Assembly: GCA_027493615.1 (NCBI GenBank)
Contig: JAOSKK010000023.1
Coordinates: 558,001 to 622,000, forward strand
DNA length: 64,000 nt
Reading direction: 5' to 3'
From: Verrucomicrobiota bacterium
GTDB lineage: Bacteria; Verrucomicrobiota; Verrucomicrobiia; Limisphaerales; J093
The position numbers were made by a program, and so were the translations under genes. Below, in pieces: positions 1-64,000 of the stretch. The notes below the pieces were generated by a model that worked only from the letters and a program-made list of their open reading frames with translations, ran no database searches and was not told the DNA's origin. Within the stretch, counting starts at the first letter, position 1, and each line of letters begins with the position of its first letter.

Positions 1-715
1 AGGCGAAGTTGCCGGCGCCGTTGGCGATGACATGAGCGAGAGCGACGAGGAAGAACTCGCGGAGGGCGACGGGTTCGGCGGCGGTTTCTTCAAGGATGAG
101 GTCCCGCAACCGGACAAGCCGTTCGAGGGGGCGCGGGCTGAGGAAACCTTCGGGCAGGAGCTTCGCTTCGGCTTCGGAAAGCCAGGCCTCGAGGCTGGCC
201 GGGGTTTCCGCGAGCGGTTCGGGCCGATCTTCGGTCTCGGGGCGATGCGGCGGCCAGGTGAAGGGTTTGCGGCCGGCGGGGCGACGGGCAAGGTCGCTGC
301 GGCGGAGGATGCGGCGCAACGCGTGGCCCAGGTCCGAGGTGTCGAGGCTCCAGTGTGTCTTCACCCGCGAGACCAGCGCGGCGAAGGGGTGGGCATCGCA
401 GCCCAGGCTGGGAAGGCCCTGCTTCTTGCATTCGACCAGGGTGGTGCCGGTGCCACAGAAGGGGTCGAGCACCCAACCGTCTCGTGCCGGAGCACAGGCC
501 TCGAGGCATTGGCGCACCAGGTGCGGAGGGTAAGAGAGCACGAACCGGTACCACTCGTGCACGGGGGCGGTCCGCGGGTTGCAGGAGTTGACCGCGGCCG
601 AGCGGCCCGGCGCGGTGGCGGGCGCGTCGCTGGGGGGAGCCGGGCGGAGACGCGGTCTGGGGCGGGGCGCCGACGGGGTGAAGGCGAGGGCGAACTGGAG
701 CTGGTCGGTGGTCAC
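1..715 (-). CDS. site-specific DNA methyltransferase, N-terminal part (runs off the left edge)
   Basis: About 238 codons are visible and the 3' end lies outside the window. I start it at a GTG whose GTGA overlaps the sucB stop codon by four bases, which suggests coupling to the 2-oxoglutarate dehydrogenase genes. After a proline-rich tail the protein reads [16 protein letters not shown], then DPFCGTGTT at about residues 84-92. This is the DPxxGxGTT form of the SAM-binding motif I of N6-adenine/N4-cytosine methyltransferases. It continues with [20 protein letters not shown]. The catalytic (D/N)PPY motif should lie downstream and cannot be seen, so target base and order class are open. No restriction endonuclease is visible, so it may be solitary or part of a system outside the window. 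The family call is firm; the role is not. Confidence 0.8.
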
Positions 716-1973
716 ACTTCGAGCAGGAGACGGGCGGGTTGTTCGACGAGGTCTTTGACGCGGCGGAGGAAGGTGACGGCCTCGCGGCCGTCGACGACAC
801 GGTGGTCGTAGGTGAGGGCGATGTACATCATCGGGCGGAGGACGACCTGACCGTCGCGCCCGACGGGGCGTTCTTGGATGGCGTGCATGCCGAGGACGCC
901 GCTTTGGGGGGCGTTGATGAGGGGAGTGGAGAGGAGCGAGCCGTAGACCCCGCCATTGGTGATGGTGAAGGTGCCGCCGGCGAGTTCGTCCGGCTTCAAC
1001 TGGTTTTCGCGGGCGCGCTTGCCGAAGTCGGCGATGGCCCGTTCGGTCTCGGCGAAGCTGAGGCGTTCGGCGTTGCGGAGGACGGGGACGACGAGGCCGC
1101 GGCCACCGCCGATGGCGATGCCGAGGTCGAAGTAATTGCGATAGACGATGCTCTGGTCGCGGATCTCGGCGTTCAGGGCGGGGACTTCCTTGAGGCCCTC
1201 GATGACGGCCTTGGCGAAGAAGGACATGAAGCCCAGTTTGATCTGGTAGCGTTGCTGGAACTGTTCCTGGAACTGGGCGCGAAGGGCGATCACCGCGGAC
1301 ATGTCCACCTCGTTGAAGGTGGTGAGCAGGGCCATGGTGTTCTGGGCGGCGAGGAGGCGCTCGGCGATCTTGCGCCGGATCAGGCTCATGGGCACGACCT
1401 CCTCTTCCCGCCCCTCGCCGGCAGATGAGGCAACGGCCGGGGTGGGAGGTGGGCTGGACCGGCGTGGGTGAGGCCGGTGGGGAAGCGGGCGGTGGGGCCT
1501 GGACCGCGCGTACGGCGTCTTCCTTGAGCACGCGTCCGCCGGGTCCGGTAGGCGTGGCGTGGGCAGCGGGAACACCGTGCGTGGCAAGGATCCGCGCCGC
1601 GGAAGGCATGACGCGGGGGACTCGGCGGGGGCGTCGGTCTTGGCCTGAGGCGGTGCGGAGTGGCGGGCGTGGCTGCGCGTTGAGGCGACTGGGCGGGAGC
1701 GGGCTGGGCGGGGGTGGACTCGGCGGGGGCGGCGCCTGGTTCGAGGGAGGCCGACAACGTCGCCGACAGCGACTTTGGAACCTTTGGGTTTGGTGATGCG
1801 GCTCAGGGTGCCGTGGTCGGGGGCGAACAGTTCCATGGTCGCCTTGTCGGTTTCGGGAGCACGACGACGGCTTCGTCTTTGCGGACAGGGTCGCCTTCCT
1901 GTTTGAGCCAGTCGCCGACTTCGACTTCGGTGACGGACTCACCGACGGAAGGGACGGTGAGTTCGAGGGGCAT
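712..1973 (-). CDS. sucB: 2-oxoglutarate dehydrogenase E2, dihydrolipoyl succinyltransferase (frameshifted sequence)
   Basis: Transfers the succinyl group from E1 to CoA in the cytoplasmic 2-oxoglutarate dehydrogenase complex. The N-terminus [20 protein letters not shown] and the lipoylation loop ETDKATMEL form the lipoyl domain, with lysine in DKA. A Pro/Ala linker follows, then an E3-binding segment ([26 protein letters not shown]). The catalytic domain ends with [14 protein letters not shown], the acyltransferase His-Asp-Gly motif. These parts lie in different frames, so there are at least four indels near 1865, 1765, 1640 and 1400-1480. At the first, two extra C bases precede GAAACC. The ATG follows the sucA stop by one base, and the gene overlaps the downstream methyltransferase. 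Succinyl specificity is inferred from the SucA-type E1 next to it. Confidence 0.9.
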
Positions 1974-1974
1974 G

Positions 1975-4849
1975 TCAGGCGGGGGTTGGGGTCATGTCTT
2001 TGGTGCTGACGATGGTCTCGGTGCGGCGCCGCGGGGCGTCGTCGGCACCGCCGAACGCGCTGGCGAGGATCTGCTGGTGCTCGATCTGGTGGGCGCCGGG
2101 CGAGCCGGTGGCGGGGCTGGCGGAGGCGGGGCGGCACACGCCGGAGAAGGGGAGGCGGCCGAGGAAGGTCATGCTGACGGTGACACGGAGGAAGCGCCAG
2201 GCGCCCATGTTCTCGGGCTCCTCCTGCACCCAGATGACGTGCGTGCCGGCGGGGCAGGGTGCGAGGAGGTCTTCGAGTTCGGTTTGGGGGAAGGGGTAGA
2301 GCTGTTCAAGCCGGATGATGGCGAGGTCATCGCGGCCCAGCGAGCGCCGTTGGGCTTCGAGGTCGTAGTAGAGCTTGCCGCTGCAGAGGAGGACACGGTG
2401 GACGCCGGCCATGTCGACGCCGCGCGGGTCGGGGATCACCCGGCGGAAGTGGCCGCTCTCGAAGTCGCCGAGCGGGGACACGACCTCGGGATGGCGGAGC
2501 ATGCTTTTCGGGGGTGAGGACGATGAGGGGTTTGCGCCACTTCCGCAGGGCCTGGCGACGGAGGAGGTGGAAGAACTGGGCCGGAGTGCTGGGCTGGGCG
2601 ACCTGGAGGTTGTCCTCGGCGGCCAGGGAGAGAAAACGTTCGGGCCGCGCGCTGGAGTGCTCGGGACCGGCGCCTTCGAAGCCGTGGGGCAGGAGCAGGA
2701 CCAGGCCGGTGAGGCGGCGCCACTTGTCTTCGCCGCTGGCCAGGAACTGGTCGATGATGACCTGGGCGACGTTGACGAAGTCGCCGAACTGGGCCTCCCA
2801 GAGGACGAGGGCATCGGGCATGTCCAGGCTGTAGCCGTATTCGAAGCCGAGGACACCGACTTCGGAGAGGGGGCTGTTGTAAATCTCGACCGGGGCCTGG
2901 TGTTCGCCGAGGTGCTGGAGGGGGCAGTACTTGACGCTGGTCTCGTAATCGTGCCAGACGGCGTGGCGATGGCTGAAGGTGCCGCGTTCGGAGTCCTGGC
3001 CGCTGAGGCGGACACGGCAGCCGGTGTCGGCGAGGCTGGCGAGGGCGAGGGCCTCGGCGGCAGCCCAGTCGAGGGGCCGGTTGCCGGCGGCCATTTCGCG
3101 GCGCTGTTCGAGGACGCGCTGGAGCTTGGGATGGACGGTGAAGTCGTCGGGGACGGCGGTGAGGCGTTCGAGGTAATGGCGGAGCCGTCCGGCGGGGACG
3201 CCGGTGCCGGGCCCGGGGTCGGCGGGTTCGGGTCCGCCCTGATAACCGCGCCAGACGCCGGCAAGGCTGCTGGGGGGCAGGCCGCAGTAGGAGCTGCGGG
3301 CTTCGCCGAGGTGTTGCTCGAGCCAGTCGTAACGTTTGCGGACGATCTCGTCGGCCTCGTCGCGGGTGATGCCGCCGAGGCGGAGGAGGCGTGCGAGGTA
3401 GGCATCGCGGACGGAGGGCCGCTGCTCGATGAGCCGGTAGAGGGCGGGCTGGGTGAAGGAGGGTTCGTCGCCTTCGTTGTGGCCGAGGCGCCGGTAGCAG
3501 TACATGTCGATGACCGCGTCCAGCTTGAATTCCTGGCGGAAATCCAAGGCCAACTGGATGCAGCGCGCGACGGCCTCGGGGTCCTCGCCGTTCACATGGA
3601 ACAACGGGACCGGGAGCATCCGGGCAATGCTGGTGGCGTAAAGGGTGGAACGTCCTTCACCGGGCGGGGTGGTGAACCCGATCTGGTTGTTGACGATGAT
3701 GTGGATGGTGCCGCCCGTGCTGTAGCCCGGCAGACGGCTCAGGTTCAACGTTTCCTGCACCACCCCTTCGCCGATGAACGCGGCATCCCCGTGAATCAGA
3801 CACGTCAGGACCCGCGAACGGTTCTGGTCCCGCGCCCGGTCTTGCTTGGCGCGGACGCGACCGAGGGCGACGGGGTTGACGAACTCGAGGTGGCTGGGGT
3901 TGAAGCAGAGCGAAAGGTGGACGCGACGGCCCGCGGCGGTCAGGTAGTCGCTGCTGTATCCCATGTGATACTTGACATCGCCGCCGCCGAGAAAGAGGTC
4001 GGGGTCCTTGTCCTCGAACTCGCGGAAAATCTCGCGCGGGCTCTTGCCGATGATGTTGGCGAGCACATTCAGGCGCCCGCGGTGGGCCATGCCGACGACG
4101 ATCTCGTCCACGCCCAGTTCGCTGGCCTTGCCGATGGCGAGGTCGAGGAGCGGGATGAGGCTTTCGCCGCCTTCGAGGGAGAAGCTCTTGGCGCCGACGA
4201 ATTTCTTGCGGACGAACTGCTCGAAGACGATGGCGTCGGTGAGGCGGGTGAAGATGCGCAGTTGGAGATCGCGGCTGAGGTCGGCGCGGAACGGCATGCT
4301 TCGAAACGGGCCTGCAGCCAGTGGCGGATCCGCAGGTTGTCGATGTGCATGTACTGGGCGCCGATGGCGCCGCAGTAGATCTGGCGCAGCCGCTCGAGGA
4401 TCTCACGGAGGGGCAGGCGACCGTCGGGGCGGAGGGTCTCGACGTAGAATCGGCGGTTCATGTCGCTGCCCGAGAAGCCGTAGTACTGGGGATCGAGCTG
4501 CGGGATGGCGGGGGTGAAGGTGCTGAGCGGGTCGAAGTGGGCGATCATGTGGCCGCGCACGCGGTAGGCCCGGACCATGCGATCCACGCGATGCTGGAGG
4601 AGCATCATGGACTCGAGGTCTTCGCCGCGCGGGGAGTGCGGGGGCGGTTCCCCGGGGACCGCCGGCCGGGTCGAAGAGGCTGCGGGGCTGGAAGGAGGGA
4701 CCGGGGCGGAAGCCGGGGGAGGCGGTCTCACCGTGCTTCAGGCCGTCGAAGTAACGGCGCCAGTCCTCCGGCACGGAGTCCGGCTGGCGCTGATAGTCGG
4801 CGTACACCTGCTCGACGTACGCCAGATTGGCCGCCTCGGGCAACTTCAC
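1975..4849 (-). CDS. sucA: 2-oxoglutarate dehydrogenase E1, thiamine-diphosphate dependent (frameshifted sequence)
   Basis: Decarboxylates 2-oxoglutarate and passes the succinyl group to E2 in the TCA cycle. The N-terminal anchor reads [20 protein letters not shown] and [11 protein letters not shown]. The core has [53 protein letters not shown] and [19 protein letters not shown], all typical of OGDH E1. The C-terminal part has [10 protein letters not shown] and [11 protein letters not shown]. The span equals about 958 codons, normal for the family. Indels near 4680, 4300 and 2505 split it into several frames. The start is uncertain: I chose the GTG before [11 protein letters not shown] because the sequence upstream looks non-coding, and there is no clear ribosome binding site. 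It is the first gene of sucA-sucB-methyltransferase. No E3 (lpd) gene is nearby. Confidence 0.9.
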
Positions 4850-4974
4850 GCAGGGGGAGTGTTGGCCGGACCGGGCCCGCTGGGCAAGCGGGAAGGGGCC
4901 ATGTGGGAAGCGGCCTGTTCCCTTCGGACCTGCTCGGCAGCCATGAGCCTGAAAGCGCCGGTAAACCGGACGTA

Positions 4975-5029
4975 CTCCAGACACTTCGCGTGGAACGGAC
5001 GGGTTCCGCCCATCGCGAAGCGTCTGGAG
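4975..5029. repeat. long inverted repeat (hairpin)
   Basis: CTCCAGACACTTCGCG at 4975-4990 pairs with CGCGAAGCGTCTGGAG at 5014-5029, 15 of 16 positions. The inner part (GGAAC/GTTCC) can extend the stem. It lies about 125 bases upstream of the chosen sucA start. There is no U-run, so a simple terminator is unlikely. A dispersed repeat element or a folded leader of the suc genes is possible. Confidence 0.6.
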
Positions 5030-5055
5030 TGCGGAGGTTCACCACCGCTTTTCGT
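5020..5055 (+). repeat. dispersed repeat, GCGTYTGGAGTGCG family, copy 1
   Basis: Begins GCGTCTGGAGTGCGGAGG and ends CCACCGCTTTTCGT. A second copy on the other strand at 17330-17367 begins GCGTTTGGAGTGCGCCGA and ends CGGCGCTTTTCGT. The copies differ by a few substitutions and small gaps. Its first ten bases form part of the right arm of the hairpin above. Confidence 0.5.
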
Positions 5056-5197
5056 GCACGCTTCATGCGAAGAGGGAACGTTCGGATTTTCCGTAGCCGA
5101 ACCGCTCGGCCGAGGGGAGTCTGCGCCCGGCCAGCGGACATTCTACCGCAGAATCTGACAACTTGAGTATACAGAATCGCATATTATCCTGCGTTTC

Positions 5198-6157
5198 ATG
5201 TATATCAAGAGGGTCGCAGAACAAGTGCTGAAGCAACTGCTCCTCGGCGACAAGGTCGGGGTTGTCCTCGGGGCTCGCCAGGTCGGCAAGACCACGCTGG
5301 TTGAGTAGGTGCTCACCGGTCAGCCAGCGCTCTTCCTGAACTTCGATGTCGAAGTGGACAAGGCGCGATTCCTCGCCGCCAGCGTGCTGGCCGAGGCGCT
5401 GCGGACGCAGACCTGGGCCGGACCGGACCCCGCCCCCGAGCACGTGTGCCGGCACTTCGCGCCCCAGCTCCGGGCATTCCTCCTGCAGCGGCTGAGCCTG
5501 GGCAGTTACCCCGAGGTGGTCACCAGCGGCGAGCCCGAAGGACTCCTGCGCGAGCTCAGTTCCGACTACCTCTGGAAGGACGTGCTCCAGACCGGCCTGG
5601 TGAAGACGCCGGACCTCATCAAGCGGCTGCTGTTGTTGCTCGCGCACCAGGCGGGCGCCGAGGTCTCGGTCAACGAACTGGCGACCCAGCTCGCGATGGC
5701 GCGGCCCACCGTCGAACGTTATCTCGACCTCCTGGAGCAGACGTTCGTCATCTTCCGGCTGCCGGCCTTCAGCACCAATCCGCGCAAGGAAATCGCGAAG
5801 AGCCAGAAGGTTTTTTTCTGGGATACCGGCATTCGCAACGCCCTGCTCAACGCCTTTTCGACGGACGAATTCCGGCCCGACATCGGCGCGCTCTGGGAGA
5901 ACTGGGTCATCGCGGAGGTGGCCAAGCACAACGCGCTGCAGGGTTCGCCGGCGGAACTTCGTTTCTGGCGCACGCGGGCGCACTCGGAGGTGGACCTGGT
6001 CGTGAAGCAAGGGCCGCGCCTGCGCGCGTTCGAGATCAAGTGGTCGGGCCGCCGCGTCGCGGGTCGGGCGTTTCGCGATGCGTAGGGTGTCGAGGTCGAG
6101 CCGATCGGCCCGGACAACCCTTTCGCGGCCGACCTCCTGAACCTGTCGTCAGGCTGA
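5198..6157 (+). pseudogene. decayed ATPase of the AAA_14/DUF4143 family
   Basis: Starts MYIKRVAEQVLKQLLLGDKV with an intact Walker A, GARQVGKTTL. An in-frame TAG follows at 5308-5310. The frame then continues VLTGQPALFLNFDVE and, after only a short stretch, enters the C-terminal DUF4143 part: LGSYPEVV, SSDYLWKDVL, RPTVERYLDLLEQTFVIFRL, FFWDTGIRNALL, LWENWVIAEV, FWRTRAHSEVDLVV and FEIKWS. A second in-frame TAG at 6083-6085 precedes GVEVEPIGPDNPF and the final TGA. The segment that should carry Walker B (DEAQ-type) is absent, so ATP hydrolysis is unlikely. Two point stop codons plus internal loss, rather than indels in base runs, mark a real pseudogene. Its end overlaps the convergent gene by nine bases. 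Confidence 0.85.
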
Positions 6158-8685
6158 CCGTTCGGTCTGGCTCTTGGCGGACGGCGCGCGTGGGAGGGCA
6201 ACCAGGACCCGGCCACGGTAGAAGCGATGCGGCGTCTGCGGGGCGGTCGGGTCCACGAACGTGGCATGACCGGCGGCGTCGGTGACCACGACTTGTTCGT
6301 CCCAGTGCGTCAGGTCGGCAGAGCGGTCGATGGCATAGCTCGTGTCCGCCGTGCCGTGCAACCGCAGGGTCAAGCCCGTCGCCACTGACCATCCGACCGG
6401 CTCGAGTTGCGGCCGGGCCGGTTTCGCGGCAGGCAGCCGCACGGTGATCTCCGGAAGACCAGCCGCGTGCAGCAGCCAGTAGTCGCACTCGACCGCGGGC
6501 GAGGCCGGTCCCGTCGCAAGCCCAGCGAAGCCGTGACGCGCGGGGGTTGCCGGGTAGTAGTCCCACCAGGCCAGCCACGCGGCGGGTTCCGGCGTCTCGC
6601 CGTCAGCCGGCCAAAGGCGGGCCAGCAGATCCGCGCCGCCCGACAGCGGCCGGGGTTCGTGCCGAAGCCGCAGCCAGTACCACGTGTTGGGCTGCCAGGC
6701 AAACGTCGCCGCCGGCCCGGTTGTTCCGTCAAGTCCGACCAACTCGACGCCACGCTGCCCGGCGGCGCCGCTGCGGAAGCGGCAGACAAATCCCGTGCCC
6801 GCGGCGCCGTTGACGCCCAGCGCCACGCCGCCCAGTGAACCCGCCGTGTCGGGCGGGGCGACCATGCGTAGGCGGGCAAGGACCTCGGCTTCGAGCAGGC
6901 CACCGGCAGGGACGGCGGCCGTCAGCCACGCGGTGCCGGTGGGCGAAGGTTCGACGCGCAGCAGGCCGTCCGTCGCCCGAAAGAAATCGCCGCTCGCTCC
7001 CGCACGCGCCCAAACCGAGTCGAGAGGTTCGCCGAAGTCCTGCTGCCAGGCCGGACGTTGCTGACCGGCCTCGGCGGGCACGCCCAGCCGCGACACGGTG
7101 ACCCGCCGCACCTTCAGACTCGGTGCCTGCACGGCGATGCGGAAATCCGCACCACCATTCTGGCTGTTGAGGAACCGTGCTTCGAGCAAACGGAATTTCG
7201 CCGTCTTCCACTGTCCGGACTGGCCCAGGGTTACCTGGGTACGACTCGCGGTGTAGGCGCCGTTGAAGGGCGCGTTCGGGTCCGGCCCGTCGTACTCGAG
7301 GCGGAAGGTGCCGGTGCCGGCGTCGAAGTACTCAACCTCGACGTCCACGAGCATGTCGTCGGTCCATTTGAAGGAATCGTCGATCTGGAAGTAGACGTAC
7401 CGGCCGGCGTGCACCGTGGGAGCCGTCTCGCGGCACGGGGAACCGCCAGCCTCGGCGGGTCGGGTGGCGCCATCAGCGAACTCGAACTGCGTGAGGCCGC
7501 GCACGTCGTTGGTGGGGCCGAGCTGGACATCGACCGAGCGGGCCTCGGAGAACGGGCCGGTCGGGCGCGGTGGTTTGATGCCGGCCTTGAAGAGGTCCAC
7601 GAACTTCCGGTTCAGCTCGATGTATTGGCGGCCGTACTCGCGCGAGGCGGCAATGTCCGTGCCTTCATGGTACTCGTTCCAGGTCTCGATGTGGACAAGG
7701 TTCGAGGGGCGACGGAGGAAACGAATCCAGTTGCGCTCGAAGAAGGCGCCGTTCTCGCGCGGGACGACCAGTGGTTCGCGGCCCGGCACGGCCGAGTGGT
7801 CGTAGCCCGGGCCCAACGCGCCCACGCCGGGGTTCTTGAGCGAGATGGCACCGCCCCAGGCGTAGGTGTTGTCGGCGCGGACATTCCAGGAGATCTCCCG
7901 GACGATGTAGGGGTCCCGACCGCCGAAGTCGCGGGCGAATTCCTGCCGGACATAGTCGATGCACGTCTGGTCGTGGGCGGCGGCGAACCCGGCGGCGTAG
8001 AGGAACACGATGGGGCGGTCCTCGATCATGGCCCAGTCGCGCAGCGGGATGAGCGAAAAGAAGTCGCGGATGCTCTCGTAGAACCAGCGCCGGCCGTAGT
8101 CGGTGGTGAGATCGATGCGGCGGCCCGCGGCGTTGTGCTCGAGGGTCGATGTGTCATAAAACATCCCGATGCGCGGGGGTTGCATGCCTTGCGCCAGCAA
8201 CTCGGCGCGGGCGGTGACCAGCGGGGGCAGGCCGGCGAAGCTCCAGGGTTGACCGGCAACGGGGACGCCCGGGAGTCGTTGGGAAGGTTCACCCCAATAG
8301 ACCGGCAGGAGGACGTCGATGCCGGCTGCCATCATGTCGAGGAGCTGCTGGCGATGCCACGCCGTGGACTTGTAAGAGAACCCGGTGAGGGTCGGCGGGT
8401 GGTCGGTCAAGGCGTCGCTGCCGTCGGCGTTGGTGAGGTGAGCGCCGCTGTACACGTCGTACCAGTAGAAGTACGAGGTGAGCACCACGCGGTCGCGGGC
8501 GCTGAAGGAAGTGGCCGCGGCGAAGTCGTCGGGTCCGGGATTCACGTAGGGGCCGAGGGGCGGGTTGATGGGGGCCGCAGGGGCCAGGGGGCGAATCCGG
8601 GCGCGAAGGCCGCCAGGAGCAAGAGCCATTGGCGAGCGCGCGGGCGGAGCAGGGAACGGCGAACGCGAAGCGGGCGATGTTTCAT
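6149..8685 (-). CDS. secreted DUF5010-like glycoside-hydrolase-type protein
   Basis: A large exported protein of about 845 residues. The signal peptide MKHRPLRVRRSLLRPRARQ followed by WLLLLAAFA lies in another frame from the body, joined by an indel near 8590. The N-terminal half has VVLTSYFYWYDVYSGAHLT, GIDVLLPVYWGE, IGMFYDTSTLEHN and HIETWNEYHEGTDIA, a TIM-barrel-like pattern I associate with DUF5010 proteins. A jelly-roll-like module follows (YVYFQIDDSFKWTDDMLVDV). The C-terminus, from about residue 760, has SYAIDRSADLTHWDEQ and PHRFYRGRVL, the end module seen on many secreted verrucomicrobial proteins. It probably acts on polysaccharide outside the cytoplasm, but no substrate can be read from the sequence. 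It is divergent from the gene at 8809. Confidence 0.6.
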
Positions 8686-8771
8686 GGACAAGAGGATGCC
8701 ACGGAAGGCGGCGGGGATCAGCCCCTTTCCATCGTCATTCTTCTGTTGGTCATTTTGCTTTACAAGACGTT

Positions 8772-8792
8772 GGTCTGATAGGTACTTAGACC
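8772..8792. promoter_or_regulatory. possible operator: GGTCT-N11-AGACC inverted repeat between divergent genes
   Basis: A short perfect inverted repeat lies in the AT-rich 123-base space between two divergent genes for exported proteins, 16 bases before the ATG of the plus-strand gene. Position and symmetry suit a regulator binding site. The arms are only five bases, so chance is possible. Confidence 0.25.
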
Positions 8793-8808
8793 GCATACAT
8801 CAAGCCCT

Positions 8809-10861
8809 ATGAAAGCCTCATTCATTCCCTGTTGTGCGGTGCTCTTTGGCAGCGCCGCGTTTTTGGCCTTGGCCCAGACGGGCCCCTACAACCCGGAAGC
8901 GTGGCCGCCCACCATTGATCTCAACAAGACGGTGCACTACGTGGTGACCGACGGCACGCTGGCCTCGCCCGGGGGGTTCTGGATGGAAGGGCTCAATATT
9001 CTGAGCGGCGGTGATCAGGTCACCGACGACATCACCATCGGAGGTCACACCGGGAAGAAGGTGACGGGCAGCTACCTCAACGTGGCCGACCCGGATTTCT
9101 ACGCGTGGGCGGAATCGGAGTTCATCGACATCCTGGTTCAGGTGTACGGCGACGAGGCGGTGCTCAATGCCCAGGGACAACCTCGTAACTTCAACTTCCT
9201 GACGGGAACGCTGCCTGAATTGGCAGCGCCGAACGGTGGCCAAATTGCGGTCGAGGGTAAGAACAAGCGCTGGAACTGGGTTCTGTTCCGGATCCCAAAC
9301 GGCATCCGGGCCAGCGACGGCACCCGGTTGGTCGGCTCGATCCCGGCCAACGCGCAGGGCGCCTTCCAGAACGGCGGCGTCAACGGCGGCACCATCCGCT
9401 TCGAAAGCGTGCCCGGCCTCATCGTGCGCGTGATCGCGTTCGGCGAGGAAGGGGCCTTCGGCACACCGGAGGACATCAACCAGTTCCTCCCGCCGGAAGC
9501 CTGCGACCCGGAACCCAACACGAACCTCGCCGGCATCGACATCGCCGCAGGCACCGCCAATCACATGCAGGTCCTCAACGGCCATGATCATACGGTGACG
9601 TTCGTGGAGAACGTGGGCCCCACCGGGGACAAGCGGCGCGCCGTCATTCCGAACGGGACTTACCTGAACTTCGGCATCACCGACAACTACCTCGGCAAGC
9701 CCTGCAACGATCCGCGCACGGTGAAAGTCTGCGTGGACTTCTACGACGATCCGGCCTTCGCCGGAATGGACGTGCGCTTCGGCCCGGAGGCCTTCGCCAC
9801 CGATGACGCGGGCGGCATCGGCTTCGCCCCCGAAGCCAAACGCGTGGTACTGACCGGCACCGGCGCGTGGCTGCGGCGCTCCTGGACCGTCCCCGCAGTG
9901 AACCTCAAAGGGGTCAATGCCGACAACTTCACGGCCGGACCACGGTTCCTCTCGCAGAACGGCCAGGTGGCCGTGTCGCGCTTCGAGTTGGCCATTCTCC
10001 GCACGGGCGATCATCCGCTGGCCGGGCAAGACCCGCTCGCCGCGTGCGTCGAAGATCCGAACATTTGCACCGACGCCTATGGTCGGTACGCGGAGCTGGA
10101 CCTCGGCCGGGATATTCGAAACGGCCTCAACACAGGAAGCAGCGGCGGCGACCAGGAGATGATCGTCGAGGAAGCCGGCCCGGCGGGTGACCGGCGCCTC
10201 GCCGTCCGCGCGGCGCACGACGACGGCACCCCCGGCTTCCAGCACATGTACCTCAACTTCGCGATCACCGACGAAGCCCTGGGCCCCAGCTCCCAGCCGA
10301 ACGCGCACCTGGCCATCTGCATCACCTACTATGACGACCCGAACCTGGTCGGGACCACCATCCGGCCCGAGGTCTACCAGACCGAACGCAACGGCGTGCA
10401 GACGCTCGGTTTCACCCCAGGCAACTGGGCCGTCGCGCTGGAAGGCACGGACCAGTGGCGTACCGCCTACTGGGAAATCACCGACATCAAGTTCAACGGC
10501 GTGAACCAGGGTCCCCAAGCCGCGGCGCGGTTCGTCACCGGCGACGCAGGCGGCATCCAGGCGAAGATCGCCGTGACTCGCGTCCGTTACGCCGTCATCC
10601 GGCCCTGCGGACCGCACGCGGGCGAGAACCTGCTGGCGGAATGCAAACCCGTCACCGACGTCTCCCCTGGCCATTGCCCACGTCGGGAACAACGTCCAGT
10701 TGAGCTGGCCGGCCACGGGCAACTTCCAGGTGCAGGGCACCGCCGACCTCAGCAACCCGCAGTGGGCAGTCATCAATGCCACCGTCGAGGTCATTGAAGG
10801 CCGGAACGTGGTCGCGCTGCCCATCGGCACGGGCACCCAATACTTCCGGCTCGTCCAGTAA
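8809..10861 (+). CDS. secreted protein with two tandem beta-sandwich-like modules, function unknown
   Basis: Begins with a signal peptide ([23 protein letters not shown]). I do not recognise the family of the N-terminal 240 residues, which include [18 protein letters not shown] and [14 protein letters not shown]. Two related modules follow. The first has [23 protein letters not shown] and [13 protein letters not shown]. The second has [23 protein letters not shown] and [13 protein letters not shown]. Both resemble carbohydrate-binding or similar jelly-roll folds. An indel near 10665 shifts the frame, after which the C-terminal module [20 protein letters not shown] and TQYFRLVQ completes the protein. 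The dispersed '..FRLVQ' type end module is shared with other secreted proteins here. Likely cell-surface or extracellular. Confidence 0.6.
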
Positions 10862-10878
10862 ACCGGCGGCCGGCTATC

Positions 10879-10913
10879 GCAGCGTGTCGGGCTGTCAAAG
10901 CCCGACACGCTGC
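10879..10913 (+). terminator. perfect 15-bp hairpin, probable transcription terminator
   Basis: GCAGCGTGTCGGGCT, loop GTCAA, AGCCCGACACGCTGC: a perfect 15-base stem 17 bases after the stop of the secreted protein gene and 10 bases before the next ATG. No U-run follows, so it may be a repeat element rather than a classical intrinsic terminator. Confidence 0.5.
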
Positions 10914-10923
10914 CCGGAAGGCC

Positions 10924-11652
10924 ATGAAACCTGTCAGCATTTCGAACGCCGCCGGGCCGTTCGCATGGGACCCGGCGTGGCAACGCACCGGCCGACGGGT
11001 CCGCGGCGGCGGGCCTTGGGCGTTCACGCTGATCGAGTTGCTGGTGGTGATTGCCATCATCGCCATCCTGGCCGGAATGCTCCTGCCGCTGCTGGGTCGG
11101 TCGAAGGAAAACGCCCGGCGGATGCACTGCACCAACAACCTCCGCCAGATCGGGCTGGGCATCATGATGTACCGCGACGACCATCGGGATCGCCCGCCGC
11201 TGTACCTGGTGAATCCGACAAACAAGACCTACGGGTACCCCGGCGGCAACCAGCCGTACCTCGAGAAGGGTTACGTGGAGAACACCAACTCGTTCGTCTG
11301 TTTGTCGGATCGGACGCGGGGTCGCATCACGATTGACCTGGGCTGGGAGTACTTCGGCGATTTCACCACCAGCTACGCCTACCATCTCGGCCCCTGGCAG
11401 CAGACGACGCCCGAAGGCAAGAAGTGGCTCGAGGACCAACTGGCGCGTTGGAGCACGCGCTTCATCGTGGCCGCCTGCCCGTGGCACCGCCATCTCTTCA
11501 GCGGCTGGACCGGCAACACCTATGACCCGGCCAAGAGCTTCGCGAAAAAGACCAACATCAAGGACCTTTGCCTGCGTCAGGACGGCGCGGTGAACAGCTT
11601 CCTCTGGCCCGCCAACAACTGGGAAGAGGAGCCCTACACCCGGCTGAGGTAG
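10924..11652 (+). CDS. prepilin-type N-terminal methylation domain protein (DUF1559-like)
   Basis: A 242-residue protein with the type IV prepilin/pseudopilin signature [18 protein letters not shown] at about residues 34-51, preceded by a basic leader. Such proteins are cleaved before the F by a prepilin peptidase and N-methylated. Next comes [20 protein letters not shown], a form typical of the large prepilin-like families of Verrucomicrobia and Planctomycetes. The C-terminal part ([22 protein letters not shown]) loosely resembles the H-x-DG element of that family. The frame is intact. Its TAG stop is the first part of an intergenic repeat element. The individual role (pilus, secretion or surface display) cannot be told. 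Confidence 0.8.
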
Positions 11653-11837
11653 GCGCCTTCGCAGAATCCCGATGGGGACCGCGCCCGCCTCGGGCGCTGG
11701 GTTCGGCGCCCTCGCCGAACCCTCTGGCGTCCTCCCGCTCGGGCGTTGCGTCCGCGACCATTCCACGAACCGACCCGCGAGGGCGCGGGTCGGAGCGGCC
11801 GGGGCGGCCGCGCTCCCCTTCCCCAGAGGATATTCTA
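11650..11837. repeat. intergenic element made of several perfect hairpins; both ends carry stop codons
   Basis: Fills the space between two convergent genes. It contains GCGCCCG-CCT-CGGGCGC (11681-11697), GGTTCGGCG-CCCT-CGCCGAACC with 9-base arms (11700-11721), CGACCCGCG-AGGG-CGCGGGTCG with 9-base arms (11771-11792) and an imperfect GAGCGGCC/GGCCGCGCTC stem (11793-11815). The left end GTAGGCGCC supplies the TAG of the prepilin-like gene. The right end supplies, on the other strand, GGTAGAATATCC with the TAG of the esterase gene. It may act as a two-way terminator. Confidence 0.6.
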
Positions 11838-13923
11838 CCGCACGGCGACGGAACAATGAGTCCGCGCCCAGGCGAGGGCCTGAGGGACGTCGAGCACCCG
11901 GAGCACGTTGAGGTAATCCGGGCAACCTGCATCCAGAACGGGTGATTCCTTTGGCCCGACGGCGGTGGCCACAGATCCCGGCGGTGCCGCGTCGACGTGT
12001 ACCCCACCCTGAGGGGCCGGTTCATGAGACGCCGGCAAGTCGCGCAGCTCAAGCCGTACCGAATCGCGCGGCTCAAAGAGCGCGGCGTACAGCGCGTTGA
12101 CCGCCATACCGCCCTGGGCCGAAAGCACCGGCGCCCCCGCGGTGTTCGGGGCGACGCGGCGCCAGGCCACCAGCGCTTGGCGGATGTCCCAGACCCGCAT
12201 CCCGTCCAGCGTCTGGCCCAACAACATGAACCGGCGACGGATGTGGGTCTGCTTGCGTTCGTCGCCCGACCAGACGCCCGGGCCCAGTCCGCGCGGCGCG
12301 AACCAGACCACGCTTCCGCCGTGGTCGAGCAGGCGTGTCTTCAAAGCCGCGAACTCCTCGCGCGCCTCGGTGTCCGGTTCGGCGATGGGTAGACCAGCGG
12401 GCACGGCTTCGCCGAAGCCGGCGGCGAACACAAGGGCGGCGTTCAACCAACCGGCCGTGTCCACGACCCGCAGCTCCGTAGGCCCCTCCCGATGCGAAGT
12501 GGCGGACAGGGCGTAGAGGGTCAGCGGCACATGCGGCTGGCTTTCGAAGGTGATAACGCGGAGCTCGAGGCCGTCGTGTGTCGCGGTGGCCTGGGCGGCG
12601 GGCAATGTGGCCGGCACCGAGGTGGGTGTCGGCCGGTCCGGCGGCCAACCACCAAAGACCCGATCCCGGAGTTGCTGGCGGACGGCATCGCGTTCGGCTT
12701 CGCCGGCCAGCGACGGCGGTGGTGCCACAGGCACGAACGCCTGCTGGATCCGGGTGTTGCGGTGGTCGGGCGGCAACGTGTCGAAAACCCGCAGCGGGAG
12801 GGGATCGGACCACTTGCTGGCCGCCTGGCTGATGAGCGGGTCTTCCCCCTTGAGATGCTGGTTGAACCACCGGAACACGGGCACTTGCAGGTCCTGGGTA
12901 TCCCGATGACCCGCCGGGGCCGATCACCAGGCCGAGCTTCGCGTCGGCGTCGTACAGCCGGTAGATCCGACGCGTCTGAGCATGCACGCGCAGCACGCCA
13001 TCGAGCGGGAAGATGGAATCGCTGTCGGTGTTCACCAGCAGGAGGGGGCGGGGCGCGATGAGAGCAGCGTTAAGGGCGAAGTCCCAGCGATACGCGTTGA
13101 GGAAGAACATGCAGTCGCAGTGTCCTTCGACCGCGCCATCCACAACGTGGTTCTGGAGGTCGGTGATGCCGGCCACAGGCGCGGCGGCCTTGATGCGTTC
13201 ATCGAGGGCGGCGGTGGTCCAGGTGTAACTCCCGCCGCCGCTGCGCCCGGTCATGCCGAAGCGGGTGGCGTCCACCTCGGGTCGGGTCTCCAGGTAATCA
13301 AGGGCGCGGATGCAGTTCCAGGCCTCAACGCCGGCGGGCGTGTAGCCGCGGCTGTTCCACCACCATTGACCGAGCCGATGAGTGCCGTGGTGGTCGCCCT
13401 CGATTTCGCCGAGCTGGAGGGTATCGAGCATCAGACAGGCGTACCCGTGACGGGCAAACCAGGCGCCGTGGTGCTGGTAGGCGGTCTTGTTGCCGCAACT
13501 GACGTTGTTCGTCTTCACCATCGCGTGGCCGCACACGTAGAGGATGGCGGGCACCGAGCCGGAGCGCTCCCTGGGCAGGTAGAAGTTGGCGGTGACGTAC
13601 AGGCCGGGGAGCGACTGGAAATGGAGTTTCTCGACCGTGAACGCCTCGTGCTCGACGGTGCCGGTGACGACGGGCTGGAGCGGGGTGCGGGCTGGCAGGG
13701 GCCACAGGCCCAGCATGTCGAAGAGCTGGCGGCGCCGCTCTTCCCGTTGCGCCTGCCAACCGGCGAGCGTCGAGACGTCGGCCAGGCAGGGGTCGGCGAT
13801 CTGCCGGACTTCGGCGGCGAAGTACGCGGCCAGGGCGCGGTCGGCGGGGGTGGGTTCGGCGGCGGGCCACGCCGTCAGGGAAAGCAGCCAGGAAGCTGCG
13901 AAAGCGGAACGCCAGGCTTGCAT
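11835..13923 (-). CDS. secreted alpha/beta hydrolase, acetyl xylan esterase-like
   Basis: An exported hydrolase of about 695 residues with a signal peptide (MQAWRSAFAASWLLSLTAWP, AAEP). The alpha/beta-hydrolase core has ANFYLPRERSGSVPAILYVC, YACLMLDTLQLGEIEGD, NCIRALDYLETRPEVD and the nucleophile elbow GMTGRSGGGSYTW, with serine in GRSGG. Then come APRPLLLVNTDSDSIFPLDG and, after an indel near 12915, PVFRWFNQHLKGEDPL. A further region of about 250 residues ends CSVAVR. The family resembles the AXE1/abhydrolase_7 enzymes that Planctomycetes and Verrucomicrobia encode in large numbers, often acting on plant or algal polysaccharide decorations. Substrate unknown. Its TAG stop lies inside the hairpin element. 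Confidence 0.65.
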
Positions 13924-14096
13924 GGGAGGAGAGTGTCGGATGTGCCCCCGTAAACGGCAAGTGTCGTGTCCCGATCCACCACTTGACCCAAGCCTCGCCC
14001 CGCGTAGGGTCACCCAGTCTGGACGGCGCAGGGCCGAGCGTTGTCCGGGCCATGGTGATGCGCGTTTGCCGGTGTCAGTCTGGAGCTGGGGGCCGC

Positions 14097-17000
14097 ATGG
14101 CGGTGTGGACCTGCTGCTGCCGAAGGGGTGCGGCGCGACTCCGGGGTGCTGCGGTTCTCGCAGCTCTTGGCATGTGTCTGTCTGCTCGTGCCGCGACGTC
14201 GGTGGTGGCCTGGGGACGCAACTCGTATGGCCAGACCGATGTTCCTGGGAGGTTGACCAACGTGACGGCGATCGCCGCGGGCGGTCTGCATTCCCTGGCG
14301 TTGAAGGCTGACGGGACGGTCGTGGGATGGGGGACCGGGGCTGGGGACAGGACCAGCCTCCTCCGCGCCTGACGAACGCCATCGCGATCGCCGTGTCGGC
14401 CGGTGGCTGGGACAGCGGAGGGGAGCACGGCCTGGCGCTGCTCGGAGACGGAGTCCCCACCGCACTCCGGGCTCCGGTCAGGCGGCTCGCGTTCACCGGC
14501 CAGGAAGTCGGGTTGAACGCCGGGATCGTAGCCGCACCGCCGTCGACCTATCAGTGGCGCCTCAACGGAACGGACCGGCCAGACGCGACGAACGCGTTCT
14601 TCGTGCTGGCCGACGCGCGGCCGGCGGACTCGGGGGTCTACGAGGTCGCCGTCACGAACCCGTTGGGTGCGATCGCGGTGACCCATACCGTCCTCCACGT
14701 CTGGGACCAGCCGCCCATCCTGACCAAGCAGCCCGCCGGCCAGACGACTTACCCCGGAGCGACGATCTCGCTGAGCGTGAAGGCCGCCTTCTCGGTTGGT
14801 CTCGTGGTGTCGCTCGGGTACCGGGAGTTCGACCAGACGAACGTCCCCCCGGTCTGACGAACATCGTCGCGCTGGCCGCCGGCGACTGGCACAGCCTGGC
14901 GTTGCGCGCGGACGGCACGGTTGTGGCCTGGGGATCGGACACTTTTGGGCAGAGCAGCCTGCCGACGGGCCTTTCAGACGTGGTGGCGATCGCCGCGGGG
15001 GAGTGCATAGCCTCGCGCTGAGACGTGACGGGACCGTGGTGGCTTGGGGGGCCGTGGACGACCCGCGCTATGTCCCCGTGGACTATGGACAGACCGACGT
15101 GCCGGATGACCTCGTGGATGTGGTGGCCATTGCCGCCGGAGGCGTGCATGGGCTCGCGCTGAAGTCGGATGGACGGGTGGTCTGGCTGGGTGCGGGCGGT
15201 CTGGAGCAGAACGCCGCTCCTGCCGGATGGTCGAATGTCGTCGCCATCGCCGCCGGCGCGGGACACAGCCTGGCGCTCCGGCAGGACGGTTCGATCGCGG
15301 CGTGGGGTTCCACGAGGGCGCCGGACACTCTCTCGAACGTCGTCGCCATCGCCGCGGGCATCGGCAGCATGGCGTTGCTGGGAGATGGCAGCGTGGTGCG
15401 CTGGGAATACGGACCGCCGACAGCATTGCCCGGATGGACGAATGTCGTGGCGGTGGCCGCGGGGGAGTATCGGTACCTCGCTTTGCGTGCGGACGGCACC
15501 CTGCTCTCCGAGAACTATCGGCTGCCGTCTGCGGCGCTGAGCCAGGTCGTCGGCATTGCCGGAGGCCGCTATCACGCGCTCGTGCTGCTGGGGGATGGCC
15601 GCCCGACGCCGGCGGGGCCGGAGCTGAGTCGCACGGCTCTGTCTGGAAACCGGGTCGTGCTCAATGCGCGGGTGGTTGGCACACCGCCGCTTCGTTACGC
15701 GTGGTTTCGAGACGGGATCGAACTTCCCGGCGAGACCCATGCGTTCCTCGAGCTTGGCGCGGCTGAACTCGCGGACTCCGGCACTTACACGGTCGTGGTC
15801 TCCAATCCACTCGGGACCGTCACCTTCACGAACACCACGCTCCGGGTCGCGGACGGCGCCCCGTGCTGGTTCAACAGCCCGGGAGCGCCAGCGGGTATCC
15901 AGGTGGGAACGTCGTTTTCGAAGCGCGCGCCGAAGGCTCGCAGCCACTGGTGTTTCAATGGCTCTTCAACGGGGTTGGGATTCCCGGCGCCACCAACGCC
16001 GAACTGCGCGTCGGGCCCTCGACTTCGCGGACGCCGGACACTACCAGGTTCTGGCAGCGAATGCGTTTGGGACGACGCAGAGCGCGGAGGCGGAGTTGCG
16101 GCTCGATCCCCTCGTGGTGTGGGGAGCCTGGCAGGATCCGTATCCGCACTGTGGCGGTCAGGCAGCGCATCCTCCGCCCGGCTTGACGGAGGTGGTTGCC
16201 GCGGCAGGCGGCTATTATCACACGCTCGCCCTGCGGGCGGACGGCACCGTGGGGGCCGCGGGCTACGAGGAAGGCTGTGGTGCGAGCGGCGCGACGCTGG
16301 TTCCCGCCGGCCTGTCGAACGTCGTGGCAGTCGCCGCGGGGGGGTACCACAGCCTCGCGCTGAAAGCCGATGGCACGCTGGCTGCCTGGGGAAACCTGGG
16401 CTGGAATCAAATGCACCAGCCGCCCGCGCTCTCCAACGTGGTCGCCATCGCGGTCAAGGACGAGCTGGATGTCGCTCTGCTCGCGGATGGCCGGGTGGTG
16501 AGTTGGGGGTCGCCCGCGTACACCAATGTCCCGGTCGACCTGGTCGGCACGATCGCCATCGCCGCCAGTGAAAAAGGGGGCGGCGTTGACGGGCGAGGGA
16601 CGGCTCGCCTTGTGGGGACGTGCGGCGCTGTCGGTCGGGGAGCAGATTGCCGACCTCACCAACGTGGTGGCCTTCGCCCTGGGCAGGGCGCACCTGCTCG
16701 CCCTGGATTCCACCGGTCAGGTGAGGGCTCGCGGAAGGAACGATGGCGGGCAACTGGACGTTCCTTCGGAACTTACGAACGCCGTCCAGATCGCGGTCGC
16801 GCAGGATGTTTGCCTCGCGCTCAAGCCAGACGGCACGGTGGTCCGGTGGGGCGGGACGGGGGTCCTCAACCCGCTGCCGTCACTCCCGGTGGGACTGACC
16901 AACGTCGAGGCGATCGCCACGGGAGGCTACCAGTTCCTGGCGATCGTCGGGCGGAGTCCCCCGCCGCCGCCGGGCGGATCTCCCCTCCGGATCGTGAGCA

Positions 17001-17212
17001 CGTTGCTGCGAGCCGACCACCTCACCGCGCGGATCCCGACGGATCCTGGGGCGGTGTATCTGCTCGAAGCGACCCCCTCGTTGCGTGCGCCGCTTTGGAC
17101 GCCTTGCTGGCCGCTGGTGCTGGGCGACGGCTCGGTCAGAGAACTGACAATCGCCGGGCGGAGCAACGAGCCATCGTCCCAGCGGTTCTATCGCGTCCGC
17201 CGAACGCGCTGA
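14097..17212 (+). CDS. secreted RCC1-repeat and Ig-like protein (six frameshifts)
   Basis: About 1035 codons. I chose the ATG giving MAVWTCCCRRGAARLRGAAV, LAALGMCLSARA as signal peptide. The protein carries many RCC1 (beta-propeller) repeats such as LTNVTAIAAGGLHSLALKAD, NVVAIAAGAGHSLALRQDG and NVVAVAAGGYHSLALKADG. Three Ig-like modules interrupt them, each with DSGxY (ADSGVYEVAVTNPLG, DSGTYTVVVSNPLG, DAGHYQVLAANAFG). The C-terminus has the secreted-protein end module (TDPGAVYLLEATPSLR, QRFYRVRRTR). Frame changes occur near 14335, 14850, 15005, 15870, 16010 and 16575. They could be sequencing indels, but six in one gene also fits decay. Such proteins are extracellular and have no known enzymatic role. 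Confidence 0.65.
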
Positions 17213-17218
17213 GCCAAT

Positions 17219-17249
17219 GGGGTCAAACATTGACTTTTGACATTTCATC
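17219..17249 (+). repeat. GGGGTCA/TTGAC remnant, copy 1
   Basis: GGGGTCAAACATTGACTTTT then GACATTTCATC directly after the stop of the RCC1 gene. It is AT-richer than its surroundings and related to stretches at 22650-22674 and 44461-44493. Possibly the end of a REP-like or transposase-associated element. Confidence 0.4.
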
Positions 17250-17329
17250 ACGCTCGCGGCACGCCCGGCTTGCCCGTTCCGGGTGCGCTGCGGCCTGCTG
17301 ATGGCCGCACCGGCTCCCGAATCCCCCCA

Positions 17330-17367
17330 ACGAAAAGCGCCGCTGGAAGTCGGCGCACTCCAAACGC
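17330..17367 (-). repeat. dispersed repeat, GCGTYTGGAGTGCG family, copy 2
   Basis: On the minus strand it reads GCGTTTGGAGTGCGCCGA through GGCGCTTTTCGT, matching the copy at 5020-5055. It sits in the 246-base non-coding stretch before a Gfo/Idh gene. Confidence 0.5.
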
Positions 17368-17458
17368 GGGGCGCGCTTGCCCGCCCGGGGCATGGTCCCC
17401 GGCGCTTGGTCCGCCTTGCGCCGGCGCGCGCCGTTCCGCATGGTGGCGCCCGGTCACC

Positions 17459-18816
17459 ATGAACGATTCGCACTCGCTTCCCCGCCGCGCTTTCCTGGAG
17501 AAGGCCGCCACGCTCAGCGCCATCGGCTTCGCCGCCCCCACCTGGCATCCGCGGCCGACCCCACCCCCTCCGCCAGCCCGCGGCCGAACAGCCGGATTCA
17601 CCTCGGCCTGATTGGCTGCGGTCACATGGGCCGCGTGAACCTGGGCAACTGCGCTGCCCACCCGGACGTCGTGGTAACCGCGGTGTGCGACGCAGACGAG
17701 AACCGGCTCGAACCGGTCGTCCAGCGCTACAAGGACACCTGCCGGGGCTATCGCGATTACCGTGAGTTGCTCGCGCAACGCGACCTGGATGCGGTGATCA
17801 TCGGCACGCTGCCGCACTGGCATGCGCTCCAGGCCATCGCCGCATGCGAGGCGGGCAAGGACCTTTACATCCAGAAGCCCATGACGCTGCACCTGGCCGA
17901 GAGCCTGGCCGTGCGCGATGCGGTCCGAAAACACGGCCGCATCAGCCAGGTGGGCACCCAGCACCACGCCCGCCCGGAACATCACCGGGTGATCGAGTAC
18001 GTGCGGTCCGGGAACCTGGGCCCGATCGGCGTGGCCCGCGCCTTCAACGTCATGAACCAGACGGCGCGCGGCATCGGCACCGGCGGGTATCAAGACCCGC
18101 CCGAGGGGCTGGACTGGGATCTGTGGTGCGGGCCCGGCCCCCTGCGGCCGTACAACCGCCTGCTGGCGTCGGACGCCTATCATCACTGCTCGTGGATGGA
18201 CTACAGCGGCGGTTGGACGCCGGGCAACGGGCCGCACATGCTGGACCTGCCCATCACCGCGCTGGATCTGGGTTACCCGCTGGTCACGAGCGCGTCGGGC
18301 GGTCGGTTCATCGTGCGCGACGACGGGGACGCTTACGACCATCACGAGGTGCTGTGGCGGTATCCGAACCTGACGCTGACCTGGATGATGTCGATCACGA
18401 ACAGCTACGGCTTCGACCTGCAAGGCGACCCGCAGCCGCGCACCCGGCTGGGCGTCTACTTTCACGGGGTCAACGGCACTCTTTATGCCGATTACCTGGG
18501 CGCCTCGACGCTCGTGTCGGAGGGCGATGGTTTGAAGGACAAGCCGGTGCCGCCGCCCTCGATCCCGCCTTCACCCGGCCAGGAGCGGGAATGGCTGGAC
18601 GGGATCCACTCGCGGCAGCAGCCCAGTTGCAGTGTGTTTCACCACGTGAAGGTGGATGTGCCCATCGCGCTGAGTGTGCTCTCGCTGAAGCTGGGGCGCT
18701 CGATCCGGTTCGACCCGGACACCGAGACGATCGTGGGGGATCCTGAGGCGGCGCGCGCGGCGGTTCCGGAGTACCGGGCGCCGTGGAAGTTCCCCGGGTC
18801 TTCCGGACCCGCGTAG
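17459..18816 (+). CDS. Tat-exported Gfo/Idh/MocA family oxidoreductase
   Basis: An NAD(P)-dependent sugar or inositol dehydrogenase-type protein. The N-terminus SLPRRAFLEKAATLSAIGFA is a twin-arginine signal. After an indel near 17560 the Rossmann domain reads IHLGLIGCGHMGRVNLGNC and VTAVCDADENRL, with DLDAVIIGTLPHWHALQAI, AGKDLYIQKPM and ISQVGTQHH. The C-terminal domain has LDWDLWCGPGPLRPYNR, GGWTPGNGPHMLDLP and FHGVNGTLYADY. About 450 residues, normal for the exported subfamily. EKP is replaced by QKP, but the lysine used for catalysis is kept. Substrate cannot be read. It is one of three exported Gfo/Idh proteins in the window. Confidence 0.85.
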
Positions 18817-18844
18817 CGCCGCGGAACCTCGTACGGCGAGGCGC

Positions 18845-19195
18845 CTATCCCTGGTTGGCGAAGATACGGGCCTCCTGCTCGGTGATCCGGCCGTCGTTGT
18901 TGGTGTCGCAACGGCGCACGGCGGCGTTGAACGCCGCGTTCTGGCCGCGCACCACCCGGGTCTTGTGCTCGAAGACCACCGGGATGTTGATCTGGGTGCT
19001 GGACTCGGAGCGGTCGAGCCTCCGCTCGGTCTTGCTGAGGGCCTCGTAGAAGATGCGGCCTGCGGTTTCGTTTTCGAACTCGACACTCACGCGCGGTTCC
19101 TCCTGATACACGGTCTCTTCGTGCGAGACGCAGCCGGTCACGCAGAGACTGGCGATCAGCAGGAACGAGGCGGTCAGCCGGGAACTGGCGTTCAT
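18845..19195 (-). CDS. small lipoprotein with an EF-hand calcium-binding loop
   Basis: A 116-residue protein with a lipoprotein signal peptide (MNASSRLTASFLLIASLC, lipobox VTGC), so it is probably acylated at that cysteine and held at the membrane. The middle part (VSVEFENETAGRIFYEALSK) is of unknown family. The C-terminus contains one EF-hand loop, DTNNDGRITEQEA, with the usual D-x-N-x-D-G-x-I-x-x-x-E spacing, followed by RIFANQG. The frame is intact. It is convergent with the preceding Gfo/Idh gene. Function unknown beyond likely calcium binding. Confidence 0.65.
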   Translation of the reverse strand: MNASSRLTASFLLIASLCVTGCVSHEETVYQEEPRVSVEFENETAGRIFYEALSKTERRLDRSESSTQINIPVVFEHKTRVVRGQNAAFNAAVRRCDTNNDGRITEQEARIFANQG

Positions 19196-19475
19196 AGGGG
19201 GAGAATCTTCGAACAGCCGAGCAGGCGGCAACGGGTGACAGGGCGCCAGCCGCCGGGAGATGGAGCCATCGAACCACAGGCAGGAATCAGGTCCGAACGT
19301 GTCACGTGTCGATAGACGCCGGGCATTGCCACCGTCTTCAGGCACTTCGGGCTGGGGAAGGTCCCGCCGCCAAGTCGCACAACCCAGGGCCAGCCACGCT
19401 CCCTCCCGAGGCCTTCGTCGCGTCGGCCGGGATGTGGGGGCTCGTGGTGCCGGGCAAGCGCGCCGCCCGCCGTTC

Positions 19476-20426
19476 TCACGTCAGCGGAAGACCCAACAGA
19501 CTTGGCCCGAGGTCCCGCAAGGCTTCCGGTGCCACCCCGCGCTCGCGCCAGACCCGGAGACTCGCGGCATCATGCCGTTTGGCCAGTCGCCTGCCCGCCG
19601 CATCCGTGACGAGCGGACAATGGAAGAACGCCGGGGCCTCCCAGCTAACGCGCGGTAAAGCAGAAGCTGCCGCGCGGTCGAGACCAACAGGTCCGCCCCC
19701 TCGCACCACCTCGGTGATGCCCATGTCCGCGTCGTCCACCACGCAGGCAAGCTGGTACGATGGCAGCCCTTCCGGGCGCCACACCACAAAGTCCCCGAAG
19801 TCCTTCCCGGCCAAGAACCGCTGCGGACCCTGGCCACCGTCATCAAAACGGACTTCCTCCCCGTCGCAGACGCGGAACCGCCAACAAGGCCGTCCCCGCT
19901 CCTGCCCGGGTGACTCACAAGCCAGCCCCTCCCCGGCTAGCCCTTCGTTTCTGCATTCTGCACTCTGCTTTCTGCCTTCCCGTTCCGGGACGGGCCGGCA
20001 AGTTCCGGGGTATACGGGTTCCTCATCCCCCGCATGGGGTGCCGTGAGGGCGTTACGGATGTCGCGACGCGAGCAAGTGCAGGGATAGACCGCCCCGGCC
20101 GTCCGGAGCCGCTCGAAGGCCGTCCGGTACCGCTCGAGACGTTCGCTCTGGTTGTAGGGACCGCGGGGTCCGCCGACGTCCGGCCCTTCCTGCCAAGCCA
20201 GCCCGAACCAGCGCAGGTCCTCGAGCATCGCCTCCACGAACGCGGCCCGGCAACGCGCCTGGTCCAAGTCCTCGTTCCGCAACACCAACACACCCCCGGC
20301 CGACCGGCAACGCTCTTGGGCGGTCCAGAAGGTCCGGGCATGGCCGAGATGCAGCAGGCCGGTCGGGGAAGGCGCCAGGCGCCCGCGGTAGCCGGACACG
20401 GGTGACAAAGGAGGCGCGGACGGCAT
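19476..20426 (-). CDS. gluQ: glutamyl-Q tRNA(Asp) synthetase
   Basis: Attaches glutamate to the queuosine at position 34 of tRNA(Asp). The protein is a truncated GluRS lacking the anticodon-binding domain. It has YRGRLAPSPTGLLHLGHA (HIGH-like HLGH), the zinc-site cysteines around YPCTCSRRDI and VYPGTC, LACVVDDADMGITEVVRG and a KMSKS-like RRLAKRH. Two indels of opposite sign, near 19700 and 19645, shift only about 20 codons. Correcting them gives the conserved ADLLVSTARQLLLYRAL and WEAPAFFHCPLV. An extra stretch after the zinc site (KQSAECRNEGLAGE) is unusual. An ATG ten codons upstream (20456) is an alternative start. It lies 13-43 bases downstream of glycerate kinase and is probably co-transcribed. 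Confidence 0.9.
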   Translation of the reverse strand: MPSAPPLSPVSGYRGRLAPSPTGLLHLGHARTFWTAQERCRSAGGVLVLRNEDLDQARCRAAFVEAMLEDLRWFGLAWQEGPDVGGPRGPYNQSERLERYRTAFERLRTAGAVYPCTCSRRDIRNALTAPHAGDEEPVYPGTCRPVPEREGRKQSAECRNEGLAGEGLACESPGQERGRPCWRFRVCDGEEVRFDDGGQGPQRFLAGKDFGDFVVWRPEGLPSYQLACVVDDADMGITEVVRGGGPVGLDRAAASALPRVSWEAPAFFHCPLVTDAAGRRLAKRHDAASLRVWRERGVAPEALRDLGPSLLGLPLT

Positions 20427-20469
20427 GGCATTCGGGCTCGGGCGTCCCCCGGCCATCGGTCAGGCCGGG

Positions 20470-21630
20470 TCAATCCTCCTCCCACGCCGCCGCCGTGCGC
20501 CGGGCGAGTTCCCGGAGCCAGTGAGACGCCTTGGCCCGCGCTTCGTCGAGCGTCGCCAACTCCGGCACAATGCCCGCCACCGCCGTGAACGGACCCGACC
20601 CCGCCTTGCCGAGGCTCACCGAGCCGGCCAGGCCGAGGCACGGCGTCTTGAGTCGGGCGCACAACCGGGCCACTTGCCCCACGCCCTTCCCCATGCGCAC
20701 GCTGGTCTCGTCCAACGCCCCCTCGCCGGTCACCACCACGTCGGCCCACTCCACCCGCTTCGCGAAGCCGGTCTCCCGCGCGAACCGGGCAAAGCCCGGC
20801 TCGAGCTCGCCGTCGAAGAACACGCTCAACCCAAAGCCAAGCCCGCCCGCCGCCCCAGCCCCCGGCGCGTTGGCCAGGCTCCGCACCGACCGCCGGCCGG
20901 TGGCCAGGACCTCAACCAACCGCGCCAGGGCGTATTCCGCCGGGCGCACATCCTCGGGACGAATGCCCTTTTGTGGCCCATAGATGCGGGTCGCCCCGCG
21001 CGCGCCGAGCAATCCGTTCTGCACATCGACGGCCACATGCAACGGGGGGAACCGCGCCGGCAGCGACCCTTCGACCACCCGCTGCAGGCCCGTCAGGTGG
21101 GTCCAGTTCGTGATCGGCTTTCCGGCGGCATCCAGGAAATCCCAACCCCAGGCGCGCGCCAGGCCGAACCCGGCGTCGTTCGTGGCGCTGCCCCCAATGC
21201 CGATCAACAGGTCCGCCGGCCGTTTGGCCACCGCGGCGCGGATCACCGCCCCCAGGCCGAACGTGTCCAGCTCGAACGGATGAAACCGGCCCGGCGGCAA
21301 CATCGCCAGCCCGATGACCCGGGCCGCCTCGAGGATGGCCAGGCGGCGTTTCGGCTCCCACCACCACCGCGCCCGCACCGGGCGGCGGGCCGCATCCACC
21401 GTCGGACACACCATCTCCTCGGCATCGTGAAAGGCCCCCAGCAACTCCCCGAACCCGTCACCGCCGTCGCTGATGGGCAACAGCTCGATCGTGTCGTCCG
21501 GCCGCACCCGCCGCCACCCGGCCGCGAGGGCCTCGGCCGCCTCCGGGGCCGTCAGCGTCCCCTTGAACTTGTCCGGACACACCAACACGCGCAGGGCCTC
21601 AGCCTTCGCCTGGACATTCTTGCGCCTCAC
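20470..21630 (-). CDS. glxK: glycerate kinase (GlxK/GarK type)
   Basis: Phosphorylates D-glycerate with ATP, feeding glyoxylate or serine-derived carbon into glycolysis. Residues 14-24 read LRVLVCPDKFKGTLTA, the family's N-terminal signature. ISDGGDGFGE, LLIGIGGSATNDAG, IYGPQKG, PGAGAAGGLGFGL and VVTGEGALDETSVRMGKG follow in the usual order, and the length (386) is normal. The frame is intact. The start is GTG; an internal methionine is absent before the conserved region. The product position (2- or 3-phosphoglycerate) is not settled by sequence. Neighbours are gluQ downstream and a HAD phosphatase upstream on the same strand. Confidence 0.9.
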   Translation of the reverse strand: MRRKNVQAKAEALRVLVCPDKFKGTLTAPEAAEALAAGWRRVRPDDTIELLPISDGGDGFGELLGAFHDAEEMVCPTVDAARRPVRARWWWEPKRRLAILEAARVIGLAMLPPGRFHPFELDTFGLGAVIRAAVAKRPADLLIGIGGSATNDAGFGLARAWGWDFLDAAGKPITNWTHLTGLQRVVEGSLPARFPPLHVAVDVQNGLLGARGATRIYGPQKGIRPEDVRPAEYALARLVEVLATGRRSVRSLANAPGAGAAGGLGFGLSVFFDGELEPGFARFARETGFAKRVEWADVVVTGEGALDETSVRMGKGVGQVARLCARLKTPCLGLAGSVSLGKAGSGPFTAVAGIVPELATLDEARAKASHWLRELARRTAAAWEED

Positions 21631-21725
21631 GCTTGCCTCCTCTGGTCTTCGCCGCTCCGCCGCCTCGGGTTGAGAACTCCCGGCCCGGGCCCACCCTTCG
21701 CCGCCCGGCGCCGGGCATTCCGTGG

Positions 21726-22610
21726 TTACCGGTGCCAGGGAGGCGTCTCCGGCAGGCTGGCGTTGAACTCGCGCAGCAGGGCCGCCTCGTACTCGCCCGC
21801 AAACTGGTCCTTCAGGAAACGGTCAATCCCTTCGTCGTACAGCCGCTGCCACCAGGCCTCCTCGTGGCCTGGCACGATGGGGAAGAACAGCGCGTGGTTC
21901 GCCTTGGCGGCTTTGAAGTCGCCCGGCGCATCGCCCACCATCAGCACGTGCCGCGGCGCGTACTTGCCGCCCGCCGCCCACTTGAGGTGCTCGGTCTTCG
22001 TCCCCAGCTCCTGACCCGCAATCACGCGCGCATGACCTGCCAGCCCGTGCTCGGCCCACTCGCGTTCCAACGCCTCCGTCGGCGTCTGGGACACGACGAT
22101 GACATCGGCCGCGCCGTCCAGCCGTTCGAGCGTCTCGCGCACGAGCGGGAAGGGCGGCACGCCGGAGACGAGGTCCGCGATGGCGGCATTGACCGCCAGG
22201 GACCAGGCCAGGACGGGCTCGAGGACGGTGTTGCCCGCGGCGATCTCCCGTTCGAGCGCGGCGTTGCTCAGCGTGGTCTCGCGCGCCAGCCAGTCATCCA
22301 GCGGGTCGCTGTTCCACGGCACGACCCCGCGGGCCTGGACTTCCGGACGCTCGGCGAGCAGGTTGAGCGCGTTGGAGAGGGCGGGAAACCGGTTCACGCC
22401 CCGCGTCTTCGAGTAGAGGTTCACAAACTCCCACACCTCGCGGGCGTACTTGCTGACGGCCTGAAGGCGGAAGTGCTTGATGAACATCGGGGTGAAGCAC
22501 TCCTTGTGCTTGATCTCCATCGAGTCAAACACGCAGCCGTCCGAATCGAGACCCACCAGGTACTCCCGGGCCGGCTGGAACCCCTGCAGGGCATGGGAAG
22601 TGTCGCTCAT
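21726..22610 (-). CDS. HAD-superfamily phosphatase
   Basis: A 294-residue HAD hydrolase. The nucleophile motif I is LVGLDSDGCVFDSM (DxDGxxxDS), motif II is IVVSQTPTEAL, a lysine follows in KTEHLKWAAGG, and motif IV is HVLMVGDAPGDFKAAKANHA. The cap domain between motifs I and II is helical and large (KYAREVWEFVNLYSKTRGVN). I start at the ATG giving MSDTSHALQGFQPAREY; the upstream in-frame codons look non-coding. Substrate is not evident; nearness to glycerate kinase suggests a sugar or sugar-acid phosphate, but this is inference. The frame is intact. Confidence 0.8.
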   Translation of the reverse strand: MSDTSHALQGFQPAREYLVGLDSDGCVFDSMEIKHKECFTPMFIKHFRLQAVSKYAREVWEFVNLYSKTRGVNRFPALSNALNLLAERPEVQARGVVPWNSDPLDDWLARETTLSNAALEREIAAGNTVLEPVLAWSLAVNAAIADLVSGVPPFPLVRETLERLDGAADVIVVSQTPTEALEREWAEHGLAGHARVIAGQELGTKTEHLKWAAGGKYAPRHVLMVGDAPGDFKAAKANHALFFPIVPGHEEAWWQRLYDEGIDRFLKDQFAGEYEAALLREFNASLPETPPWHR

Positions 22611-22649
22611 AGCTTGAACTGAAAGGCGCTGAACTTGGCGGGGAACCCG

Positions 22650-22674
22650 GCACCAAGTCAACCTGTTTGACCCC
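22650..22674 (-). repeat. GGGGTCA/TTGAC remnant, copy 2
   Basis: On the minus strand it reads GGGGTCAAACAGGTTGACTT then GGTGC. It shares GGGGTCAAACA and TTGACTT with the copy at 17219. It lies upstream of the HAD phosphatase gene. Confidence 0.4.
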
Positions 22675-22863
22675 GGCCCCCTCTACTCCCCAGCCGGTCC
22701 GGGGCTGGAACGGCGGCGGCAGTCGCCGTCGTGAGGAGGCATTCACGGATCGGGGGGCGAGGATGCCGCGCGACGAGGCGCGGGGAGGCGCGAGTTCCCC
22801 GGGCACGGTCCCGGAAAGCGTCCTGTTCCTCTTGGACCCGCCGGGGGGCCATGAACCACGGAG

Positions 22864-22983
22864 GGTGCAGGCGGGGCGCCCGCACCACAGGTTCAGGGAG
22901 CGCCTCCCTCAGCCCAATCCCCGATGTTCGTAATCCGCGGAGAATCCAAGACGAAGAGTTTCTCCACCGATTACGAACATCGG
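22864..22983 (+). repeat. 120-base structured repeat, copy 1
   Basis: Aligns without gaps over 120 bases to 57732-57851, about 104 identical positions by hand count. The left part is a hairpin (GGTGCAGGC...GCCCGCACC). The right part is a long stem with arms CCGATGTTCGTAATC and GATTACGAACATCGG. It is in the intergenic region before the alternative complex III operon. Confidence 0.75.
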
Positions 22984-23393
22984 AAATGGGGGAAGGGACG
23001 TGGTCATCTTGGATCGGCTCAGGGCCATGAACGCTCCGCGCCGGGTCGGGGGGAACCGGCCTGCAGGTGATCGGGGACCTGGCCTCCCGGTTGTCGGCCG
23101 GGTGCCCTCCCCGGGCGGTTCATGGGCTGGCAGGCGGGGCCGCCCGGCGGCGCAACCGATCTGACTAATCTTATACATTAACAATCCCGAAAACTGCAGC
23201 CCGCCCGTCCTGCGGACTTGTCGGACCGCCCCCGGCTCCCTAAAAGAGCTTCGCTTCTTTTGTTGTGAGAGGCGCAAATTCGGTGGGGTCCTTCTCACGC
23301 CGTGGATCCGACCCAACGGCCACCGGGGGCGCGGCGGGTCCGGGTTGTCGTTGACGCCGGCGCGGGGGCAGGGCTCACTTTCGGGGTTTTTGC

Positions 23394-24048
23394 ATGTCGG
23401 ACATTTTTCCGAAATGGACCAATAAGCTGCCCGGGTACGTGATCCTCGGCGGCGCGCTGTTGGGCACCGCGGTTGTGGCCGGCACGTGGTACTACTTCAC
23501 CCCCGAAATACACCCGCGTCGGGTACCAGCCCCTCCAGCCGGTCAGCTTCTCCCACCACATCCACGTCGAGCAGCTCGGCATGGATTGCCGCTATTGCCA
23601 CAACGGCGTCGAGTCCTCCTACCACTCCAACATCCCGTCGAGCACCTCCTGCATGAACTGCCACAACCAGGTGCTGAAGGATGATCCCAAGCTCGCGCTC
23701 GTGCGCGAAAGCGCTGCCACCGGCCGGCCCATCCCCTGGGTCTGGATTCACAAGACGCCCGACTACGTCTACTTCAATCACGCCGTCCACGTGAACCGCG
23801 GCATCAGTTGTGTCGAGTGCCACGGGCAGATCAACCTGATGGACGAGGTGCACCACGCCCAACCCCTCAGCATGACGTTCTGCCTCGACTGTCACCGGCA
23901 GCCCGAGGCCTTCCTCCGCCCGCCCGAGCAGGTCTACAACCTCAACTGGAAGCCGGCCGACCCCACCCGCCAGCTCGCCGACGGCCGCCGCTTCCTCGAG
24001 GAATGGAAGGTCGAACGGCTCGAGCATTGCTCCGCCTGCCACCGATGA
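23394..24048 (+). CDS. actA: alternative complex III subunit A, pentahaem cytochrome c
   Basis: First gene of the operon. ActA passes electrons from the quinol-oxidising complex towards cytochrome c or an oxidase, on the periplasmic side. The N-terminus has a membrane anchor (LPGYVILGGALLGTAVVAGT, WYY). After an indel near 23510 the soluble part carries exactly five CxxCH haem sites: CRYCH, CMNCH, CVECH, CLDCH and CSACH, the number typical of ActA. Other conserved parts are QPVSFSHHIHVEQLGMDC, WVWIHKTPDYVYFNHAVHV and LEEWKVERLEHCSACHR at the end. The stop overlaps the actB ATG. Confidence 0.92.
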
Positions 24049-27000
24049 AGACCGTCCCCCTCCCTGCCCGACCCCGGAGACCGGCCCGCCGTACTGGCGC
24101 AGCCTGGAGCAACTGGCCGACACCCCCGGCTTCCGGGAGTGGCTCGAGCGGGAATTTCCCGACGGCGCCAGCGAGCTCAACGACCCGGTCTCCCGCCGGC
24201 ACTTCGTCCAGATCATGTCCGCCTCCTTCCTCCTGATGGGAGTCGGACTCACCACCGGCTGTCGGCGGCCCCAGGAGACGATCCTTCCCTTCAGCAAGCT
24301 GCCGCCGGGCTACACCCACGGCGTGCCCCAGTACTTCGCCACGGCCATGCCTCTCCGCGGCCACGCCGTGCCCGTGCTGGTCAAGTCCTACGACGGCCGG
24401 CCGGTCAAAATCGAAGGCAACCCGGACCACCCGCTCAACCGGCGCGGTGACGGCGAGCCCGCCCGGCCTCATGGCGGTACGGATGCCCTCACCCAGGCCT
24501 CGCTGCTCAACCTGTACGACCCCGACCGCGCCCACCGCTTCACCCATCAACGCGAGAACGTCGCGCGGGAAAAGGCGCTCGACGCCCTCGCCGCCGCCGG
24601 TCAGGCCGCCCGCGCCAACCACGGCCAGGGCCTCTGTTTCCTCACCGGCCGCAACCTCTCCCCTTCCGTCATCCGCCTCAGCCGCCAACTGCGCGAGATC
24701 TTCCCCAGCGCCCGCGGGTTCATCCACGAACCGGTGGACTTCGACGTGCTCCGCGAGGCGGCCACCCTGGCTTACGGGACTCCCGTCCGGCCCACGTATC
24801 ACCTCGACCAGGCGCAGCGGATCCTGGCGCTGGACTGTGACTTTCTGGGGACCGAAGAGGACGCCTGGCATTGGACCCGCGGCTTTGCGCGGGGCCGCAA
24901 GCTTGCCTCCGCCCAGGCCGGCATGAGCCGCCTCTACGCGGTCGAGGGCCTGATGACGCTGACCGGCACCAACGCCGACCATCGGCTGCGTCTGCCTTCG
25001 GGCCAGGTATTACCGTTTGTGGCCGCGCTGCTCGTCGAGTTGCTGAAGCGAAACCCGGCAGCCGCCGTGCCCGCCGCGGCCGAATTCGACGCCGTGCTCG
25101 CACCCCTCGCCGCGGCGCTTCCGGCCGAGGCCCGGGCCTGGGCCAACGCCTGTCTGGAGGACCTGCTCGCGCATCCGGGCCGGGCCGTGGTCCTGACGGG
25201 CTACCGCCAACCACTGGCCGTCCACGTGCTGGCGCAGGCGCTGAACTTCCATCTGGGTGCCCTCGGCAAGACGGTGCGGCTGGTTCCCGAACCGGACCTG
25301 GGTGCGGGCACGCTGGCGGACCTGGCCCGGGCCCTCCAGGCCGGCGAGGTCGAAACGCTCGTCATCCTGGGTGGCAATCCGGCCTTCACGGCCCCGGCGG
25401 ATCTCGAGTGGCCCGCCGCCCAGCGCCGTGCCAAGACGGTGATCCGCCTGGGCTTTCACGAGGACGAGACCTTCGCCTTCAGCGACTGGCACCTCCCGAT
25501 GGCGCACTACCTCGAGTCGTGGGGTGACGCCCGGACGCTTGATGGGACGCTGGTGCCCATCCAGCCGCTCATCGAGCCTCTGTTCGGCGGATTGACCGAC
25601 CTCGAGGTCCTTGCCCGCATCGGTGGACTGCCGGTCACCCGGCCCTACGACATCGTCCGGGAGACCTTCCGCGGTGCGCACGGCGAAGGCTTCGAGGAAG
25701 CCTGGAAGCGCTTTCTGCACCAGGGTTATCTGGCGGACAGCGCCCCGGCGGAAGCCTCGGCGGCAGCACTCCAGTGGCCGGCCATCCGGACGGCCGTCCA
25801 GGCGGCGACACCTCTCGCGGCGCCGGGCGCCCAGAGCCTCGAGGTGGTCTTTGTCCGCGACGCCAAGTTGGACGACGGCCGGTTCAACAACAACGGCTGG
25901 CTCCAGGAACTGCCTGAGCCGGTCACCAAACTGACCTGGGACAACGCGTTTCTGGTCAGCCCGGCCACGGCCAGGAACCTGGGTTTCTACCGGGTCGACC
26001 AGGGCTACGTGGGGAGCGCGACGGCCACCAAGACCCGCGTGCCCGTGGCCCGTCTCACCCTGGGCGGGCGGACGGTCGAAGGCCCCGTCTGGGTGCAGCC
26101 GGGCATGGCGGACCACGTCGTGGGCCTGACGCTGGGCTACGGCCGGGTGCGCACCGGCCGCGTGGGTCGCGGCGCCGGTTACAACGCCTATGCGGTCCGC
26201 GCCTCGAGCGCGCTCCACCTCGCGGCCGGGGGCCAACTGGCGGCGGCGGGCCGGGATTACGAGCTGGCCACGACCCAAAATCACTGGGCGATGATGGGCC
26301 GCCCGATCATCCGCGAAGCGACGCTCGCCGAATACGAGAAGAACCCGCGGTTTGCGCGGGCGATGGACACACCGGAGCCGAAGGCCGGCATGCAGCCGCT
26401 CTATCCCAACCCGCTCGACAAGCTGGCCGCGACCGCGCACCACCAGTGGGCGATGTCGATCGACCTCAACGGGTGTGTGGGGTGCTCGGCGTGCGTGGTT
26501 GCCTGCCAGAGCGAGAACAGCATCCCCATCGTCGGCAAGGAGCAAGTCAGCCGGAACCGCGAGATGCACTGGATCCGGCTGGACCGTTACTACGTCGGGG
26601 GCGAGGACCAGCCGCAGGTGGTGCAGCAGCCGATGCTCTGCCAGCACTGCGAGGCGGCCCCCTGCGAGAGCGTCTGCCCGGTGAACGCCACCGTGCACGA
26701 CCACGAAGGCCTCAACGTGATGGCCTACAACCGGTGTGTGGGCACCCGGTACTGCTCGAACAACTGCCCCTACAAGGTCCGCCGCTTCAATTTCTTCGAC
26801 TACAACCGCCGCCCCTGGACCAGCTCTACCGCAGCCCGTTGGTCTCCTTCAACGACGGCCAGTGGGAAATGAAGCGCTGGTTCAAGAACCCGGACCGCGG
26901 CAGCAAAGCTCAGGACGAATGGGACCTGCTCAAGCTGGCCCGCAACCCGGACGTCTCCGTGCGCATGCGCGGCGTGATGGAGAAATGCACGTTCTGTGTC

Positions 27001-27387
27001 CAGCGCATCGAACAGGGCAAGATCGCCCAGAAGGTCAAGGCCGGCGCCTCCGGCGATGTCGTCGTGCCCGATGGCGTCATCCGACCCGCCTGCCAGCAGG
27101 CCTGCCCCGCCGATGCCATCACCTTCGGCAACCTGAAGGACCCGGACAGCGAGGTGAGCCGGGCCCGGGCGCACGAGCGCACCTATCTTGTGCTCGATTA
27201 CCTGATGACCAAGCCCCGGGTCACCTATCTGGCCCGCGTCCGCAATCCGAACCCGAGCATGCCGGACCCGTACGAAACGCCGCTCAGCACGAAGGAATTC
27301 CTCGACCACGGCGGTTTGCTGCACGGTCACCCGGCCGATGCCCACGCCGCTGACAGCGCTCACGGCGCCGCGAAAGGAGCTCACTGA
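24045..27387 (+). CDS. actB: alternative complex III subunit B, molybdopterin-enzyme-like plus iron-sulfur domain
   Basis: The largest ActA-F subunit, about 1110 codons. Indels near 24065 and 26810 divide it. The N-terminal part has LNDPVSRRHFVQIMSASFLL, a twin-arginine-type region. A long domain resembling bis-MGD oxidoreductases follows (KSYDGRPVKIEGNPDHPLNR, TLVILGGNPAFTAPAD, FSDWHLPMAHYLESWGDA); in characterised ActB this domain lacks the Mo cofactor. The C-terminal ferredoxin-like domain has the cluster cysteines CVGCSACVVACQSEN, CQHCEAAPCESVCPVNA, CVGTRYCSNNCPYKVRRF and CTFCVQRIEQGK with ACQQACPADAITFG. Its start overlaps actA by four bases. Confidence 0.92.
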
Positions 27388-28810
27388 TGGCTGCCCCGGC
27401 CAGACTCGAGGTGCCCTGTCCGGTGCCGCCTCCGGAACTCCAGCGTGTCCCGCTGGTAGCCAACAACCGGTCGCTGGGCTGGATCTCCGGACGCTGTGGC
27501 GGGCGTGGCGGAGGGCAAGACTCCCGCGTGGTGGTGGCCGGCATTCCTGATCAGCGTGGTGATGATGTGCCTGTGCTTTGCCATGATCACCTACCTGATG
27601 TCCACGGGCGTGGGCGTCTGGGGGCTCGGGCACCCGGTCATGTGGGGCTGGGCCATCGTCAACTTCGTCTGGTGGATCGGCATCGGCCATGCCGGCACGC
27701 TCATCTCCGCCATCCTCTTCCTGCTCCGCCAGCGCTGGCGCACAGGAGTGAACCGCGCCGCCGAGGCCATGACCATCTTCGCCGTCATGTGCGCCGGCAT
27801 CTTCCCGGTCATCCACGTCGGGCGCATCTGGCTGGCCTGGTGGCTGTTCCCCATCCCGAACGCCAACAGCATCTGGCCGCAGTTCCGTTCCCCGCTCATG
27901 TGGGACGTGTTCGCGGTCTCGACTTACTTCACGGTCTCGGTCCTGTTTTTGGTACATGGGCCTGATCCCGGATCTGGCCGTGATGCGGGACCGGGCGCGC
28001 ACGCGGCTGCGCAAGTTCGGCTACGGGCTGTTCGCCCTGGGCTGGACCGGCTCCAACCGGCACTGGAGCAACTACGAGAAGGCCTATCTCATCCTCGCCG
28101 GCCTGAGCACGCCGCTTGTCCTCTCCGTCCACTCCATTGTGTCCCTGGACTTCGCCGTCTCCCAGTTGCCGGGCTGGCACACCACCATCTTCCCGCCCTA
28201 CTTCGTCGCCGGCGCCATCTTCTCGGGCTTCGGGATGGTGCTGACCCTGCTCATTCCCATCCGGAAGCTGTGCGGGCTCGAGGACCTGATCACGATGCGG
28301 CACGTGGATTTGATGTGCAAGGTGACGCTGGCGACGGGCTCGATCGTGGGCTATGCCTACGGCATGGAGGTGTTCATTGCCTGGTACAGTGGCAATCCCT
28401 ACGAGCGCTATGCCTTCTGGAACCGCGCCTTCGGCCCCTATTGGTGGAGCTATTGGATCATGATCGCCTGCAACGTGGTGATCCCGCAGCTCTTCTGGTT
28501 CAAGAAGGTCCGCCACCATCTCGTGGCCGTCTGGATCATCTCCATCCTGGTGAACATCGGGATGTGGTTCGAACGGTTTGTGATCGTGGTCACCACGCTG
28601 GCCCGTGAGTTCCTGCCCGCCAACTGGGGCTATTACACGCCCACCTGGGTGGACATCTGCACGTACCTTGGTACGTTCGGACTTTTCTTCACCTTCTTCC
28701 TGCTCTTTCTGCGCTTCCTCCCCATCATTGCCATTGCGGAAGTGAAAGGGGTCACGCCGCAGGCCGACCCGCATCACCCGCTGGGCGGCGCCAAGAAAGG
28801 AGGGCATTGA
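27387..28810 (+). CDS. actC: alternative complex III subunit C, NrfD/PsrC-like quinol-binding membrane protein
   Basis: Integral membrane subunit thought to hold a quinol site and possibly a proton path. An AAGGAG precedes the ATG, which shares one base with the actB stop. The N-terminus is [20 protein letters not shown]. Indels near 27500 and 27950 shift the frame twice. Conserved parts include [90 protein letters not shown] and [17 protein letters not shown], all typical of ActC with about ten membrane helices. ActF is a paralogue in the same operon. Confidence 0.9.
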
Positions 28811-28813
28811 ACA

Positions 28814-29351
28814 ATGGCTGAGCCCGCCAAACCCTACGGCCTGCTGGCCGAGTTTGAAACGCCGGCGGATGTCATGCATGCCGCCGAACGCGTGCGCGAC
28901 GCCGGGTTCCGGCGCTGGGATGTCTTCACGCCCTACCCCGTGCATGGCATGGACAAGGCCATGGGATTGAAGAACTCCATGGTCGGCTGGTTCTCGTTCC
29001 TCGGCGGCGTGGCGGGTTACACGACCGGCATGCTGCTCATCTGGTGGATGAACCGCTTCGACTACCCGATCCCCGTCGGCGGCAAACCGCTCTTCAGCCC
29101 CTTCTCGGCTTTCCCCCTCCTACGAGCTCACCATCCTGTTCGGCGCCTTCGGTGCCCTCCTCGGGATGCTGTTTCTGAACCGCCTGCCACGGCTCCATCA
29201 TCCGCTCCTCAAACACCGCCGCTTCGCGCTCGCCTCCCACGACCGCTTCTTCCTTGTGATCGAGACCAACGACCCGAAGTACCGGGACACCGAAACCCGG
29301 CAACTTCTCGAGTCCGCCGGCAGCCGGCGCATTGAAATGGTGGAGGACTGA
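28814..29351 (+). CDS. actD: alternative complex III subunit D (DUF3341)
   Basis: A small membrane subunit with two helices. It begins PYGLLAEFETPADVMHAAER, then RRWDVFTPYPVHGMDKAMGL, the DUF3341 signature, and SMVGWFSFLGGVAGYTTGML for the first helix. An indel near 29115 precedes YELTILFGAFGALLGMLFLN (second helix) and a soluble end HDRFFLVIETNDPKY with RRIEMVED. Length after correction is about 179 residues, as expected. It lies three bases after actC and two before actE. Confidence 0.9.
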
Positions 29352-29353
29352 CC

Positions 29354-30011
29354 ATGCGCTACTTCCTGCTCGGCTTCCTCCTGCTTGGTTTGGTTGTGGT
29401 CAGTGTGGCCGGTTTCCGGGGTGGCCTCAGCCGGCGCCCGCCCATCGAACTGTTTCCGGACATGGATCGGCAGGCCAAGCTGCGCCCGCAATCCGCCCAC
29501 GGGTTCTTCCCGGACGGTCTCAGCTCGCGGCTGCATCCGGACCAGACGATCCCGCGGAGCCTGCCGGTGCTGGTGGCGGGCACGCCGGTGCATCCCTTCG
29601 AGGATCACCCGTTCAACACGGGCTACGAACCCGGGACGACGAACTTCGTCCAGCACAGCCCCGTACCCGTCTCCGAGACGCTGCTGGCGCGCGGCCGGGA
29701 GCGGTTTGCCATCCACTGTCAACCCTGCCACGGCGCGGCGGGGGGACGGCAAAGGGCCGACCACCAAGTACGGCATGGTGGTGATCGGGAATCTGCATGA
29801 CCCGCGCATCGTCCAGCAACCCGATGGCGAGATCTTCCACACCATCAGTCTGGGCCGGAACCTCATGCAGGGTTACGGCGCGAACATTGCCGCCGCGGAT
29901 CGTTGGGCCATCCTGGCCTATGTCCGTGCCCTGCAACTCAGCCACCTGGCCACGCTCGAAGAGGTGCCCGAAGGCCTGCGAGCCACCCCTGAAGTGATGC
30001 CTTGCCTATGA
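29354..30011 (+). CDS. actE: alternative complex III subunit E, monohaem cytochrome c
   Basis: A membrane-anchored cytochrome c of the complex. The N-terminal helix is MRYFLLGFLLLGLVVVSVAG, followed by RRPPIELFPDMDRQ, FFPDGLSSRLHPDQTIPR and FNTGYEPGTTNFVQ. The haem site is CQPCH (ERFAIHCQPCHGAAG). An indel in a G run near 29745 precedes GDGKGPTTKYGMVV, then DGEIFHTISLGRNLMQGYG, whose methionine can be the distal ligand, and ADRWAILAYVRALQLS. The stop overlaps the actF ATG by four bases. Confidence 0.9.
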
Positions 30012-31292
30012 GTGCCCTCTCCGATCTCCGCGCCGCCGCCGAACGTCCGCTGGACCTTTCCGCTGGCGCCGGGTGCCCAACTATCTCATCGGGATCGGCG
30101 CGGCGGGCGCGCTGCTTGGGTTGGTCCTTGACCGCGTCCAGTTCGGGTACTCCTGGCTGATAGCGTTCATGTTCTTCCTCAGCCTGACGCTCGGGGCCTT
30201 GTTCCTCGTGCTCGTGCATCACCTCTTTGATGCGGGCTGGTCGGTGCCCATCCGGCGGTTCTGCGAGCACATCGCTTCGCTGCTGTTTCCCTGGATGGCT
30301 CTGGCTTTTGTCCCCATCGCCCTGCTCGCGCCCCGGTTGTACGGCTGGATGCAGGTGCAGGATCCGCATGCCGACCATGCGTTGCACGCCAAGCTCCCAC
30401 TGTTCACCAAGCCGGGTTTCTACCTCGTGGCGCTGGCCTGCTTTGCCATCTGGTGGTGGCTCTCACACAGCCTCCGGCGGCTCTCCCTGGCCCAGGACCG
30501 CGACGGAGCGGCCCACCACACCTATGCCATGCGACGCGTCGCGTGCCTCGGCATCTTTCTGTTCGCCATCACGCTGACCCTGGCCGCCGTGCTTTGGATG
30601 AAGGGGCTGATGTACGAGTGGTTCTCCACCATGTACGGCGTGTATTACTTCGCCGGCAGTGTGTGGGTGACATTGGGCACCGTGTACCTGATCACCATGG
30701 TCCTCAAGCGCAACGGCACCCTCGAGCCGGTGCTCCACGAGCACCAGTTCTACTTCCTCGGATCGCTGCTGTTCGCCTTTACCGTCTTCTACGCCTACAT
30801 CCACTTCTCCCAGTACTTCATCATCTGGAACGCGAACATGCCCGAGGAGACGTTCTGGTACGTCGTGCGCGAGAAAGGCACGTGGTGGTACGTCGGCATG
30901 GTCATCATCTTCGGCCACTTCTTCCTTCCCTTCCTGGCCCTGCTCCGGATCGACCTCAAGCTGACGTTTGCCTGGATGATTCCTCTCTGCATCTGGACGT
31001 GGCTCATGCATTACGTGGACCTGGCGTTCAACATCCATCCCTACCGGCACACCGGCGGCTACCCCTTCCAATGGGCCTGGCTGGACCTCGCCTGCATCGC
31101 GCTCATTGCCGGCATTCTGACCAAGCAGTTCCTGAACAAGTTCGGGGTCACCCGCCGTATCCCCTCAAGGACCCGCGCCTCTGCGAGGCCATGGGCCACG
31201 TGCACTTTCATGCTTCCGCGATTTCAGGAGGTGAGATTGACGAGACCGACGAACTGGCCGACGGGCCGGAAGTGGCGGGAGGTGTGCGATGA
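30008..31292 (+). CDS. actF: alternative complex III subunit F, membrane protein
   Basis: Second large membrane subunit, related to ActC. It begins MSALSDLRAAAERPLDLS. After an indel near 30065 it continues RRVPNYLIGIGAAGALLGLV. Conserved stretches are LVLVHHLFDAGWSVPIRRFC, MKGLMYEWFSTMYGVYYFAG, YIHFSQYFIIWNANMPEETF, FGHFFLPFLALLRIDLKL and HYVDLAFNIHPY. An indel near 31160 shifts to the true end (DPRLCEAMGHVHFHASAISG). About ten helices are expected. It overlaps the small gene that follows by four bases. Confidence 0.9.
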
Positions 31293-31666
31293 AGTGGTGG
31301 ACATGCTGTCAGGGGATGGATCGGGCGCGGGTTGCCGCCTGGTTCCTGGGGATTGCCGGCACCTTCCTGCTCGTGGGCGGCCTCACCTGGTGGGTCGTCC
31401 AGCGCACCCGGCCGCCCGGCGTGGACACTGTCCGCGCCGCTCTCCGTTACCAGAACCTCGCGGAACTCCGCGCCGCCGACCATGCGGCCCTGACCACCGC
31501 GGGTATCATCGACGCCAACAAGGGTATCTACCGGATTCCCATCACCAACGCCGTCGCGTTGCTCCTGCGGCTTTGGCAGGACCCCGCCGCCGGCCGGGCT
31601 GACCTCCTCGCCCGCGTTGAGAAAGCCACCGCCAAACCGCCGGAGGTCCCGAGCGAGTACGAATAG
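31289..31666 (+). CDS. small membrane protein of the alternative complex III operon, function unknown
   Basis: A 125-residue protein with one N-terminal membrane helix (VAAWFLGIAGTFLLVGGLTW, WVV) and a soluble tail: VDTVRAALRYQNLAELRAAD, ANKGIYRIPITNAVALLLRL and VEKATAKPPEVPSEYE. No cysteine pair or haem motif occurs in the tail, so it is not a redox carrier. It overlaps actF (ATGA) and precedes the oxidase-like genes, so it is probably part of the complex or its assembly. The IYRIPITNA element looks conserved-motif-like. I do not recognise a named family. Confidence 0.7.
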   Translation: MKWWTCCQGMDRARVAAWFLGIAGTFLLVGGLTWWVVQRTRPPGVDTVRAALRYQNLAELRAADHAALTTAGIIDANKGIYRIPITNAVALLLRLWQDPAAGRADLLARVEKATAKPPEVPSEYE

Positions 31667-31700
31667 CCCGGGGCGCCCCCGCCACCGGTCCCGCGCCACC

Positions 31701-33184
31701 ATGAGTTCTCCCGCCTCCGCCCCGACCCCGGCGCCGTGCCACCGCCGGTCGCCGCGAGCCTGGCGCCTGCAGCACCGGCGGACTTGGACCGGTCGTGTCG
31801 CTGGCCGGTGCTGGTGCTGGGCGGACTGAGCGCGGGTTGGCTGGTCTTTGCCGCCGTGCTGGGCGTCCTGGCCGCCATCAAGCTGCACGCGCCCGGGATG
31901 CTGGCGAACATCGAGTGGCTCACGTACGGCCGGGTGCAGCCCGCGGCGTGGAACGCGTTGGTGTTCGGTTTCGGTGCCCTGGCCGGTCTGGCGCTGGCCC
32001 TCTGGCTGATGGTGCGGTTGAGCGGTGTGCCGCTGGCGGGAACGGGCACCATCCTGTTCGGCGCGGCCGTCTGGCAGGTCGGCCTCAAGCTGGGGGTGTT
32101 GGGGGTCCTCGCCGGCGACAGCACGGGCATCGAGGGCCTGGAACTGCCGCGGTACGCGTCGCCGCTCCTGCTGGCGGGGTATCTCCTGATCGCGCCCTGG
32201 GCCTTGGTCGTTTTCGGCCGCCGTCAACGTCGCGAGAGCTACATCTCCCAATGGTACCTGGTCACCGCCCTGCTCGTCTTCCCCTGGTGTTTCGCGAGCG
32301 GTTACGTGCTGACGTCGTTTCTGCCACTGCGCGGGGTGTTGCAGGCCGCGGCGCAAGCCTGGTATCTGCAGCAACTCTGGGTCTTGTGGTTCGGCAGCCT
32401 CACCCTTGCGGCCCTGTTCTACTTCCTGCCGAAGCTGACCGGGGCGGCGGTCCCCAGCCGCAGCCTGGCGTTGTTTGGCTTCTGGACCTTCGTGGCCTTC
32501 GGCGGTCTGGGCGGGTTGACCCGCTACGCCGGTGGTCCTTTCCCGGCCTGGATGCTGAGCCTGGCGGTGGTGGGCAACGTGCTGACCCTGTTCGCGATCT
32601 ATGGCGTCGGCGCCAATCTGCTGCCGTCCCTGCGCGCGGCCCTGTCGCGGCTTTCAGGCAACGTCGTGCTCTGGTTTCTGGGCTTCTCCCTGCTGGCCTG
32701 GCTCACGGCCGGCGTGCTGACCGCCCTGAACTCGCTGGCGACCGTGCGGCATCTGACTCATTTCACGCTGGTCACACCAGGGCTGGATCAGCTCGCGTTC
32801 CTGGGCGGCTTCGGCGTGGCGGCGCTGGGGGGCCTGTACGTGGTCGTGCCCTGCTTGCTGGGCCGTGACTGGCCGTCGCGATTCCTGGCGACACTGCATT
32901 TCGGCTGTGCGGCGGGGGCGGTTGTGCTGCTGGCGGTGGCCTTTCTGGTGGGCGGCTTGGTGCATGGAGCCGCGCTCAACAACACGGACGTGGCCTTTCT
33001 GACCGTGGCAAAGCGCTACCTGCCGTTCGCCTCGACCGGCACGCTGGCGCAACTGCTCTGGCTGGTCGGCAGCGGAGCCTTTGCGGTGAACTTCCTCTGG
33101 CTGCTTGGGGCGTGTGCCCGCACGATTTGCGTGCCGGCAGCCCGGGCGTTGGTGGAGCCGCTGCCGGCGGAGGGGAAGGCGTGA
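31701..33184 (+). CDS. CcoN-like haem-copper oxidase subunit I lacking all six metal-ligand histidines
   Basis: About 480 residues with roughly 12 membrane helices and clear CcoN order: IEWLTYGRVQPAAWNALVFG, ESYISQWYLVTALLVFPW, PLRGVLQAAAQAWYLQQLW, LAALFYFLPKLTGAAVPSRS and GGLTRYAGGPFPAWMLSL. Counting from the GTG at 31736, every ligand is replaced. The haem b His of LHTNA is Ala71, the CuB His of the GHN motif is Gln212, the CuB HH pair is Arg263-Tyr264, and the haem His-x-His is Leu350-Asp-Gln352. The frame is continuous across all sites, so indels do not explain this. It should not bind haem or copper. The start is uncertain: an ATG at 31701 needs an indel near 31733, while the GTG at 31736 does not. 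It sits after ActF and overlaps the CcoO-like gene, suggesting a structural role with the complex. Confidence 0.75.
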
Positions 33185-34098
33185 AACACGGACCCCTGCT
33201 CTTCCTCGGCGTGTTCGCGGCGTTCTTCGCCTCGTGGGTGGCTGGCGTGTTGGCGCCTCACCTTCAGATCGGTGGACAGTCGCTGGTCCAGATCGACGAC
33301 CTGGGGATACAGTATCCGCTGGATCGGACTGGCGAAGCCAAGCAAGGCGCCCAGGTCTACCGGGCCCAAGGTTGCCATTACTGCCACACCCAGCAGGTGC
33401 TTCAGGAACCCCTGCTCTCGCGGCTCACCTTGACCGACGCCGGCACCAACATCACCGACGCCGTCGCCGCCTTGCGCAAGGTGCGGCGTGACCTCGATGC
33501 CGACGCCGCCACGGAGCTGGTCAGGCATCCGCCCCAGGTGATCCTGGCTCATGCCGGCGCCTCCGCCACCGACCAGGCCACCCGCCTCCTGACCAACGCC
33601 GGTGCCCGGGTCGAATCCACGATTGCCAACCTCGGCCCCGATCTCCGCCGCGGCTGGGGCACCCGCCGCACCGTCTCGCGCGATTACCTCCGCGACCAAC
33701 CCGTGTTCCTGGGCCAGATCCGGCTTGGACCCGACCTGGCGAATCTCGGCGCCCGGCAGACCAACACCACCTGGCTGTTGCGGAAGCTCTACAACGCGCG
33801 GATCGACCTGCCCGGCTCGACCATGCCGCGTTACCCCTACCTCTTTACCGAACGCCGCCTGCGCCCCGGCCAGGCGCCCTCGCCCGATGCGCTGGCGCTC
33901 CCGTCCGAATTCGCGCCGCCCGCCGGGATCGAGATCATCCCCACCCGCGAGGCGCGGCAGCTTGTCGCGTACCTGCTGAGCCTCCGCTCCGACGCCCTGT
34001 TCTACGAGGTCTTCCCCCCACCCACAGACCAATGCCGTGACAAGACCGGTCGAGACCACGAACGCCCCGTCCGCCCAAACCTCGTCCCTCGACCTTGA
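33181..34098 (+). CDS. CcoO-like monohaem cytochrome c with an inserted L7/L12-like domain
   Basis: Partner of the CcoN-like protein; the GTG start overlaps its stop (GTGA). The N-terminus has one membrane anchor (LLFLGVFAAFFASWVAGVLA), then the haem site QGCHYCHTQQ at residues 64-72. The CcoO landmarks RGWGTRRTVSRDYLRDQPV, RLGPDLANLG and the methionine segment STMPRYPYLF are kept, so this subunit can still hold haem c. Between the haem site and RGWG is an extra stretch, residues about 82-146: TDAVAALRKVRRDLDADAAT, ELVRHPPQVIL and LLTNAGARVE. It resembles the C-terminal domain of ribosomal L7/L12. The last 20 residues look random and the TGA falls in a heptamer repeat, so the true C-terminus may differ. 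Confidence 0.8.
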   Translation: MKHGPLLFLGVFAAFFASWVAGVLAPHLQIGGQSLVQIDDLGIQYPLDRTGEAKQGAQVYRAQGCHYCHTQQVLQEPLLSRLTLTDAGTNITDAVAALRKVRRDLDADAATELVRHPPQVILAHAGASATDQATRLLTNAGARVESTIANLGPDLRRGWGTRRTVSRDYLRDQPVFLGQIRLGPDLANLGARQTNTTWLLRKLYNARIDLPGSTMPRYPYLFTERRLRPGQAPSPDALALPSEFAPPAGIEIIPTREARQLVAYLLSLRSDALFYEVFPPPTDQCRDKTGRDHERPVRPNLVPRP

Positions 34099-34134
34099 CC
34101 CTTCGCCCTTCGCCCTTCGCCCTTCGCCCTTCGC
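34093..34134 (+). repeat. heptanucleotide tandem repeat (CCTTCGC)
   Basis: Six consecutive 7-base units: one CCTTGAC then five CCTTCGC. The first unit supplies the TGA stop of the CcoO-like gene. The array lies in the 48-base space before the next ATG. It is comparable in unit length to the array at 38863-38932. Confidence 0.8.
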
Positions 34135-34146
34135 CTTTGCGTCCCC

Positions 34147-34827
34147 ATGAAGCCGGTGCCCTCTGCACGCTCCCCAGTCGCTGCCCGCCCCGCCCGCGCG
34201 GCGGGCAACGCCACCGGCGCGCTCGGAGCCCCTGCTCTTGATGGGGCCCCGCCCGCCCTCGGCACCGGCGCCACCACGCCGCTCTGGCTGGTGGGCCTGT
34301 TTGGCGTGATGCTCTACTGGGCCACCCTGTACCTGGATCGGAACGGTGGCGGGTTCAATCCGCTCGTTTTCAACCAGGGGGAACTGCTGGCGGATCTCGA
34401 GGCGCGGGTGCCGCGTTCGGAGGCCGATGCCCTCCTGGCGCAGGGGCGCAGGGTCTACACCGTTTACTGCTCGGCGTGTCACCAGCCCAACGGCCGGGGC
34501 ACTCCCAACCAATTCCCGCCCCTGGCGGGCTCGGACTGGGTCCTGACAGAAGGCCCAAATCGAATCATCCGGATCGTCCTCAACGGCCTGCAAGGACCCA
34601 TCACCGTCAACGGCAACCAGTACAACAACGTGATGCTCCCCTGGCGTGACCAACTCTCGGACGAGGACATTGCGGCCGTCGTGACCTTCATCCGGGGCAA
34701 TGCCGAGTGGGGCAACAACGCCGGTCCCGCCACGCCCGCCCAGGTCAAGGCCATCCGCGAGGCCACCGCCAGCCGCAGCACGTCCTGGACCGCCCAGGAG
34801 TTGCTGGCGATCCCGCTCAAGGACTGA
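34147..34827 (+). CDS. membrane-anchored monohaem cytochrome c
   Basis: A 226-residue protein in an intact frame, last gene of the respiratory operon. After an Ala/Pro-rich cytoplasmic stretch one helix (TPLWLVGLFGVMLYWATLYL) anchors it. Next come DRNGGGFNPLVFNQGELL and the cytochrome c domain with YTVYCSACHQPNGRGTP (haem site CSACH), FPPLAGSDWVL, QYNNVMLPWRDQLSDEDIAA (methionine probably the second ligand) and VVTFIRGNAEWGNN. The layout resembles a single-haem CcoP or ActE-type protein. It probably accepts electrons from the complex and delivers them to an oxidase encoded elsewhere. Confidence 0.85.
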   Translation: MKPVPSARSPVAARPARAAGNATGALGAPALDGAPPALGTGATTPLWLVGLFGVMLYWATLYLDRNGGGFNPLVFNQGELLADLEARVPRSEADALLAQGRRVYTVYCSACHQPNGRGTPNQFPPLAGSDWVLTEGPNRIIRIVLNGLQGPITVNGNQYNNVMLPWRDQLSDEDIAAVVTFIRGNAEWGNNAGPATPAQVKAIREATASRSTSWTAQELLAIPLKD

Positions 34828-34944
34828 TTTTCTCGCACCGACGTCGCGAGAGAATGCGGACGCTGGCGCGAGTTCCGCCCCGCCCGGCAGACGCAGGGCG
34901 TATGGAGGTTGCCCGCGGGTTCCATCCCGGCGCACAATCCCGAC

Positions 34945-37787
34945 GTGAAACCACCGGTCTCCTGGCGTTTGTTCCTGCTCCTGCTCGCGGCTTTCCCCGC
35001 CTTCACCGCCGACACCCTGGACCTCGCCGGAGAGTGGCGGTTGCGACTCGACCCCGAAGACGCCGGCCTCGCCGCCCGCTGGCCCGCCGCGCCACTCACC
35101 ACGGACAGTCGCATCCAACTCCCGAACACCACCGACCTCGCCGGGTTCGGTTTCCCGCTCGACACGAACACCATGTTCCACGCGGCGCCCTACCCCGTGA
35201 CCACCCGTTTCCCCGGGGTCAGGGAATCCGCGCGCGCGGATGAACACGGTTATCTCGTGCGCCGCCACCTCTTCGTCGGACCCGCCTGGTACGAGCGCGA
35301 CATCGAGATCCCGCCGGCCTGGCAGGGGCGACCCGTCGCGCTCCGCCTCGAACGCGCGCTCTGGAAGACCGAGGTGTGGATCGACGGCCAGCCCGCCGGT
35401 GCGTGCGACAGCCTGGTGGCCGAGCACCGACACGACCTGGGCCCGCTCACCCCGGGTCGCCACCGACTCACCCTGCGCGTGGACAATCGCCTCATCCACA
35501 ACCTCTCGACCGTCACCCACGCCTACGGCCCGGAAACCCAGTCCCGTTGGAACGGCGTGGTCGGCACGCTCACCCTCGAGGCCGCCCCGCCGGTCGCCTT
35601 TCGCTCTGTGACCGTCTACCCGGCCGCCGACCGCCGCAGCGCTCGGGTCGTCTGGGGGCTGAACAACTCCAGCGGCGAAGCTCGCAAAGTGCCGGTGAAA
35701 CTCCAGTTGAGCCGCGAGCGCGAAACGCCCGTGCTCGCCACCGCCTCCTGCGTCGCCACGTATCCGCCGGGACCAAACACGGGCGAAGTGACACTGGATC
35801 TGGCCGAACCGATCGAGGCCTGGGACGAATTCCATCCGGTGCGCTACCGGGTCCAGGCCCACCTCGAGGGGCCGGATGGGGTGGCGAGCGAGACCAGCGT
35901 CACTTTCGGGTTCCGTCAGGTTGAACGCGCCGGGAAGGAACTGCGCCTGAACGGTCGCCCTCTGTTCCTCCGCGGCACCCTCGATTGTGCCGTCTATCCC
36001 CGCACCGGGCATCCGCCCATGACCGTCCCGGAGTGGGAACGGGTCCTCGGGGTCGTCAAGGAGTACGGTTTCAATCATGTGCGGTTTCACACGTGGTGTC
36101 CTCCCGACGCCGCGTTCGAGGCGGCCGATCGCCTCGGTGTCTACCTCCAACCCGAGACCGCCGCCTGGGTGGACGATTGGGGACTCGAAACCGTCACCCG
36201 CCCCCCGCCATCGGGCGAGACCCCGCGATCACCGCCTTTCTGCGCGCGGAACTGCGGCGGATGTCCGAGGCGTACGGGCATCACCCGTCCTTTCTGCTGT
36301 GCGCCATCGGCAACGAGTTCGGCTTGCGCGGCACGGACTGGGAGCAGGTCAACGCGCTGGTCGAAGAGATCAAGGCCTTCGATCCGCGCCGGCTCTACAC
36401 CGGGTGCGGGGCGCGCAAGAACCTGCCGGCGGACGATTTCTGGTTCACGCATCACACCAGCACCGGCACCCGGGGCGTGGGCCCGGCTCATCCGGACTGG
36501 GATTTCGCCCCGGCCCTCGACGCCTCGCCCGTCCCGCTGATCGCCCACGAGACCGGCCAACGCCCCGTCTTCCCGGACTACGACCGGTTGCTGCCGAAGT
36601 TCACCGGGCCGCTCCTGCCGCTGAATCTCGAACGTCACCGGCGTTCGCTCGTCGCCAACGGGCTCGAGTCGCAGGTTCCCGATTTCGTGCGGGCTTCGGC
36701 GCGGTTCCAGCTCACGCAGTACAAGGCGGAGCACGAGGCCATGCTGCGCACGCGGGGTTACGCCGGCTACCAACTGCTCATGCTCAACGACTTTACCGGC
36801 CAGAGCGAGGCGCTCGTCGGCATCCTCGACCCGTTCTGGGAGCCGAAGGGCGTGGTCAGCGCCGCCGAGGTGCGCGCCTGGAACGCGCCGACGGTTCTGC
36901 TGGCGCGGTTTGCCAGGTACGTCTGGCTCGCCAACGAAACGCTCCGCGTGCGGTTCGAGATTGCGCACTTCGGAGCCGAAGACCTGCCCGCCGGGCCGGT
37001 GCAGTGGTCGCTCGGTCCCCGCGAGGGCAGCATTCTGATGCGCGGTGATCTCGCGGCGGGCCATGTGGCCGCCGGCAGGGTGACGGACCTCGGCGCGATT
37101 GCGGTGCCGCTCGCCGCCGTGCGTGAACCCGCGTCGCTGGCGTTGTCGGTGACGTTCGGTGGCGTTGGCAATCAGTGGCCGCTCTGGGTCTACCCGGCCT
37201 TGCCCGACGAACCCGAACCGCCCGGGGTGCTGGTGACCGCCGCACTCGATGAGGCCGCGCTGGCTGCGTTGGAACAGGGCGGTCGGGTCCTGCTGCTGGC
37301 CCACGGCCTCAAGAACCCCCATGCCGCCCGGACAGGTTTCGAATCCGTCTACTGGTCTGCCGGTTGGTGGGGAAACCGGTTCTCCTCGCTCGGTCTGCTG
37401 TGCGATCCGCAGCACCCGGCGCTCGCCGCCTTTCCCAGTGACGGTGTCAGCGACTGGCAATGGCGCGATCTCTGCGCGGGCGCGACCACGCTGGCGCTTG
37501 ACGAGGTGCCGGAGGGGTTCCGGCCCATCGTGCAACCGGTCCCGGATTTCCACTTCAACACGCGGCTCGCGCAGGTGTTCGAAGTCCGGGTCGGGCGCGG
37601 TGCGTTGCTCGTTTGCGGTTACGACCTGACCGGCCAGCTCGACGCCCGCCCCGCCGCGCGCCAGTTCCGTCGCAGCCTGTGGCGCTACGTGGCCAGTGCC
37701 GCTTTCCGTCCTGACGCGGTGGTCTCCGTCGATTGGCTCCGGCGGTACTGTGTCTCCGCGGATGAGTCAAACCGCCCCACCCCGTAG
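34945..37787 (+). CDS. secreted glycoside hydrolase family 2 enzyme
   Basis: About 950 residues. The GTG start gives a signal peptide (MKPPVSWRLFLLLLAAFPAF, TA). An N-terminal jelly-roll follows (DLAGEWRLRLDPEDAG, WYERDIEIPPAWQGRPVAL, RLERALWKTEVWIDGQPAGA), then an immunoglobulin-like module and the TIM barrel (LRLNGRPLFLRGTLDC, YGFNHVRFHTWCPPDAAFEA, LGVYLQPE). After an indel near 36215 the acid/base region is LLCAIGNEFGLRG (Glu in GNEF) and the probable nucleophile lies in PLIAHETGQ. The arrangement is that of GH2 beta-galactosidase or glucuronidase-like enzymes; substrate is not evident. The TAG stop lies in a palindromic intergenic repeat shared with apbE. Confidence 0.8.
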
Positions 37788-37848
37788 GAGCCGACGTCAG
37801 GAGGCTCTGCCTGGGAGTTTGAGTCTCGTGACCTCGACTCCTACGGGG
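37780..37848. repeat. palindromic repeat of the GTAGGMGCCGACGTCAGGAGGC family
   Basis: Left arm CCCCGTAGGAGCCGACGTCA then GGAGGCTC; right arm, on the other strand, CCCCGTAGGAGTCGAGGTCA then CGAGACTC, 24 of 28 positions equal. The GTAG of each arm provides the TAG stop of one of the two converging genes. Related sequences form the array at 50559-50691. Confidence 0.75.
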
Positions 37849-38807
37849 GGAGCGGCTCTCGCCGGACGACCCGCCAGCCGGTCGGACCGGACTCCGGCAG
37901 CACCACCAGAGCTCTGAGGTTCGGATGGCGCGCGCCCAACTTTTCCAGTCCCTCGGCCCCGAGCACCAGCAAGGCCGTCGCCAGGGCATCCGTGGCCGTC
38001 GCTTCGGGCAACACGACTGCCGCCAGCAAAGCTCCCTGCACCGGTTCGCCCGTGCGCGGATCCAGGACATGTCCCCACTCGCGGTTGCCCCGTCGAAAGG
38101 CCTTGCCCGCGACAGCCGAAACGCCGAGCGAAACGTCGGTGAGCACGAACTCCGCCAGCACCTCGCCCGCGGTGTCGTCGGTTGCTGTCGTGTCGCTCGT
38201 GATGGCCGGCGGACCAATCGCCACCTTCCAGGGTTGACCATCGGGAGGCACACCCAGGCCCTGGACACTGCTCGTACCCCCATGAACCAGCGCGCACGTG
38301 ACACCCACCTCCCGCAACAACTCGACGGCCACATCCAACGCGTACCCTTTCCCGATCGCGCCCAGGTCCAGCATCATCCCGGGACGCGCGAACCGGACGC
38401 TGAATTGCGAGGGGTCGAGTTCGACGTGCTCCATGCCCACCCGGGCGCGGGCCTCGGCCAACCGATCCGAATCCGGCCACGCCCCGCCACCACCCAGAAA
38501 ACCCCAGGCACGCACCAGCGGGCCCACCGTGGGATCGAAGGCGCCGCCGGTCTCCTGGCTCAGGATCCGGGCGCGTTCGAGCAGACGAAACACCGGGGGG
38601 CTCACCCGGACCGGACCCTCTGCCGCGCGGCGGTTAACGCGGGCCATCTCGCTGTCGGGCCGGAAGATGCTGAGTTGGGCTTCGATTCGCTCGATCTCGT
38701 CGAGCGTCTCCTCGCCGGCGGCGCGCAAGGCCGGTTCCGGATGCCCCGTGCAGGAGCACCTCGAAGCGGGTGTTCATCGCGTGCCGCGCCAGCCGGACGG
38801 TGGTCAT
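37841..38807 (-). CDS. apbE: FAD:protein FMN transferase
   Basis: Attaches FMN through a phosphoester bond to threonine of target flavoproteins outside the cytoplasm. The N-terminus MTTVRLARHAMNTRFEVLLH has the family's MNTRFE-type element. An indel near 38740 precedes LRAAGEETLDEIERIEAQLS, IFRPDSEMARVNR, TGGAFDPTVGPLVRAWGF, MMLDLGAIGKGYALDVAVEL, ALVHGGTSSVQGLG, HVLDPRTGEPV and ATATDALATALLVLG. No lipobox or clear signal peptide is visible at the chosen start. Its acceptor (for example NqrB/C or RnfG-type) is not in the window. The TAG stop is in the palindromic repeat. Confidence 0.9.
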
Positions 38808-38862
38808 GGGGGACGGGGAAGTCCGAAGGTCGAATTCCGAAGCTCGAAGTTGGTGGTTGGAG

Positions 38863-38958
38863 GTTCGACGTTGAACGTTGGGCGTTGAGCGTTGAACGTT
38901 GAGCGTTGAGCGTTGAGCGTTGAACGTTCGACGTTTGTGGTCCGTGGTCCGTGGTCCC
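38863..38958 (+). repeat. heptanucleotide tandem array (GTTGARC) followed by an 8-base triplet repeat
   Basis: Ten consecutive 7-base units at 38863-38932: GTTCGAC at each end and GTTGAAC, GTTGGGC or GTTGAGC between. Directly after come about three GTGGTCC(G) units up to 38958. It lies upstream of apbE and downstream of a Gfo/Idh gene. The pattern resembles the short tandem heptamers of cyanobacteria, but no relation is implied. Confidence 0.85.
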
Positions 38959-39033
38959 TCAACGCAAACGGGCTTCCCCCAGTTTGGGCTGGCGGAAGCC
39001 CGCGTGCGAATCCGGATCCGGGCGAACGAGGGG

Positions 39034-40428
39034 TCAGGACGGCTTCAGTGTGCCGTAGGTGACCGGATCGAGCTTCTTGCCGGCGCCGTCCGAGAGGGTG
39101 CGGGTGGCCGGGTCGAAGTGGCAGGTGATGCCGAGGCGGTCGGACATTTCGCCGAGGGAGACGATGGTCTGGACCTTGAGGGCGATGTCGATGTTGGCGT
39201 TCGGCGCCTTGCCCGAGCGGATGCAGGACAACCAATTCGCCTGGTGCACCCCGATGTCCTCGACCGGCTGGAGGCCGTCGAAGCGCTCGGGATCAATCTC
39301 ATCCGTGAACGGCCGTTCGGGCCGCAGTTCGACGGTGTTGCCGCCGATGTAGAGGGTCGCGAGGTGACCGCGGATGATGTCCGGAAGACCCTGCTCGTTC
39401 ACCGACGAACTGCACACCATCAGGCTGTAACCGCTCGGGAACTCGGCGATGAGGGTGAGACACTCCGGGACGTCGCGAATGGGTGTGCCGGGGGTGTTCT
39501 TGTCGGTGAGGATCTTCTTGGTGCCGATGGCGGCGACGCGGATGGGGAACTCGGGGCTGCCTGTGGCCAGGACCAGCGGATGGAGGCGGTGCGGGAAAAG
39601 GTCGCCCAGCAGGCCGGCGCAGTAGGGGTAGTACTTCCGCCAGCGGAAGAAGTGGTCGGCGTTGAAATCGACGCGGGTCTTGATGTTGGGACCGAGCCAT
39701 TCGTTCCAGTTCACGCTGCCCGCCTTGAGGTCGGGGTCAATGGTGTAGTTCCATTCGCCCTTCGGGCTGTTGCGCATGTAGGACCCCTGGCCGAGCACCA
39801 GCGGTCCGATGTTGCCGGCCCGGACCAGTTCGGCCGCCTTGTGCCACTTGGCGTCCGAGCAGCCCTGGGATCCGACCTGGAAGACTTTGCCGGTGGCCTT
39901 GACGGTGTCCGCCACCTCGAAGGCCTCACCCAGGTAACGGGACATCGGCTTCTCCACGTAGATGTGTTTGCCGGCCTTCATGCTGTCCACCGAGACCCGG
40001 GCGTGCCAGTGGTCGACGGTGGCGCAGAGCACCGCATCGATATCCTTGTTCTCAAGCAGCTTGCGGTAGTCGTCGTACAGCTTGACGTCGCCGCCGATCT
40101 TCTCCTTGGCGAGCAGCCGCCGCTTCTCCCAGAGGTCGCAGACTGCGGCGAGCGTGACGTTGTTCTGGTCCGCGCCGGCCTTCATCTTGTCCACGTGGAG
40201 CTGGCCCTGGGGTCCGACGCCCACAAAGCCCACGGCGATGCGGTCGTTGGCGCCTATGACCCGGCCTGTGGACGGGGCGGTGGTCTGGCCGTAGACCGGG
40301 GTCTTGAAGAGGTTGGTCGAGGCGGCGGCGGCGGTGACGACCGCAGCCTTCTTGAGGAAACTCCGGCGGGAGTCCACGCCGGCCGACACCTGGGATTCTG
40401 TTTTGTGCATAATCGAGTCATCCATCAT
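39034..40428 (-). CDS. Tat-exported Gfo/Idh/MocA family oxidoreductase
   Basis: An intact 464-residue protein. The Tat signal is SRRSFLKKAAVVTAAAAS. The NAD(P) domain reads RIAVGFVGVGPQGQLHVDK, VTLAAVCDLWEKR, IDAVLCATVDHWHARVSV, KHIYVEKPMSRYLGEAFEVA (EKP with catalytic lysine) and VFQVGSQGCSDAKWHKAAE. The C-terminal domain has WNEWLGPNIKTR and FFRWRKYYPYCAGLLGDLFP. I start at the first of two adjacent ATG codons; a TTG two codons upstream is less likely. Lower-GC codon choice than neighbours was not evident. Substrate unknown; many relatives in this phylum act on sugars or remain unassigned. Confidence 0.9.
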   Translation of the reverse strand: MMDDSIMHKTESQVSAGVDSRRSFLKKAAVVTAAAASTNLFKTPVYGQTTAPSTGRVIGANDRIAVGFVGVGPQGQLHVDKMKAGADQNNVTLAAVCDLWEKRRLLAKEKIGGDVKLYDDYRKLLENKDIDAVLCATVDHWHARVSVDSMKAGKHIYVEKPMSRYLGEAFEVADTVKATGKVFQVGSQGCSDAKWHKAAELVRAGNIGPLVLGQGSYMRNSPKGEWNYTIDPDLKAGSVNWNEWLGPNIKTRVDFNADHFFRWRKYYPYCAGLLGDLFPHRLHPLVLATGSPEFPIRVAAIGTKKILTDKNTPGTPIRDVPECLTLIAEFPSGYSLMVCSSSVNEQGLPDIIRGHLATLYIGGNTVELRPERPFTDEIDPERFDGLQPVEDIGVHQANWLSCIRSGKAPNANIDIALKVQTIVSLGEMSDRLGITCHFDPATRTLSDGAGKKLDPVTYGTLKPS

Positions 40429-40835
40429 TAGCAACGCGAGCTTGGACGCAGCCTAGAGGGCCGCTGTTCAGCGTCAATCGCGAACGGGGTGGGTCGCGAC
40501 CGTTGCGGGGCAGGCGTCCCGCCTGCCTCCTTGCCCTCTTCAGTCGCGGCAACCGTCCACCGGGCGCCGCATCAGGGCGCGCTTCCGGACTCCGTGCCCC
40601 GCGCCGCCCTCAACGCACTTCTACCAGTCGTTCCCCTTGCTCAAGCTGGCCTCGTCGGACATTCGAAGGAACAGCTTGCGGCTGGTCATGTGCGCCGGTG
40701 AACGGTCGCACCGGCAGGCGCCCGGCAGGGACGTCGACGTCCCAGCGTTGGGGCAAGAGGCATCTGGCTTCGCGCGTACCCCGAGGGATGAGAGAGCCAT
40801 GAACCGCGCCCCGGTGCGGCCGGCGAAGCTGCGCC
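40429..40835. other. intergenic region rich in short perfect hairpins
   Basis: No gene is seen. It holds GGCAGGC-GTCCC-GCCTGCC (40509-40527), GCCGGTG-N8-CACCGGC (40694-40715) and the perfect 16-base palindrome GGGACGTCGACGTCCC (40728-40743). The genes around it are a Gfo/Idh gene that starts here and a LysM gene that ends here, both on the minus strand, so the promoter of the former and terminators of the latter should lie within it. Confidence 0.5.
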
Positions 40836-41449
40836 CTACTTGAGCGCCGGGTCGGGGATGAACAGCTCCTGGCCCTCGCGCAGGGCGGTGGGTTTCACGT
40901 TCGGATTGGCCCGCAGCACGTCGTTGACGCTCACGTTCACCCCGCTGGCGCGATAGGCCTGGACGATGGCGCTGATGGTGTCGTCCTTCTTCACCACGTA
41001 CGTGTAGCCCTTCGAGGCCACCGGCGGACCGGCCGGCTCCTTGGCCGGCGGCTTCGGGGGTCTTTGGGGACGACGACCGGCACCTGCGCGAGCTTCCGGA
41101 TTTCCTCGAGGATCAGGCGCTTGTCCTCCTCGCGTTTGCGGTCGATCTCGCGGAGGTCCTGGGCCAGCTTGCGCAGTTCCTCGCGTGTGGCAAATCGATC
41201 CCCCAACCGCGCGTCGGAACGCGTCTGGCCTTCGCGCACGGCCTGCAACTCATCGGTCAGGGCGCTCAGCCGCTTCTGCATGGTGGCGTGCGACGCGAGC
41301 AGGTCCTCCACCAATCCGTTCAACCGCTGCAGCCGCTCCGCCTCTTCCGGGGCGAGGCCTGCCGCTCGCGGCGCCGGCAGCGACAACGCCAGCAGGACCG
41401 CCGCCGCGACCCAGCCGATGAGGCCTGGTCGGATCCGATTACGTTTCAT
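40836..41449 (-). CDS. exported coiled-coil protein with C-terminal LysM domain
   Basis: The N-terminal signal peptide is IGWVAAAVLLALSLPAPRAA. A long helical coiled coil follows (LAPEEAERLQRLNGLVEDLL, LTDELQAVREGQTRSDARLG, LREIDRKREEDKRLILEEI). An indel near 41050 separates it from the LysM domain: YTYVVKKDDTISAIVQAYRA, VNDVLRANPNVKPTALREGQ and ELFIPD. LysM binds peptidoglycan, so the protein probably sits in the periplasm on the cell wall. It is about 205 residues after correction. A second LysM protein occurs at 55455. It ends 46 bases before the SNF2 helicase gene's stop region and is on the same strand. Confidence 0.8.
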
Positions 41450-41495
41450 CGCCGGAACTTAGAAACCGAGGTCCGACCGGGCAAGTCGGAAACCG

Positions 41496-44320
41496 TCAGG
41501 CGGAGGCTGTCGCCAGCGCCTGGCCCAATCGCTCGGCCAATGGTGCCCACGAGGCGTTCGCGTCCGCCGCGAAACCGCGCAGCACCGGCAGGGTCTCCCC
41601 CAGGCGTGCGACAGCGGCGGAAGGAGCGTGTCCTCGCACGTGTCCGGCACTGGCACGCGGCGTTCAACCGCCAACGCGCGGCCGAGAAGCAACGCGGCTT
41701 CGAGCAGCGCCGGACGCGCTTCCTCCGTCAACCCGCCCTCGCCCAGGAGCCGGGCCATCTTGAGCTTTCGCTCGGCCTGCGCCCGGTGGGCCGCGATTTG
41801 CTCCCGCTCGGCCGCGGACAACGGCGGCGGGCCGCCCGCTTCGCCGGCCGGGAAAAGCGGACGCGAAGCCCGCGTGGTCCTTTGGACAAGGCCGGCCGCG
41901 ATGAGGCGTTCGAGCGCGGCGTCCGTCGCCCGGTCGATCACTTCCAGTTGGGTGGGAGCCAGGGGGTCCGTCAGGCCGGCCCCGAACAGTTCGCTGTGCA
42001 GCGCCGCGAGCCGTTCGCGATACTGCGCCGCGTCGCGCTCGACGATCACGTACAGGACGGAATGCGCCCCGGCTTGGGGAAAGCGTTCTTCGCAGGCCAC
42101 GAGCGCGCCATCAATGCGTTCGCGGGCGAGTTCGGCGAAGGCCAGGGCTGGATCGGCGCGGCGAGTCGGCGCGGAAACGGGCGCCGCACCGGAGCCGGGG
42201 CGGGCGTCCCGGGCGGTGGGGGTGACCAGTTGCTGCAGACGCTCGACAAAGGCCTGGCGGCCACTGCGCAGTTTGATCTCCTTCACCTCGCCCGGATGAT
42301 CCAGGACGCTGTCGGCCACGGCCTGTTTCATCGCCAGCGTGTCGAGCATGCGATGCTCAAGGGTGTCCTCGGCGACGAGGTTGATGACGGTGACCGGCTT
42401 GGTCTGGTGTTTGCGCCAGGCGCGGGCGATGCGTTGCTCGAGCTTGGCCGGATTCCAGGGGAGATCGCAGTTGATCACCACGCTGGCGGCCTGCAGGTTG
42501 AGACCCGTGGCACCCGAATCCGTGCTGAGAAAGACGCGGCAGTCCGGGTCGGACTTGAAGGCGTTGATCTCGGCGCGACGCCGCTGCTGGGGCACGCTGC
42601 CCGTGTGCCAGGCATGGCCAAAGCCGCGGCGCTCGCAGAGGTCGCGCACCAGCTCGAGCATCCGCTCCCACTCGGAGAACACGATGACCTTGGCATCGTT
42701 GGCGCGGCATTCCTCGAGCAGCTTCTCCAATTCGGCCAGCTTCGGACAGGTCGTGTCGTCGGGGTCGAGGATGAAGTTCGTGTCGCAGATCATCCGCATC
42801 ATCGCCAGCTCGCGCTGGAGCTTCTCCTGCTGCTGCTTGGTGAGCGGCCGGCGGTGCATGAGCGAGACCAGCCGCATGACCTGCTGTTCGTGGGCGGCGT
42901 AGGTGTCCTGTTGCGCGGGACTCAGCGGCACGAAGTGGTTGCGGTCCGTCCGCTCGGGCAGCTCGGTCTCGACGTCGGCCTTGCGGCGGCGCAGGAGGTA
43001 GGGGCGGATGCGGGCGTGGAGCTGGTCGAGGTTGCGGCAGCCCACCGGCCGGCCGCGCTCGTCAAGCTCGTAGAAGTCGCGGTTGAAGCGGAACAAGGGC
43101 CCAAGCACGCCGGGGTTGAGGAAGTCCATCAACGAGTGCAGCTCGTCGATGCGATTCTCGATGGGCGTGCCGGTGAGCACGAAGGCGTAGCGGCTGCGGA
43201 GACGTTTCACGGCCTGTGCCGTCTTGGTGTTCCAGTTCTTGATCCGCTGGGCTTCATCGAGCACCACGATGTCCGGGCACAACCGGGCATTCACCTCGAG
43301 CGCGTCCGCCACCATCTGCTCGTAGTTCACGATGGTGAAAAAGGGGGCGCCGTCGGTCCCCTCCGCGGCGGTCGCTTCCGCTGTGCCGGGTCCGGCCGCC
43401 TCGTAAGCGCGCAGGCGGGCAAACCGTCCTCCGAAGACGATCTGATAGGGCAGGCCTGTGAACCGGCCGATCTGCTCTTCCCATTCGGTCTTGAGCGAGG
43501 CGGGCGTCACCACGAGCACCCGCCGCGCCTTGCCCAGGCGGCGCAGCAGGGCGCACGCCGCGATGGCCTGGATCGTCTTGCCCAATCCCATCTCGTCCGC
43601 CAGCAGCGCGCGCTCGGTGAACGCCAGGTGCAGCATGCCCTCGCGCTGGTACGGGAATAGCGGCACCACCGTTTCCTGCACGGGCCATTCCCCGCTCTGG
43701 ACCTTGAGCTCGTACTGACGCCGCAGTTCGCGCGCTTCTTCGCGATGGCGCCGGGCTTCGAGCCAGGGCGGGATTTCCTGGGAGATGCGCAGTTCGGGCA
43801 GGGCGGTGGCGCGCAGGGGTTCGAGGACCGCCAACGCCTCCTCGGGCGAGCCGTCCCGCAACCGGCCCTCGGCCGTGAACCACCGGGCCAACGGGCGCGG
43901 CAACGGGCGCGGCCCCGGCAGGACCCGCAGCGTGTCCGCGGCGGCATCCAGCACCACCTCGAGCCGGGTCGAACCCGCGGCGACAGCCCTGGCGAAGAGC
44001 CGCCGGAACCGTTTCTCGAGGTGCAGCAGCACGGCCTCGACGTGTTTGCAGGTGCCGAGGCCGTTGATCCGAAAGTCCACGCAGTCACAGGCGAACTGCC
44101 GCTGGGCCAGGTCGCGCACCTCGACCGAGTAGGTCAGCCCGCTTTGCGAGGCGACGCGGAAATTGGCGAAGATCGGGTGGCGCGGCTCGGGGTTGGTGAT
44201 CACGAAGCTCTCTTCGCGCGCCCGGAGACGGCGCTTGTTGACCTCGTCGGCGTCGCTCGTGCGCCAGTCGTGAGCGGCGGGGAGCTTGAGTTCGGCGTTC
44301 GGTCGGGTGCTCGCGGCCAT
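41496..44320 (-). CDS. SNF2-family helicase with SWIM zinc finger
   Basis: About 940 residues. Residues 75-100 hold a SWIM zinc finger (FACDCVDFRINGLGTCKHVE, C-x-C and C-x-H). The SNF2 motor follows: FPYQREGMLHLAFTERALLA, Walker A DEMGLGKTIQAI, VVTPASLKTEWEEQI, DIVVLDEAQRIKNWNTKTAQ (DEAQ box), FVLTGTPIENRIDELHSLMD, then lobe 2 with VIVFSEWERMLELVRDLCER, STDSGATGLNLQAASVVINC and EQRIARAWRKHQTKPV. Such proteins move along DNA or remodel protein-DNA complexes, and in bacteria resemble RapA/HepA. An indel near 41605 shifts the last 35 codons; correcting it gives LGETLPVLRGFAADANAS and a TGA at 41496. Otherwise the reading frame is intact. Confidence 0.88.
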
Positions 44321-44460
44321 AGAGGCGCCAGCATTCGACCCTGCGCCGCCCAGTCAATCGCGATTTGTGGCGTCCGGGCATCGGGGCATCGCCATCGCGG
44401 GGTATCGGCCGGGTGGCGGTCGGTAAGCAGGCGACTCTCCGGCAGGTCCACCGCGGCGGC

Positions 44461-44493
44461 GTCAAAAAGTTGTCAATACTATTGACTGACCCC
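44461..44493 (-). repeat. GGGGTCA/TTGAC remnant, copy 3
   Basis: On the minus strand it reads GGGGTCAGTCAATAGTATTG then ACAACTTTTTGAC. AT-rich within a GC-rich region, between two divergent genes. It has the same order (GGGGTCA, TTGAC, TTTTTGAC) as the copy at 17219. Confidence 0.45.
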
Positions 44494-44588
44494 TCCGGCG
44501 TTGGCGGGAACCTCGCACCGACGCTATCTTGCCATCCATTCACCCGGACACCCGGCAGGGCCGGTACAAACGCTGGAGGACCGACGAC

Positions 44589-45650
44589 ATGAGCGACATC
44601 AAGTTCCATTGCGATACGTGTGGGCAGCCCATTCTCGTGGACGCGGACGACGTGGGACGCACCATCCGCTGCCCGAGCTGCCAAAGCGCGCTCGTCATCC
44701 GCGCGCCGAAGGCCCAGCCGCCCAAAGCCGAGAAGCCCCGCGTGAAACCGGTCCTGGCCAAGCCCGCCAGCCCACGCCGCAAGCCGGGCGGATCGAGCGG
44801 GGCCACCGGCGTCGAACCCGTCGGGAATCGCCCGGCAAGCGCGGTCGCCGCGCCTTCGCAAGTGCCCGGCGACACATCGGTGATCGCGCCAGCGAAAGAG
44901 GTCCCCGCCACCCGGCCGGCACCGGGACCGATCCGCCCCCTGCCAGCGCCGCCGATTCCGTCGGCGCAACCGGCCGCGCCCGCGGAGGCCTCCCGTCCGG
45001 AGCCTGACCTGGGGCCCGCCACCTTGGGGTCGCCTGCGGTGGTCCAAGTGGCAGCCCTGACTCCCGAGTCGAAGCTCGCGATTGTCCGGAGCGCCCGCGA
45101 GCAGTTGGTGGATCCGGCGCGATGGATGCCAGGCGTGAACCCGCAGGGCAAGTTTGCCTACGCGGCCCGGCCGGAGGGCGAGAACCTGGTGCCAGTCGAG
45201 GTGGGCGATGCCACGGCCACCCGCCACAGTCTGATGGGCGCGATCCTGCTCGAGTTCCAGCGGCGCAATGTGATCGCCACCGCCAGCGGACGGACGGAGT
45301 TTCTGGACCGCGAGATCCCGGCCATGATCCGGGAGGTGGCACCGGAGGTGGGAACAGATTCGCCCGCGTCGACGGAGGGTCCGGGCGCGGACGCGGTGGG
45401 GTTGATGGGCATTTCGCATGCGCAGTGTCTGGCCGTGCTCGAAGGCCTGGCGCGGCGTTATGAGGCAGAAGCGCGCGGCGAGACCTCCGACGCCCTCCGC
45501 CAGGCGCGCGGATTCACCGTCGAGGAATTGGCCGACCGCGCCGCCAAGGACGAGCTCGTGACCAACACGGAGATCGTGCGCGCGGTGCATCGGGAGCTAA
45601 GCGACCTCCGCGAGCGCGTCGCTGCCCTGGAGAAGACCCGCGGGTCGTAG
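44589..45650 (+). CDS. zinc-ribbon protein of unknown function
   Basis: A 353-residue protein in an intact frame. A GGAGG lies nine bases before the ATG, which decides the start over an upstream ATG. The N-terminus is a zinc ribbon with CDTCGQPI and IRCPSCQSALVI. A Pro/Ala-rich linker of about 130 residues follows. The C-terminal domain is helical (TPESKLAIVRSAREQLVDPA, RHSLMGAILLEFQRRNVIAT, AQCLAVLEGLARRYEAEARG) and ends in a coiled coil (AVHRELSDLRERVAALEKTR). No membrane helix or signal. I do not recognise the family; adaptor or regulator is a guess from the architecture. Confidence 0.75.
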   Translation: MSDIKFHCDTCGQPILVDADDVGRTIRCPSCQSALVIRAPKAQPPKAEKPRVKPVLAKPASPRRKPGGSSGATGVEPVGNRPASAVAAPSQVPGDTSVIAPAKEVPATRPAPGPIRPLPAPPIPSAQPAAPAEASRPEPDLGPATLGSPAVVQVAALTPESKLAIVRSAREQLVDPARWMPGVNPQGKFAYAARPEGENLVPVEVGDATATRHSLMGAILLEFQRRNVIATASGRTEFLDREIPAMIREVAPEVGTDSPASTEGPGADAVGLMGISHAQCLAVLEGLARRYEAEARGETSDALRQARGFTVEELADRAAKDELVTNTEIVRAVHRELSDLRERVAALEKTRGS

Positions 45651-45735
45651 AATCCCCGCCCCGGCCAGGTCCGCTGACTGGGTGCGAACCGTGACGGCAC
45701 CCTCTGGGCAGATCCAGGAGAACCACCTCACCTCG

Positions 45736-46512
45736 TCAATCCGCGATGTGCGTAATCGTTGGCGAGGTGGCGAGGACTTCGATCAGGTAGCGGAGCTCTT
45801 CCTGGATCTGACCAGGATCACTCACGGTCTGGGCAATCTCCGCCTTCACGACCTCGCGAAAACGTTTGCGCCAACGGTGAACCGCCACTTTCGCCGCGCC
45901 TTCGCTAAGCCCGACCCGTCGCGCGGCCTCGGCCTGCGAAAGGGCGGGCACGTCGCCCAGCAGCCACGGCTTCAGCGCCGCAAAAGGCCCTCCTCGTCCC
46001 GCCGCCTCCGCCTCGGCGCCAAGCGCCGCCACGGCCCGATCCACCAAGGTCACCGCCCATTCGTGGTCAAAGCAGGTGTCGGGCACCACACTGTGCGGAT
46101 CGGGGATGGCGAGTTCCCCGGTGGTGTCTGTGTCGGTGCAAGCATCGAGGGAGACGGGCGCCTGGCCGCCGCCCCGCTTCGCGGCCCGTGCCCGGGCGCG
46201 TTCCTCGGCGAGGAAGTGCTTCACGGCACCGAGCAGGTAGGAGCGGAATCGACCGCGTCCGGGCTCGACGCCACCGAGAGACGGCCGGGCCAGCAAGCGG
46301 CGAAAAAACTCCTGCGCCAGCTCGCGGGCGCGGTCCTCGTCGTGTCCGTCGCGACGCAAGAACTGGAAGACGGGTTGCCAGTAGGCTTCGCAGAGTTCGC
46401 CCAGGGCCCGTTGCGCCTCGGCGGACGCCCCGCGCGCGCGGAGCACGAGGGTCCAGCGGGTGGGAGCGAAAGCGCGGGGGGCATCGCCCAGGTGGGTGGG
46501 AGGTGTCTCCAC
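45736..46512 (-). CDS. ECF-type RNA polymerase sigma factor of the kinase-linked group
   Basis: A 258-residue sigma-70 family protein, longer than typical ECF factors, with the planctomycete/verrucomicrobial pattern. AFAPTRWTLVLRARG and LCEAYWQPVFQFLRRDGHDE then LAQEFFRRLL form region 2. GRFRSYLLGAVKHFLAEERA leads to region 4, LSQAEAARRVGLSEGAAKVA, VHRWRKRFREVV. GTG start, four bases after the kinase stop, so the two are probably translated together. Relatives of this group are encoded next to Ser/Thr kinases. No anti-sigma factor is visible. The 3' end (SPTITHIAD) overlaps a sequence related to the 120-base repeat. Confidence 0.88.
   Translation of the reverse strand: METPPTHLGDAPRAFAPTRWTLVLRARGASAEAQRALGELCEAYWQPVFQFLRRDGHDEDRARELAQEFFRRLLARPSLGGVEPGRGRFRSYLLGAVKHFLAEERARARAAKRGGGQAPVSLDACTDTDTTGELAIPDPHSVVPDTCFDHEWAVTLVDRAVAALGAEAEAAGRGGPFAALKPWLLGDVPALSQAEAARRVGLSEGAAKVAVHRWRKRFREVVKAEIAQTVSDPGQIQEELRYLIEVLATSPTITHIAD
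45738..45765 (+). repeat. possible partial copy of the 120-base repeat
   Basis: AATCCGCGATGTGCGTAATC resembles AATCCCCGATGTTCGTAATC of the two full copies (18 of 20 positions). It overlaps the last codons of the sigma factor gene. Only one arm is recognisable. Confidence 0.35.
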
Positions 46513-46515
46513 AAC

Positions 46516-48808
46516 TCAGCGGCCGTCGGGAGCCGCCACCGGGCCCGGAGGTTGCGGCGGTGGGGTGGGGGCAGGTGCCGGCTCGGCGGCTTCGACTTGG
46601 GGAAGTGGCTGAGCCGGCGCTGCGGGTGTCGGCGGCGGGCTCGGGGTGGTTTCAACCCGATCCAGATGGAGCGTGGGTCGCGGACCGGCGAAATGATCGA
46701 GCGACGCTTGGGGGCCACGGAGGAACATGGCACCGCCCACGCCGAGGATCGCCACGAGCAGCGCGAGGAGGACCCACTTCAAGGGTGAAGTGGGCCGGCC
46801 ACCGGGCTGGTGACCTGCCCAGCGCGCCGTCGCCACCACCGCCCACCAGGCAAACGCGAGCACCCCCAACGGAAGGAGCAAGCGAAGCGATTGCGAGAGC
46901 GGCGCCGGCCCGCCGGTGGAGGAGACTTCAAAGATCATGACGGCCGGGAGCACGAGGGTGCCGCCCAACAGCAGGCCCAACGGCCAGGTCAGGGCCGCAA
47001 ACAAAGCCAGGGGCAAGCCGCGTAATCGCCCGTGCTCGGCGCGGATGTCGCTCAAGCCCATCCAGCCGAGCAGGGTGCCCGGGATGGCGAAGAGCAGGGT
47101 GATCGCCGCCGCGAGGACCAGTTCGGCCGGACCCACCGCGCCCCAGCGCGCCACGATCGCCAGGGTTGCCAACGCCAGGAGCACCGGGACCGCGAGGCTG
47201 ACGGCCACCAGCACGGCGCCGACCACGGCCACGCGTGACCAGGGTGGACGCACGACCAGATCGGAGGAGGCGGTGGACTCCTGGGCGGGGAAGGCGAAGG
47301 CGGGCGAACTGGCCGGCGTGCCCGCGTGGGCCCGGCACACGGCCCGGAGCGCCGCGCGATGGCGGTGGAGCCAGATCAGCGAGCTGATCTCGAACACCAG
47401 GACCCCGAGCCCGAAGGTGATCAGGAAACCATCGCGGAGCAGGAGGGGTGCTGAAGGACGATCGGGGGTGATCTGGTCGGCCAGGATCTCGGCCCAGATC
47501 TGGCCGGCTGAACTCAGGAGGAACAGGCCGAGTCGGAGCCAGAGGGCCAACGTTAGCCACGTGGCGGACGAGACCTGCAGACCGCGGAGCTTCCAGCCGC
47601 CGACAGCCAACAGGAGCATCAGCAGGAATCCCACGAGGCCGTCGAACAGGTTCACGGCGCCCTGAAGGAAATGCAGCATCGGATGCTCGGGGAGGGGGTC
47701 GAGGGTGAAGAGGCCGAGCAACCACAGCACCGGCGCGCCGATGAGCGCATACAAGAGGATCGCCTGGGCCATGCGCGGCAGTTGGGGCGGGCAGAGGATG
47801 AAATCTTTCGCCGGGTCAAAGACGGGGGGCCACGGCGGGGCGGGGGGACGGTGGAGGGGCGGCGGGGGGCCGGGTCAGGTGCTCGACGCTGGTCTTGACC
47901 TCACCGGCCGTGCCGTAGCGGCGTTCGCGTTCCTTTTCGAGGGCGCGGAAGACGACGGCATCGACACGCGGATCCACGGAGGACTTCTCGGAGGGCGGCG
48001 CGAAGCGGCCGATGGGGAGCTCGCCGGTGAGCATCTCGTAGAACACGACGCCGAGGGAGTAGATGTCGGCCCGCTGGTCCACGTCCTCCGGGTGTTCGAG
48101 TTGTTCGGGCGCCATGTACTGGGGGGTACCGAGGGTGGCGCCGGTGGCGGTGAGCTGGGTGACAGAGCGGGGTTCGCCGACGAGTTTGGCGATGCCGAAG
48201 TCGGCAATCTTCAGGCGGCCGCGGGTGTCGAGCAGGATGTTCTCGGGCTTGATGTCGCGGTGTAAGACGCCTTCGCCGTGGGCGAACTCGAGCGCTTCAC
48301 AGATCTTGGGCACGAGGGCGAGAGCCTGGGTGGGGGTGAAAGGGCCGGCCCGCATCGCCTGGCGCAGGTTGACGCCGTCGACATACTCCATGAGCAGATA
48401 GAAGAAGCCGCTGGCCTGCCCGAAATCGAAGACGCTGACGATGCCGGGGTGGCTGAGCCGGGCGAGCACGCGGGCCTCGCGGTTGAAGCGCTCGGCGAAG
48501 GCGGGCGAGGTGGCGAGGGAAGGGGACAGCAGTTTGAGCGCGACGAGGCGGTCGAGCTTCGGTTGCCGCGCCTTGAACACGGCACCCATGCCGCCGGCAC
48601 CGATGAGCCCGAGGATTTCGAGGTGCGGGAAGGCGGCCTGGACGGCCTCGACCGTGGGCGTGCCCGCCGGTGCTGCGGGGGCGGTAGCGGGTTCGGTGGG
48701 GGCGGCGACAGCGGCGAGGGCGCACTGCGGGCACAGGCCCTGGGAGGCACCGGATGGGATGGGACGGCCGCACTTCGGACACTGGGCGGATGGACTTGTT
48801 TCGTTCAT
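46516..48808 (-). CDS. membrane-bound Ser/Thr protein kinase with N-terminal zinc ribbon
   Basis: About 760 residues. The N-terminal ribbon is CPKCGRPIPSG and GLCPQC. The kinase domain has the glycine loop LGLIGAGGMGAVFKARQP, lysine in LVALKLL, LLMEYVDGVNLRQAM, the catalytic loop VLHRDIKPENILLD, DFGIAK, GTPQYMAPEQLEHPEDVDQR and IYSLGVVFYEMLTGELPIG. An indel in a G/C run near 47840 splits the gene. Reading on in the second frame gives FDPAKDFILCPPQLPRMAQA and then several membrane helices (ILLYALIGAPVLWLLGLFTL, FAIPGTLLGWMGLSDIRAEH). The tail is proline-rich. I treat both parts as one gene, since the membrane part has no good start of its own. It is followed by the ECF sigma gene, which it may control by phosphorylation. 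Confidence 0.8.
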
Positions 48809-48860
48809 ACCGAGTCCTTCCTGAGGGATTGCGCGGCGGAGGTTACCGGGAAAAGCGGGT

Positions 48861-49772
48861 TCATGGCTTCGGGCCCTTCTCGTACCACTGCTGGAACTGG
48901 CGGTTCGATTCGCGGACGTGCCGGCGCAACTCCGGGAGCAGCCGGCGCCAGCAGGCCGCCAGGAAGTGCGGATGCCGCAGGCTGTCCCGGGCGTATTTCC
49001 GGGTCGCCAGGCGCAGGTCAAGGTCATGGAGGAGCACCCGCTCGCGGCGGTGATCGGCCAGCGCCAGGAACGAGCCGTCGGGGGCAACAATCTTCGAGTC
49101 CCCCGCCGACCACCGACCGCCACCTTGCGGTCCGACCGAATTGGCGAACACGTAGTAAACGGCGTTCTCGAAGGCACGCACGGGCATGCCGTCCCGGCCG
49201 TGGCGCTTGGCCCGAGAAACGGCGAGTGCATCGAGGCCCGCATTGGGATGGAAGACGATGCGGGCGCCAGCCATCACGGGCAGCCGGACCAGCTCAGGAT
49301 ATCGGCGCTCATGACAGATGATCGCCGTGGCGGGAACACCGTCGAGCGTGAACAGCGAGAGGCTGTTGCCCGGGGCAAACCAGCGGCGGTCGCCCTCGGT
49401 CAGTTGGCACTTGGCATAGGTGTGCGCCAACCGGCCGCGCCGATCAAACACCACCAGACCATTGTAGAGCCGCCGCCCCGCGAGGATCGGAGTGCCAACA
49501 AGCAGGTGGATCTTCCGGGAAGCGGCCAGTGCCGCGACCGCGCGGAGGGCCTGCCGCAGCACCGCGGGTTGGAGCGCACCGAAGTCAAACGTGTAGCCCG
49601 TCGTCGCACACTCGGGGAACAGCACGGCATCCGCACCGGCTCGCGCGGCCTCGGTGGTCGCGCGCTCGATCTTGCCGAGGTTCCCGTCAATCGAGTCGGC
49701 GAAGACCATCTGAACGGCGGCGACACGCAGGCGTTGCGGGCCGGCGGGGGGCGGGACGGAAGATGGGTTCAT
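48861..49772 (-). CDS. carbon-nitrogen hydrolase (nitrilase superfamily)
   Basis: A 303-residue enzyme in an intact frame. The catalytic Glu-Lys-Cys triad is visible as glutamate in AVLFPECATTGYTF, lysine in THTYAKCQLTEGDRRWF (AKCQL) and cysteine in ATAIICHERRYPELVRL. The second half has IVFHPNAGLD, RAFENAVYYVFANSVGP and SKIVAPDGSFLALAD, as in amidases of the N-carbamoyl-amino-acid or general amidohydrolase branch. The C-terminal 40 residues (RRLLPELRRHVRESNRQFQQ) form an added helix. Substrate unknown. It lies 52 bases upstream of the kinase on the same strand. Confidence 0.85.
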   Translation of the reverse strand: MNPSSVPPPAGPQRLRVAAVQMVFADSIDGNLGKIERATTEAARAGADAVLFPECATTGYTFDFGALQPAVLRQALRAVAALAASRKIHLLVGTPILAGRRLYNGLVVFDRRGRLAHTYAKCQLTEGDRRWFAPGNSLSLFTLDGVPATAIICHERRYPELVRLPVMAGARIVFHPNAGLDALAVSRAKRHGRDGMPVRAFENAVYYVFANSVGPQGGGRWSAGDSKIVAPDGSFLALADHRRERVLLHDLDLRLATRKYARDSLRHPHFLAACWRRLLPELRRHVRESNRQFQQWYEKGPKP

Positions 49773-49846
49773 CGGATACTCCCCCCGGAGCTTGTCGGAC
49801 TCTCAGAGTCCGTGACGTTGCCAGGAGGCGAAGGTCAACCGCAAGG

Positions 49847-50502
49847 TCAGGGCTCCGCGGCCAGGCCGGCCCGAAAAGCCCGGCGGGCTTCACGCCAGGA
49901 GCCGATGCGCACGCAACGTTCCAGCAGAGCGACGTCCAGTTGCGGCAGCAGTCGGCTGTGCGCGACCCGCACGTAGGCCGAGCCCTGCGAGTCCAGAGCG
50001 TGGAGTTCGAGCCCGTCGCGCCGCCAGAACCAGACTTCCGGCACCCGGAATCGCCGATAGACGTCGAGCTTGTTGATGCCCCCGCCGGTCAGGGCAATTT
50101 CCAACACCAGATCGGGGAATTCCTTCTCCGAGCCCAGGCACCACGACTCATCCGGCTCGGCGCCCGCCTGCTCGAGCGCCAGACGCATCGTGGCCTGCCC
50201 CCGGGGACGACGTCACGGCCAGTTTCGTCGAGGTAGATCTCGAGCAAGCCGGCGATCCACTTCTTGATCCGTTCGTGCTCGTTGGAGGTGGTCATGAGTT
50301 CCAGATCACCGTCGAGGTAGTAGAAGCGGGGGCCGGAGCGGTCGTCGCCCAGGGCCTTGTCGAGGTCCAGATAGCGTTGCCAGGAAACGCCGCAGAGGAT
50401 GAACCGTTCCTCGGGGTCGGTGCCATCCGGCAACCGCTCGGGACGGAGCAGTTCGGCGAACTCGGGCGACGGCGCCGGGCCGAGCAGCAAGCTTGCGACC
50501 AT
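49847..50502 (-). CDS. Uma2-family restriction-endonuclease-like protein
   Basis: About 218 residues of the PD-(D/E)XK Uma2 (DUF820) group. The first half reads SWQRYLDLDKALGDDRSGPR, FYYLDGDLELMTTSNEHERI and KKWIAGLLEIYLDETG. An indel in a CCCGGGGG run near 50200 shifts the frame. The second half has EPDESWCLGSEKEFPDLVLE (catalytic Asp and Glu region) and INKLDVYRRFRVPEVWFW. Uma2 proteins are common in cyanobacteria, Planctomycetes and Verrucomicrobia; their biological role is not settled. The gene stands alone, with a repeat array upstream. Confidence 0.8.
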
Positions 50503-50558
50503 GCCGCGAAACTAGGCCCGACGCCTGGCGCGGGCAATCCGATTGTGCCGCGACAGAC

Positions 50559-50691
50559 TGTAGGCGCCGACGTCAGGAGGCGAAGTGGCAGACGCCGACG
50601 TGAGGAGGCGAAGGGTATGGTCCCAGGCCCCCACCGCCTCCCTGACGTCGGCGCCTACGCCCCCACCGCCTCCTGACGTCGGCGCCTACAG
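50559..50691. repeat. array of four GTAGGMGCCGACGTCAGGAGGC half-sites
   Basis: Two direct half-sites (TGTAGGCGCCGACGTCAGGA from 50559 and GACGCCGACGTGAGGAGGCG near 50590) face two inverted ones (50630-50659 and 50663-50691). Together they can fold into a double hairpin. The last unit supplies, on the minus strand, the TAG stop of the Gfo/Idh gene. Same family as 37780-37848. Confidence 0.8.
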
Positions 50692-51976
50692 GGTCCAGGG
50701 AGCGCGGCCGGCGCGGCGGGTCATCCGCGCGGCTGCGGTGTCGCCGAGGATGGTCTCGGTCGCCGGGTCCCAGCGGATCGTGCGGCCGGTGCGGATGGCG
50801 ATGTCGCCGAGGTGGCTCATGAAGTCCGATTGCGCCGCGGAATCGATGTTGCTGACGGGCGTTCGCCGCGTCCGCACGCAGTCAAGAAAATCGCGATAGT
50901 GATGGTTGTCGCGGAGCAGGCGGACGTCGTCCGGCTTGAGCTTGCGCTCGAGCAACGACTCCGGCGCCGCGCTGATGCCGCCGCGCGAAGCGGCCACCCA
51001 GCCTTCGGTGCCGACGAACGTGGTCTTGTCGGTGCCGGTCTTGAGGGTGAACTCGACCCCGCTGGCGTAGCGGCCCTGGACGTCCCAGTCCACGACCGTG
51101 TCGAACAAGCCTTCGGTGGGGATCCTCCCCGTGCCGCGATACTCGACAGGGATGTGAGGGTAGCCCCAGTGCGCGACATCGAGCGGGTGCGCGCCCCAGC
51201 CGGCGATGAACCCGATGGCGTAGTCGTAGATGAACCAGCGGCCGGTGCCGAAGACGCGGTCCTCGGTGTACGGCGTGACCGGTGCGGGGCCGAGCCAGAG
51301 ATCGTAATCGAGCCCGGCGGGCACCGGTTGAGGGACGGCGCGGCCGCCGGTGGAGCCGTTGGGAGCCACGACGTGGACCGCCTTGAGTTCGCCGAGGTAA
51401 CCATTGCGAACGAGTTCACAGGCAAATCCGCAGTGGGAGTTGAAGGACCGTTGCTGGGTGCCGTACTGGAAGACCGCCCCGTGCAGGTGGACCGCGGCGC
51501 GGAGGGCCTGGCCCTGCTCGATGCTCAGCCCGAGCGGTTTTTCGACATACACATCCTTGCCGGCGCGAACCGCGGCCAACGCCAGCGGCACGTGCCAGTG
51601 ATCCGGCGACGCGATCACGACGGCGTCGACATCGACCCGGGCGAGCAGTTCGCGGAAGTCCGCGTAAGCCCGGCAACCGCGATAGACGTCCTGGCCCTTG
51701 GCAGCGGCGTAATGCTGCTCGATCGCGCTGCGCGGCGGCTTCGCGGCGTTCCTGGATCGGGTCGCAGACGGCCACGCTCTGGTTTTGCGGCAAACCGAGG
51801 AAACCGTCCATGAGCCCGCGACCCTGGCCGCCGACCCCGATGTGTCCGACGGCCACGCGCTGGCTGGGGGCGTTGGCACCGAAGACGGAGGCGGGCAGCA
51901 GGGTGGGCAGGTTGAGGGCGGCGGCGGAGCCGAGGGCGGTTTGCCGGAGGAAACGGCGGCGGGAAAGGGAGTTCAT
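50686..51976 (-). CDS. Tat-exported Gfo/Idh/MocA family oxidoreductase
   Basis: About 430 residues. The start gives MNSLSRRRFLRQTALGSAAA, a twin-arginine signal. The NAD(P) domain begins RVAVGHIGVGGQGRGLMDGF and QSVAVCDPIQERRE. After an indel near 51735 it continues CRAYADFRELLARVDVDAVV, IASPDHWHVPLALAAVRAGK, DVYVEKPLGLSIEQGQALRA (EKP lysine) and AVFQYGTQQRSFN. The C-terminal domain has LDYDLWLGPAPVTPYTEDRV, FIAGWGAHPLDVAHWG and DWDVQGRYASGVEFTLKTG. Substrate unknown. The TAG stop is part of the repeat array downstream. It lies about 97 bases after the ThuA-HEAT gene on the same strand, so co-transcription is possible. Confidence 0.88.
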
Positions 51977-52072
51977 GGTGAGCGAGGGACGGAGGCTGGG
52001 GCGGGTCATGAGGACGGGGTTGGAAGTTGGGCAGGCGTGGGTCAACGAGGCAAGGTGGGCCAGGCTGTTGGC

Positions 52073-55000
52073 TCAGGGTTTGGGTGGCGGTTCGGCGTAG
52101 AATTCAAGTTCGCGGACGGCCGGGCTCGGGCCGTGCGCGCCGGTGATGACCAGTTCGACGACGCTGCAGGTGACCGGTGGGAACGCGACGGTGAGCCGGT
52201 TGTTCGTGTACGCCGCGTCGGTGACGGTCTTGACGACGCGGTCGTCGCACCGGATCTCGAAATCCTTCGGCGCGTAGTTCTGGTGATTAAAACCGAGGAT
52301 CCGGAGCCAACCGATCGTGGAACGTTCACGCAACTGCACCCGGAGCCGGTAGAGCTGCTGGTTGTCCACCTCGTCCCAATAGGTGTCCGGGTTCCCGTCG
52401 ATGGCGGCCTGATCACCATGGGCGTCGCCGTCTTTCTCGATGCCATCGGGGCTGGAGGCGAGCCCGCCGAGGGCGAAGTTGGCGGGTTGCCCCAACCGGG
52501 CGGTGAGCGCGTCGGCGCGCTTGGTCATCTCGGGCGACAACGACCCGCTGCGCCTCAGGTCTGACAGGGCAGTCTTCACCTCGGCGAGGTGCCACGGGTA
52601 GATCACCTCGCTGATCCCGAGCAGTCCAGCGGCGGCGGCGGAAGCGAGTTCGGGTTGTTTCAATTGTGCGTGAACGGCCTGGAGGCTGGGGAGACTCGGG
52701 ATGCCGATCAATGCCGCCAAGAGGTTCTTCCGCTCGGTCGCGTCGGTCGTGGTGGCGAGCGCACCGGCCAACGCCTCGGCGGCGCGGGCGGCGCGGGCGG
52801 GAGCCTGGGGCGCCATCCGGTTCAAGCCGCGCGCTGCAATCGCCCGGGTCCGCGTGTCGCCGGCCGTTTCGACCACGGCAGCAAGATCATCGAGCGGTTC
52901 GGCGTCGGGCCAGTCGGCCAACACACGCACCGCGGCCAGCCGGACTTCCGGTTGGTCGGACTGGAGTTGCTGGCGCACCGCGGCGCACGCGGGCGAACCA
53001 CCCAGCGCACCCAGCACGCCCACGAGACTGGCCGCCGTGAGCGGCGGCGCGCCGTTCAACGCTTGCACGAGGATCGGTACGGTGGCGGTGTCGCGACGAC
53101 CGATCTCCACCAACGCGCCTTCGAGCCGTTCCCGATCGTCCGGCGTGGCCTGGCTGAGGCGCTGCACAAGGGGAGCGCAGGCGGACGTGTCCGCGAGGCG
53201 GCCCAGGGTCCGCAGCGCCTCGGTCCGCACGGCGGGGTCCGGGCTGCGCGAGACCGAGAGCAAACCGTGTGTGGCCGCCCGGTCTTCCCGCGCGGCGATC
53301 GCGCGGACGAGGGTTCGTTGCCGGGCTGGCGGGGCGGCTTCGAGCGCGTCCCGAATCGCCGCATCGACCCCCGGGCCACGCAGCCGTGCCAGGGCTTCCA
53401 CGACGGCTTTCTGGTCCTCGTCGGAGTCCGTCCCGCCGAGGCGCGCCAGGGTATCGACGACGCTGGCGTTGCCGACCAAGCCGAGGGTCTTGACCGCGGC
53501 CCGTCGGACTTCGGGCTGCGGGCTGGCGGCCGCGCGGGTGACGGCGGGGGAGGAGGGAGGCATCGCCGCGTTCGCCGCAGAGCAGCAGCACCCCTTCCTG
53601 CTGTTCGGGCGAAAGAACGTCGAGCCCGTCGGCGGCCGCTTTCAGGAGGGCGGGATGGCGGTTGCTCCACAGGGCGCGCAACGCCGCACGCCGCAGGACC
53701 GGATCGGGACCGGCGAGGGCGGCGAGCACGTCCGCGACGGCGGCGTCCGCGGCCAACCCCACGTACGCCGGAAACGCGGCCTCGCGAACCGACGCGGGCC
53801 GGCCGGGTCGGGCAAGCGCGGCGAAGAGCGTGGCAGCTTCGTTGGTCCTGCCTTCGTCCCGGAGGGAGCCGGCACAGCGCAAGAGGGCGGTGGCCCAGCG
53901 TTCGCGCAGAGCGGGAGCGATCCGGCTCTCAGCCGTCTGGAGTGCGGCCGTCGCCTCGGGGCCACCGAGGGTGCCCAAGGCGTCCAGAGCGGCGGCAGCG
54001 ACGTCGGTATCGGCGTCGGCGACGAACCCGGCGATGGCAGGAACCGCCGACGCGGCCCCACGGCTGGCGAGGGCCTGGAGGACCGTCGCGCGGGCCGACC
54101 CGGTGGTTGTCCCCAAGGCCGTGGTGAGTGCGGCCTCCGCTTCCGGTGCCGGGATGCGGGCGAGGGCCTGGCAGGCGTGGTGGAGGAGCTCGCTGTCCGT
54201 CAGCGCTTTCGCGAGGGCGGGGACTTCGGCGGCGGTGCCGAGAAGCGAGAGACCGTCGAGGAAGGCGCGTTTGCCTTCGGTCGAAGCGTCGGCCGCCAGG
54301 GCGCCGGCCAGCTTTGCAGCGAGCGTCGACCGGAGGGTGTCATCGGCTGCGGCGGCCTGGAGGAGTTGTTCGAGGGCGAGCAAGGCCTCGCGGTCGTCGC
54401 CGAAACGGTACGCCGCGACGCGGCGGATGACGGTGTCGGCGTCGAACCCGCGCGTGTCGCTGGTGCCGCGGAGCGTGACTTCGCCCGTGGCGGCCCATTC
54501 GGTACCACGCAGCAGGAGGCTCTGGAATCCCGGCGTGTTCATGTACTCGGCGGAGTGGCCGAGGAGCAGCGCGAAACCGCGGCCGCGGCCGAGCGCGGTG
54601 GTGACGGCGAGCGGTTGGCCGTCGCCGGTGGCCACGAGTTGGGCCGCCGGGTGCATGCCGGGTTTGAGCCAGAGTTCGTCAGTCGTGCGGAACGGGGCGA
54701 GGCCGCGCGTGATCGGGTGGTCGCCGACGAATTCGACCGGGAACTCGTGCGGCGGGCCGTGGCTGGTGGGGCCGAGGTTCCAGAAGAGTCCCCCGATCTG
54801 CTGGTACTCGGGCCAGTCGTAGAAGGACGAACTGCCGGCATGGATCGAGACGTAACCCTTGCCGCTGCGGATGAACTCGAGGAACGCGGTCCGCGTGGCG
54901 GGGCGCCATTCCTTGACCTGGGCGTCCCCCCACGCGTTCCAGTCGCTCACGATGACGTCATAGCGGGCCAGGGTTTCGGCGGTGGTGTGTTCGGGGTGCT

Positions 55001-55208
55001 CGGTGACGTCCACGGTGAACCGGCCTGAGCCCGTCAGGATCGCGCGGAGCTTGGGGGTGGTGGTTCGCCAGTCGTGGTTGTTCTGGCCGCTGAGGAGGAG
55101 CACGCGCAGGGGCGGTCCGGCGGCCAGCGCCGGGGCGGGGGCGGCGAACAAGCAGGTGGCGGCGAAGAGGGCCAGGCGGAGCGGATCGAGGCGGAGAACG
55201 ATGTTCAT
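52073..55208 (-). CDS. secreted ThuA-like protein with HEAT repeats and discoidin-type C-terminus
   Basis: About 1045 residues. A signal peptide (LALFAATCLFAAPAPALAAG) precedes a ThuA-like glutamine-amidotransferase fold (LRVLLLSGQNNHDWRTTTPK, VTEHPEHTTAETLARYDVIV, GKGYVSIHAGSSSFYDWPEY, DHPITRGLAPFRTTDELW). About 600 residues of alanine-rich HEAT-like helical repeats follow (LVGNASVVDTLARLGGTDSD and many similar). An indel near 53555 splits them. The C-terminus is a discoidin/F5-8 type module (AIDGNPDTYWDEVDNQQLYR, LRVQLRERSTIGWLRILGFN). ThuA relatives in other bacteria act on trehalose-type sugars, but here the role is unknown. Neighbouring Gfo/Idh genes often go with ThuA domains in this phylum. 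Confidence 0.75.
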
Positions 55209-55454
55209 GCGGACAAGGTCCCGGCGCGACGGGTGTTGGCCGGTGACGGAGGGGGAGCGTAGCGGGTCTGGGCAGCGGTGTCTTGTGAAATGGCGGCCGG
55301 CCTGCAGGCACGAAGGCGGGCGGCGTCAGGGTCCCGGGCGCTCCAGATCATGAAGGTGCTCTGGAACCGCGGCGACGGTGGTGGATCCGGCGGGGAAACG
55401 CCCGTGAACAACCCCGCATTGCAGGGGGCGTCATCTTTGGCTAGCTTGCCACCC

Positions 55455-56395
55455 ATGTTCGCGCCGCCGGCGATCGTCCGCTGCCTTCTCATGGCTTGTC
55501 TCGCCGCGCTCCTGGGCGGGTGTTACCCCATGGCCCCGGGAACGCCGGAGGAGAACCATCCCTCATCAACGAGGCCATGGCGCGCAAGTCCGGCAGCCCC
55601 CGCGAAGCCGCCCGCCTGCTCGAGCGGGCCCTCGAAGCCAACCCCCGCCTGGCCCGCGCCCACTGGGAGCTGGGCCTGATCTGCCTGAATCACACGGCCG
55701 ATTACGCCGCCGCCATCTACCATTTCCAGAAGGTCCTCGCCTTGCGCCCGGACTGGCCTCATGCCAGCACCACGCGCCAGCTCATCAGCAACGCGAAACT
55801 CGAACTGGTCAAGGAAGGCGTCGAAGCGCCCAACCTCCCCTCCGTCCAGCGCCAAATGGACCGGCTCGTCGCCGAATTGCACCAGCTCACGGCCGCCAAG
55901 ACCAACCTCGAAGCCCGGGTGCAGTACCTTTCCGGCGTCACCCAACAGCTCGCCGTCGAGAACCTCCAATTGCGCCAGCAGATGCTCGCCGCCCATGCCT
56001 CCGCGCCGGGCTTCGCCGACCCCGCACCCGCTGGTGCTTCACCTGCCCCTGCCCCGCCGGCCGGCACGCCGCCCCCGCCGCGCCCCGACCGTGCCGCCGC
56101 CGGATCCGGCCGGGACTTCGTCGCTTCCCGACCGCCTTCGGGTCCCACGCCCCCGGGCGGCATTTCGCCCTCGGGCACGGTCTATGGCCAGCGGCCGGGT
56201 GTGGGGCCGGCTCCCGACGCGAGCCGCCCTCTGCCCGCGGGCAGCGGGCGGGTCTACACGGTGCGTCGAGGCGAAACGGCCTTTGCCCTCAGCCGTCGTT
56301 ACGGGTTCACGGTTGGCGACCTCGCCGCCGCCAACCCAGGGGTGGACCCCACGCGGCTCCAGGCCGGCCAGACGATCCGCCTGCCCATCCGCTGA
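55455..56395 (+). CDS. lipoprotein with TPR-like and LysM domains
   Basis: About 313 residues. The signal MFAPPAIVRCLLMACLAALL ends in a lipobox, LLGGC. An indel near 55555 precedes a TPR-like stretch (ARLLERALEANPRLARAHWE, YAAAIYHFQKVLALRPDWPH), a coiled coil (QRQMDRLVAELHQLTAAKTN) and a long Pro/Ala/Gly linker. The C-terminal LysM reads RVYTVRRGETAFALSRRYGF, TVGDLAAANPGVDPTRLQAG and QTIRLPIR. It should be held in the outer membrane and contact peptidoglycan. The gene converges with the actin-like gene, nine bases between stops. Lies close to the rod-shape cluster, so a wall role is plausible. Confidence 0.8.
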
Positions 56396-56404
56396 CGGGC
56401 GGGC

Positions 56405-57570
56405 TCAGTTGGCCACCTCGAGCCACTGGCCTTCGCGCGCCTGTCGCGCCGCCACCAGCGCCCCCTTGGCCACCAGTTCCTTGTAGCCGGGCCCGACGGT
56501 CAACACCCGCGGTTTCTCGTAGCCATCCTCGAGCAGGAGCCGCTGCAGTTCCGAATCCAGGTTGCGGATCAGACTGCCGCCGCCGGTCAGGATGATGTTG
56601 GCCAGGAGCTCTTCCACCGTGTCCGTGCTGGCGCGTGCGATGGCGACCTTGACGAGCTCGAACACCTCCTGCAACAAGCGCTGGCAGGACTGGCCGATCA
56701 GGTCCGTGAAGTCGATCTTCCGGGCCTTCCCCCCAGCACGATGGTCGCGGTGATCGGTCCCTCGGCCTGGCCCACGTAGGAGTGCTGTTCCTTCAGCTCG
56801 CGGACCCGCGGCAGCGAGAGATCAGCGTCCGGGTGCTGGCGACGCAACGATTCCTGCAGCAACCGATCCACTTCGTCGCCGCCGAAGGCCGAGCTGACCT
56901 GCTCGTTGGGACCGGGGTAGTAGCCCTGGACCAGGCAGACGTCGGTCGTGCCGGCCCCGATGTCCACGAACAACGAGTTCCGCACCGGATCCAGATAGGC
57001 GGGGTCACTCAGGCGCGTTTCATCCCGGTAACCGAGGGCGGCCAGGAAGGGTTCAGGCACCAGAATCACCCGCGCGAAAAGCCCCGCCAGCATCGCGCTC
57101 ACGTTCTCGCGCGCCGTCCGGTCCGCGCTGGCCGGCACGCCCACCGCGGCGCGCACCTCGACGTTGGGCGGCGGATTCAGGAGCTGGCGGAGATGCCGGG
57201 CAAAGTCCTGGGCAGCCGCGAGGTCCTGGACCACCCCGTTCTGCAGCGGATGCAGCAGGCGCAGATAGACGCGCTGCTTGAGGGCGGGTTCGCCGTAGAG
57301 GACCTTCGCGTTGCCGGGCAGGAGATGCTCCACGATGCCCTCGCGCGCGTAGCCCACCACGGTCGGAACGATTTCGCTGACGATCAGGTCGGTCGAGCCG
57401 GCGTACGCGGCCTTGAGGCAGGAGGTGCTGGTGCCCAGATCAAGCCCCACCAGCATCAGCTCGCCCTTCACTGGCGGCGACGCCGGCTCCGGGGCTGGAA
57501 AGGAGTGGGACTTGCGTTGCAGTTCGCGAGCGGTGTCGGCCGTCAAAGGGGCCACGTAAGTGGTGCGCAT
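56405..57570 (-). CDS. bacterial actin of the MamK/MreB-like family
   Basis: About 388 residues. The nucleotide-binding sites of the actin fold are present: LVGLDLGTSTSCLKAAYAG (phosphate 1), SLFVDIGAGTTDVCLVQG (phosphate 2) and NIILTGGGSLIRNLDSEL (adenosine). Also EIVPTVVGYAREGIVEHLLP, GNAKVLYGEPALKQR, LLHPLQNGVVQDL and AAVGVPASADRTARENVSA. One missing G in a G run near 56705 splits the gene; correcting it gives VLGGKARKIDFTDLIGQSCQ. I start at the ATG giving MRTTYVAPLTADTARELQRK because relatives carry such a tail before the first phosphate loop; 57456 is the alternative. It is distinct from MreB proper, which would be expected beyond the right edge before mreC. Likely forms filaments. Confidence 0.8.
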
Positions 57571-57731
57571 GGCGTGAACAAGTTGCGGATCCCGGACGTG
57601 GGCACCCACAACGGGCGCAGGCAGGCCGGAAACCGGGGTGAGTGTGGGATGAAGACCGGACCCAACGCAAGCCGCCACTTGGCAACGATCTCCTTTCCGC
57701 TGCACCGGCCGTTGAAACCCCGGATACGGAC

Positions 57732-57851
57732 GGTGCAGGCTGGAAGCCCGCACCACCGGCTCAGGGAGCGCCTCCTTGAGCCCAATCCCCGATGTTCGTA
57801 ATCGGCGGAGAATCCAGGACGGGGAATCCCGCCACCGATTGCGAACATCGG
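57732..57851 (+). repeat. 120-base structured repeat, copy 2
   Basis: Gapless match to 22864-22983. The arms are CCGATGTTCGTAATCGG and CCGATTGCGAACATCGG. The left hairpin GGTGCAGGC-N4-GCCCGCACC keeps its pairing while the loop differs. It lies between rng (downstream end) and the start of the actin-like gene. Confidence 0.75.
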
Positions 57852-57877
57852 CGCGCAGCGTGGGGACGGGGGCGGGG

Positions 57878-59842
57878 TCACCCGCCCACACTCACCAGGT
57901 CTTCGTTCGTCAGGGCGTTGACGATCTTGAACTGCTCGGCGTGGAAGAGCGGATCGCCGCGGAAGCTCAGTTTGCCGAAGTACTTTTTCTCCATCTCGAT
58001 GAGGCGCTTTTCGTCGGCGGTGCGCAGGCGCTCGAGCACGACCGGGTGCACGACGACGCGCAACTGGAAATCCGATTCGTCGCGGTGCCGGCGGCGGAGG
58101 ATCTCGGCCAGCTTGCGCTGGATCTCGACACTCATGCTGATGGCGCTCTTGACGACGCCGTGTCCCTTGCAGTACGGGCAGTCATCGTAGACGGCCTCGT
58201 GGACGCTCTCGGTGTGGCGCTGGCGGGTCATCTCCATGAGCCCGAGCTGGGAGATCGGCAGCACATGCGTGCGGGCGCGATCCCGCTTGAGCAGGTCCTT
58301 CATCTTGAGGTACACGGCCTGGCGGTCCTTGCCTGATTTCATGTCGATGAAATCGAGCACGATCAGGCCGCCCATGTTGCGGAGGCGGAGCTGGCGGCAG
58401 ATCTCCTCGGCCGCTTCGAGGTTGACCTTGGCGATGGTGGACTCGGGGTCCTTGACGTTCTTGTGCCGGCCGGTGTTGACGTCGATGGCCACGAGCGCCT
58501 CGGTTTCGTCCACGACGATGTAGCCGCCACTCTTGAGATGGACCTGGCGGGCGAAGGCCGACTGGAGCTGGCGGGTGATGTTGAAGCGGTCGAACACCGC
58601 CTGGGACTCGTTGTAGAACTTGACCTTGTTGACCGAGCGGCGGGACACCTTGTTGATCCGGGTGCGGATCCGCTCGTAGTCCGCGTAGTTGTCCACCACG
58701 ATCCGCTCGACGTCGTCGGTCAGGAAATCGCGCGCCGTCCGCTCGATGAGGTCGGGCTCGCGGAAGACGCAGCAGGGCGCGGGCTGGGTGTTGATCTGGT
58801 CCTGGACGACCTTCCATTCCTCGAGCAAGAGCGCCAGGTCCCGCACGAAATACCGCGCCTGCTGTCCCTCCCCCGCCGTCCGGATGATGACGCCCATGCC
58901 GTCGGGCAGCGTCAGCTTGCGCACGATCCGCTTGAGCCGCTGGCGTTCCTCGGGGTCCTCGATCTTGCGCGAGACGCCGCACTGGTCAGAGTTGGGCAGG
59001 AGGACGAGGAACCGGCCGGGCAAGGCGAGGTTGGTGGTGACCCGCGGGCCCTTGGTGCCGATCGGCCCTTTGCTGACCTGGATGACGATGTCGGTGCCGG
59101 GCGGGTAGAGGCGGGGGATGTCCTTCTGCGTCACCTTGGGTTTCTCGCGGCGGCGGCGGTCCTCGCGCTCGACCAGTTCGACATTGCTGTCGAAGCTGGC
59201 AGGCACGATGTCCCAGTAATGGAGGAAGGCGTTTTTCTCGAAGCCGATGTCCACAAAGGCCGCCTTGAGACCGTCCTCGAGGTTCCGCACGCGTCCCTTG
59301 AAGATGCTGCCGACGAGCCGTTCCTCCTCGGTCCGCTCGATGGTGAACTCCTCGAGCCGGCCCTCCTCGAGGACGGCGACGCGGGTTTCGAGGGATTCGG
59401 CGTTGATGATGACCTCCTTGTGGCTGCGCTCCTTCGGCTGCACGAGGCGCTGCACGCGGCGGATGACCTTTTGGGCGGCGGCTTTGAGGCTGCCCATGAG
59501 CGTCGGCGCCTTGGTCACCTCGGCGGTGGTCTCCTCCTCCACCTCGGCCGGCACCTCGAGATGCGGCTGGCGATACGCGCGCACGCCGGCCCCTTCCCGT
59601 TCAGCCGCCACCGTGGTGGGGTCGGTTTCGGCCGCGTTCTCCGGCAGACCGGCGGCCCGGTTCTGCGCCTGGTGGATCTCCTTCTCGTGGCGCCGGAAGT
59701 CAAAGACGCTCTCCTCGGAGGCTCGCTCGCCAAGCGCCTCGGCGCGCGCTTCGAGCGCGGCGCGCTCAGGTTTGAACATCTGGCCGCGGCCGGGGCGGAA
59801 GCGCTGCACGCGGCGGCGGCGGGAAAAACTGCGGTCACTCAT
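57878..59842 (-). CDS. rng: ribonuclease G/E family endoribonuclease
   Basis: An intact 654-residue protein. The N-terminal 160 residues are charged and of low conservation. The core begins HKEVIINAESLETRVAVLEE, then the S1 domain (VGSIFKGRVRNLEDGLKAAF, VDIGFEKNAFLHYWD), CGVSRKIEDPEERQRLKRIV and DGMGVIIRTAGEGQ. The catalytic DNase I-like part has VAIDVNTGRH and GGLIVLDFIDMKSGKDRQ, whose Asp residues bind Mg, and the zinc link DDCPYCKGHG. It cleaves single-stranded RNA during rRNA and mRNA processing. It ends the mre-mrd-rod cluster, ten bases after rodA, a common bacterial order. Confidence 0.93.
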   Translation of the reverse strand: MSDRSFSRRRRVQRFRPGRGQMFKPERAALEARAEALGERASEESVFDFRRHEKEIHQAQNRAAGLPENAAETDPTTVAAEREGAGVRAYRQPHLEVPAEVEEETTAEVTKAPTLMGSLKAAAQKVIRRVQRLVQPKERSHKEVIINAESLETRVAVLEEGRLEEFTIERTEEERLVGSIFKGRVRNLEDGLKAAFVDIGFEKNAFLHYWDIVPASFDSNVELVEREDRRRREKPKVTQKDIPRLYPPGTDIVIQVSKGPIGTKGPRVTTNLALPGRFLVLLPNSDQCGVSRKIEDPEERQRLKRIVRKLTLPDGMGVIIRTAGEGQQARYFVRDLALLLEEWKVVQDQINTQPAPCCVFREPDLIERTARDFLTDDVERIVVDNYADYERIRTRINKVSRRSVNKVKFYNESQAVFDRFNITRQLQSAFARQVHLKSGGYIVVDETEALVAIDVNTGRHKNVKDPESTIAKVNLEAAEEICRQLRLRNMGGLIVLDFIDMKSGKDRQAVYLKMKDLLKRDRARTHVLPISQLGLMEMTRQRHTESVHEAVYDDCPYCKGHGVVKSAISMSVEIQRKLAEILRRRHRDESDFQLRVVVHPVVLERLRTADEKRLIEMEKKYFGKLSFRGDPLFHAEQFKIVNALTNEDLVSVGG

Positions 59843-59851
59843 AGGGGGAAC

Positions 59852-61060
59852 TCAGGTTTGGCGGTGCAACTGCACGTTTTGGAGGAGGCCGATGGCGAGG
59901 AGCGCGCACACCACGGAGGTACCGCCGTAACTGAGCAGCGGCAGGGGAATGCCCGTCACCGGCATCAGCCGGATATTCATGCCGATGTTGATGAAGACTT
60001 GACAGAAAAAGAGGGAGACGATGCCGACGGCCAGCAGGAGCCCCAGCCGGTCGCGCGCCTGGCTCGCGATCTTGAGGCCGGTGAACAGGATCACGCTGTA
60101 GAGCGCCAGCACCGTGGCGCTCCCCACAAACCCGCTCTCCTCGGCAATCACCGAGAAGATGAAATCGTTGTGCGCCACCGCGCGCGGCAGGTAACCCAGG
60201 GCGTTCTGCGTCCCCTGCCGCCAGCCCTTGCCCGTCAGGCCACCCGAGCCCACCGAGATCAGCGCCTGCTCGACGTTGTGCGACGCGTCCCGGTACTCGC
60301 GCCAGGCCCGGGCTCGTTCCGCCTCGGTCGCGTTGGCCGGGGCAAAACCCTGCCCGAAATACACCATCAGCCTTCGCTTCTGGTAAGGCTCGAGCTGGAC
60401 CACCTGCCAGTTCGTCGGCGCCCACAGGATGTCCGCCAGCAACAGCCCCACCGCCACCGACCCACCCCCGACCAGCCGCCACAAGAACCGCGTCGGCACC
60501 CCGCCACGAACATCATCACCAGCCCCACCGGCAGGAACACCAGCGCCGACCCCAGGTCGGGCTCGCGCAGGATCAGCACGAACGGCAGCAGACAAAGCCC
60601 CAGGCTCTTGAAGAACAGCCCGGGCGTGGCCACTTCCGGCGCGGGCCGGCTCAGATAACTCGCCAGCGCGAAGATCGTCGCGATCTTGGCAAACTCCGAC
60701 GGCTGGAATTGAAAGGGCCCGAGGAGAATCCAGCGGCGCGCCCCCAACCCTGCGTGCTCCCAATGCCCGGGATGAGCACCGCCACCAGCAGCAACATGGC
60801 GGCCCAATACGCCACCAGGGACCAGCGCGACAACCCCCGGTACGACCGCAGGCACACCAGCACGCCCAGCCCGCTGCCCAGGCCGTACCAGATGATCTGC
60901 CGCACATACCCGCGCCGCAGCCACGGCGTCTGATCCCCCCTTCCCCGCCCAGCGTGGCGCTCGCGACAAACAGCGCGCCGATCCCCATCAGGCCCACCAC
61001 TGCCAGCAACATCGGCCATTCGAGCCGGCGTTCGCGTTTGATTCGAGGGGGGGCGGTCAT
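59852..61060 (-). CDS. rodA: peptidoglycan glycosyltransferase RodA (frameshifted sequence)
   Basis: SEDS-family polymerase that makes glycan strands for the lateral wall together with MrdA. The start gives MTAPPRIKRERRLEWPMLLA, VVGLMGIGALFVASA. Indels near 60935, 60745 and 60510 distribute the protein over several frames. Recognisable parts are RRWILLGPFQFQPSEFAKIA, LREPDLGSALVFLPVGLVMM, YQKRRLMVYFGQ, EQALISVGSGGLTGKGW, GTQNALGYLPRAVAHNDFIF, SVIAEESGFVGS and LPVTG-like MPVTGIPLPLLSYGGTSVV. About 400 residues and ten helices. Between mrdA and rng. Confidence 0.9.
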   Translation of the reverse strand: MTAPPRIKRERRLEWPMLLAVVGLMGIGALFVASATLGGEGGIRRRGCGAGMCGRSSGTAWAAGWACWCACGRTGGCRAGPWWRIGPPCCCWWRCSSRALGARRVGGAPLDSPRALSIPAVGVCQDRDDLRAGELSEPARAGSGHARAVLQEPGALSAAVRADPARARPGVGAGVPAGGAGDDVRGGVPTRFLWRLVGGGSVAVGLLLADILWAPTNWQVVQLEPYQKRRLMVYFGQGFAPANATEAERARAWREYRDASHNVEQALISVGSGGLTGKGWRQGTQNALGYLPRAVAHNDFIFSVIAEESGFVGSATVLALYSVILFTGLKIASQARDRLGLLLAVGIVSLFFCQVFINIGMNIRLMPVTGIPLPLLSYGGTSVVCALLAIGLLQNVQLHRQT

Positions 61061-61083
61061 GGCGGCAAGCCGTGCGGCGACGC

Positions 61084-63158
61084 TCACGGAGGGACCACGA
61101 AGGCCAGCGGCGCCGGTTGCCCGGACGCCCCCAGCGCGAGGCGGTTTTCGATCGCCTGATACACCTGGCGCGCGATCGGGGCGCACGTGCCACCGCCCGA
61201 GCCGCCGCCTTCCACCATCACCACCACGACGTAACGGGGGTTCTCGTAGGGTGCGAACGACGTGAACCACGTGATGTACTCGACGACCTGACCGTTCTGC
61301 TCGATTTCGGCCGTGCCGGTCTTGCCGCCCACCCGCAGGTGACGCAGCGCCGGCGACTTGCGATCGCGCTCGCGAAACGCCCGGTAGCCGGTGCCTTCCG
61401 GTTCCTCGGTGTCGGCCAGCATGGCTTCCCGCAGGATCGCGAGGTTCTCCGGCCGCACCCCCAACTCCCCCGGACCCGCGGCTCGAAGACCACCGGCAAC
61501 GCCTGGACCCCCGGCTCGGGCGGATCCAGACGCAACACCAGCCGCGGCCAATAGACCCGGCCGCCATTGGCCACGGCCGCGGTGAGGACCGCCATCTGCA
61601 AGGGCGTGACGGTGATTTCCTGGCCGATGCAGACGTTGGCCACGTTGCCCTCCGTCCATTGCCAGCGCACCTCGCGCGGGTACGGGAAGAAACCCCGCGC
61701 CTCCTGCCGCAAGGGCAGCCCGATGCGTTCCCCAAGAAAGAACCGCTTGCCCATCTCCAGCAGCGCGTCGCGCCCCGTCTGCAGACCGTGATGGATGAAG
61801 TACGCGTTGCTCGAGCGCAGCAGGGCGCGGCGGAAGTTGTACTCGCCGGGTGGCGCCGTGTCGCGGATGAGGCGACGTCCGACGAAGTACGCGCCCCGGC
61901 CGGGAAGGCGGGGGTTGGGCTGCACCTCGTACGTCGCAGCGGGGTCCAGTCCGGCCTCCAGACAGGCCAGGCCCGTGACCATCTTGAAGATCGAGCCGGG
62001 CGGGTAGGCGCCCTGCGTGGCCCGGTTCAGCATCGGCCGGAGGGTGGGGTGGTTCAGGTAATTGGTCCAATCCGCCTGGCTGATGCCCTGCAGAAAGGCG
62101 TTCGGATCATACGCAGGCGCAGAAACCAGGGCCAGGACATCGCCGTTGGTCGCATCCAACACCACCACCGCGCCGCGGGTGTCGGGTCCGGCGGACTGCA
62201 GGGCCCGCCCGGCGGCGAGCTGCAATTCGAGGTCGAGGGTGAGGGTCAGGTTCATCCCCGCCTCCGCGGGCGTCCAGATGGTCTCACTCTCCCGGTAGCT
62301 GAGGCTGTTGACCACGATGGACTCAATGCCGGGCCGCCCGACCAATGCCTGGTCATAGCCTGCCTCGAGACCCACCGCGCCTTGATAACTGGGGAGGCTG
62401 TAGCTGAAGCCTTCCTCCTCGTCCCCGCGCGCCAGGTCGTCGCGCGTGAGGTAGCCCAGCACATGCGCGACCTGAGGGCCGTGGGGGTAGTGGCGGATCG
62501 GCTGAACCTCGAGGTCCACCCCGGGCAGGACCGGGGCCTGCTCGAGGAAGCGCGCCACTTGCTGCGGCGTCAGGTTCTCGAGGATCGGCAACGGCCGGTA
62601 AGGCCACTGGAAGTGGTGCCGGAGATAGTCCTTCGGCTGGATCTCGAGGGGCGTGCCCAGGAGGGCGGCGATTCTCGCCACCGTGTTGCTGACCACGTGG
62701 TAGCGCGCCTGCGTGTTGAGCTGTTGAATGTCGTCGCGCCCCGGCCGGATCGTGGGCCCCCGGGACCGAAACCGGTCCAGCAAGCCGTCCCACACGCCGG
62801 CAGGCCGGGTCGGGGAGGCGGCGGCACGCTGGGCCAGCCGCTCGGCCACCAGGATCGCCCGCAGCCGCCAGTACTCGGCCACGAACTGCGGTCGCAACTC
62901 CTCGATGTAAAGGTTGAGCTGGTAACTCGGGCGGTTGTCGGCCAGCACCTGTCCGTGCCGGTCCAGGATCTTGCCGCGCACAGCCGGCACCCGCACGGTG
63001 CGGAACGTCTGGTTGCGCATGCGTTCCCGGTAGTACTCGGACTGCACCACCTGCAGGTACCAAAGCCCCGCCAGCAGCACCCCGAGACCGGCGCACACCG
63101 CCAGCGCCAGCCAGCGCAACCGATGGTCGCCTCGTCGCAGTTGGTCCACTACCAGCAT
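61084..63158 (-). CDS. mrdA: penicillin-binding protein 2 (peptidoglycan D,D-transpeptidase)
   Basis: Class B PBP that cross-links glycan strands made by RodA. After an N-terminal helix (LRWLALAVCAGLGVLLAGLW, YLQVV) comes RVPAVRGKILDRHGQVLADN. The transpeptidase motifs are S-x-x-K in AYPPGSIFKMVTGLACLEAG, S-x-N in LLRSSNAYFIHHGLQTGRDA and KTG in LRVGGKTGTAEIEQNG. The indel near 61475 lies between the S-x-N and KTG motifs; QEITVTPLQMAVLTAAVANG precedes it. About 690 residues, normal. Ten bases after mreD. Confidence 0.93.
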
Positions 63159-63167
63159 GGCTTCGCG

Positions 63168-63719
63168 TCAGTAACGACCCCGCTTGAGATCGCGATCCGT
63201 CCGGAAAGGGAGGGCCGGGGCCGGAGGATGGAGAAAGGCGGTTTCGAGCCGGTCCATGAGCCGGAACACCAGCGGCGTGAGCACCCCGCCGGTGACGGCC
63301 AGGACCACCAGTTGCCAGAGTGAATCCCAACCCACATCCGGATGCAGTCCCTTGCCGAAGACCAGCCCCAGCGTCAGCACGGGCACCACCGCGCTCGCCG
63401 CCGCTCCCAGCAACACCTGCGCGTAGTCCAGTTCCCGCAAGAGCAGGTCCCGTTGTTGCCACAGGGCCAGTCCCACCAGGAACAGCGGCAGGATGCTCAC
63501 CCCCAGCGGATTCGCCGACAGTGCGTCCAACCACAACCCCGCCACCACGGCCAGGCCGCTCACTCCGGCGAGGCTCAGCCGCAGCGCCGCGTACACCACC
63601 AACGGGGGCACCAGGTTGATCGGGCTGCCCAGCCAGACCCGCGGCCCCGCCCACGCGGCCTGCGCAAATACCGCCAGGAACGCCAGCACAAGCAGGATGA
63701 GGAATCGGGCGCGTTTCAT
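63168..63719 (-). CDS. mreD: rod shape-determining protein MreD
   Basis: A 183-residue membrane protein in an intact frame with about five to six helices: FLILLVLAFLAVFAQAAWAG, LVPPLVVYAALRLSLAGVSG, LAVVAGLWLDALSANPLGVS and LVVLAVTGGVLTPLVFRLMD. MreD links MreC and the cytoskeleton with the RodA-MrdA synthase. Sequence conservation is low across phyla, so the call rests also on the order mreC-mreD-mrdA-rodA. Its ATG overlaps the mreC stop by four bases. Confidence 0.85.
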   Translation of the reverse strand: MKRARFLILLVLAFLAVFAQAAWAGPRVWLGSPINLVPPLVVYAALRLSLAGVSGLAVVAGLWLDALSANPLGVSILPLFLVGLALWQQRDLLLRELDYAQVLLGAAASAVVPVLTLGLVFGKGLHPDVGWDSLWQLVVLAVTGGVLTPLVFRLMDRLETAFLHPPAPALPFRTDRDLKRGRY

Positions 63720-64000
63720 GGCCAGATCACCAGCACCTCCCGCAGGCGGCTCGTGTCCGCCACCAGCTTCACCCGCGCCTCCGCGTACAGCCCGTACCCC
63801 ACACTCCGGGTGTCCACGACCGTCCCGACCGGAATGCCCGCCGGGAAGAAACCTCCCAGTCCGCTGGTCACCACGGTCTGCCCCGGCACCAGCGCGGCGT
63901 TTCGCGGCAGATGGGTCAGGTCCACCAGCCGGTGGTCCAGCACCCCCGCGGCGAGCGTCGTCAACACCCCCGTCTCGCCGGTCTCGCGCACCACCACGGC
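63716..64000 (-). CDS. mreC: cell shape-determining protein MreC, C-terminal part (runs off the right edge)
   Basis: Only the last 94 or so codons are inside. They match the periplasmic beta-barrel part of MreC: VLDHRLVDLTHLPRNAALVP, GQTVVTSGLGGFFPAGIPVG and TVVDTRSVGYGLYAEARVKL. TSGLGGxFPxGIPVG is the family signature. MreC activates the RodA-MrdA pair in the periplasm. mreB would be expected next, outside the window. No frameshift is seen in the visible part. Confidence 0.88.
   Translation of the reverse strand, partial: AVVVRETGETGVLTTLAAGVLDHRLVDLTHLPRNAALVPGQTVVTSGLGGFFPAGIPVGTVVDTRSVGYGLYAEARVKLVADTSRLREVLVIWP

What the first reader, a model, noticed from the sequence alone, without database searches (positions are those of the whole stretch)
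22864..22983. Gapless 120-base repeat with conserved stems, copies 35 kb apart
The two copies have the same length and about 87 percent identity by hand count, and the inverted arms around GATGTTCGTAAT are almost unchanged while loop bases vary. This suggests selection on structure. Both lie outside genes, before an operon (actA) or near a gene start (actin-like gene).
Basis: seen in the sequence. Interest (0 to 1): 0.5.

Follow-up and report, generated by a model that had tools for sequence, protein, structure and literature searches.

The report
IS110-ended miniature elements carrying a hairpin
The two 120-base repeats are old copies of a mobile DNA element, present in more than sixty copies in this genome, that has no genes of its own and appears to borrow the recombinase (and probably the guide RNA) of an IS110-type jumping gene whose ends it shares.

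Summary
The repeat is real: 126 gapless bases, 87% identical, 34,868 bases apart, with hairpins that fold better than all 200 shuffles. It is not a two-copy regulatory structure but the interior of a dispersed element: 66 two-armed copies in 0.64 Mb held from this genome and 67 in 0.55 Mb of a sister genome, stretches mostly chosen around hits; 11 of 14 family genomes show no match. The full unit has a left tip (GAAGCGTCCTGTTCC...GCCATGAACC) and right tip (GGTTCATGG) shared with two IS110-family insertion sequences of this genome. One insertion has a near-clean empty site in the sister genome. Best reading: a composite, non-autonomous IS110 element enclosing a REP-like hairpin, moved in trans by IS110 recombinases; movement is inferred, not shown. 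Arms vary about threefold less than loops. Evidence for selection on pairing is mixed: family-wide changes are mostly one-sided, but orthologous copies show 7 two-sided changes where 1.4 are expected, 3 of them compensatory. No IS110-ended MITE appeared in the listings of searches.

The parts
22815..23125 (+). Full composite element, copy 1 (311 bp): left tip, H1 hairpin, H2 hairpin, second left tip, module X, right tip
   Evidence: Consensus edges, junction pattern GG|(G/A)(A/G)AG ... GGTTCATGG|, sequence
22815..22857 (+). Left tip (AAAGCGTCCTGTTCC...GCCATGAACC), homologous to the ISa/ISb left end
22864..22886 (+). H1 hairpin GGTGCAGGC..GCCCGCACC
   Evidence: Fold; family alignment
22921..22983 (+). 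H2 core hairpin: 22-nt arms 22921-22942 and 22962-22983, 19-nt loop
22992..23032 (+). Second left tip (type B), to the right of H2
   Evidence: Left-tip census
23033..23125 (+). Module X, ending in the right tip GGTTCATGG (23117-23125)
   Evidence: module census
57732..57851 (+). Copy 2: H1 + H2 without recognisable tips (truncated or decayed)
   Evidence: ortholog comparison
57789..57851 (+). H2 core hairpin of copy 2
4907..5068 (+). Third element of the same kind in the window, with module Z instead of H1/H2 (left tip 4907-4949, right tip GCTTCATGC 5060-5068)
   Evidence: Z-element lengths 160, 161 and 180 bp

Best explanation
The 120-base repeat is the interior of a non-autonomous (MITE-like) element with the ends of an IS110-type insertion sequence. 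The basic unit is [GAAGCGTCCTGTTCC...CCATGAACC]-[hairpin module]-[GGTTCATGG]. In the copies described here a short H1 unit and a second unit (for example module X) flank a separate REP-like hairpin, H2, giving a composite of roughly 280-310 bp; an internal deletion of it probably gave a 200-bp form (type A), common in this genome. Inferred mechanism: an IS110-family recombinase of the ISa/ISb kind, guided by the RNA from its own 5' noncoding region, joins the tips into a circle (junction GGTTCATGG|GAAGCGTCC) and inserts it after GG in sites like TCA(T/A)GG|GAAG without target duplication. Right tips resemble that target, so elements pile up head to tail. Shown: shared tips, copy number, one near-clean empty site, the junction pattern, the tandem ISa/ISb array, the conserved noncoding region. 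Inferred: mobilisation in trans, RNA guidance, origin of the composite.
For: Copies: 66 two-armed copies in 640 kb of G000 and 67 in 552 kb of G001; 38 exact hairpins in G000; 134 forward and 126 reverse arm hits with up to 2 mismatches, 0 in the reversed control. Tips: 156 left-tip sites in 1.19 Mb, 0 in a reversed control; of 92 testable left tips 61 have a right tip within 400 bp downstream, against 19 with a scrambled tip and 0 on the opposite strand upstream; lengths cluster at 83-84, 108-114, 198-203 and 277-287 bp. Same tips on ISa (11 full copies, 99.3-100%) and ISb (3 copies); the ISa and ISb proteins match PF01548 and PF02371. A 202-bp stretch with the element at G000 C12:399434 is absent in G001, GGGAAG|TTCC. 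Junctions: 11 of 11 ISa left flanks end in GG, 10 of 11 right flanks start GAAG, and by eye 10 of 11 left flanks are right tips of a related element. Of 22 type A copies 16 start GAAG, and all 16 have GG before it (the search pattern itself asked for a GAAG-like start, not for the GG). Type A is in 21 of 66 G000 and 1 of 67 G001 copies, matching ISa/ISb: many in G000, not seen at G001's one PF01548 locus. The 5' noncoding region is conserved in most of 17 aligned relatives from several phyla (of 79 fetched), and one of its loops matches the own left junction better than shuffled pairs: 96 against 58.0 +/- 4.7, 0 of 2000 (14 of 35 IS parsed). Use of IS ends with the RNA supplied in trans is known experimentally: PMC11187229 and PMC11208160 (passages).
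Against: No transposition or RNA was measured. The best empty site has a further difference of about 42 bases just to its left; the one at C23:781.8k has unrelated sequence in G001 and the one at C12:384.7k also holds the IS array. H2 also occurs without tips, alone and in tandem arrays, so H2 has its own, unexplained way of spreading. 45 of 133 copies fit neither type A nor type B, window copy 2 lacks tips, and 31 of 92 left tips have no right tip within 400 bp, while a scrambled right tip is found for 19 of 92. Three type A copies had no parsable left tip, one starts CACG and two have near variants. The element matches ISa/ISb only at the tips. The sampled stretches were mostly chosen around hits.
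Confidence: 0.75

Rival explanations
1. The tips are a host palindrome (REP-like target) and ISa/ISb merely insert beside it; the 120-base repeat is a REP-like target repeat, not an IS110 derivative.
For: IS110/IS1111 elements are known to target REP sequences (PMC1525189 abstract; QMITE2 is an IS1111 target, PMC5896051 passages). By eye 10 of 11 ISa left flanks are right tips of these repeats. H2 exists without tips.
Against: Both tips lie inside the 1595-bp unit that is 99.3-100% identical among 11 ISa copies. Several IS110 relatives from other phyla carry a similar left tip upstream of the noncoding region. Tip-flanked elements have clustered lengths.
Confidence: 0.12
2. H2, or the whole repeat, is a REPIN: two inverted REP arms moved by a RAYT (Y1 transposase).
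For: Two conserved inverted arms with a variable spacer, tandem arrays and single copies resemble REPINs (PMC3116915 passages). G000 and G001 have 14 and 15 Y1_Tnp hits.
Against: None of the 29 Y1_Tnp loci (match plus about 1.5 kb each side) has an H2 arm within 3 mismatches; two loci have weak hits to the tip/H1 half only. The near-clean indel has IS110-type ends.
Confidence: 0.1
3. A structured regulatory RNA or DNA element maintained by selection at gene starts.
For: Strong folds; arms more conserved than loops; in 11 orthologous pairs arms diverge 7.6%, loops 13.4% and the 65 bases left of the hairpin 11.9%, with 7 two-sided changes against 1.4 expected, 3 of them compensatory; both window copies intergenic and shared with G001.
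Against: No Rfam match in the window; family-wide only 7 double Watson-Crick changes among 273 arm deviations; loop inversions; no match in G002 or G003 of the same genus; more than sixty copies with IS-like tips.
Confidence: 0.05

Closest known systems
IS110-family insertion sequences with bridge RNA / seekRNA (IS621, ISEc21; PMC11208160, PMC11187229, passages seen)
   Same: ISa/ISb have the DEDD_Tnp_IS110 and Transposase_20 domains, a long noncoding region upstream of the gene, site-specific insertion, and guide-like loops that follow their junctions.
   Different: The repeat itself has no recombinase gene and no recognisable guide RNA. ISa/ISb also carry subterminal inverted repeats, which the cited paper calls absent, or short and imperfect, in IS110 types.
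QMITE2 of Coxiella burnetii (PMC5896051, abstract and passages)
   Same: A MITE of 150-190 bp that holds a REP hairpin and is a hot spot for an IS1111-type element.
   Different: QMITE2 is the target and has its own direct repeats; here the repeats carry the IS110-type ends themselves.
REPINs (PMC3116915, passages)
   Same: H2: paired conserved arms, variable spacer, tandem arrays, high copy number.
   Different: No RAYT neighbour found; many H2 copies lie inside an IS110-ended composite.

Membership tests
IS110 family (ISa, ISb) | DEDD_Tnp_IS110 and Transposase_20 domains | tested here: met
   PF01548 and PF02371 above cut-off in both proteins
IS110 family (ISa, ISb) | Long noncoding region upstream of the gene (IS110 type) | tested here: met
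   236 and 246 nt, left tip included, before the ORF start; conserved in most of 17 aligned relatives (L239 does not align, L225 and L227 are cut short)
IS110 family (ISa, ISb) | Bridge/seek RNA expressed and bound | not testable with these tools
   Only the loop-junction match, 0 of 2000 shuffles, 14 of 35 IS parsed, several of them close relatives of one another, ISa/ISb not among them
IS1111 subgroup | Subterminal inverted repeats with 7 bp (left) and 3 bp (right) extensions, noncoding region downstream | tested here: not met
   Inverted repeats present (35-bp match in ISb), but the left extension is about 34 bp and the long noncoding region is upstream
MITE of an IS110 element | Both ends shared with an autonomous element in the same genome | tested here: met
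   Left tip 1-39 of ISb matches the element beside ISa at 94.9%; right tip GGTTCATGG
MITE of an IS110 element | Insertion polymorphism with a precise empty site | tested here: met
   One near-clean case, G000 C12:399434, 202 bp
MITE of an IS110 element | Mobilised in trans by the partner recombinase | not testable with these tools
   Needs an assay
REPIN (H2) | Inverted conserved arms with a variable spacer | tested here: met
REPIN (H2) | REP sequence beside a RAYT gene | tested here: not met
   0 of 29 Y1_Tnp loci have an arm within 3 mismatches
REP superfamilies | GTAG or CGTC tag at the foot of the palindrome | not tested
   None noticed by eye in the H2 consensus
Known structured RNA | Match to an Rfam model | tested here: not met
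   0 matches in the window at gathering thresholds

The most novel reading that the evidence does not exclude
A natural, high-copy class of bridge-RNA-dependent miniature elements: tip-only IS110 derivatives with interchangeable hairpin modules (H1, X, Y, Z) that rely on recombinase and guide RNA in trans. Their right tips reproduce the preferred target (TCATGG|GAAG), so the system accretes on itself and captures neighbouring hairpins as passengers.
Probability: 0.5. Interest if true: 0.6.

Novelty: new variant of a known kind. Interest (0 to 1): 0.42.

Why it matters
IS110 systems are of wide interest as RNA-guided recombinases, but the descriptions I saw concern autonomous elements. A genome pair full of tip-only derivatives would suggest that these recombinases act in trans in nature, and would give a natural record of many insertion sites from which target rules can be read. 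It also explains a striking hairpin repeat without invoking a new regulatory RNA.

Tried and rejected
RAYT/IS200 origin of the whole element: 29 Y1_Tnp loci held no H2 arm. Known RNA: no Rfam match. Covariation as proof of structure: mixed. A first strict typing of copies missed a type A copy in G001 and left 94 of 133 untyped; it was replaced by the lenient count, so type A is not exclusive to G000. The first module census used loose patterns and filed the ISa and ISb tips under other modules; one search repeats it with stricter patterns. Treating each 120-base copy as one unit was dropped because H1 and H2 also occur apart. A literature search for verrucomicrobial or REPIN-like repeats listed nothing specific (listing only).

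Rows dropped: of 24 flank-matched pairs 20 were aligned; 19 went into the arm/loop count, 1 was missing and 7 were excluded for inverted, unequal or different loops, leaving 11. In one search, 21 of 35 IS failed the motif search, ISa and ISb among them. On re-checking, the odds of the regulatory rival were raised from 0.03 to 0.05 because of the two-sided changes in orthologs.

Full report
Observation. The two copies are as described: 126 gapless bases, 87% identity, 34,868 bases apart. Copy 1 folds with z = -5.6 as DNA, copy 2 with z = -8.2 as RNA. There are three hairpins: H1 (GGTGCAGGC..GCCCGCACC), a short middle one, and H2, with 22-nt arms around GATGTTCGTAATC. Between the two copies 3 of 44 arm bases and 6 of 19 loop bases differ.

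Copy number and range. The element is dispersed. A DNA search of the own genome listed 76 matches (self-complementary arm matches included), with 348 first-look candidates of which 40 were scored. The exact two-armed pattern occurs 38 times. Single arms with up to 2 mismatches give 134 forward and 126 reverse hits against 0 in the reversed control. In the 1.19 Mb that I held, mostly stretches chosen around hits, 133 two-armed copies were found, 66 in G000 and 67 in G001. Of 14 genomes of the family, several incomplete, G000 and G001 carry it, one more (G012) has a weak hit (E = 3e-4), and 11 have none.

Anatomy. Aligning 31 copies with flanks showed conservation beyond the 120 bases. The left tip is GAAGCGTCCTGTTCC...GGACCTGCTCAG..GCCATGAACC. 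The right side is of two main kinds. Type A ends in GACGGGTCGGGCGGTTCATGG. Type B runs into a second left tip and then a module (such as X, Y or Z). With a lenient count, type A is 21 of 66 in G000 and 1 of 67 in G001, type B 31 and 35, neither 14 and 31. At one orthologous locus G000 has type A where G001 has a longer form with module X, an 88-bp difference, which suggests that type A is a deletion form. There are 156 left-tip sites, none in the reversed control. With stricter patterns and the IS tips counted first they are followed by H1 (89), Y (24), X (11), Z (9), ISa (6), ISb (2) or other sequence (15); X and Y are short patterns with two substitutions allowed and may include chance matches. 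Of 92 left tips with room to test, 61 have a right tip within 400 bp, against 19 for a scrambled tip and 0 on the reverse strand upstream; lengths cluster at 83-84, 108-114, 198-203 and 277-287 bp. The scrambled control is not small, so single short elements should be read with care.

Link to IS110. The region inserted in G000 relative to G001 at C12:384.7-391.4k contains a type A element followed by a head-to-tail array of two related insertion sequences, ISa and ISb. Their proteins match DEDD_Tnp_IS110 and Transposase_20. Eleven full ISa copies are 99.3-100% identical, and both tips lie inside that unit. In all eleven the left flank ends in GG and in ten of eleven the right flank starts with GAAG; by eye ten of eleven left flanks are right tips of a related element, L150 being the exception. 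G001 has a single PF01548 hit, whose locus showed neither such tips nor a BLAST match to ISa/ISb; G002 has 15 hits, which were not examined for tips; G003 has none. Of 79 loci with relatives of the ISa transposase, 17 were aligned: most share a similar left tip and a conserved noncoding stretch before the gene, L239 does not, L225 and L227 are cut short. One loop of that stretch matches the own left junction far better than shuffled partners (96 against 58.0 +/- 4.7, maximum 86, 0 of 2000), for the 14 of 35 sequences that could be parsed; several of these are close relatives of one another, so they are not independent. ISa and ISb differ in this loop (GGAGAG / GGGAAG) as their left starts do (AGAG / GAAG), and in a second loop in the opposite sense (read by eye). 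This is what the bridge RNA / seekRNA model leads one to expect (PMC11208160, PMC11187229; passages seen).

Empty sites. At G000 C12:399434 a 202-bp stretch with one type A element is missing in G001, which reads GGGAAG|TTCC; a further difference of about 42 bases lies just to the left. At C12:384.7k the same left flank is seen, but the IS array is included. At C23:781.8k G001 lacks the element but has other sequence. The two window copies are present at the orthologous loci of G001, so they are older than the split. At copy 1 the element differs strongly (70% locally while the flanks are near 95%), which points to conversion or replacement.

Is structure under selection? In 84 forward-loop copies the arms vary less than the loops (0.033 and 0.029 against 0.097 in G000; 0.027 and 0.043 against 0.139 in G001). 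Among 132 copies there are 273 arm deviations; only 7 double Watson-Crick changes occur (14 of the 273), and pair 18 is usually a C-A mismatch (82 of 132). Two-sided changes of any kind are more frequent than expected, 31 against 15.2, but 17 of the 31 are T-G states at pair 18, and 15 of these 17 copies have an inverted loop. In 11 orthologous pairs arms differ at 37 of 484 sites and loops at 28 of 209 (p = 0.02); the 65 bases left of H2 differ at 84 of 707. Two-sided changes are 7 against 1.4 expected: 3 compensatory, 2 that lose pairing, 2 unpaired before and after; 23 pairs changed on one side. The wider flanks diverge by 4-13%, but much of them is coding. I call selection on pairing undecided, and not needed to explain the repeat.

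H2. H2 also occurs without tips and in tandem arrays; the arrays I printed are in G001, the single copies in G000. It resembles a REPIN (PMC3116915, passages), but no arm lies within the 29 Y1_Tnp loci. REP-like palindromes are known IS110/IS1111 targets (PMC1525189 abstract; PMC5896051 passages). My reading is that tip-ended units inserted on both sides of an H2 copy and the composite then moved as one; this step is inference.

Novelty. Searches for IS110 or IS1111 with MITE, non-autonomous or bridge RNA found 548, 710, 254 and 34 papers with at least two terms, of which 20, 20, 15 and 12 were listed; no title or abstract start described an IS110-ended MITE. In three listed papers that hold both words, the MITEs are tied to other families in the passages shown: IS1182 (PMC11578231), the parent IS ISCca4, listed under IS982 (PMC9769881), ISC1733 and ISC1058 (PMC3718332). 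The text of a 2024 review of prokaryotic MITEs holds the word IS110 zero times and IS1111 twice (PMC10969869). The library is limited to open-licence papers. I rate it a new variant of a known kind.

Noticed in passing
window 4907-5068: A third tip-flanked element of the same kind, with a different hairpin module (Z).
   Followed up: partly
L122 1-6420 (G000 C12:385001-391420): Head-to-tail a-b-a-b array of two related IS110 elements, each beginning at the right tip of the one before.
   Followed up: yes
L221-L241, within about 330 nt upstream of the transposase genes: Noncoding region conserved across phyla whose loop matches the own left junction; a likely bridge RNA family, with no Rfam match on the ISa/ISb array.
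   Followed up: partly
L109, L093, L190, L188 (G001 C6:36.7k, C9:89.2k, C20:14.9k, C26:42.0k): Tandem arrays of three to four H2 hairpins at about 100-base spacing; their mode of spread is unexplained.
   Followed up: partly
G000 C23:580680-580787 against G001 C9:70799-71294: About 400 bp extra in G001 just upstream of copy 1.
   Followed up: no
window 14243-16511: Seven copies of a 93-nt direct repeat (60-71% identity to the reference copy), perhaps a repeated protein domain.
   Followed up: no

Follow-up and report, generated by a model that had tools for sequence, protein, structure and literature searches.

A CcoN-like subunit without haem and copper ligands in alternative complex III operons of Verrucomicrobiota

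An alternative complex III (ACIII) operon of a Verrucomicrobiota bacterium encodes, downstream of actF, a homologue of CcoN, the catalytic subunit of C-type (cbb3) oxidases, from which all six histidine ligands of haem and copper are absent. The gene, here called ccoN', lies in the window, i.e., the whole stretch of 64,000 nucleotides that was analysed (contig JAOSKK010000023.1, positions 558,001 to 622,000); homologues were compared among genomes within Verrucomicrobiota. Subunit I of the haem-copper oxidases is defined by its ligands, and the family described here, which is widespread and under selection, does without them.

The ccoN' gene and its operon

The open reading frame at 31736–33184 matches the COX1 profile PF00115 (1.4e-27, residues 31–432), and P. 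stutzeri CcoN (3mk7) aligns with its product at 3e-16; its score with the ccoN model TIGR00780 is 87 bits, with a cut-off of 583. In the alignment with 3mk7 the haem and CuB ligands are changed from His60 to Ala71, His207 to Gln212, His257 to Thr262, His258 to Arg263, His345 to Leu350 and His347 to Gln352. The original prediction that the six ligands are replaced in a CcoN-like protein is thus confirmed (0/6 present), with one correction: the CuB pair, given earlier as Arg263/Tyr264, was one column off and is Thr262/Arg263. The active-site Tyr251 of P. stutzeri CcoN corresponds to Gly256, and Thr215, Tyr237 and Ser240, which we take to be K-channel residues of CcoN, correspond to Gly220, Arg242 and Ala245. 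Judged from its sequence, the window protein is a CcoN homologue that would no longer work as an oxidase. AlphaFold2, applied to the window protein and one relative, gave a pLDDT of 42, and the model was not used.

The actA-F core genes are contiguous at the locus, and the ActD, NrfD and Fer4 domain matches (Table 1) bear out the earlier placement of the gene within an alternative complex III operon. The complete operon, best read in a related metagenome-assembled genome (MAG; locus L038), is actA-actB-actC-actD-actE-actF-small ORF-ccoN'-ccoO'-cytochrome c, and this order is found at essentially all loci, class-wide. The start of ccoO' overlaps the stop of ccoN' (GTGA, 33181). The small ORF has no Pfam match and occurs at almost every locus, whether the CcoN there is intact or ligandless.

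Table 1. Features of the ACIII operon in the window
Feature	Position	Strand	Description and evidence
actA	23473..24048	+	Multihaem cytochrome c; cytochrome c7/QrcA-like matches, L038 operon profile; 5' part lost, 1-nt indel at 23504
actB	24215..27387	+	Fe-S/molybdopterin-like; Pfam Fer4/Molybdopterin; indels at 25536/25562 and 26815; intact in L038
actC	27393..28810	+	NrfD-like quinol-binding subunit; PF03916 6e-13, L038; indels at 27488 and 27950
actD	28814..29350	+	PF11821 ActD 4e-37; indel at 29117; end approximate
actE	29354..30011	+	Mono-haem cytochrome c; L038 profile, weak Cytochrome_CBB3; indels at 29745 and 29989; end approximate
actF	30012..31288	+	L038 homologue; indels at 30061 and 31146; limits approximate
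Small ORF	31289..31666	+	Membrane-anchored; between actF and ccoN'
ccoN'	31701..33184	+	CcoN-like subunit with none of the haem/CuB ligands; frame open from the GTG at 31736
ccoO'	33181..34098	+	CcoO/FixO-like membrane-anchored mono-haem c; PF02433 1.9e-12, TIGR00781
Cytochrome c	34147..34827	+	Membrane-anchored, CcoP-like, CSACH; PF00034 2.5e-14, TIGR00782

The L038 operon lies on a contig of an independent MAG of the same genus (JABTUJ010000016.1), which encodes a 93% identical protein in the same ligandless state. The two sequences differ by no indel between 31730 and 34019 and by 18 indels, nearly all of 1–2 nt and some of them in the act genes, in the rest of the operon (23300–34140); the act genes appear broken only because of these. 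One nucleotide is missing after 31729 in the window, and the likely true ATG at 31701 is therefore out of frame. The earlier statement that indels do not explain the ligand loss is supported by the indel-free gene of L038 with the same residues, and a frameshift artefact is ruled out by this comparison. Downstream, at 34909–37787, a beta-galactosidase-like gene (NF049890) is split by a frameshift near 36000, which is probably another assembly indel.

Distribution and history of the ligandless state

A CcoN homologue is present in 52 of 58 relatives, and 77 distinct ligandless and 21 intact sequences from the ACIII operon slot were compared. The ligandless homologues keep zero to three of the six ligands, the equivalent of Tyr251 is never Tyr, and the low-spin haem b His pair is broken in 75; conservation of the ligandless state across relatives in the same operon position, as originally proposed, is borne out by these 77 proteins. 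Their signatures include HNSQRYH, QSGSREQ, AAGVNQQ, AHSSRRW/ANTSRRW, QQGRHQQ, HHGQHFI, SESSHFV and more. The HNSQRYH form (L145, L165; genomes G070, G224) has kept both low-spin haem b His with the active site gone, and from its sequence it is a possible partial stage, possibly with one haem.

In the window's order, 47 aligned sequences spanning dozens of family-level groups are ligandless and three are intact (HHYHHHH; G047, G048, and G051). The intact gene of G047 and G048 occupies the same slot, behind actF. G051 (L040, L069) has a ligandless ACIII operon plus an intact ccoN-ccoO-cytochrome c copy. Elsewhere in the class, the slot is filled by intact genes in one genome set and by several ligandless kinds in others. 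Since intact relatives occupy the same slot, a working oxidase is likely ancestral, and the sequences suggest that the ancestor was probably an ACIII-linked oxidase of the cbb3 type. The original prediction had counted intact homologues in the slot against itself; 21 of them, with all His, do exist, and the finding nevertheless stands, as they likely represent the ancestral state, followed by repeated loss.

The minimum number of state changes is two on the CcoN tree, five on the CcoO tree and eight on the ActB+C+F tree; if regain is excluded, the last tree has eleven ligandless groups (counted from the tree). The ActB+C+F tree does not allow the ligandless operons to form a single clade (AU p 2.4e-41). 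Most ligandless sequences do cluster in the CcoN trees, but we do not read this as one origin, given the long branches and the result from the ActB+C+F tree; the long ligandless branches of CcoN probably attract one another. L162 (AAGVNQQ; L102 in one tree) is nested among intact sequences in every class-wide CcoN tree. Exchange of ccoN-ccoO between operons (e.g., L170) is a possible other cause of the conflict between trees, and some apparently repeated losses could stem from a paralogue that arose early and was later exchanged within operons. As read from these sequence trees, ligand loss is recurrent, and its count depends on the tree.

Proposed role and alternatives

The haem c partners of CcoN' retain their cofactor motifs. 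The window ccoO' product is a CcoO family member with CHYCH and a Met motif (STMPRYP), and CxxCH is present in all CcoO' and all cytochromes c recovered from ligandless operons. In cbb3 oxidases the anchor helix of CcoO packs on CcoN; this N-terminal helix is kept by CcoO' in 73 of 74 ligandless operons. About a dozen ligandless operons encode a CcoO' without the axial Met, and the case for a uniform electron wire is weaker for it; the motif pattern used overlooked the Met in two sequences that have it. CxxCH is kept and the axial Met lost in L050, L174, L175, L179, L127, L153, L170, and L171, and in several CcoO' a Cys replaces the Met (STCAP, SKCPS, STCPP).

Most of the ligandless genomes encode other oxidases. 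The window's genome carries a fused cbb3-type subunit with all ligands kept (contig C39) and an A-type subunit (contig C1), so it does not depend on ccoN' for O2 reduction. By our count, another strong haem-copper oxidase is encoded in 45 of the 46 ligandless genomes tested; in G006, the remaining one, no other haem-copper oxidase was found. The sole haem-copper oxidase found in G047 and G058 is their intact ACIII-linked CcoN. The operon runs directly into coxA, coxC, and further cox genes in L175, L176, L177, and L179, and no oxidase gene was seen downstream of most operons of the window's order.

It is reasonably probable that CcoN' is a haem-free membrane scaffold which holds haem c subunits to ACIII. 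By descent it is the subunit that carried out catalysis in a C-type (cbb3-like) oxidase, and that oxidase would already have been encoded alongside ACIII and probably attached to it. With haem b, haem b3 and CuB gone, and its route for proton uptake lost as well, it would have become a cofactor-free integral-membrane scaffold. CcoN' would keep CcoO' and the cytochrome c encoded after it in place on ACIII, at the electron exit, and electrons from ActA/ActE would pass through the haems of CcoO' and cytochrome c to separate oxidases. The acceptor may be the aa3 oxidase next in the operon in several lineages, and elsewhere an oxidase encoded at another locus. We infer one complex with ACIII, this electron route, and a CcoN' without bound haem. 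In the broader formulation, to which we give about an even chance, an oxidase catalytic subunit has recurrently been stripped of its metal centres and turned into a permanent structural subunit of ACIII, giving a haem-free "pseudo-cbb3" module that wires ACIII to other oxidases. The earlier suggestion that the fold was kept for another job is in part sustained: the fold persists without cofactors, it belongs with ACIII, and scaffolding or docking fits the retained haem c partners.

An assembly or maturation factor, acting as chaperone or stator either for CcoO'/cytochrome c or for the aa3 oxidase linked to it, with no permanent place in ACIII, is an unlikely but not negligible alternative. It would be compatible with an operon shared with ACIII, and with cox genes in some lineages, and the missing cofactors speak neither for nor against it; however, the same gene in intact relatives is, by sequence, an oxidase subunit of the complex, and CcoO' has kept its anchor helix.

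It is improbable that ccoN' is a relic on its way out, a dead oxidase decaying as a pseudogene and kept transiently by its place in the operon. The branches are long, conservation is far below that of intact homologues, and dN/dS reaches 0.38 in one pair. Between the window and L038, dN/dS is 0.11 for ccoN', 0.12 for ccoO', 0.08 for cytochrome c and 0.07 for actF; the range for ccoN' is 0.06–0.38 in other ligandless pairs and 0.06–0.14 in intact pairs. The gene evolves faster than intact ccoN and the constraint on it is weaker, but the value of about 0.1 in the window pair agrees with the purifying selection that had been predicted for it. The ligandless set has lost conservation at the ligands, the surrounding pocket, Arg57, and the T215/Y237/S240 positions, and still conserves WLTYGR, GDxTGxExxE-P, W-N, and GGPxPAW. 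From the alignment, the conserved positions appear to be structural, and many would lie in loops and helix ends facing the periplasm, where CcoO lies. Against decay also stand the recovered sequences, which are long open frames without stops, the invariant structural motifs, the haem motifs kept in the partner genes, and the ligandless state shared by 47 sequences in dozens of family-level groups, which is hence old. The age of the ligandless state and the dN/dS values largely dispose of a decaying pseudogene.

It is very improbable that CcoN' serves ACIII as a channel for protons, ions or quinone. Conserved Arg66, Arg94, Glu136, and Lys233 would suit it, but the intact oxidase conserves these residues at least as well, and they therefore predate the loss. 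Neither the proton channel nor the quinone channel offered in the original prediction is supported; against the proton channel, the oxidase K-channel positions are also lost, with no new conserved polar set or buried charge pattern.

Continued binding of haem through other ligands, or reduction of O2 or NO, has hardly any probability. Given the two genomes with the HNSQRYH form (L094/L100), some members of the family may bind a single haem, but the low-spin pair is broken in the other 75 proteins, Tyr251 is kept in none of the 77, and no column offers alternative His, Cys or Met. In any one column of the 77 ligandless proteins His reaches at most 73%, Cys 51% and Met 48%, and the two columns richest in His (H388 and H51 in the window protein) show His at least as often in intact relatives. 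There is no substitute ligand set, because no new common His, Cys or Met column exists, and replacement of the His by other metal ligands is ruled out by this survey. An artefact of sequencing or assembly is practically inconceivable, since despite the many 1–2 nt indels across the operon the independent MAG shows the same ligand replacements in a gene without an indel and the ligandless state recurs in dozens of genomes, some of them single-contig.

Meaning and relation to known systems

A selected ligandless family in the slot of intact relatives shows that the protein has a role separable from O2 chemistry, and intact and ligandless relatives are natural before/after pairs for the study of electron handover from ACIII to oxidases. 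Annotation based on homology will label such genes as oxidases. If the recurrent transition is true, one bacterial class has a previously unrecognised form of ACIII. No haem-copper oxidase subunit without ligands was found in the open-access literature searched.

Verrucomicrobial methanotrophs have been described as carrying an ACIII-adjacent cbb3 oxidase, which has been tied to high O2 affinity (PMC6688271; PMC8498564). Four genomes of one genus (G099, G111, G129, and G209; 2.2–2.5 Mb, three or four pmoA copies each) all carry the gene, which in G099, G111, and G129 has the signature SESSHFV; their gene content seems to match Methylacidiphilum. The other PF00115 genes of G099 are A-type, B-type and one NorB-like. 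In pmo-bearing Verrucomicrobiae (L177, G099:C1:383000–400000; also L136 and L180) a ligandless CcoN lies between ACIII and an aa3 oxidase operon. On gene sequence, O2 reduction seems beyond the "cbb3 oxidase" reported next to ACIII in verrucomicrobial methanotrophs, and, if the pmo-bearing genomes are as they seem, that enzyme is without every catalytic ligand but one or two His. No expression data for the gene were found in the methanotroph literature searched. A cbb3 oxidase next to ACIII has been reported from both verrucomicrobial methanotrophs and Opitutaceae (Refojo 2010, as cited in PMC8498564; PMC6688271). Its operon arrangement is the one found here, and it belongs to the same gene family by search; in these sources it is taken for a working C-type oxidase, whereas the pmo-bearing genomes tested here carry the ligandless form.

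CcoN of C-type (cbb3) oxidases and ccoN' share homology over about 400 residues, the gene order N-O-cytochrome c, and the GRxxP, PK, and PxW motifs; ccoN' differs in lacking the haem b, b3, and CuB ligands, the active-site Tyr, and the K-channel positions. Supercomplexes of ACIII with an aa3 oxidase are known in Flavobacterium johnsoniae and Rhodothermus marinus (PMC8552683), and in F. johnsoniae ACIII makes contact through oxidase subunit III (PMC8361435). ACIII is likewise coupled to an oxidase there, as the adjacent cox genes of some operons here would have it, but no CcoN-like subunit has been described in these supercomplexes (PMC8552683). The NrfD-like ActC/ActF (PMC8076601) are similarly cofactor-free integral membrane subunits of a redox complex; unlike ccoN', they are not derived from haem-copper oxidases, and the metal centres of ccoN' have been lost secondarily and repeatedly.
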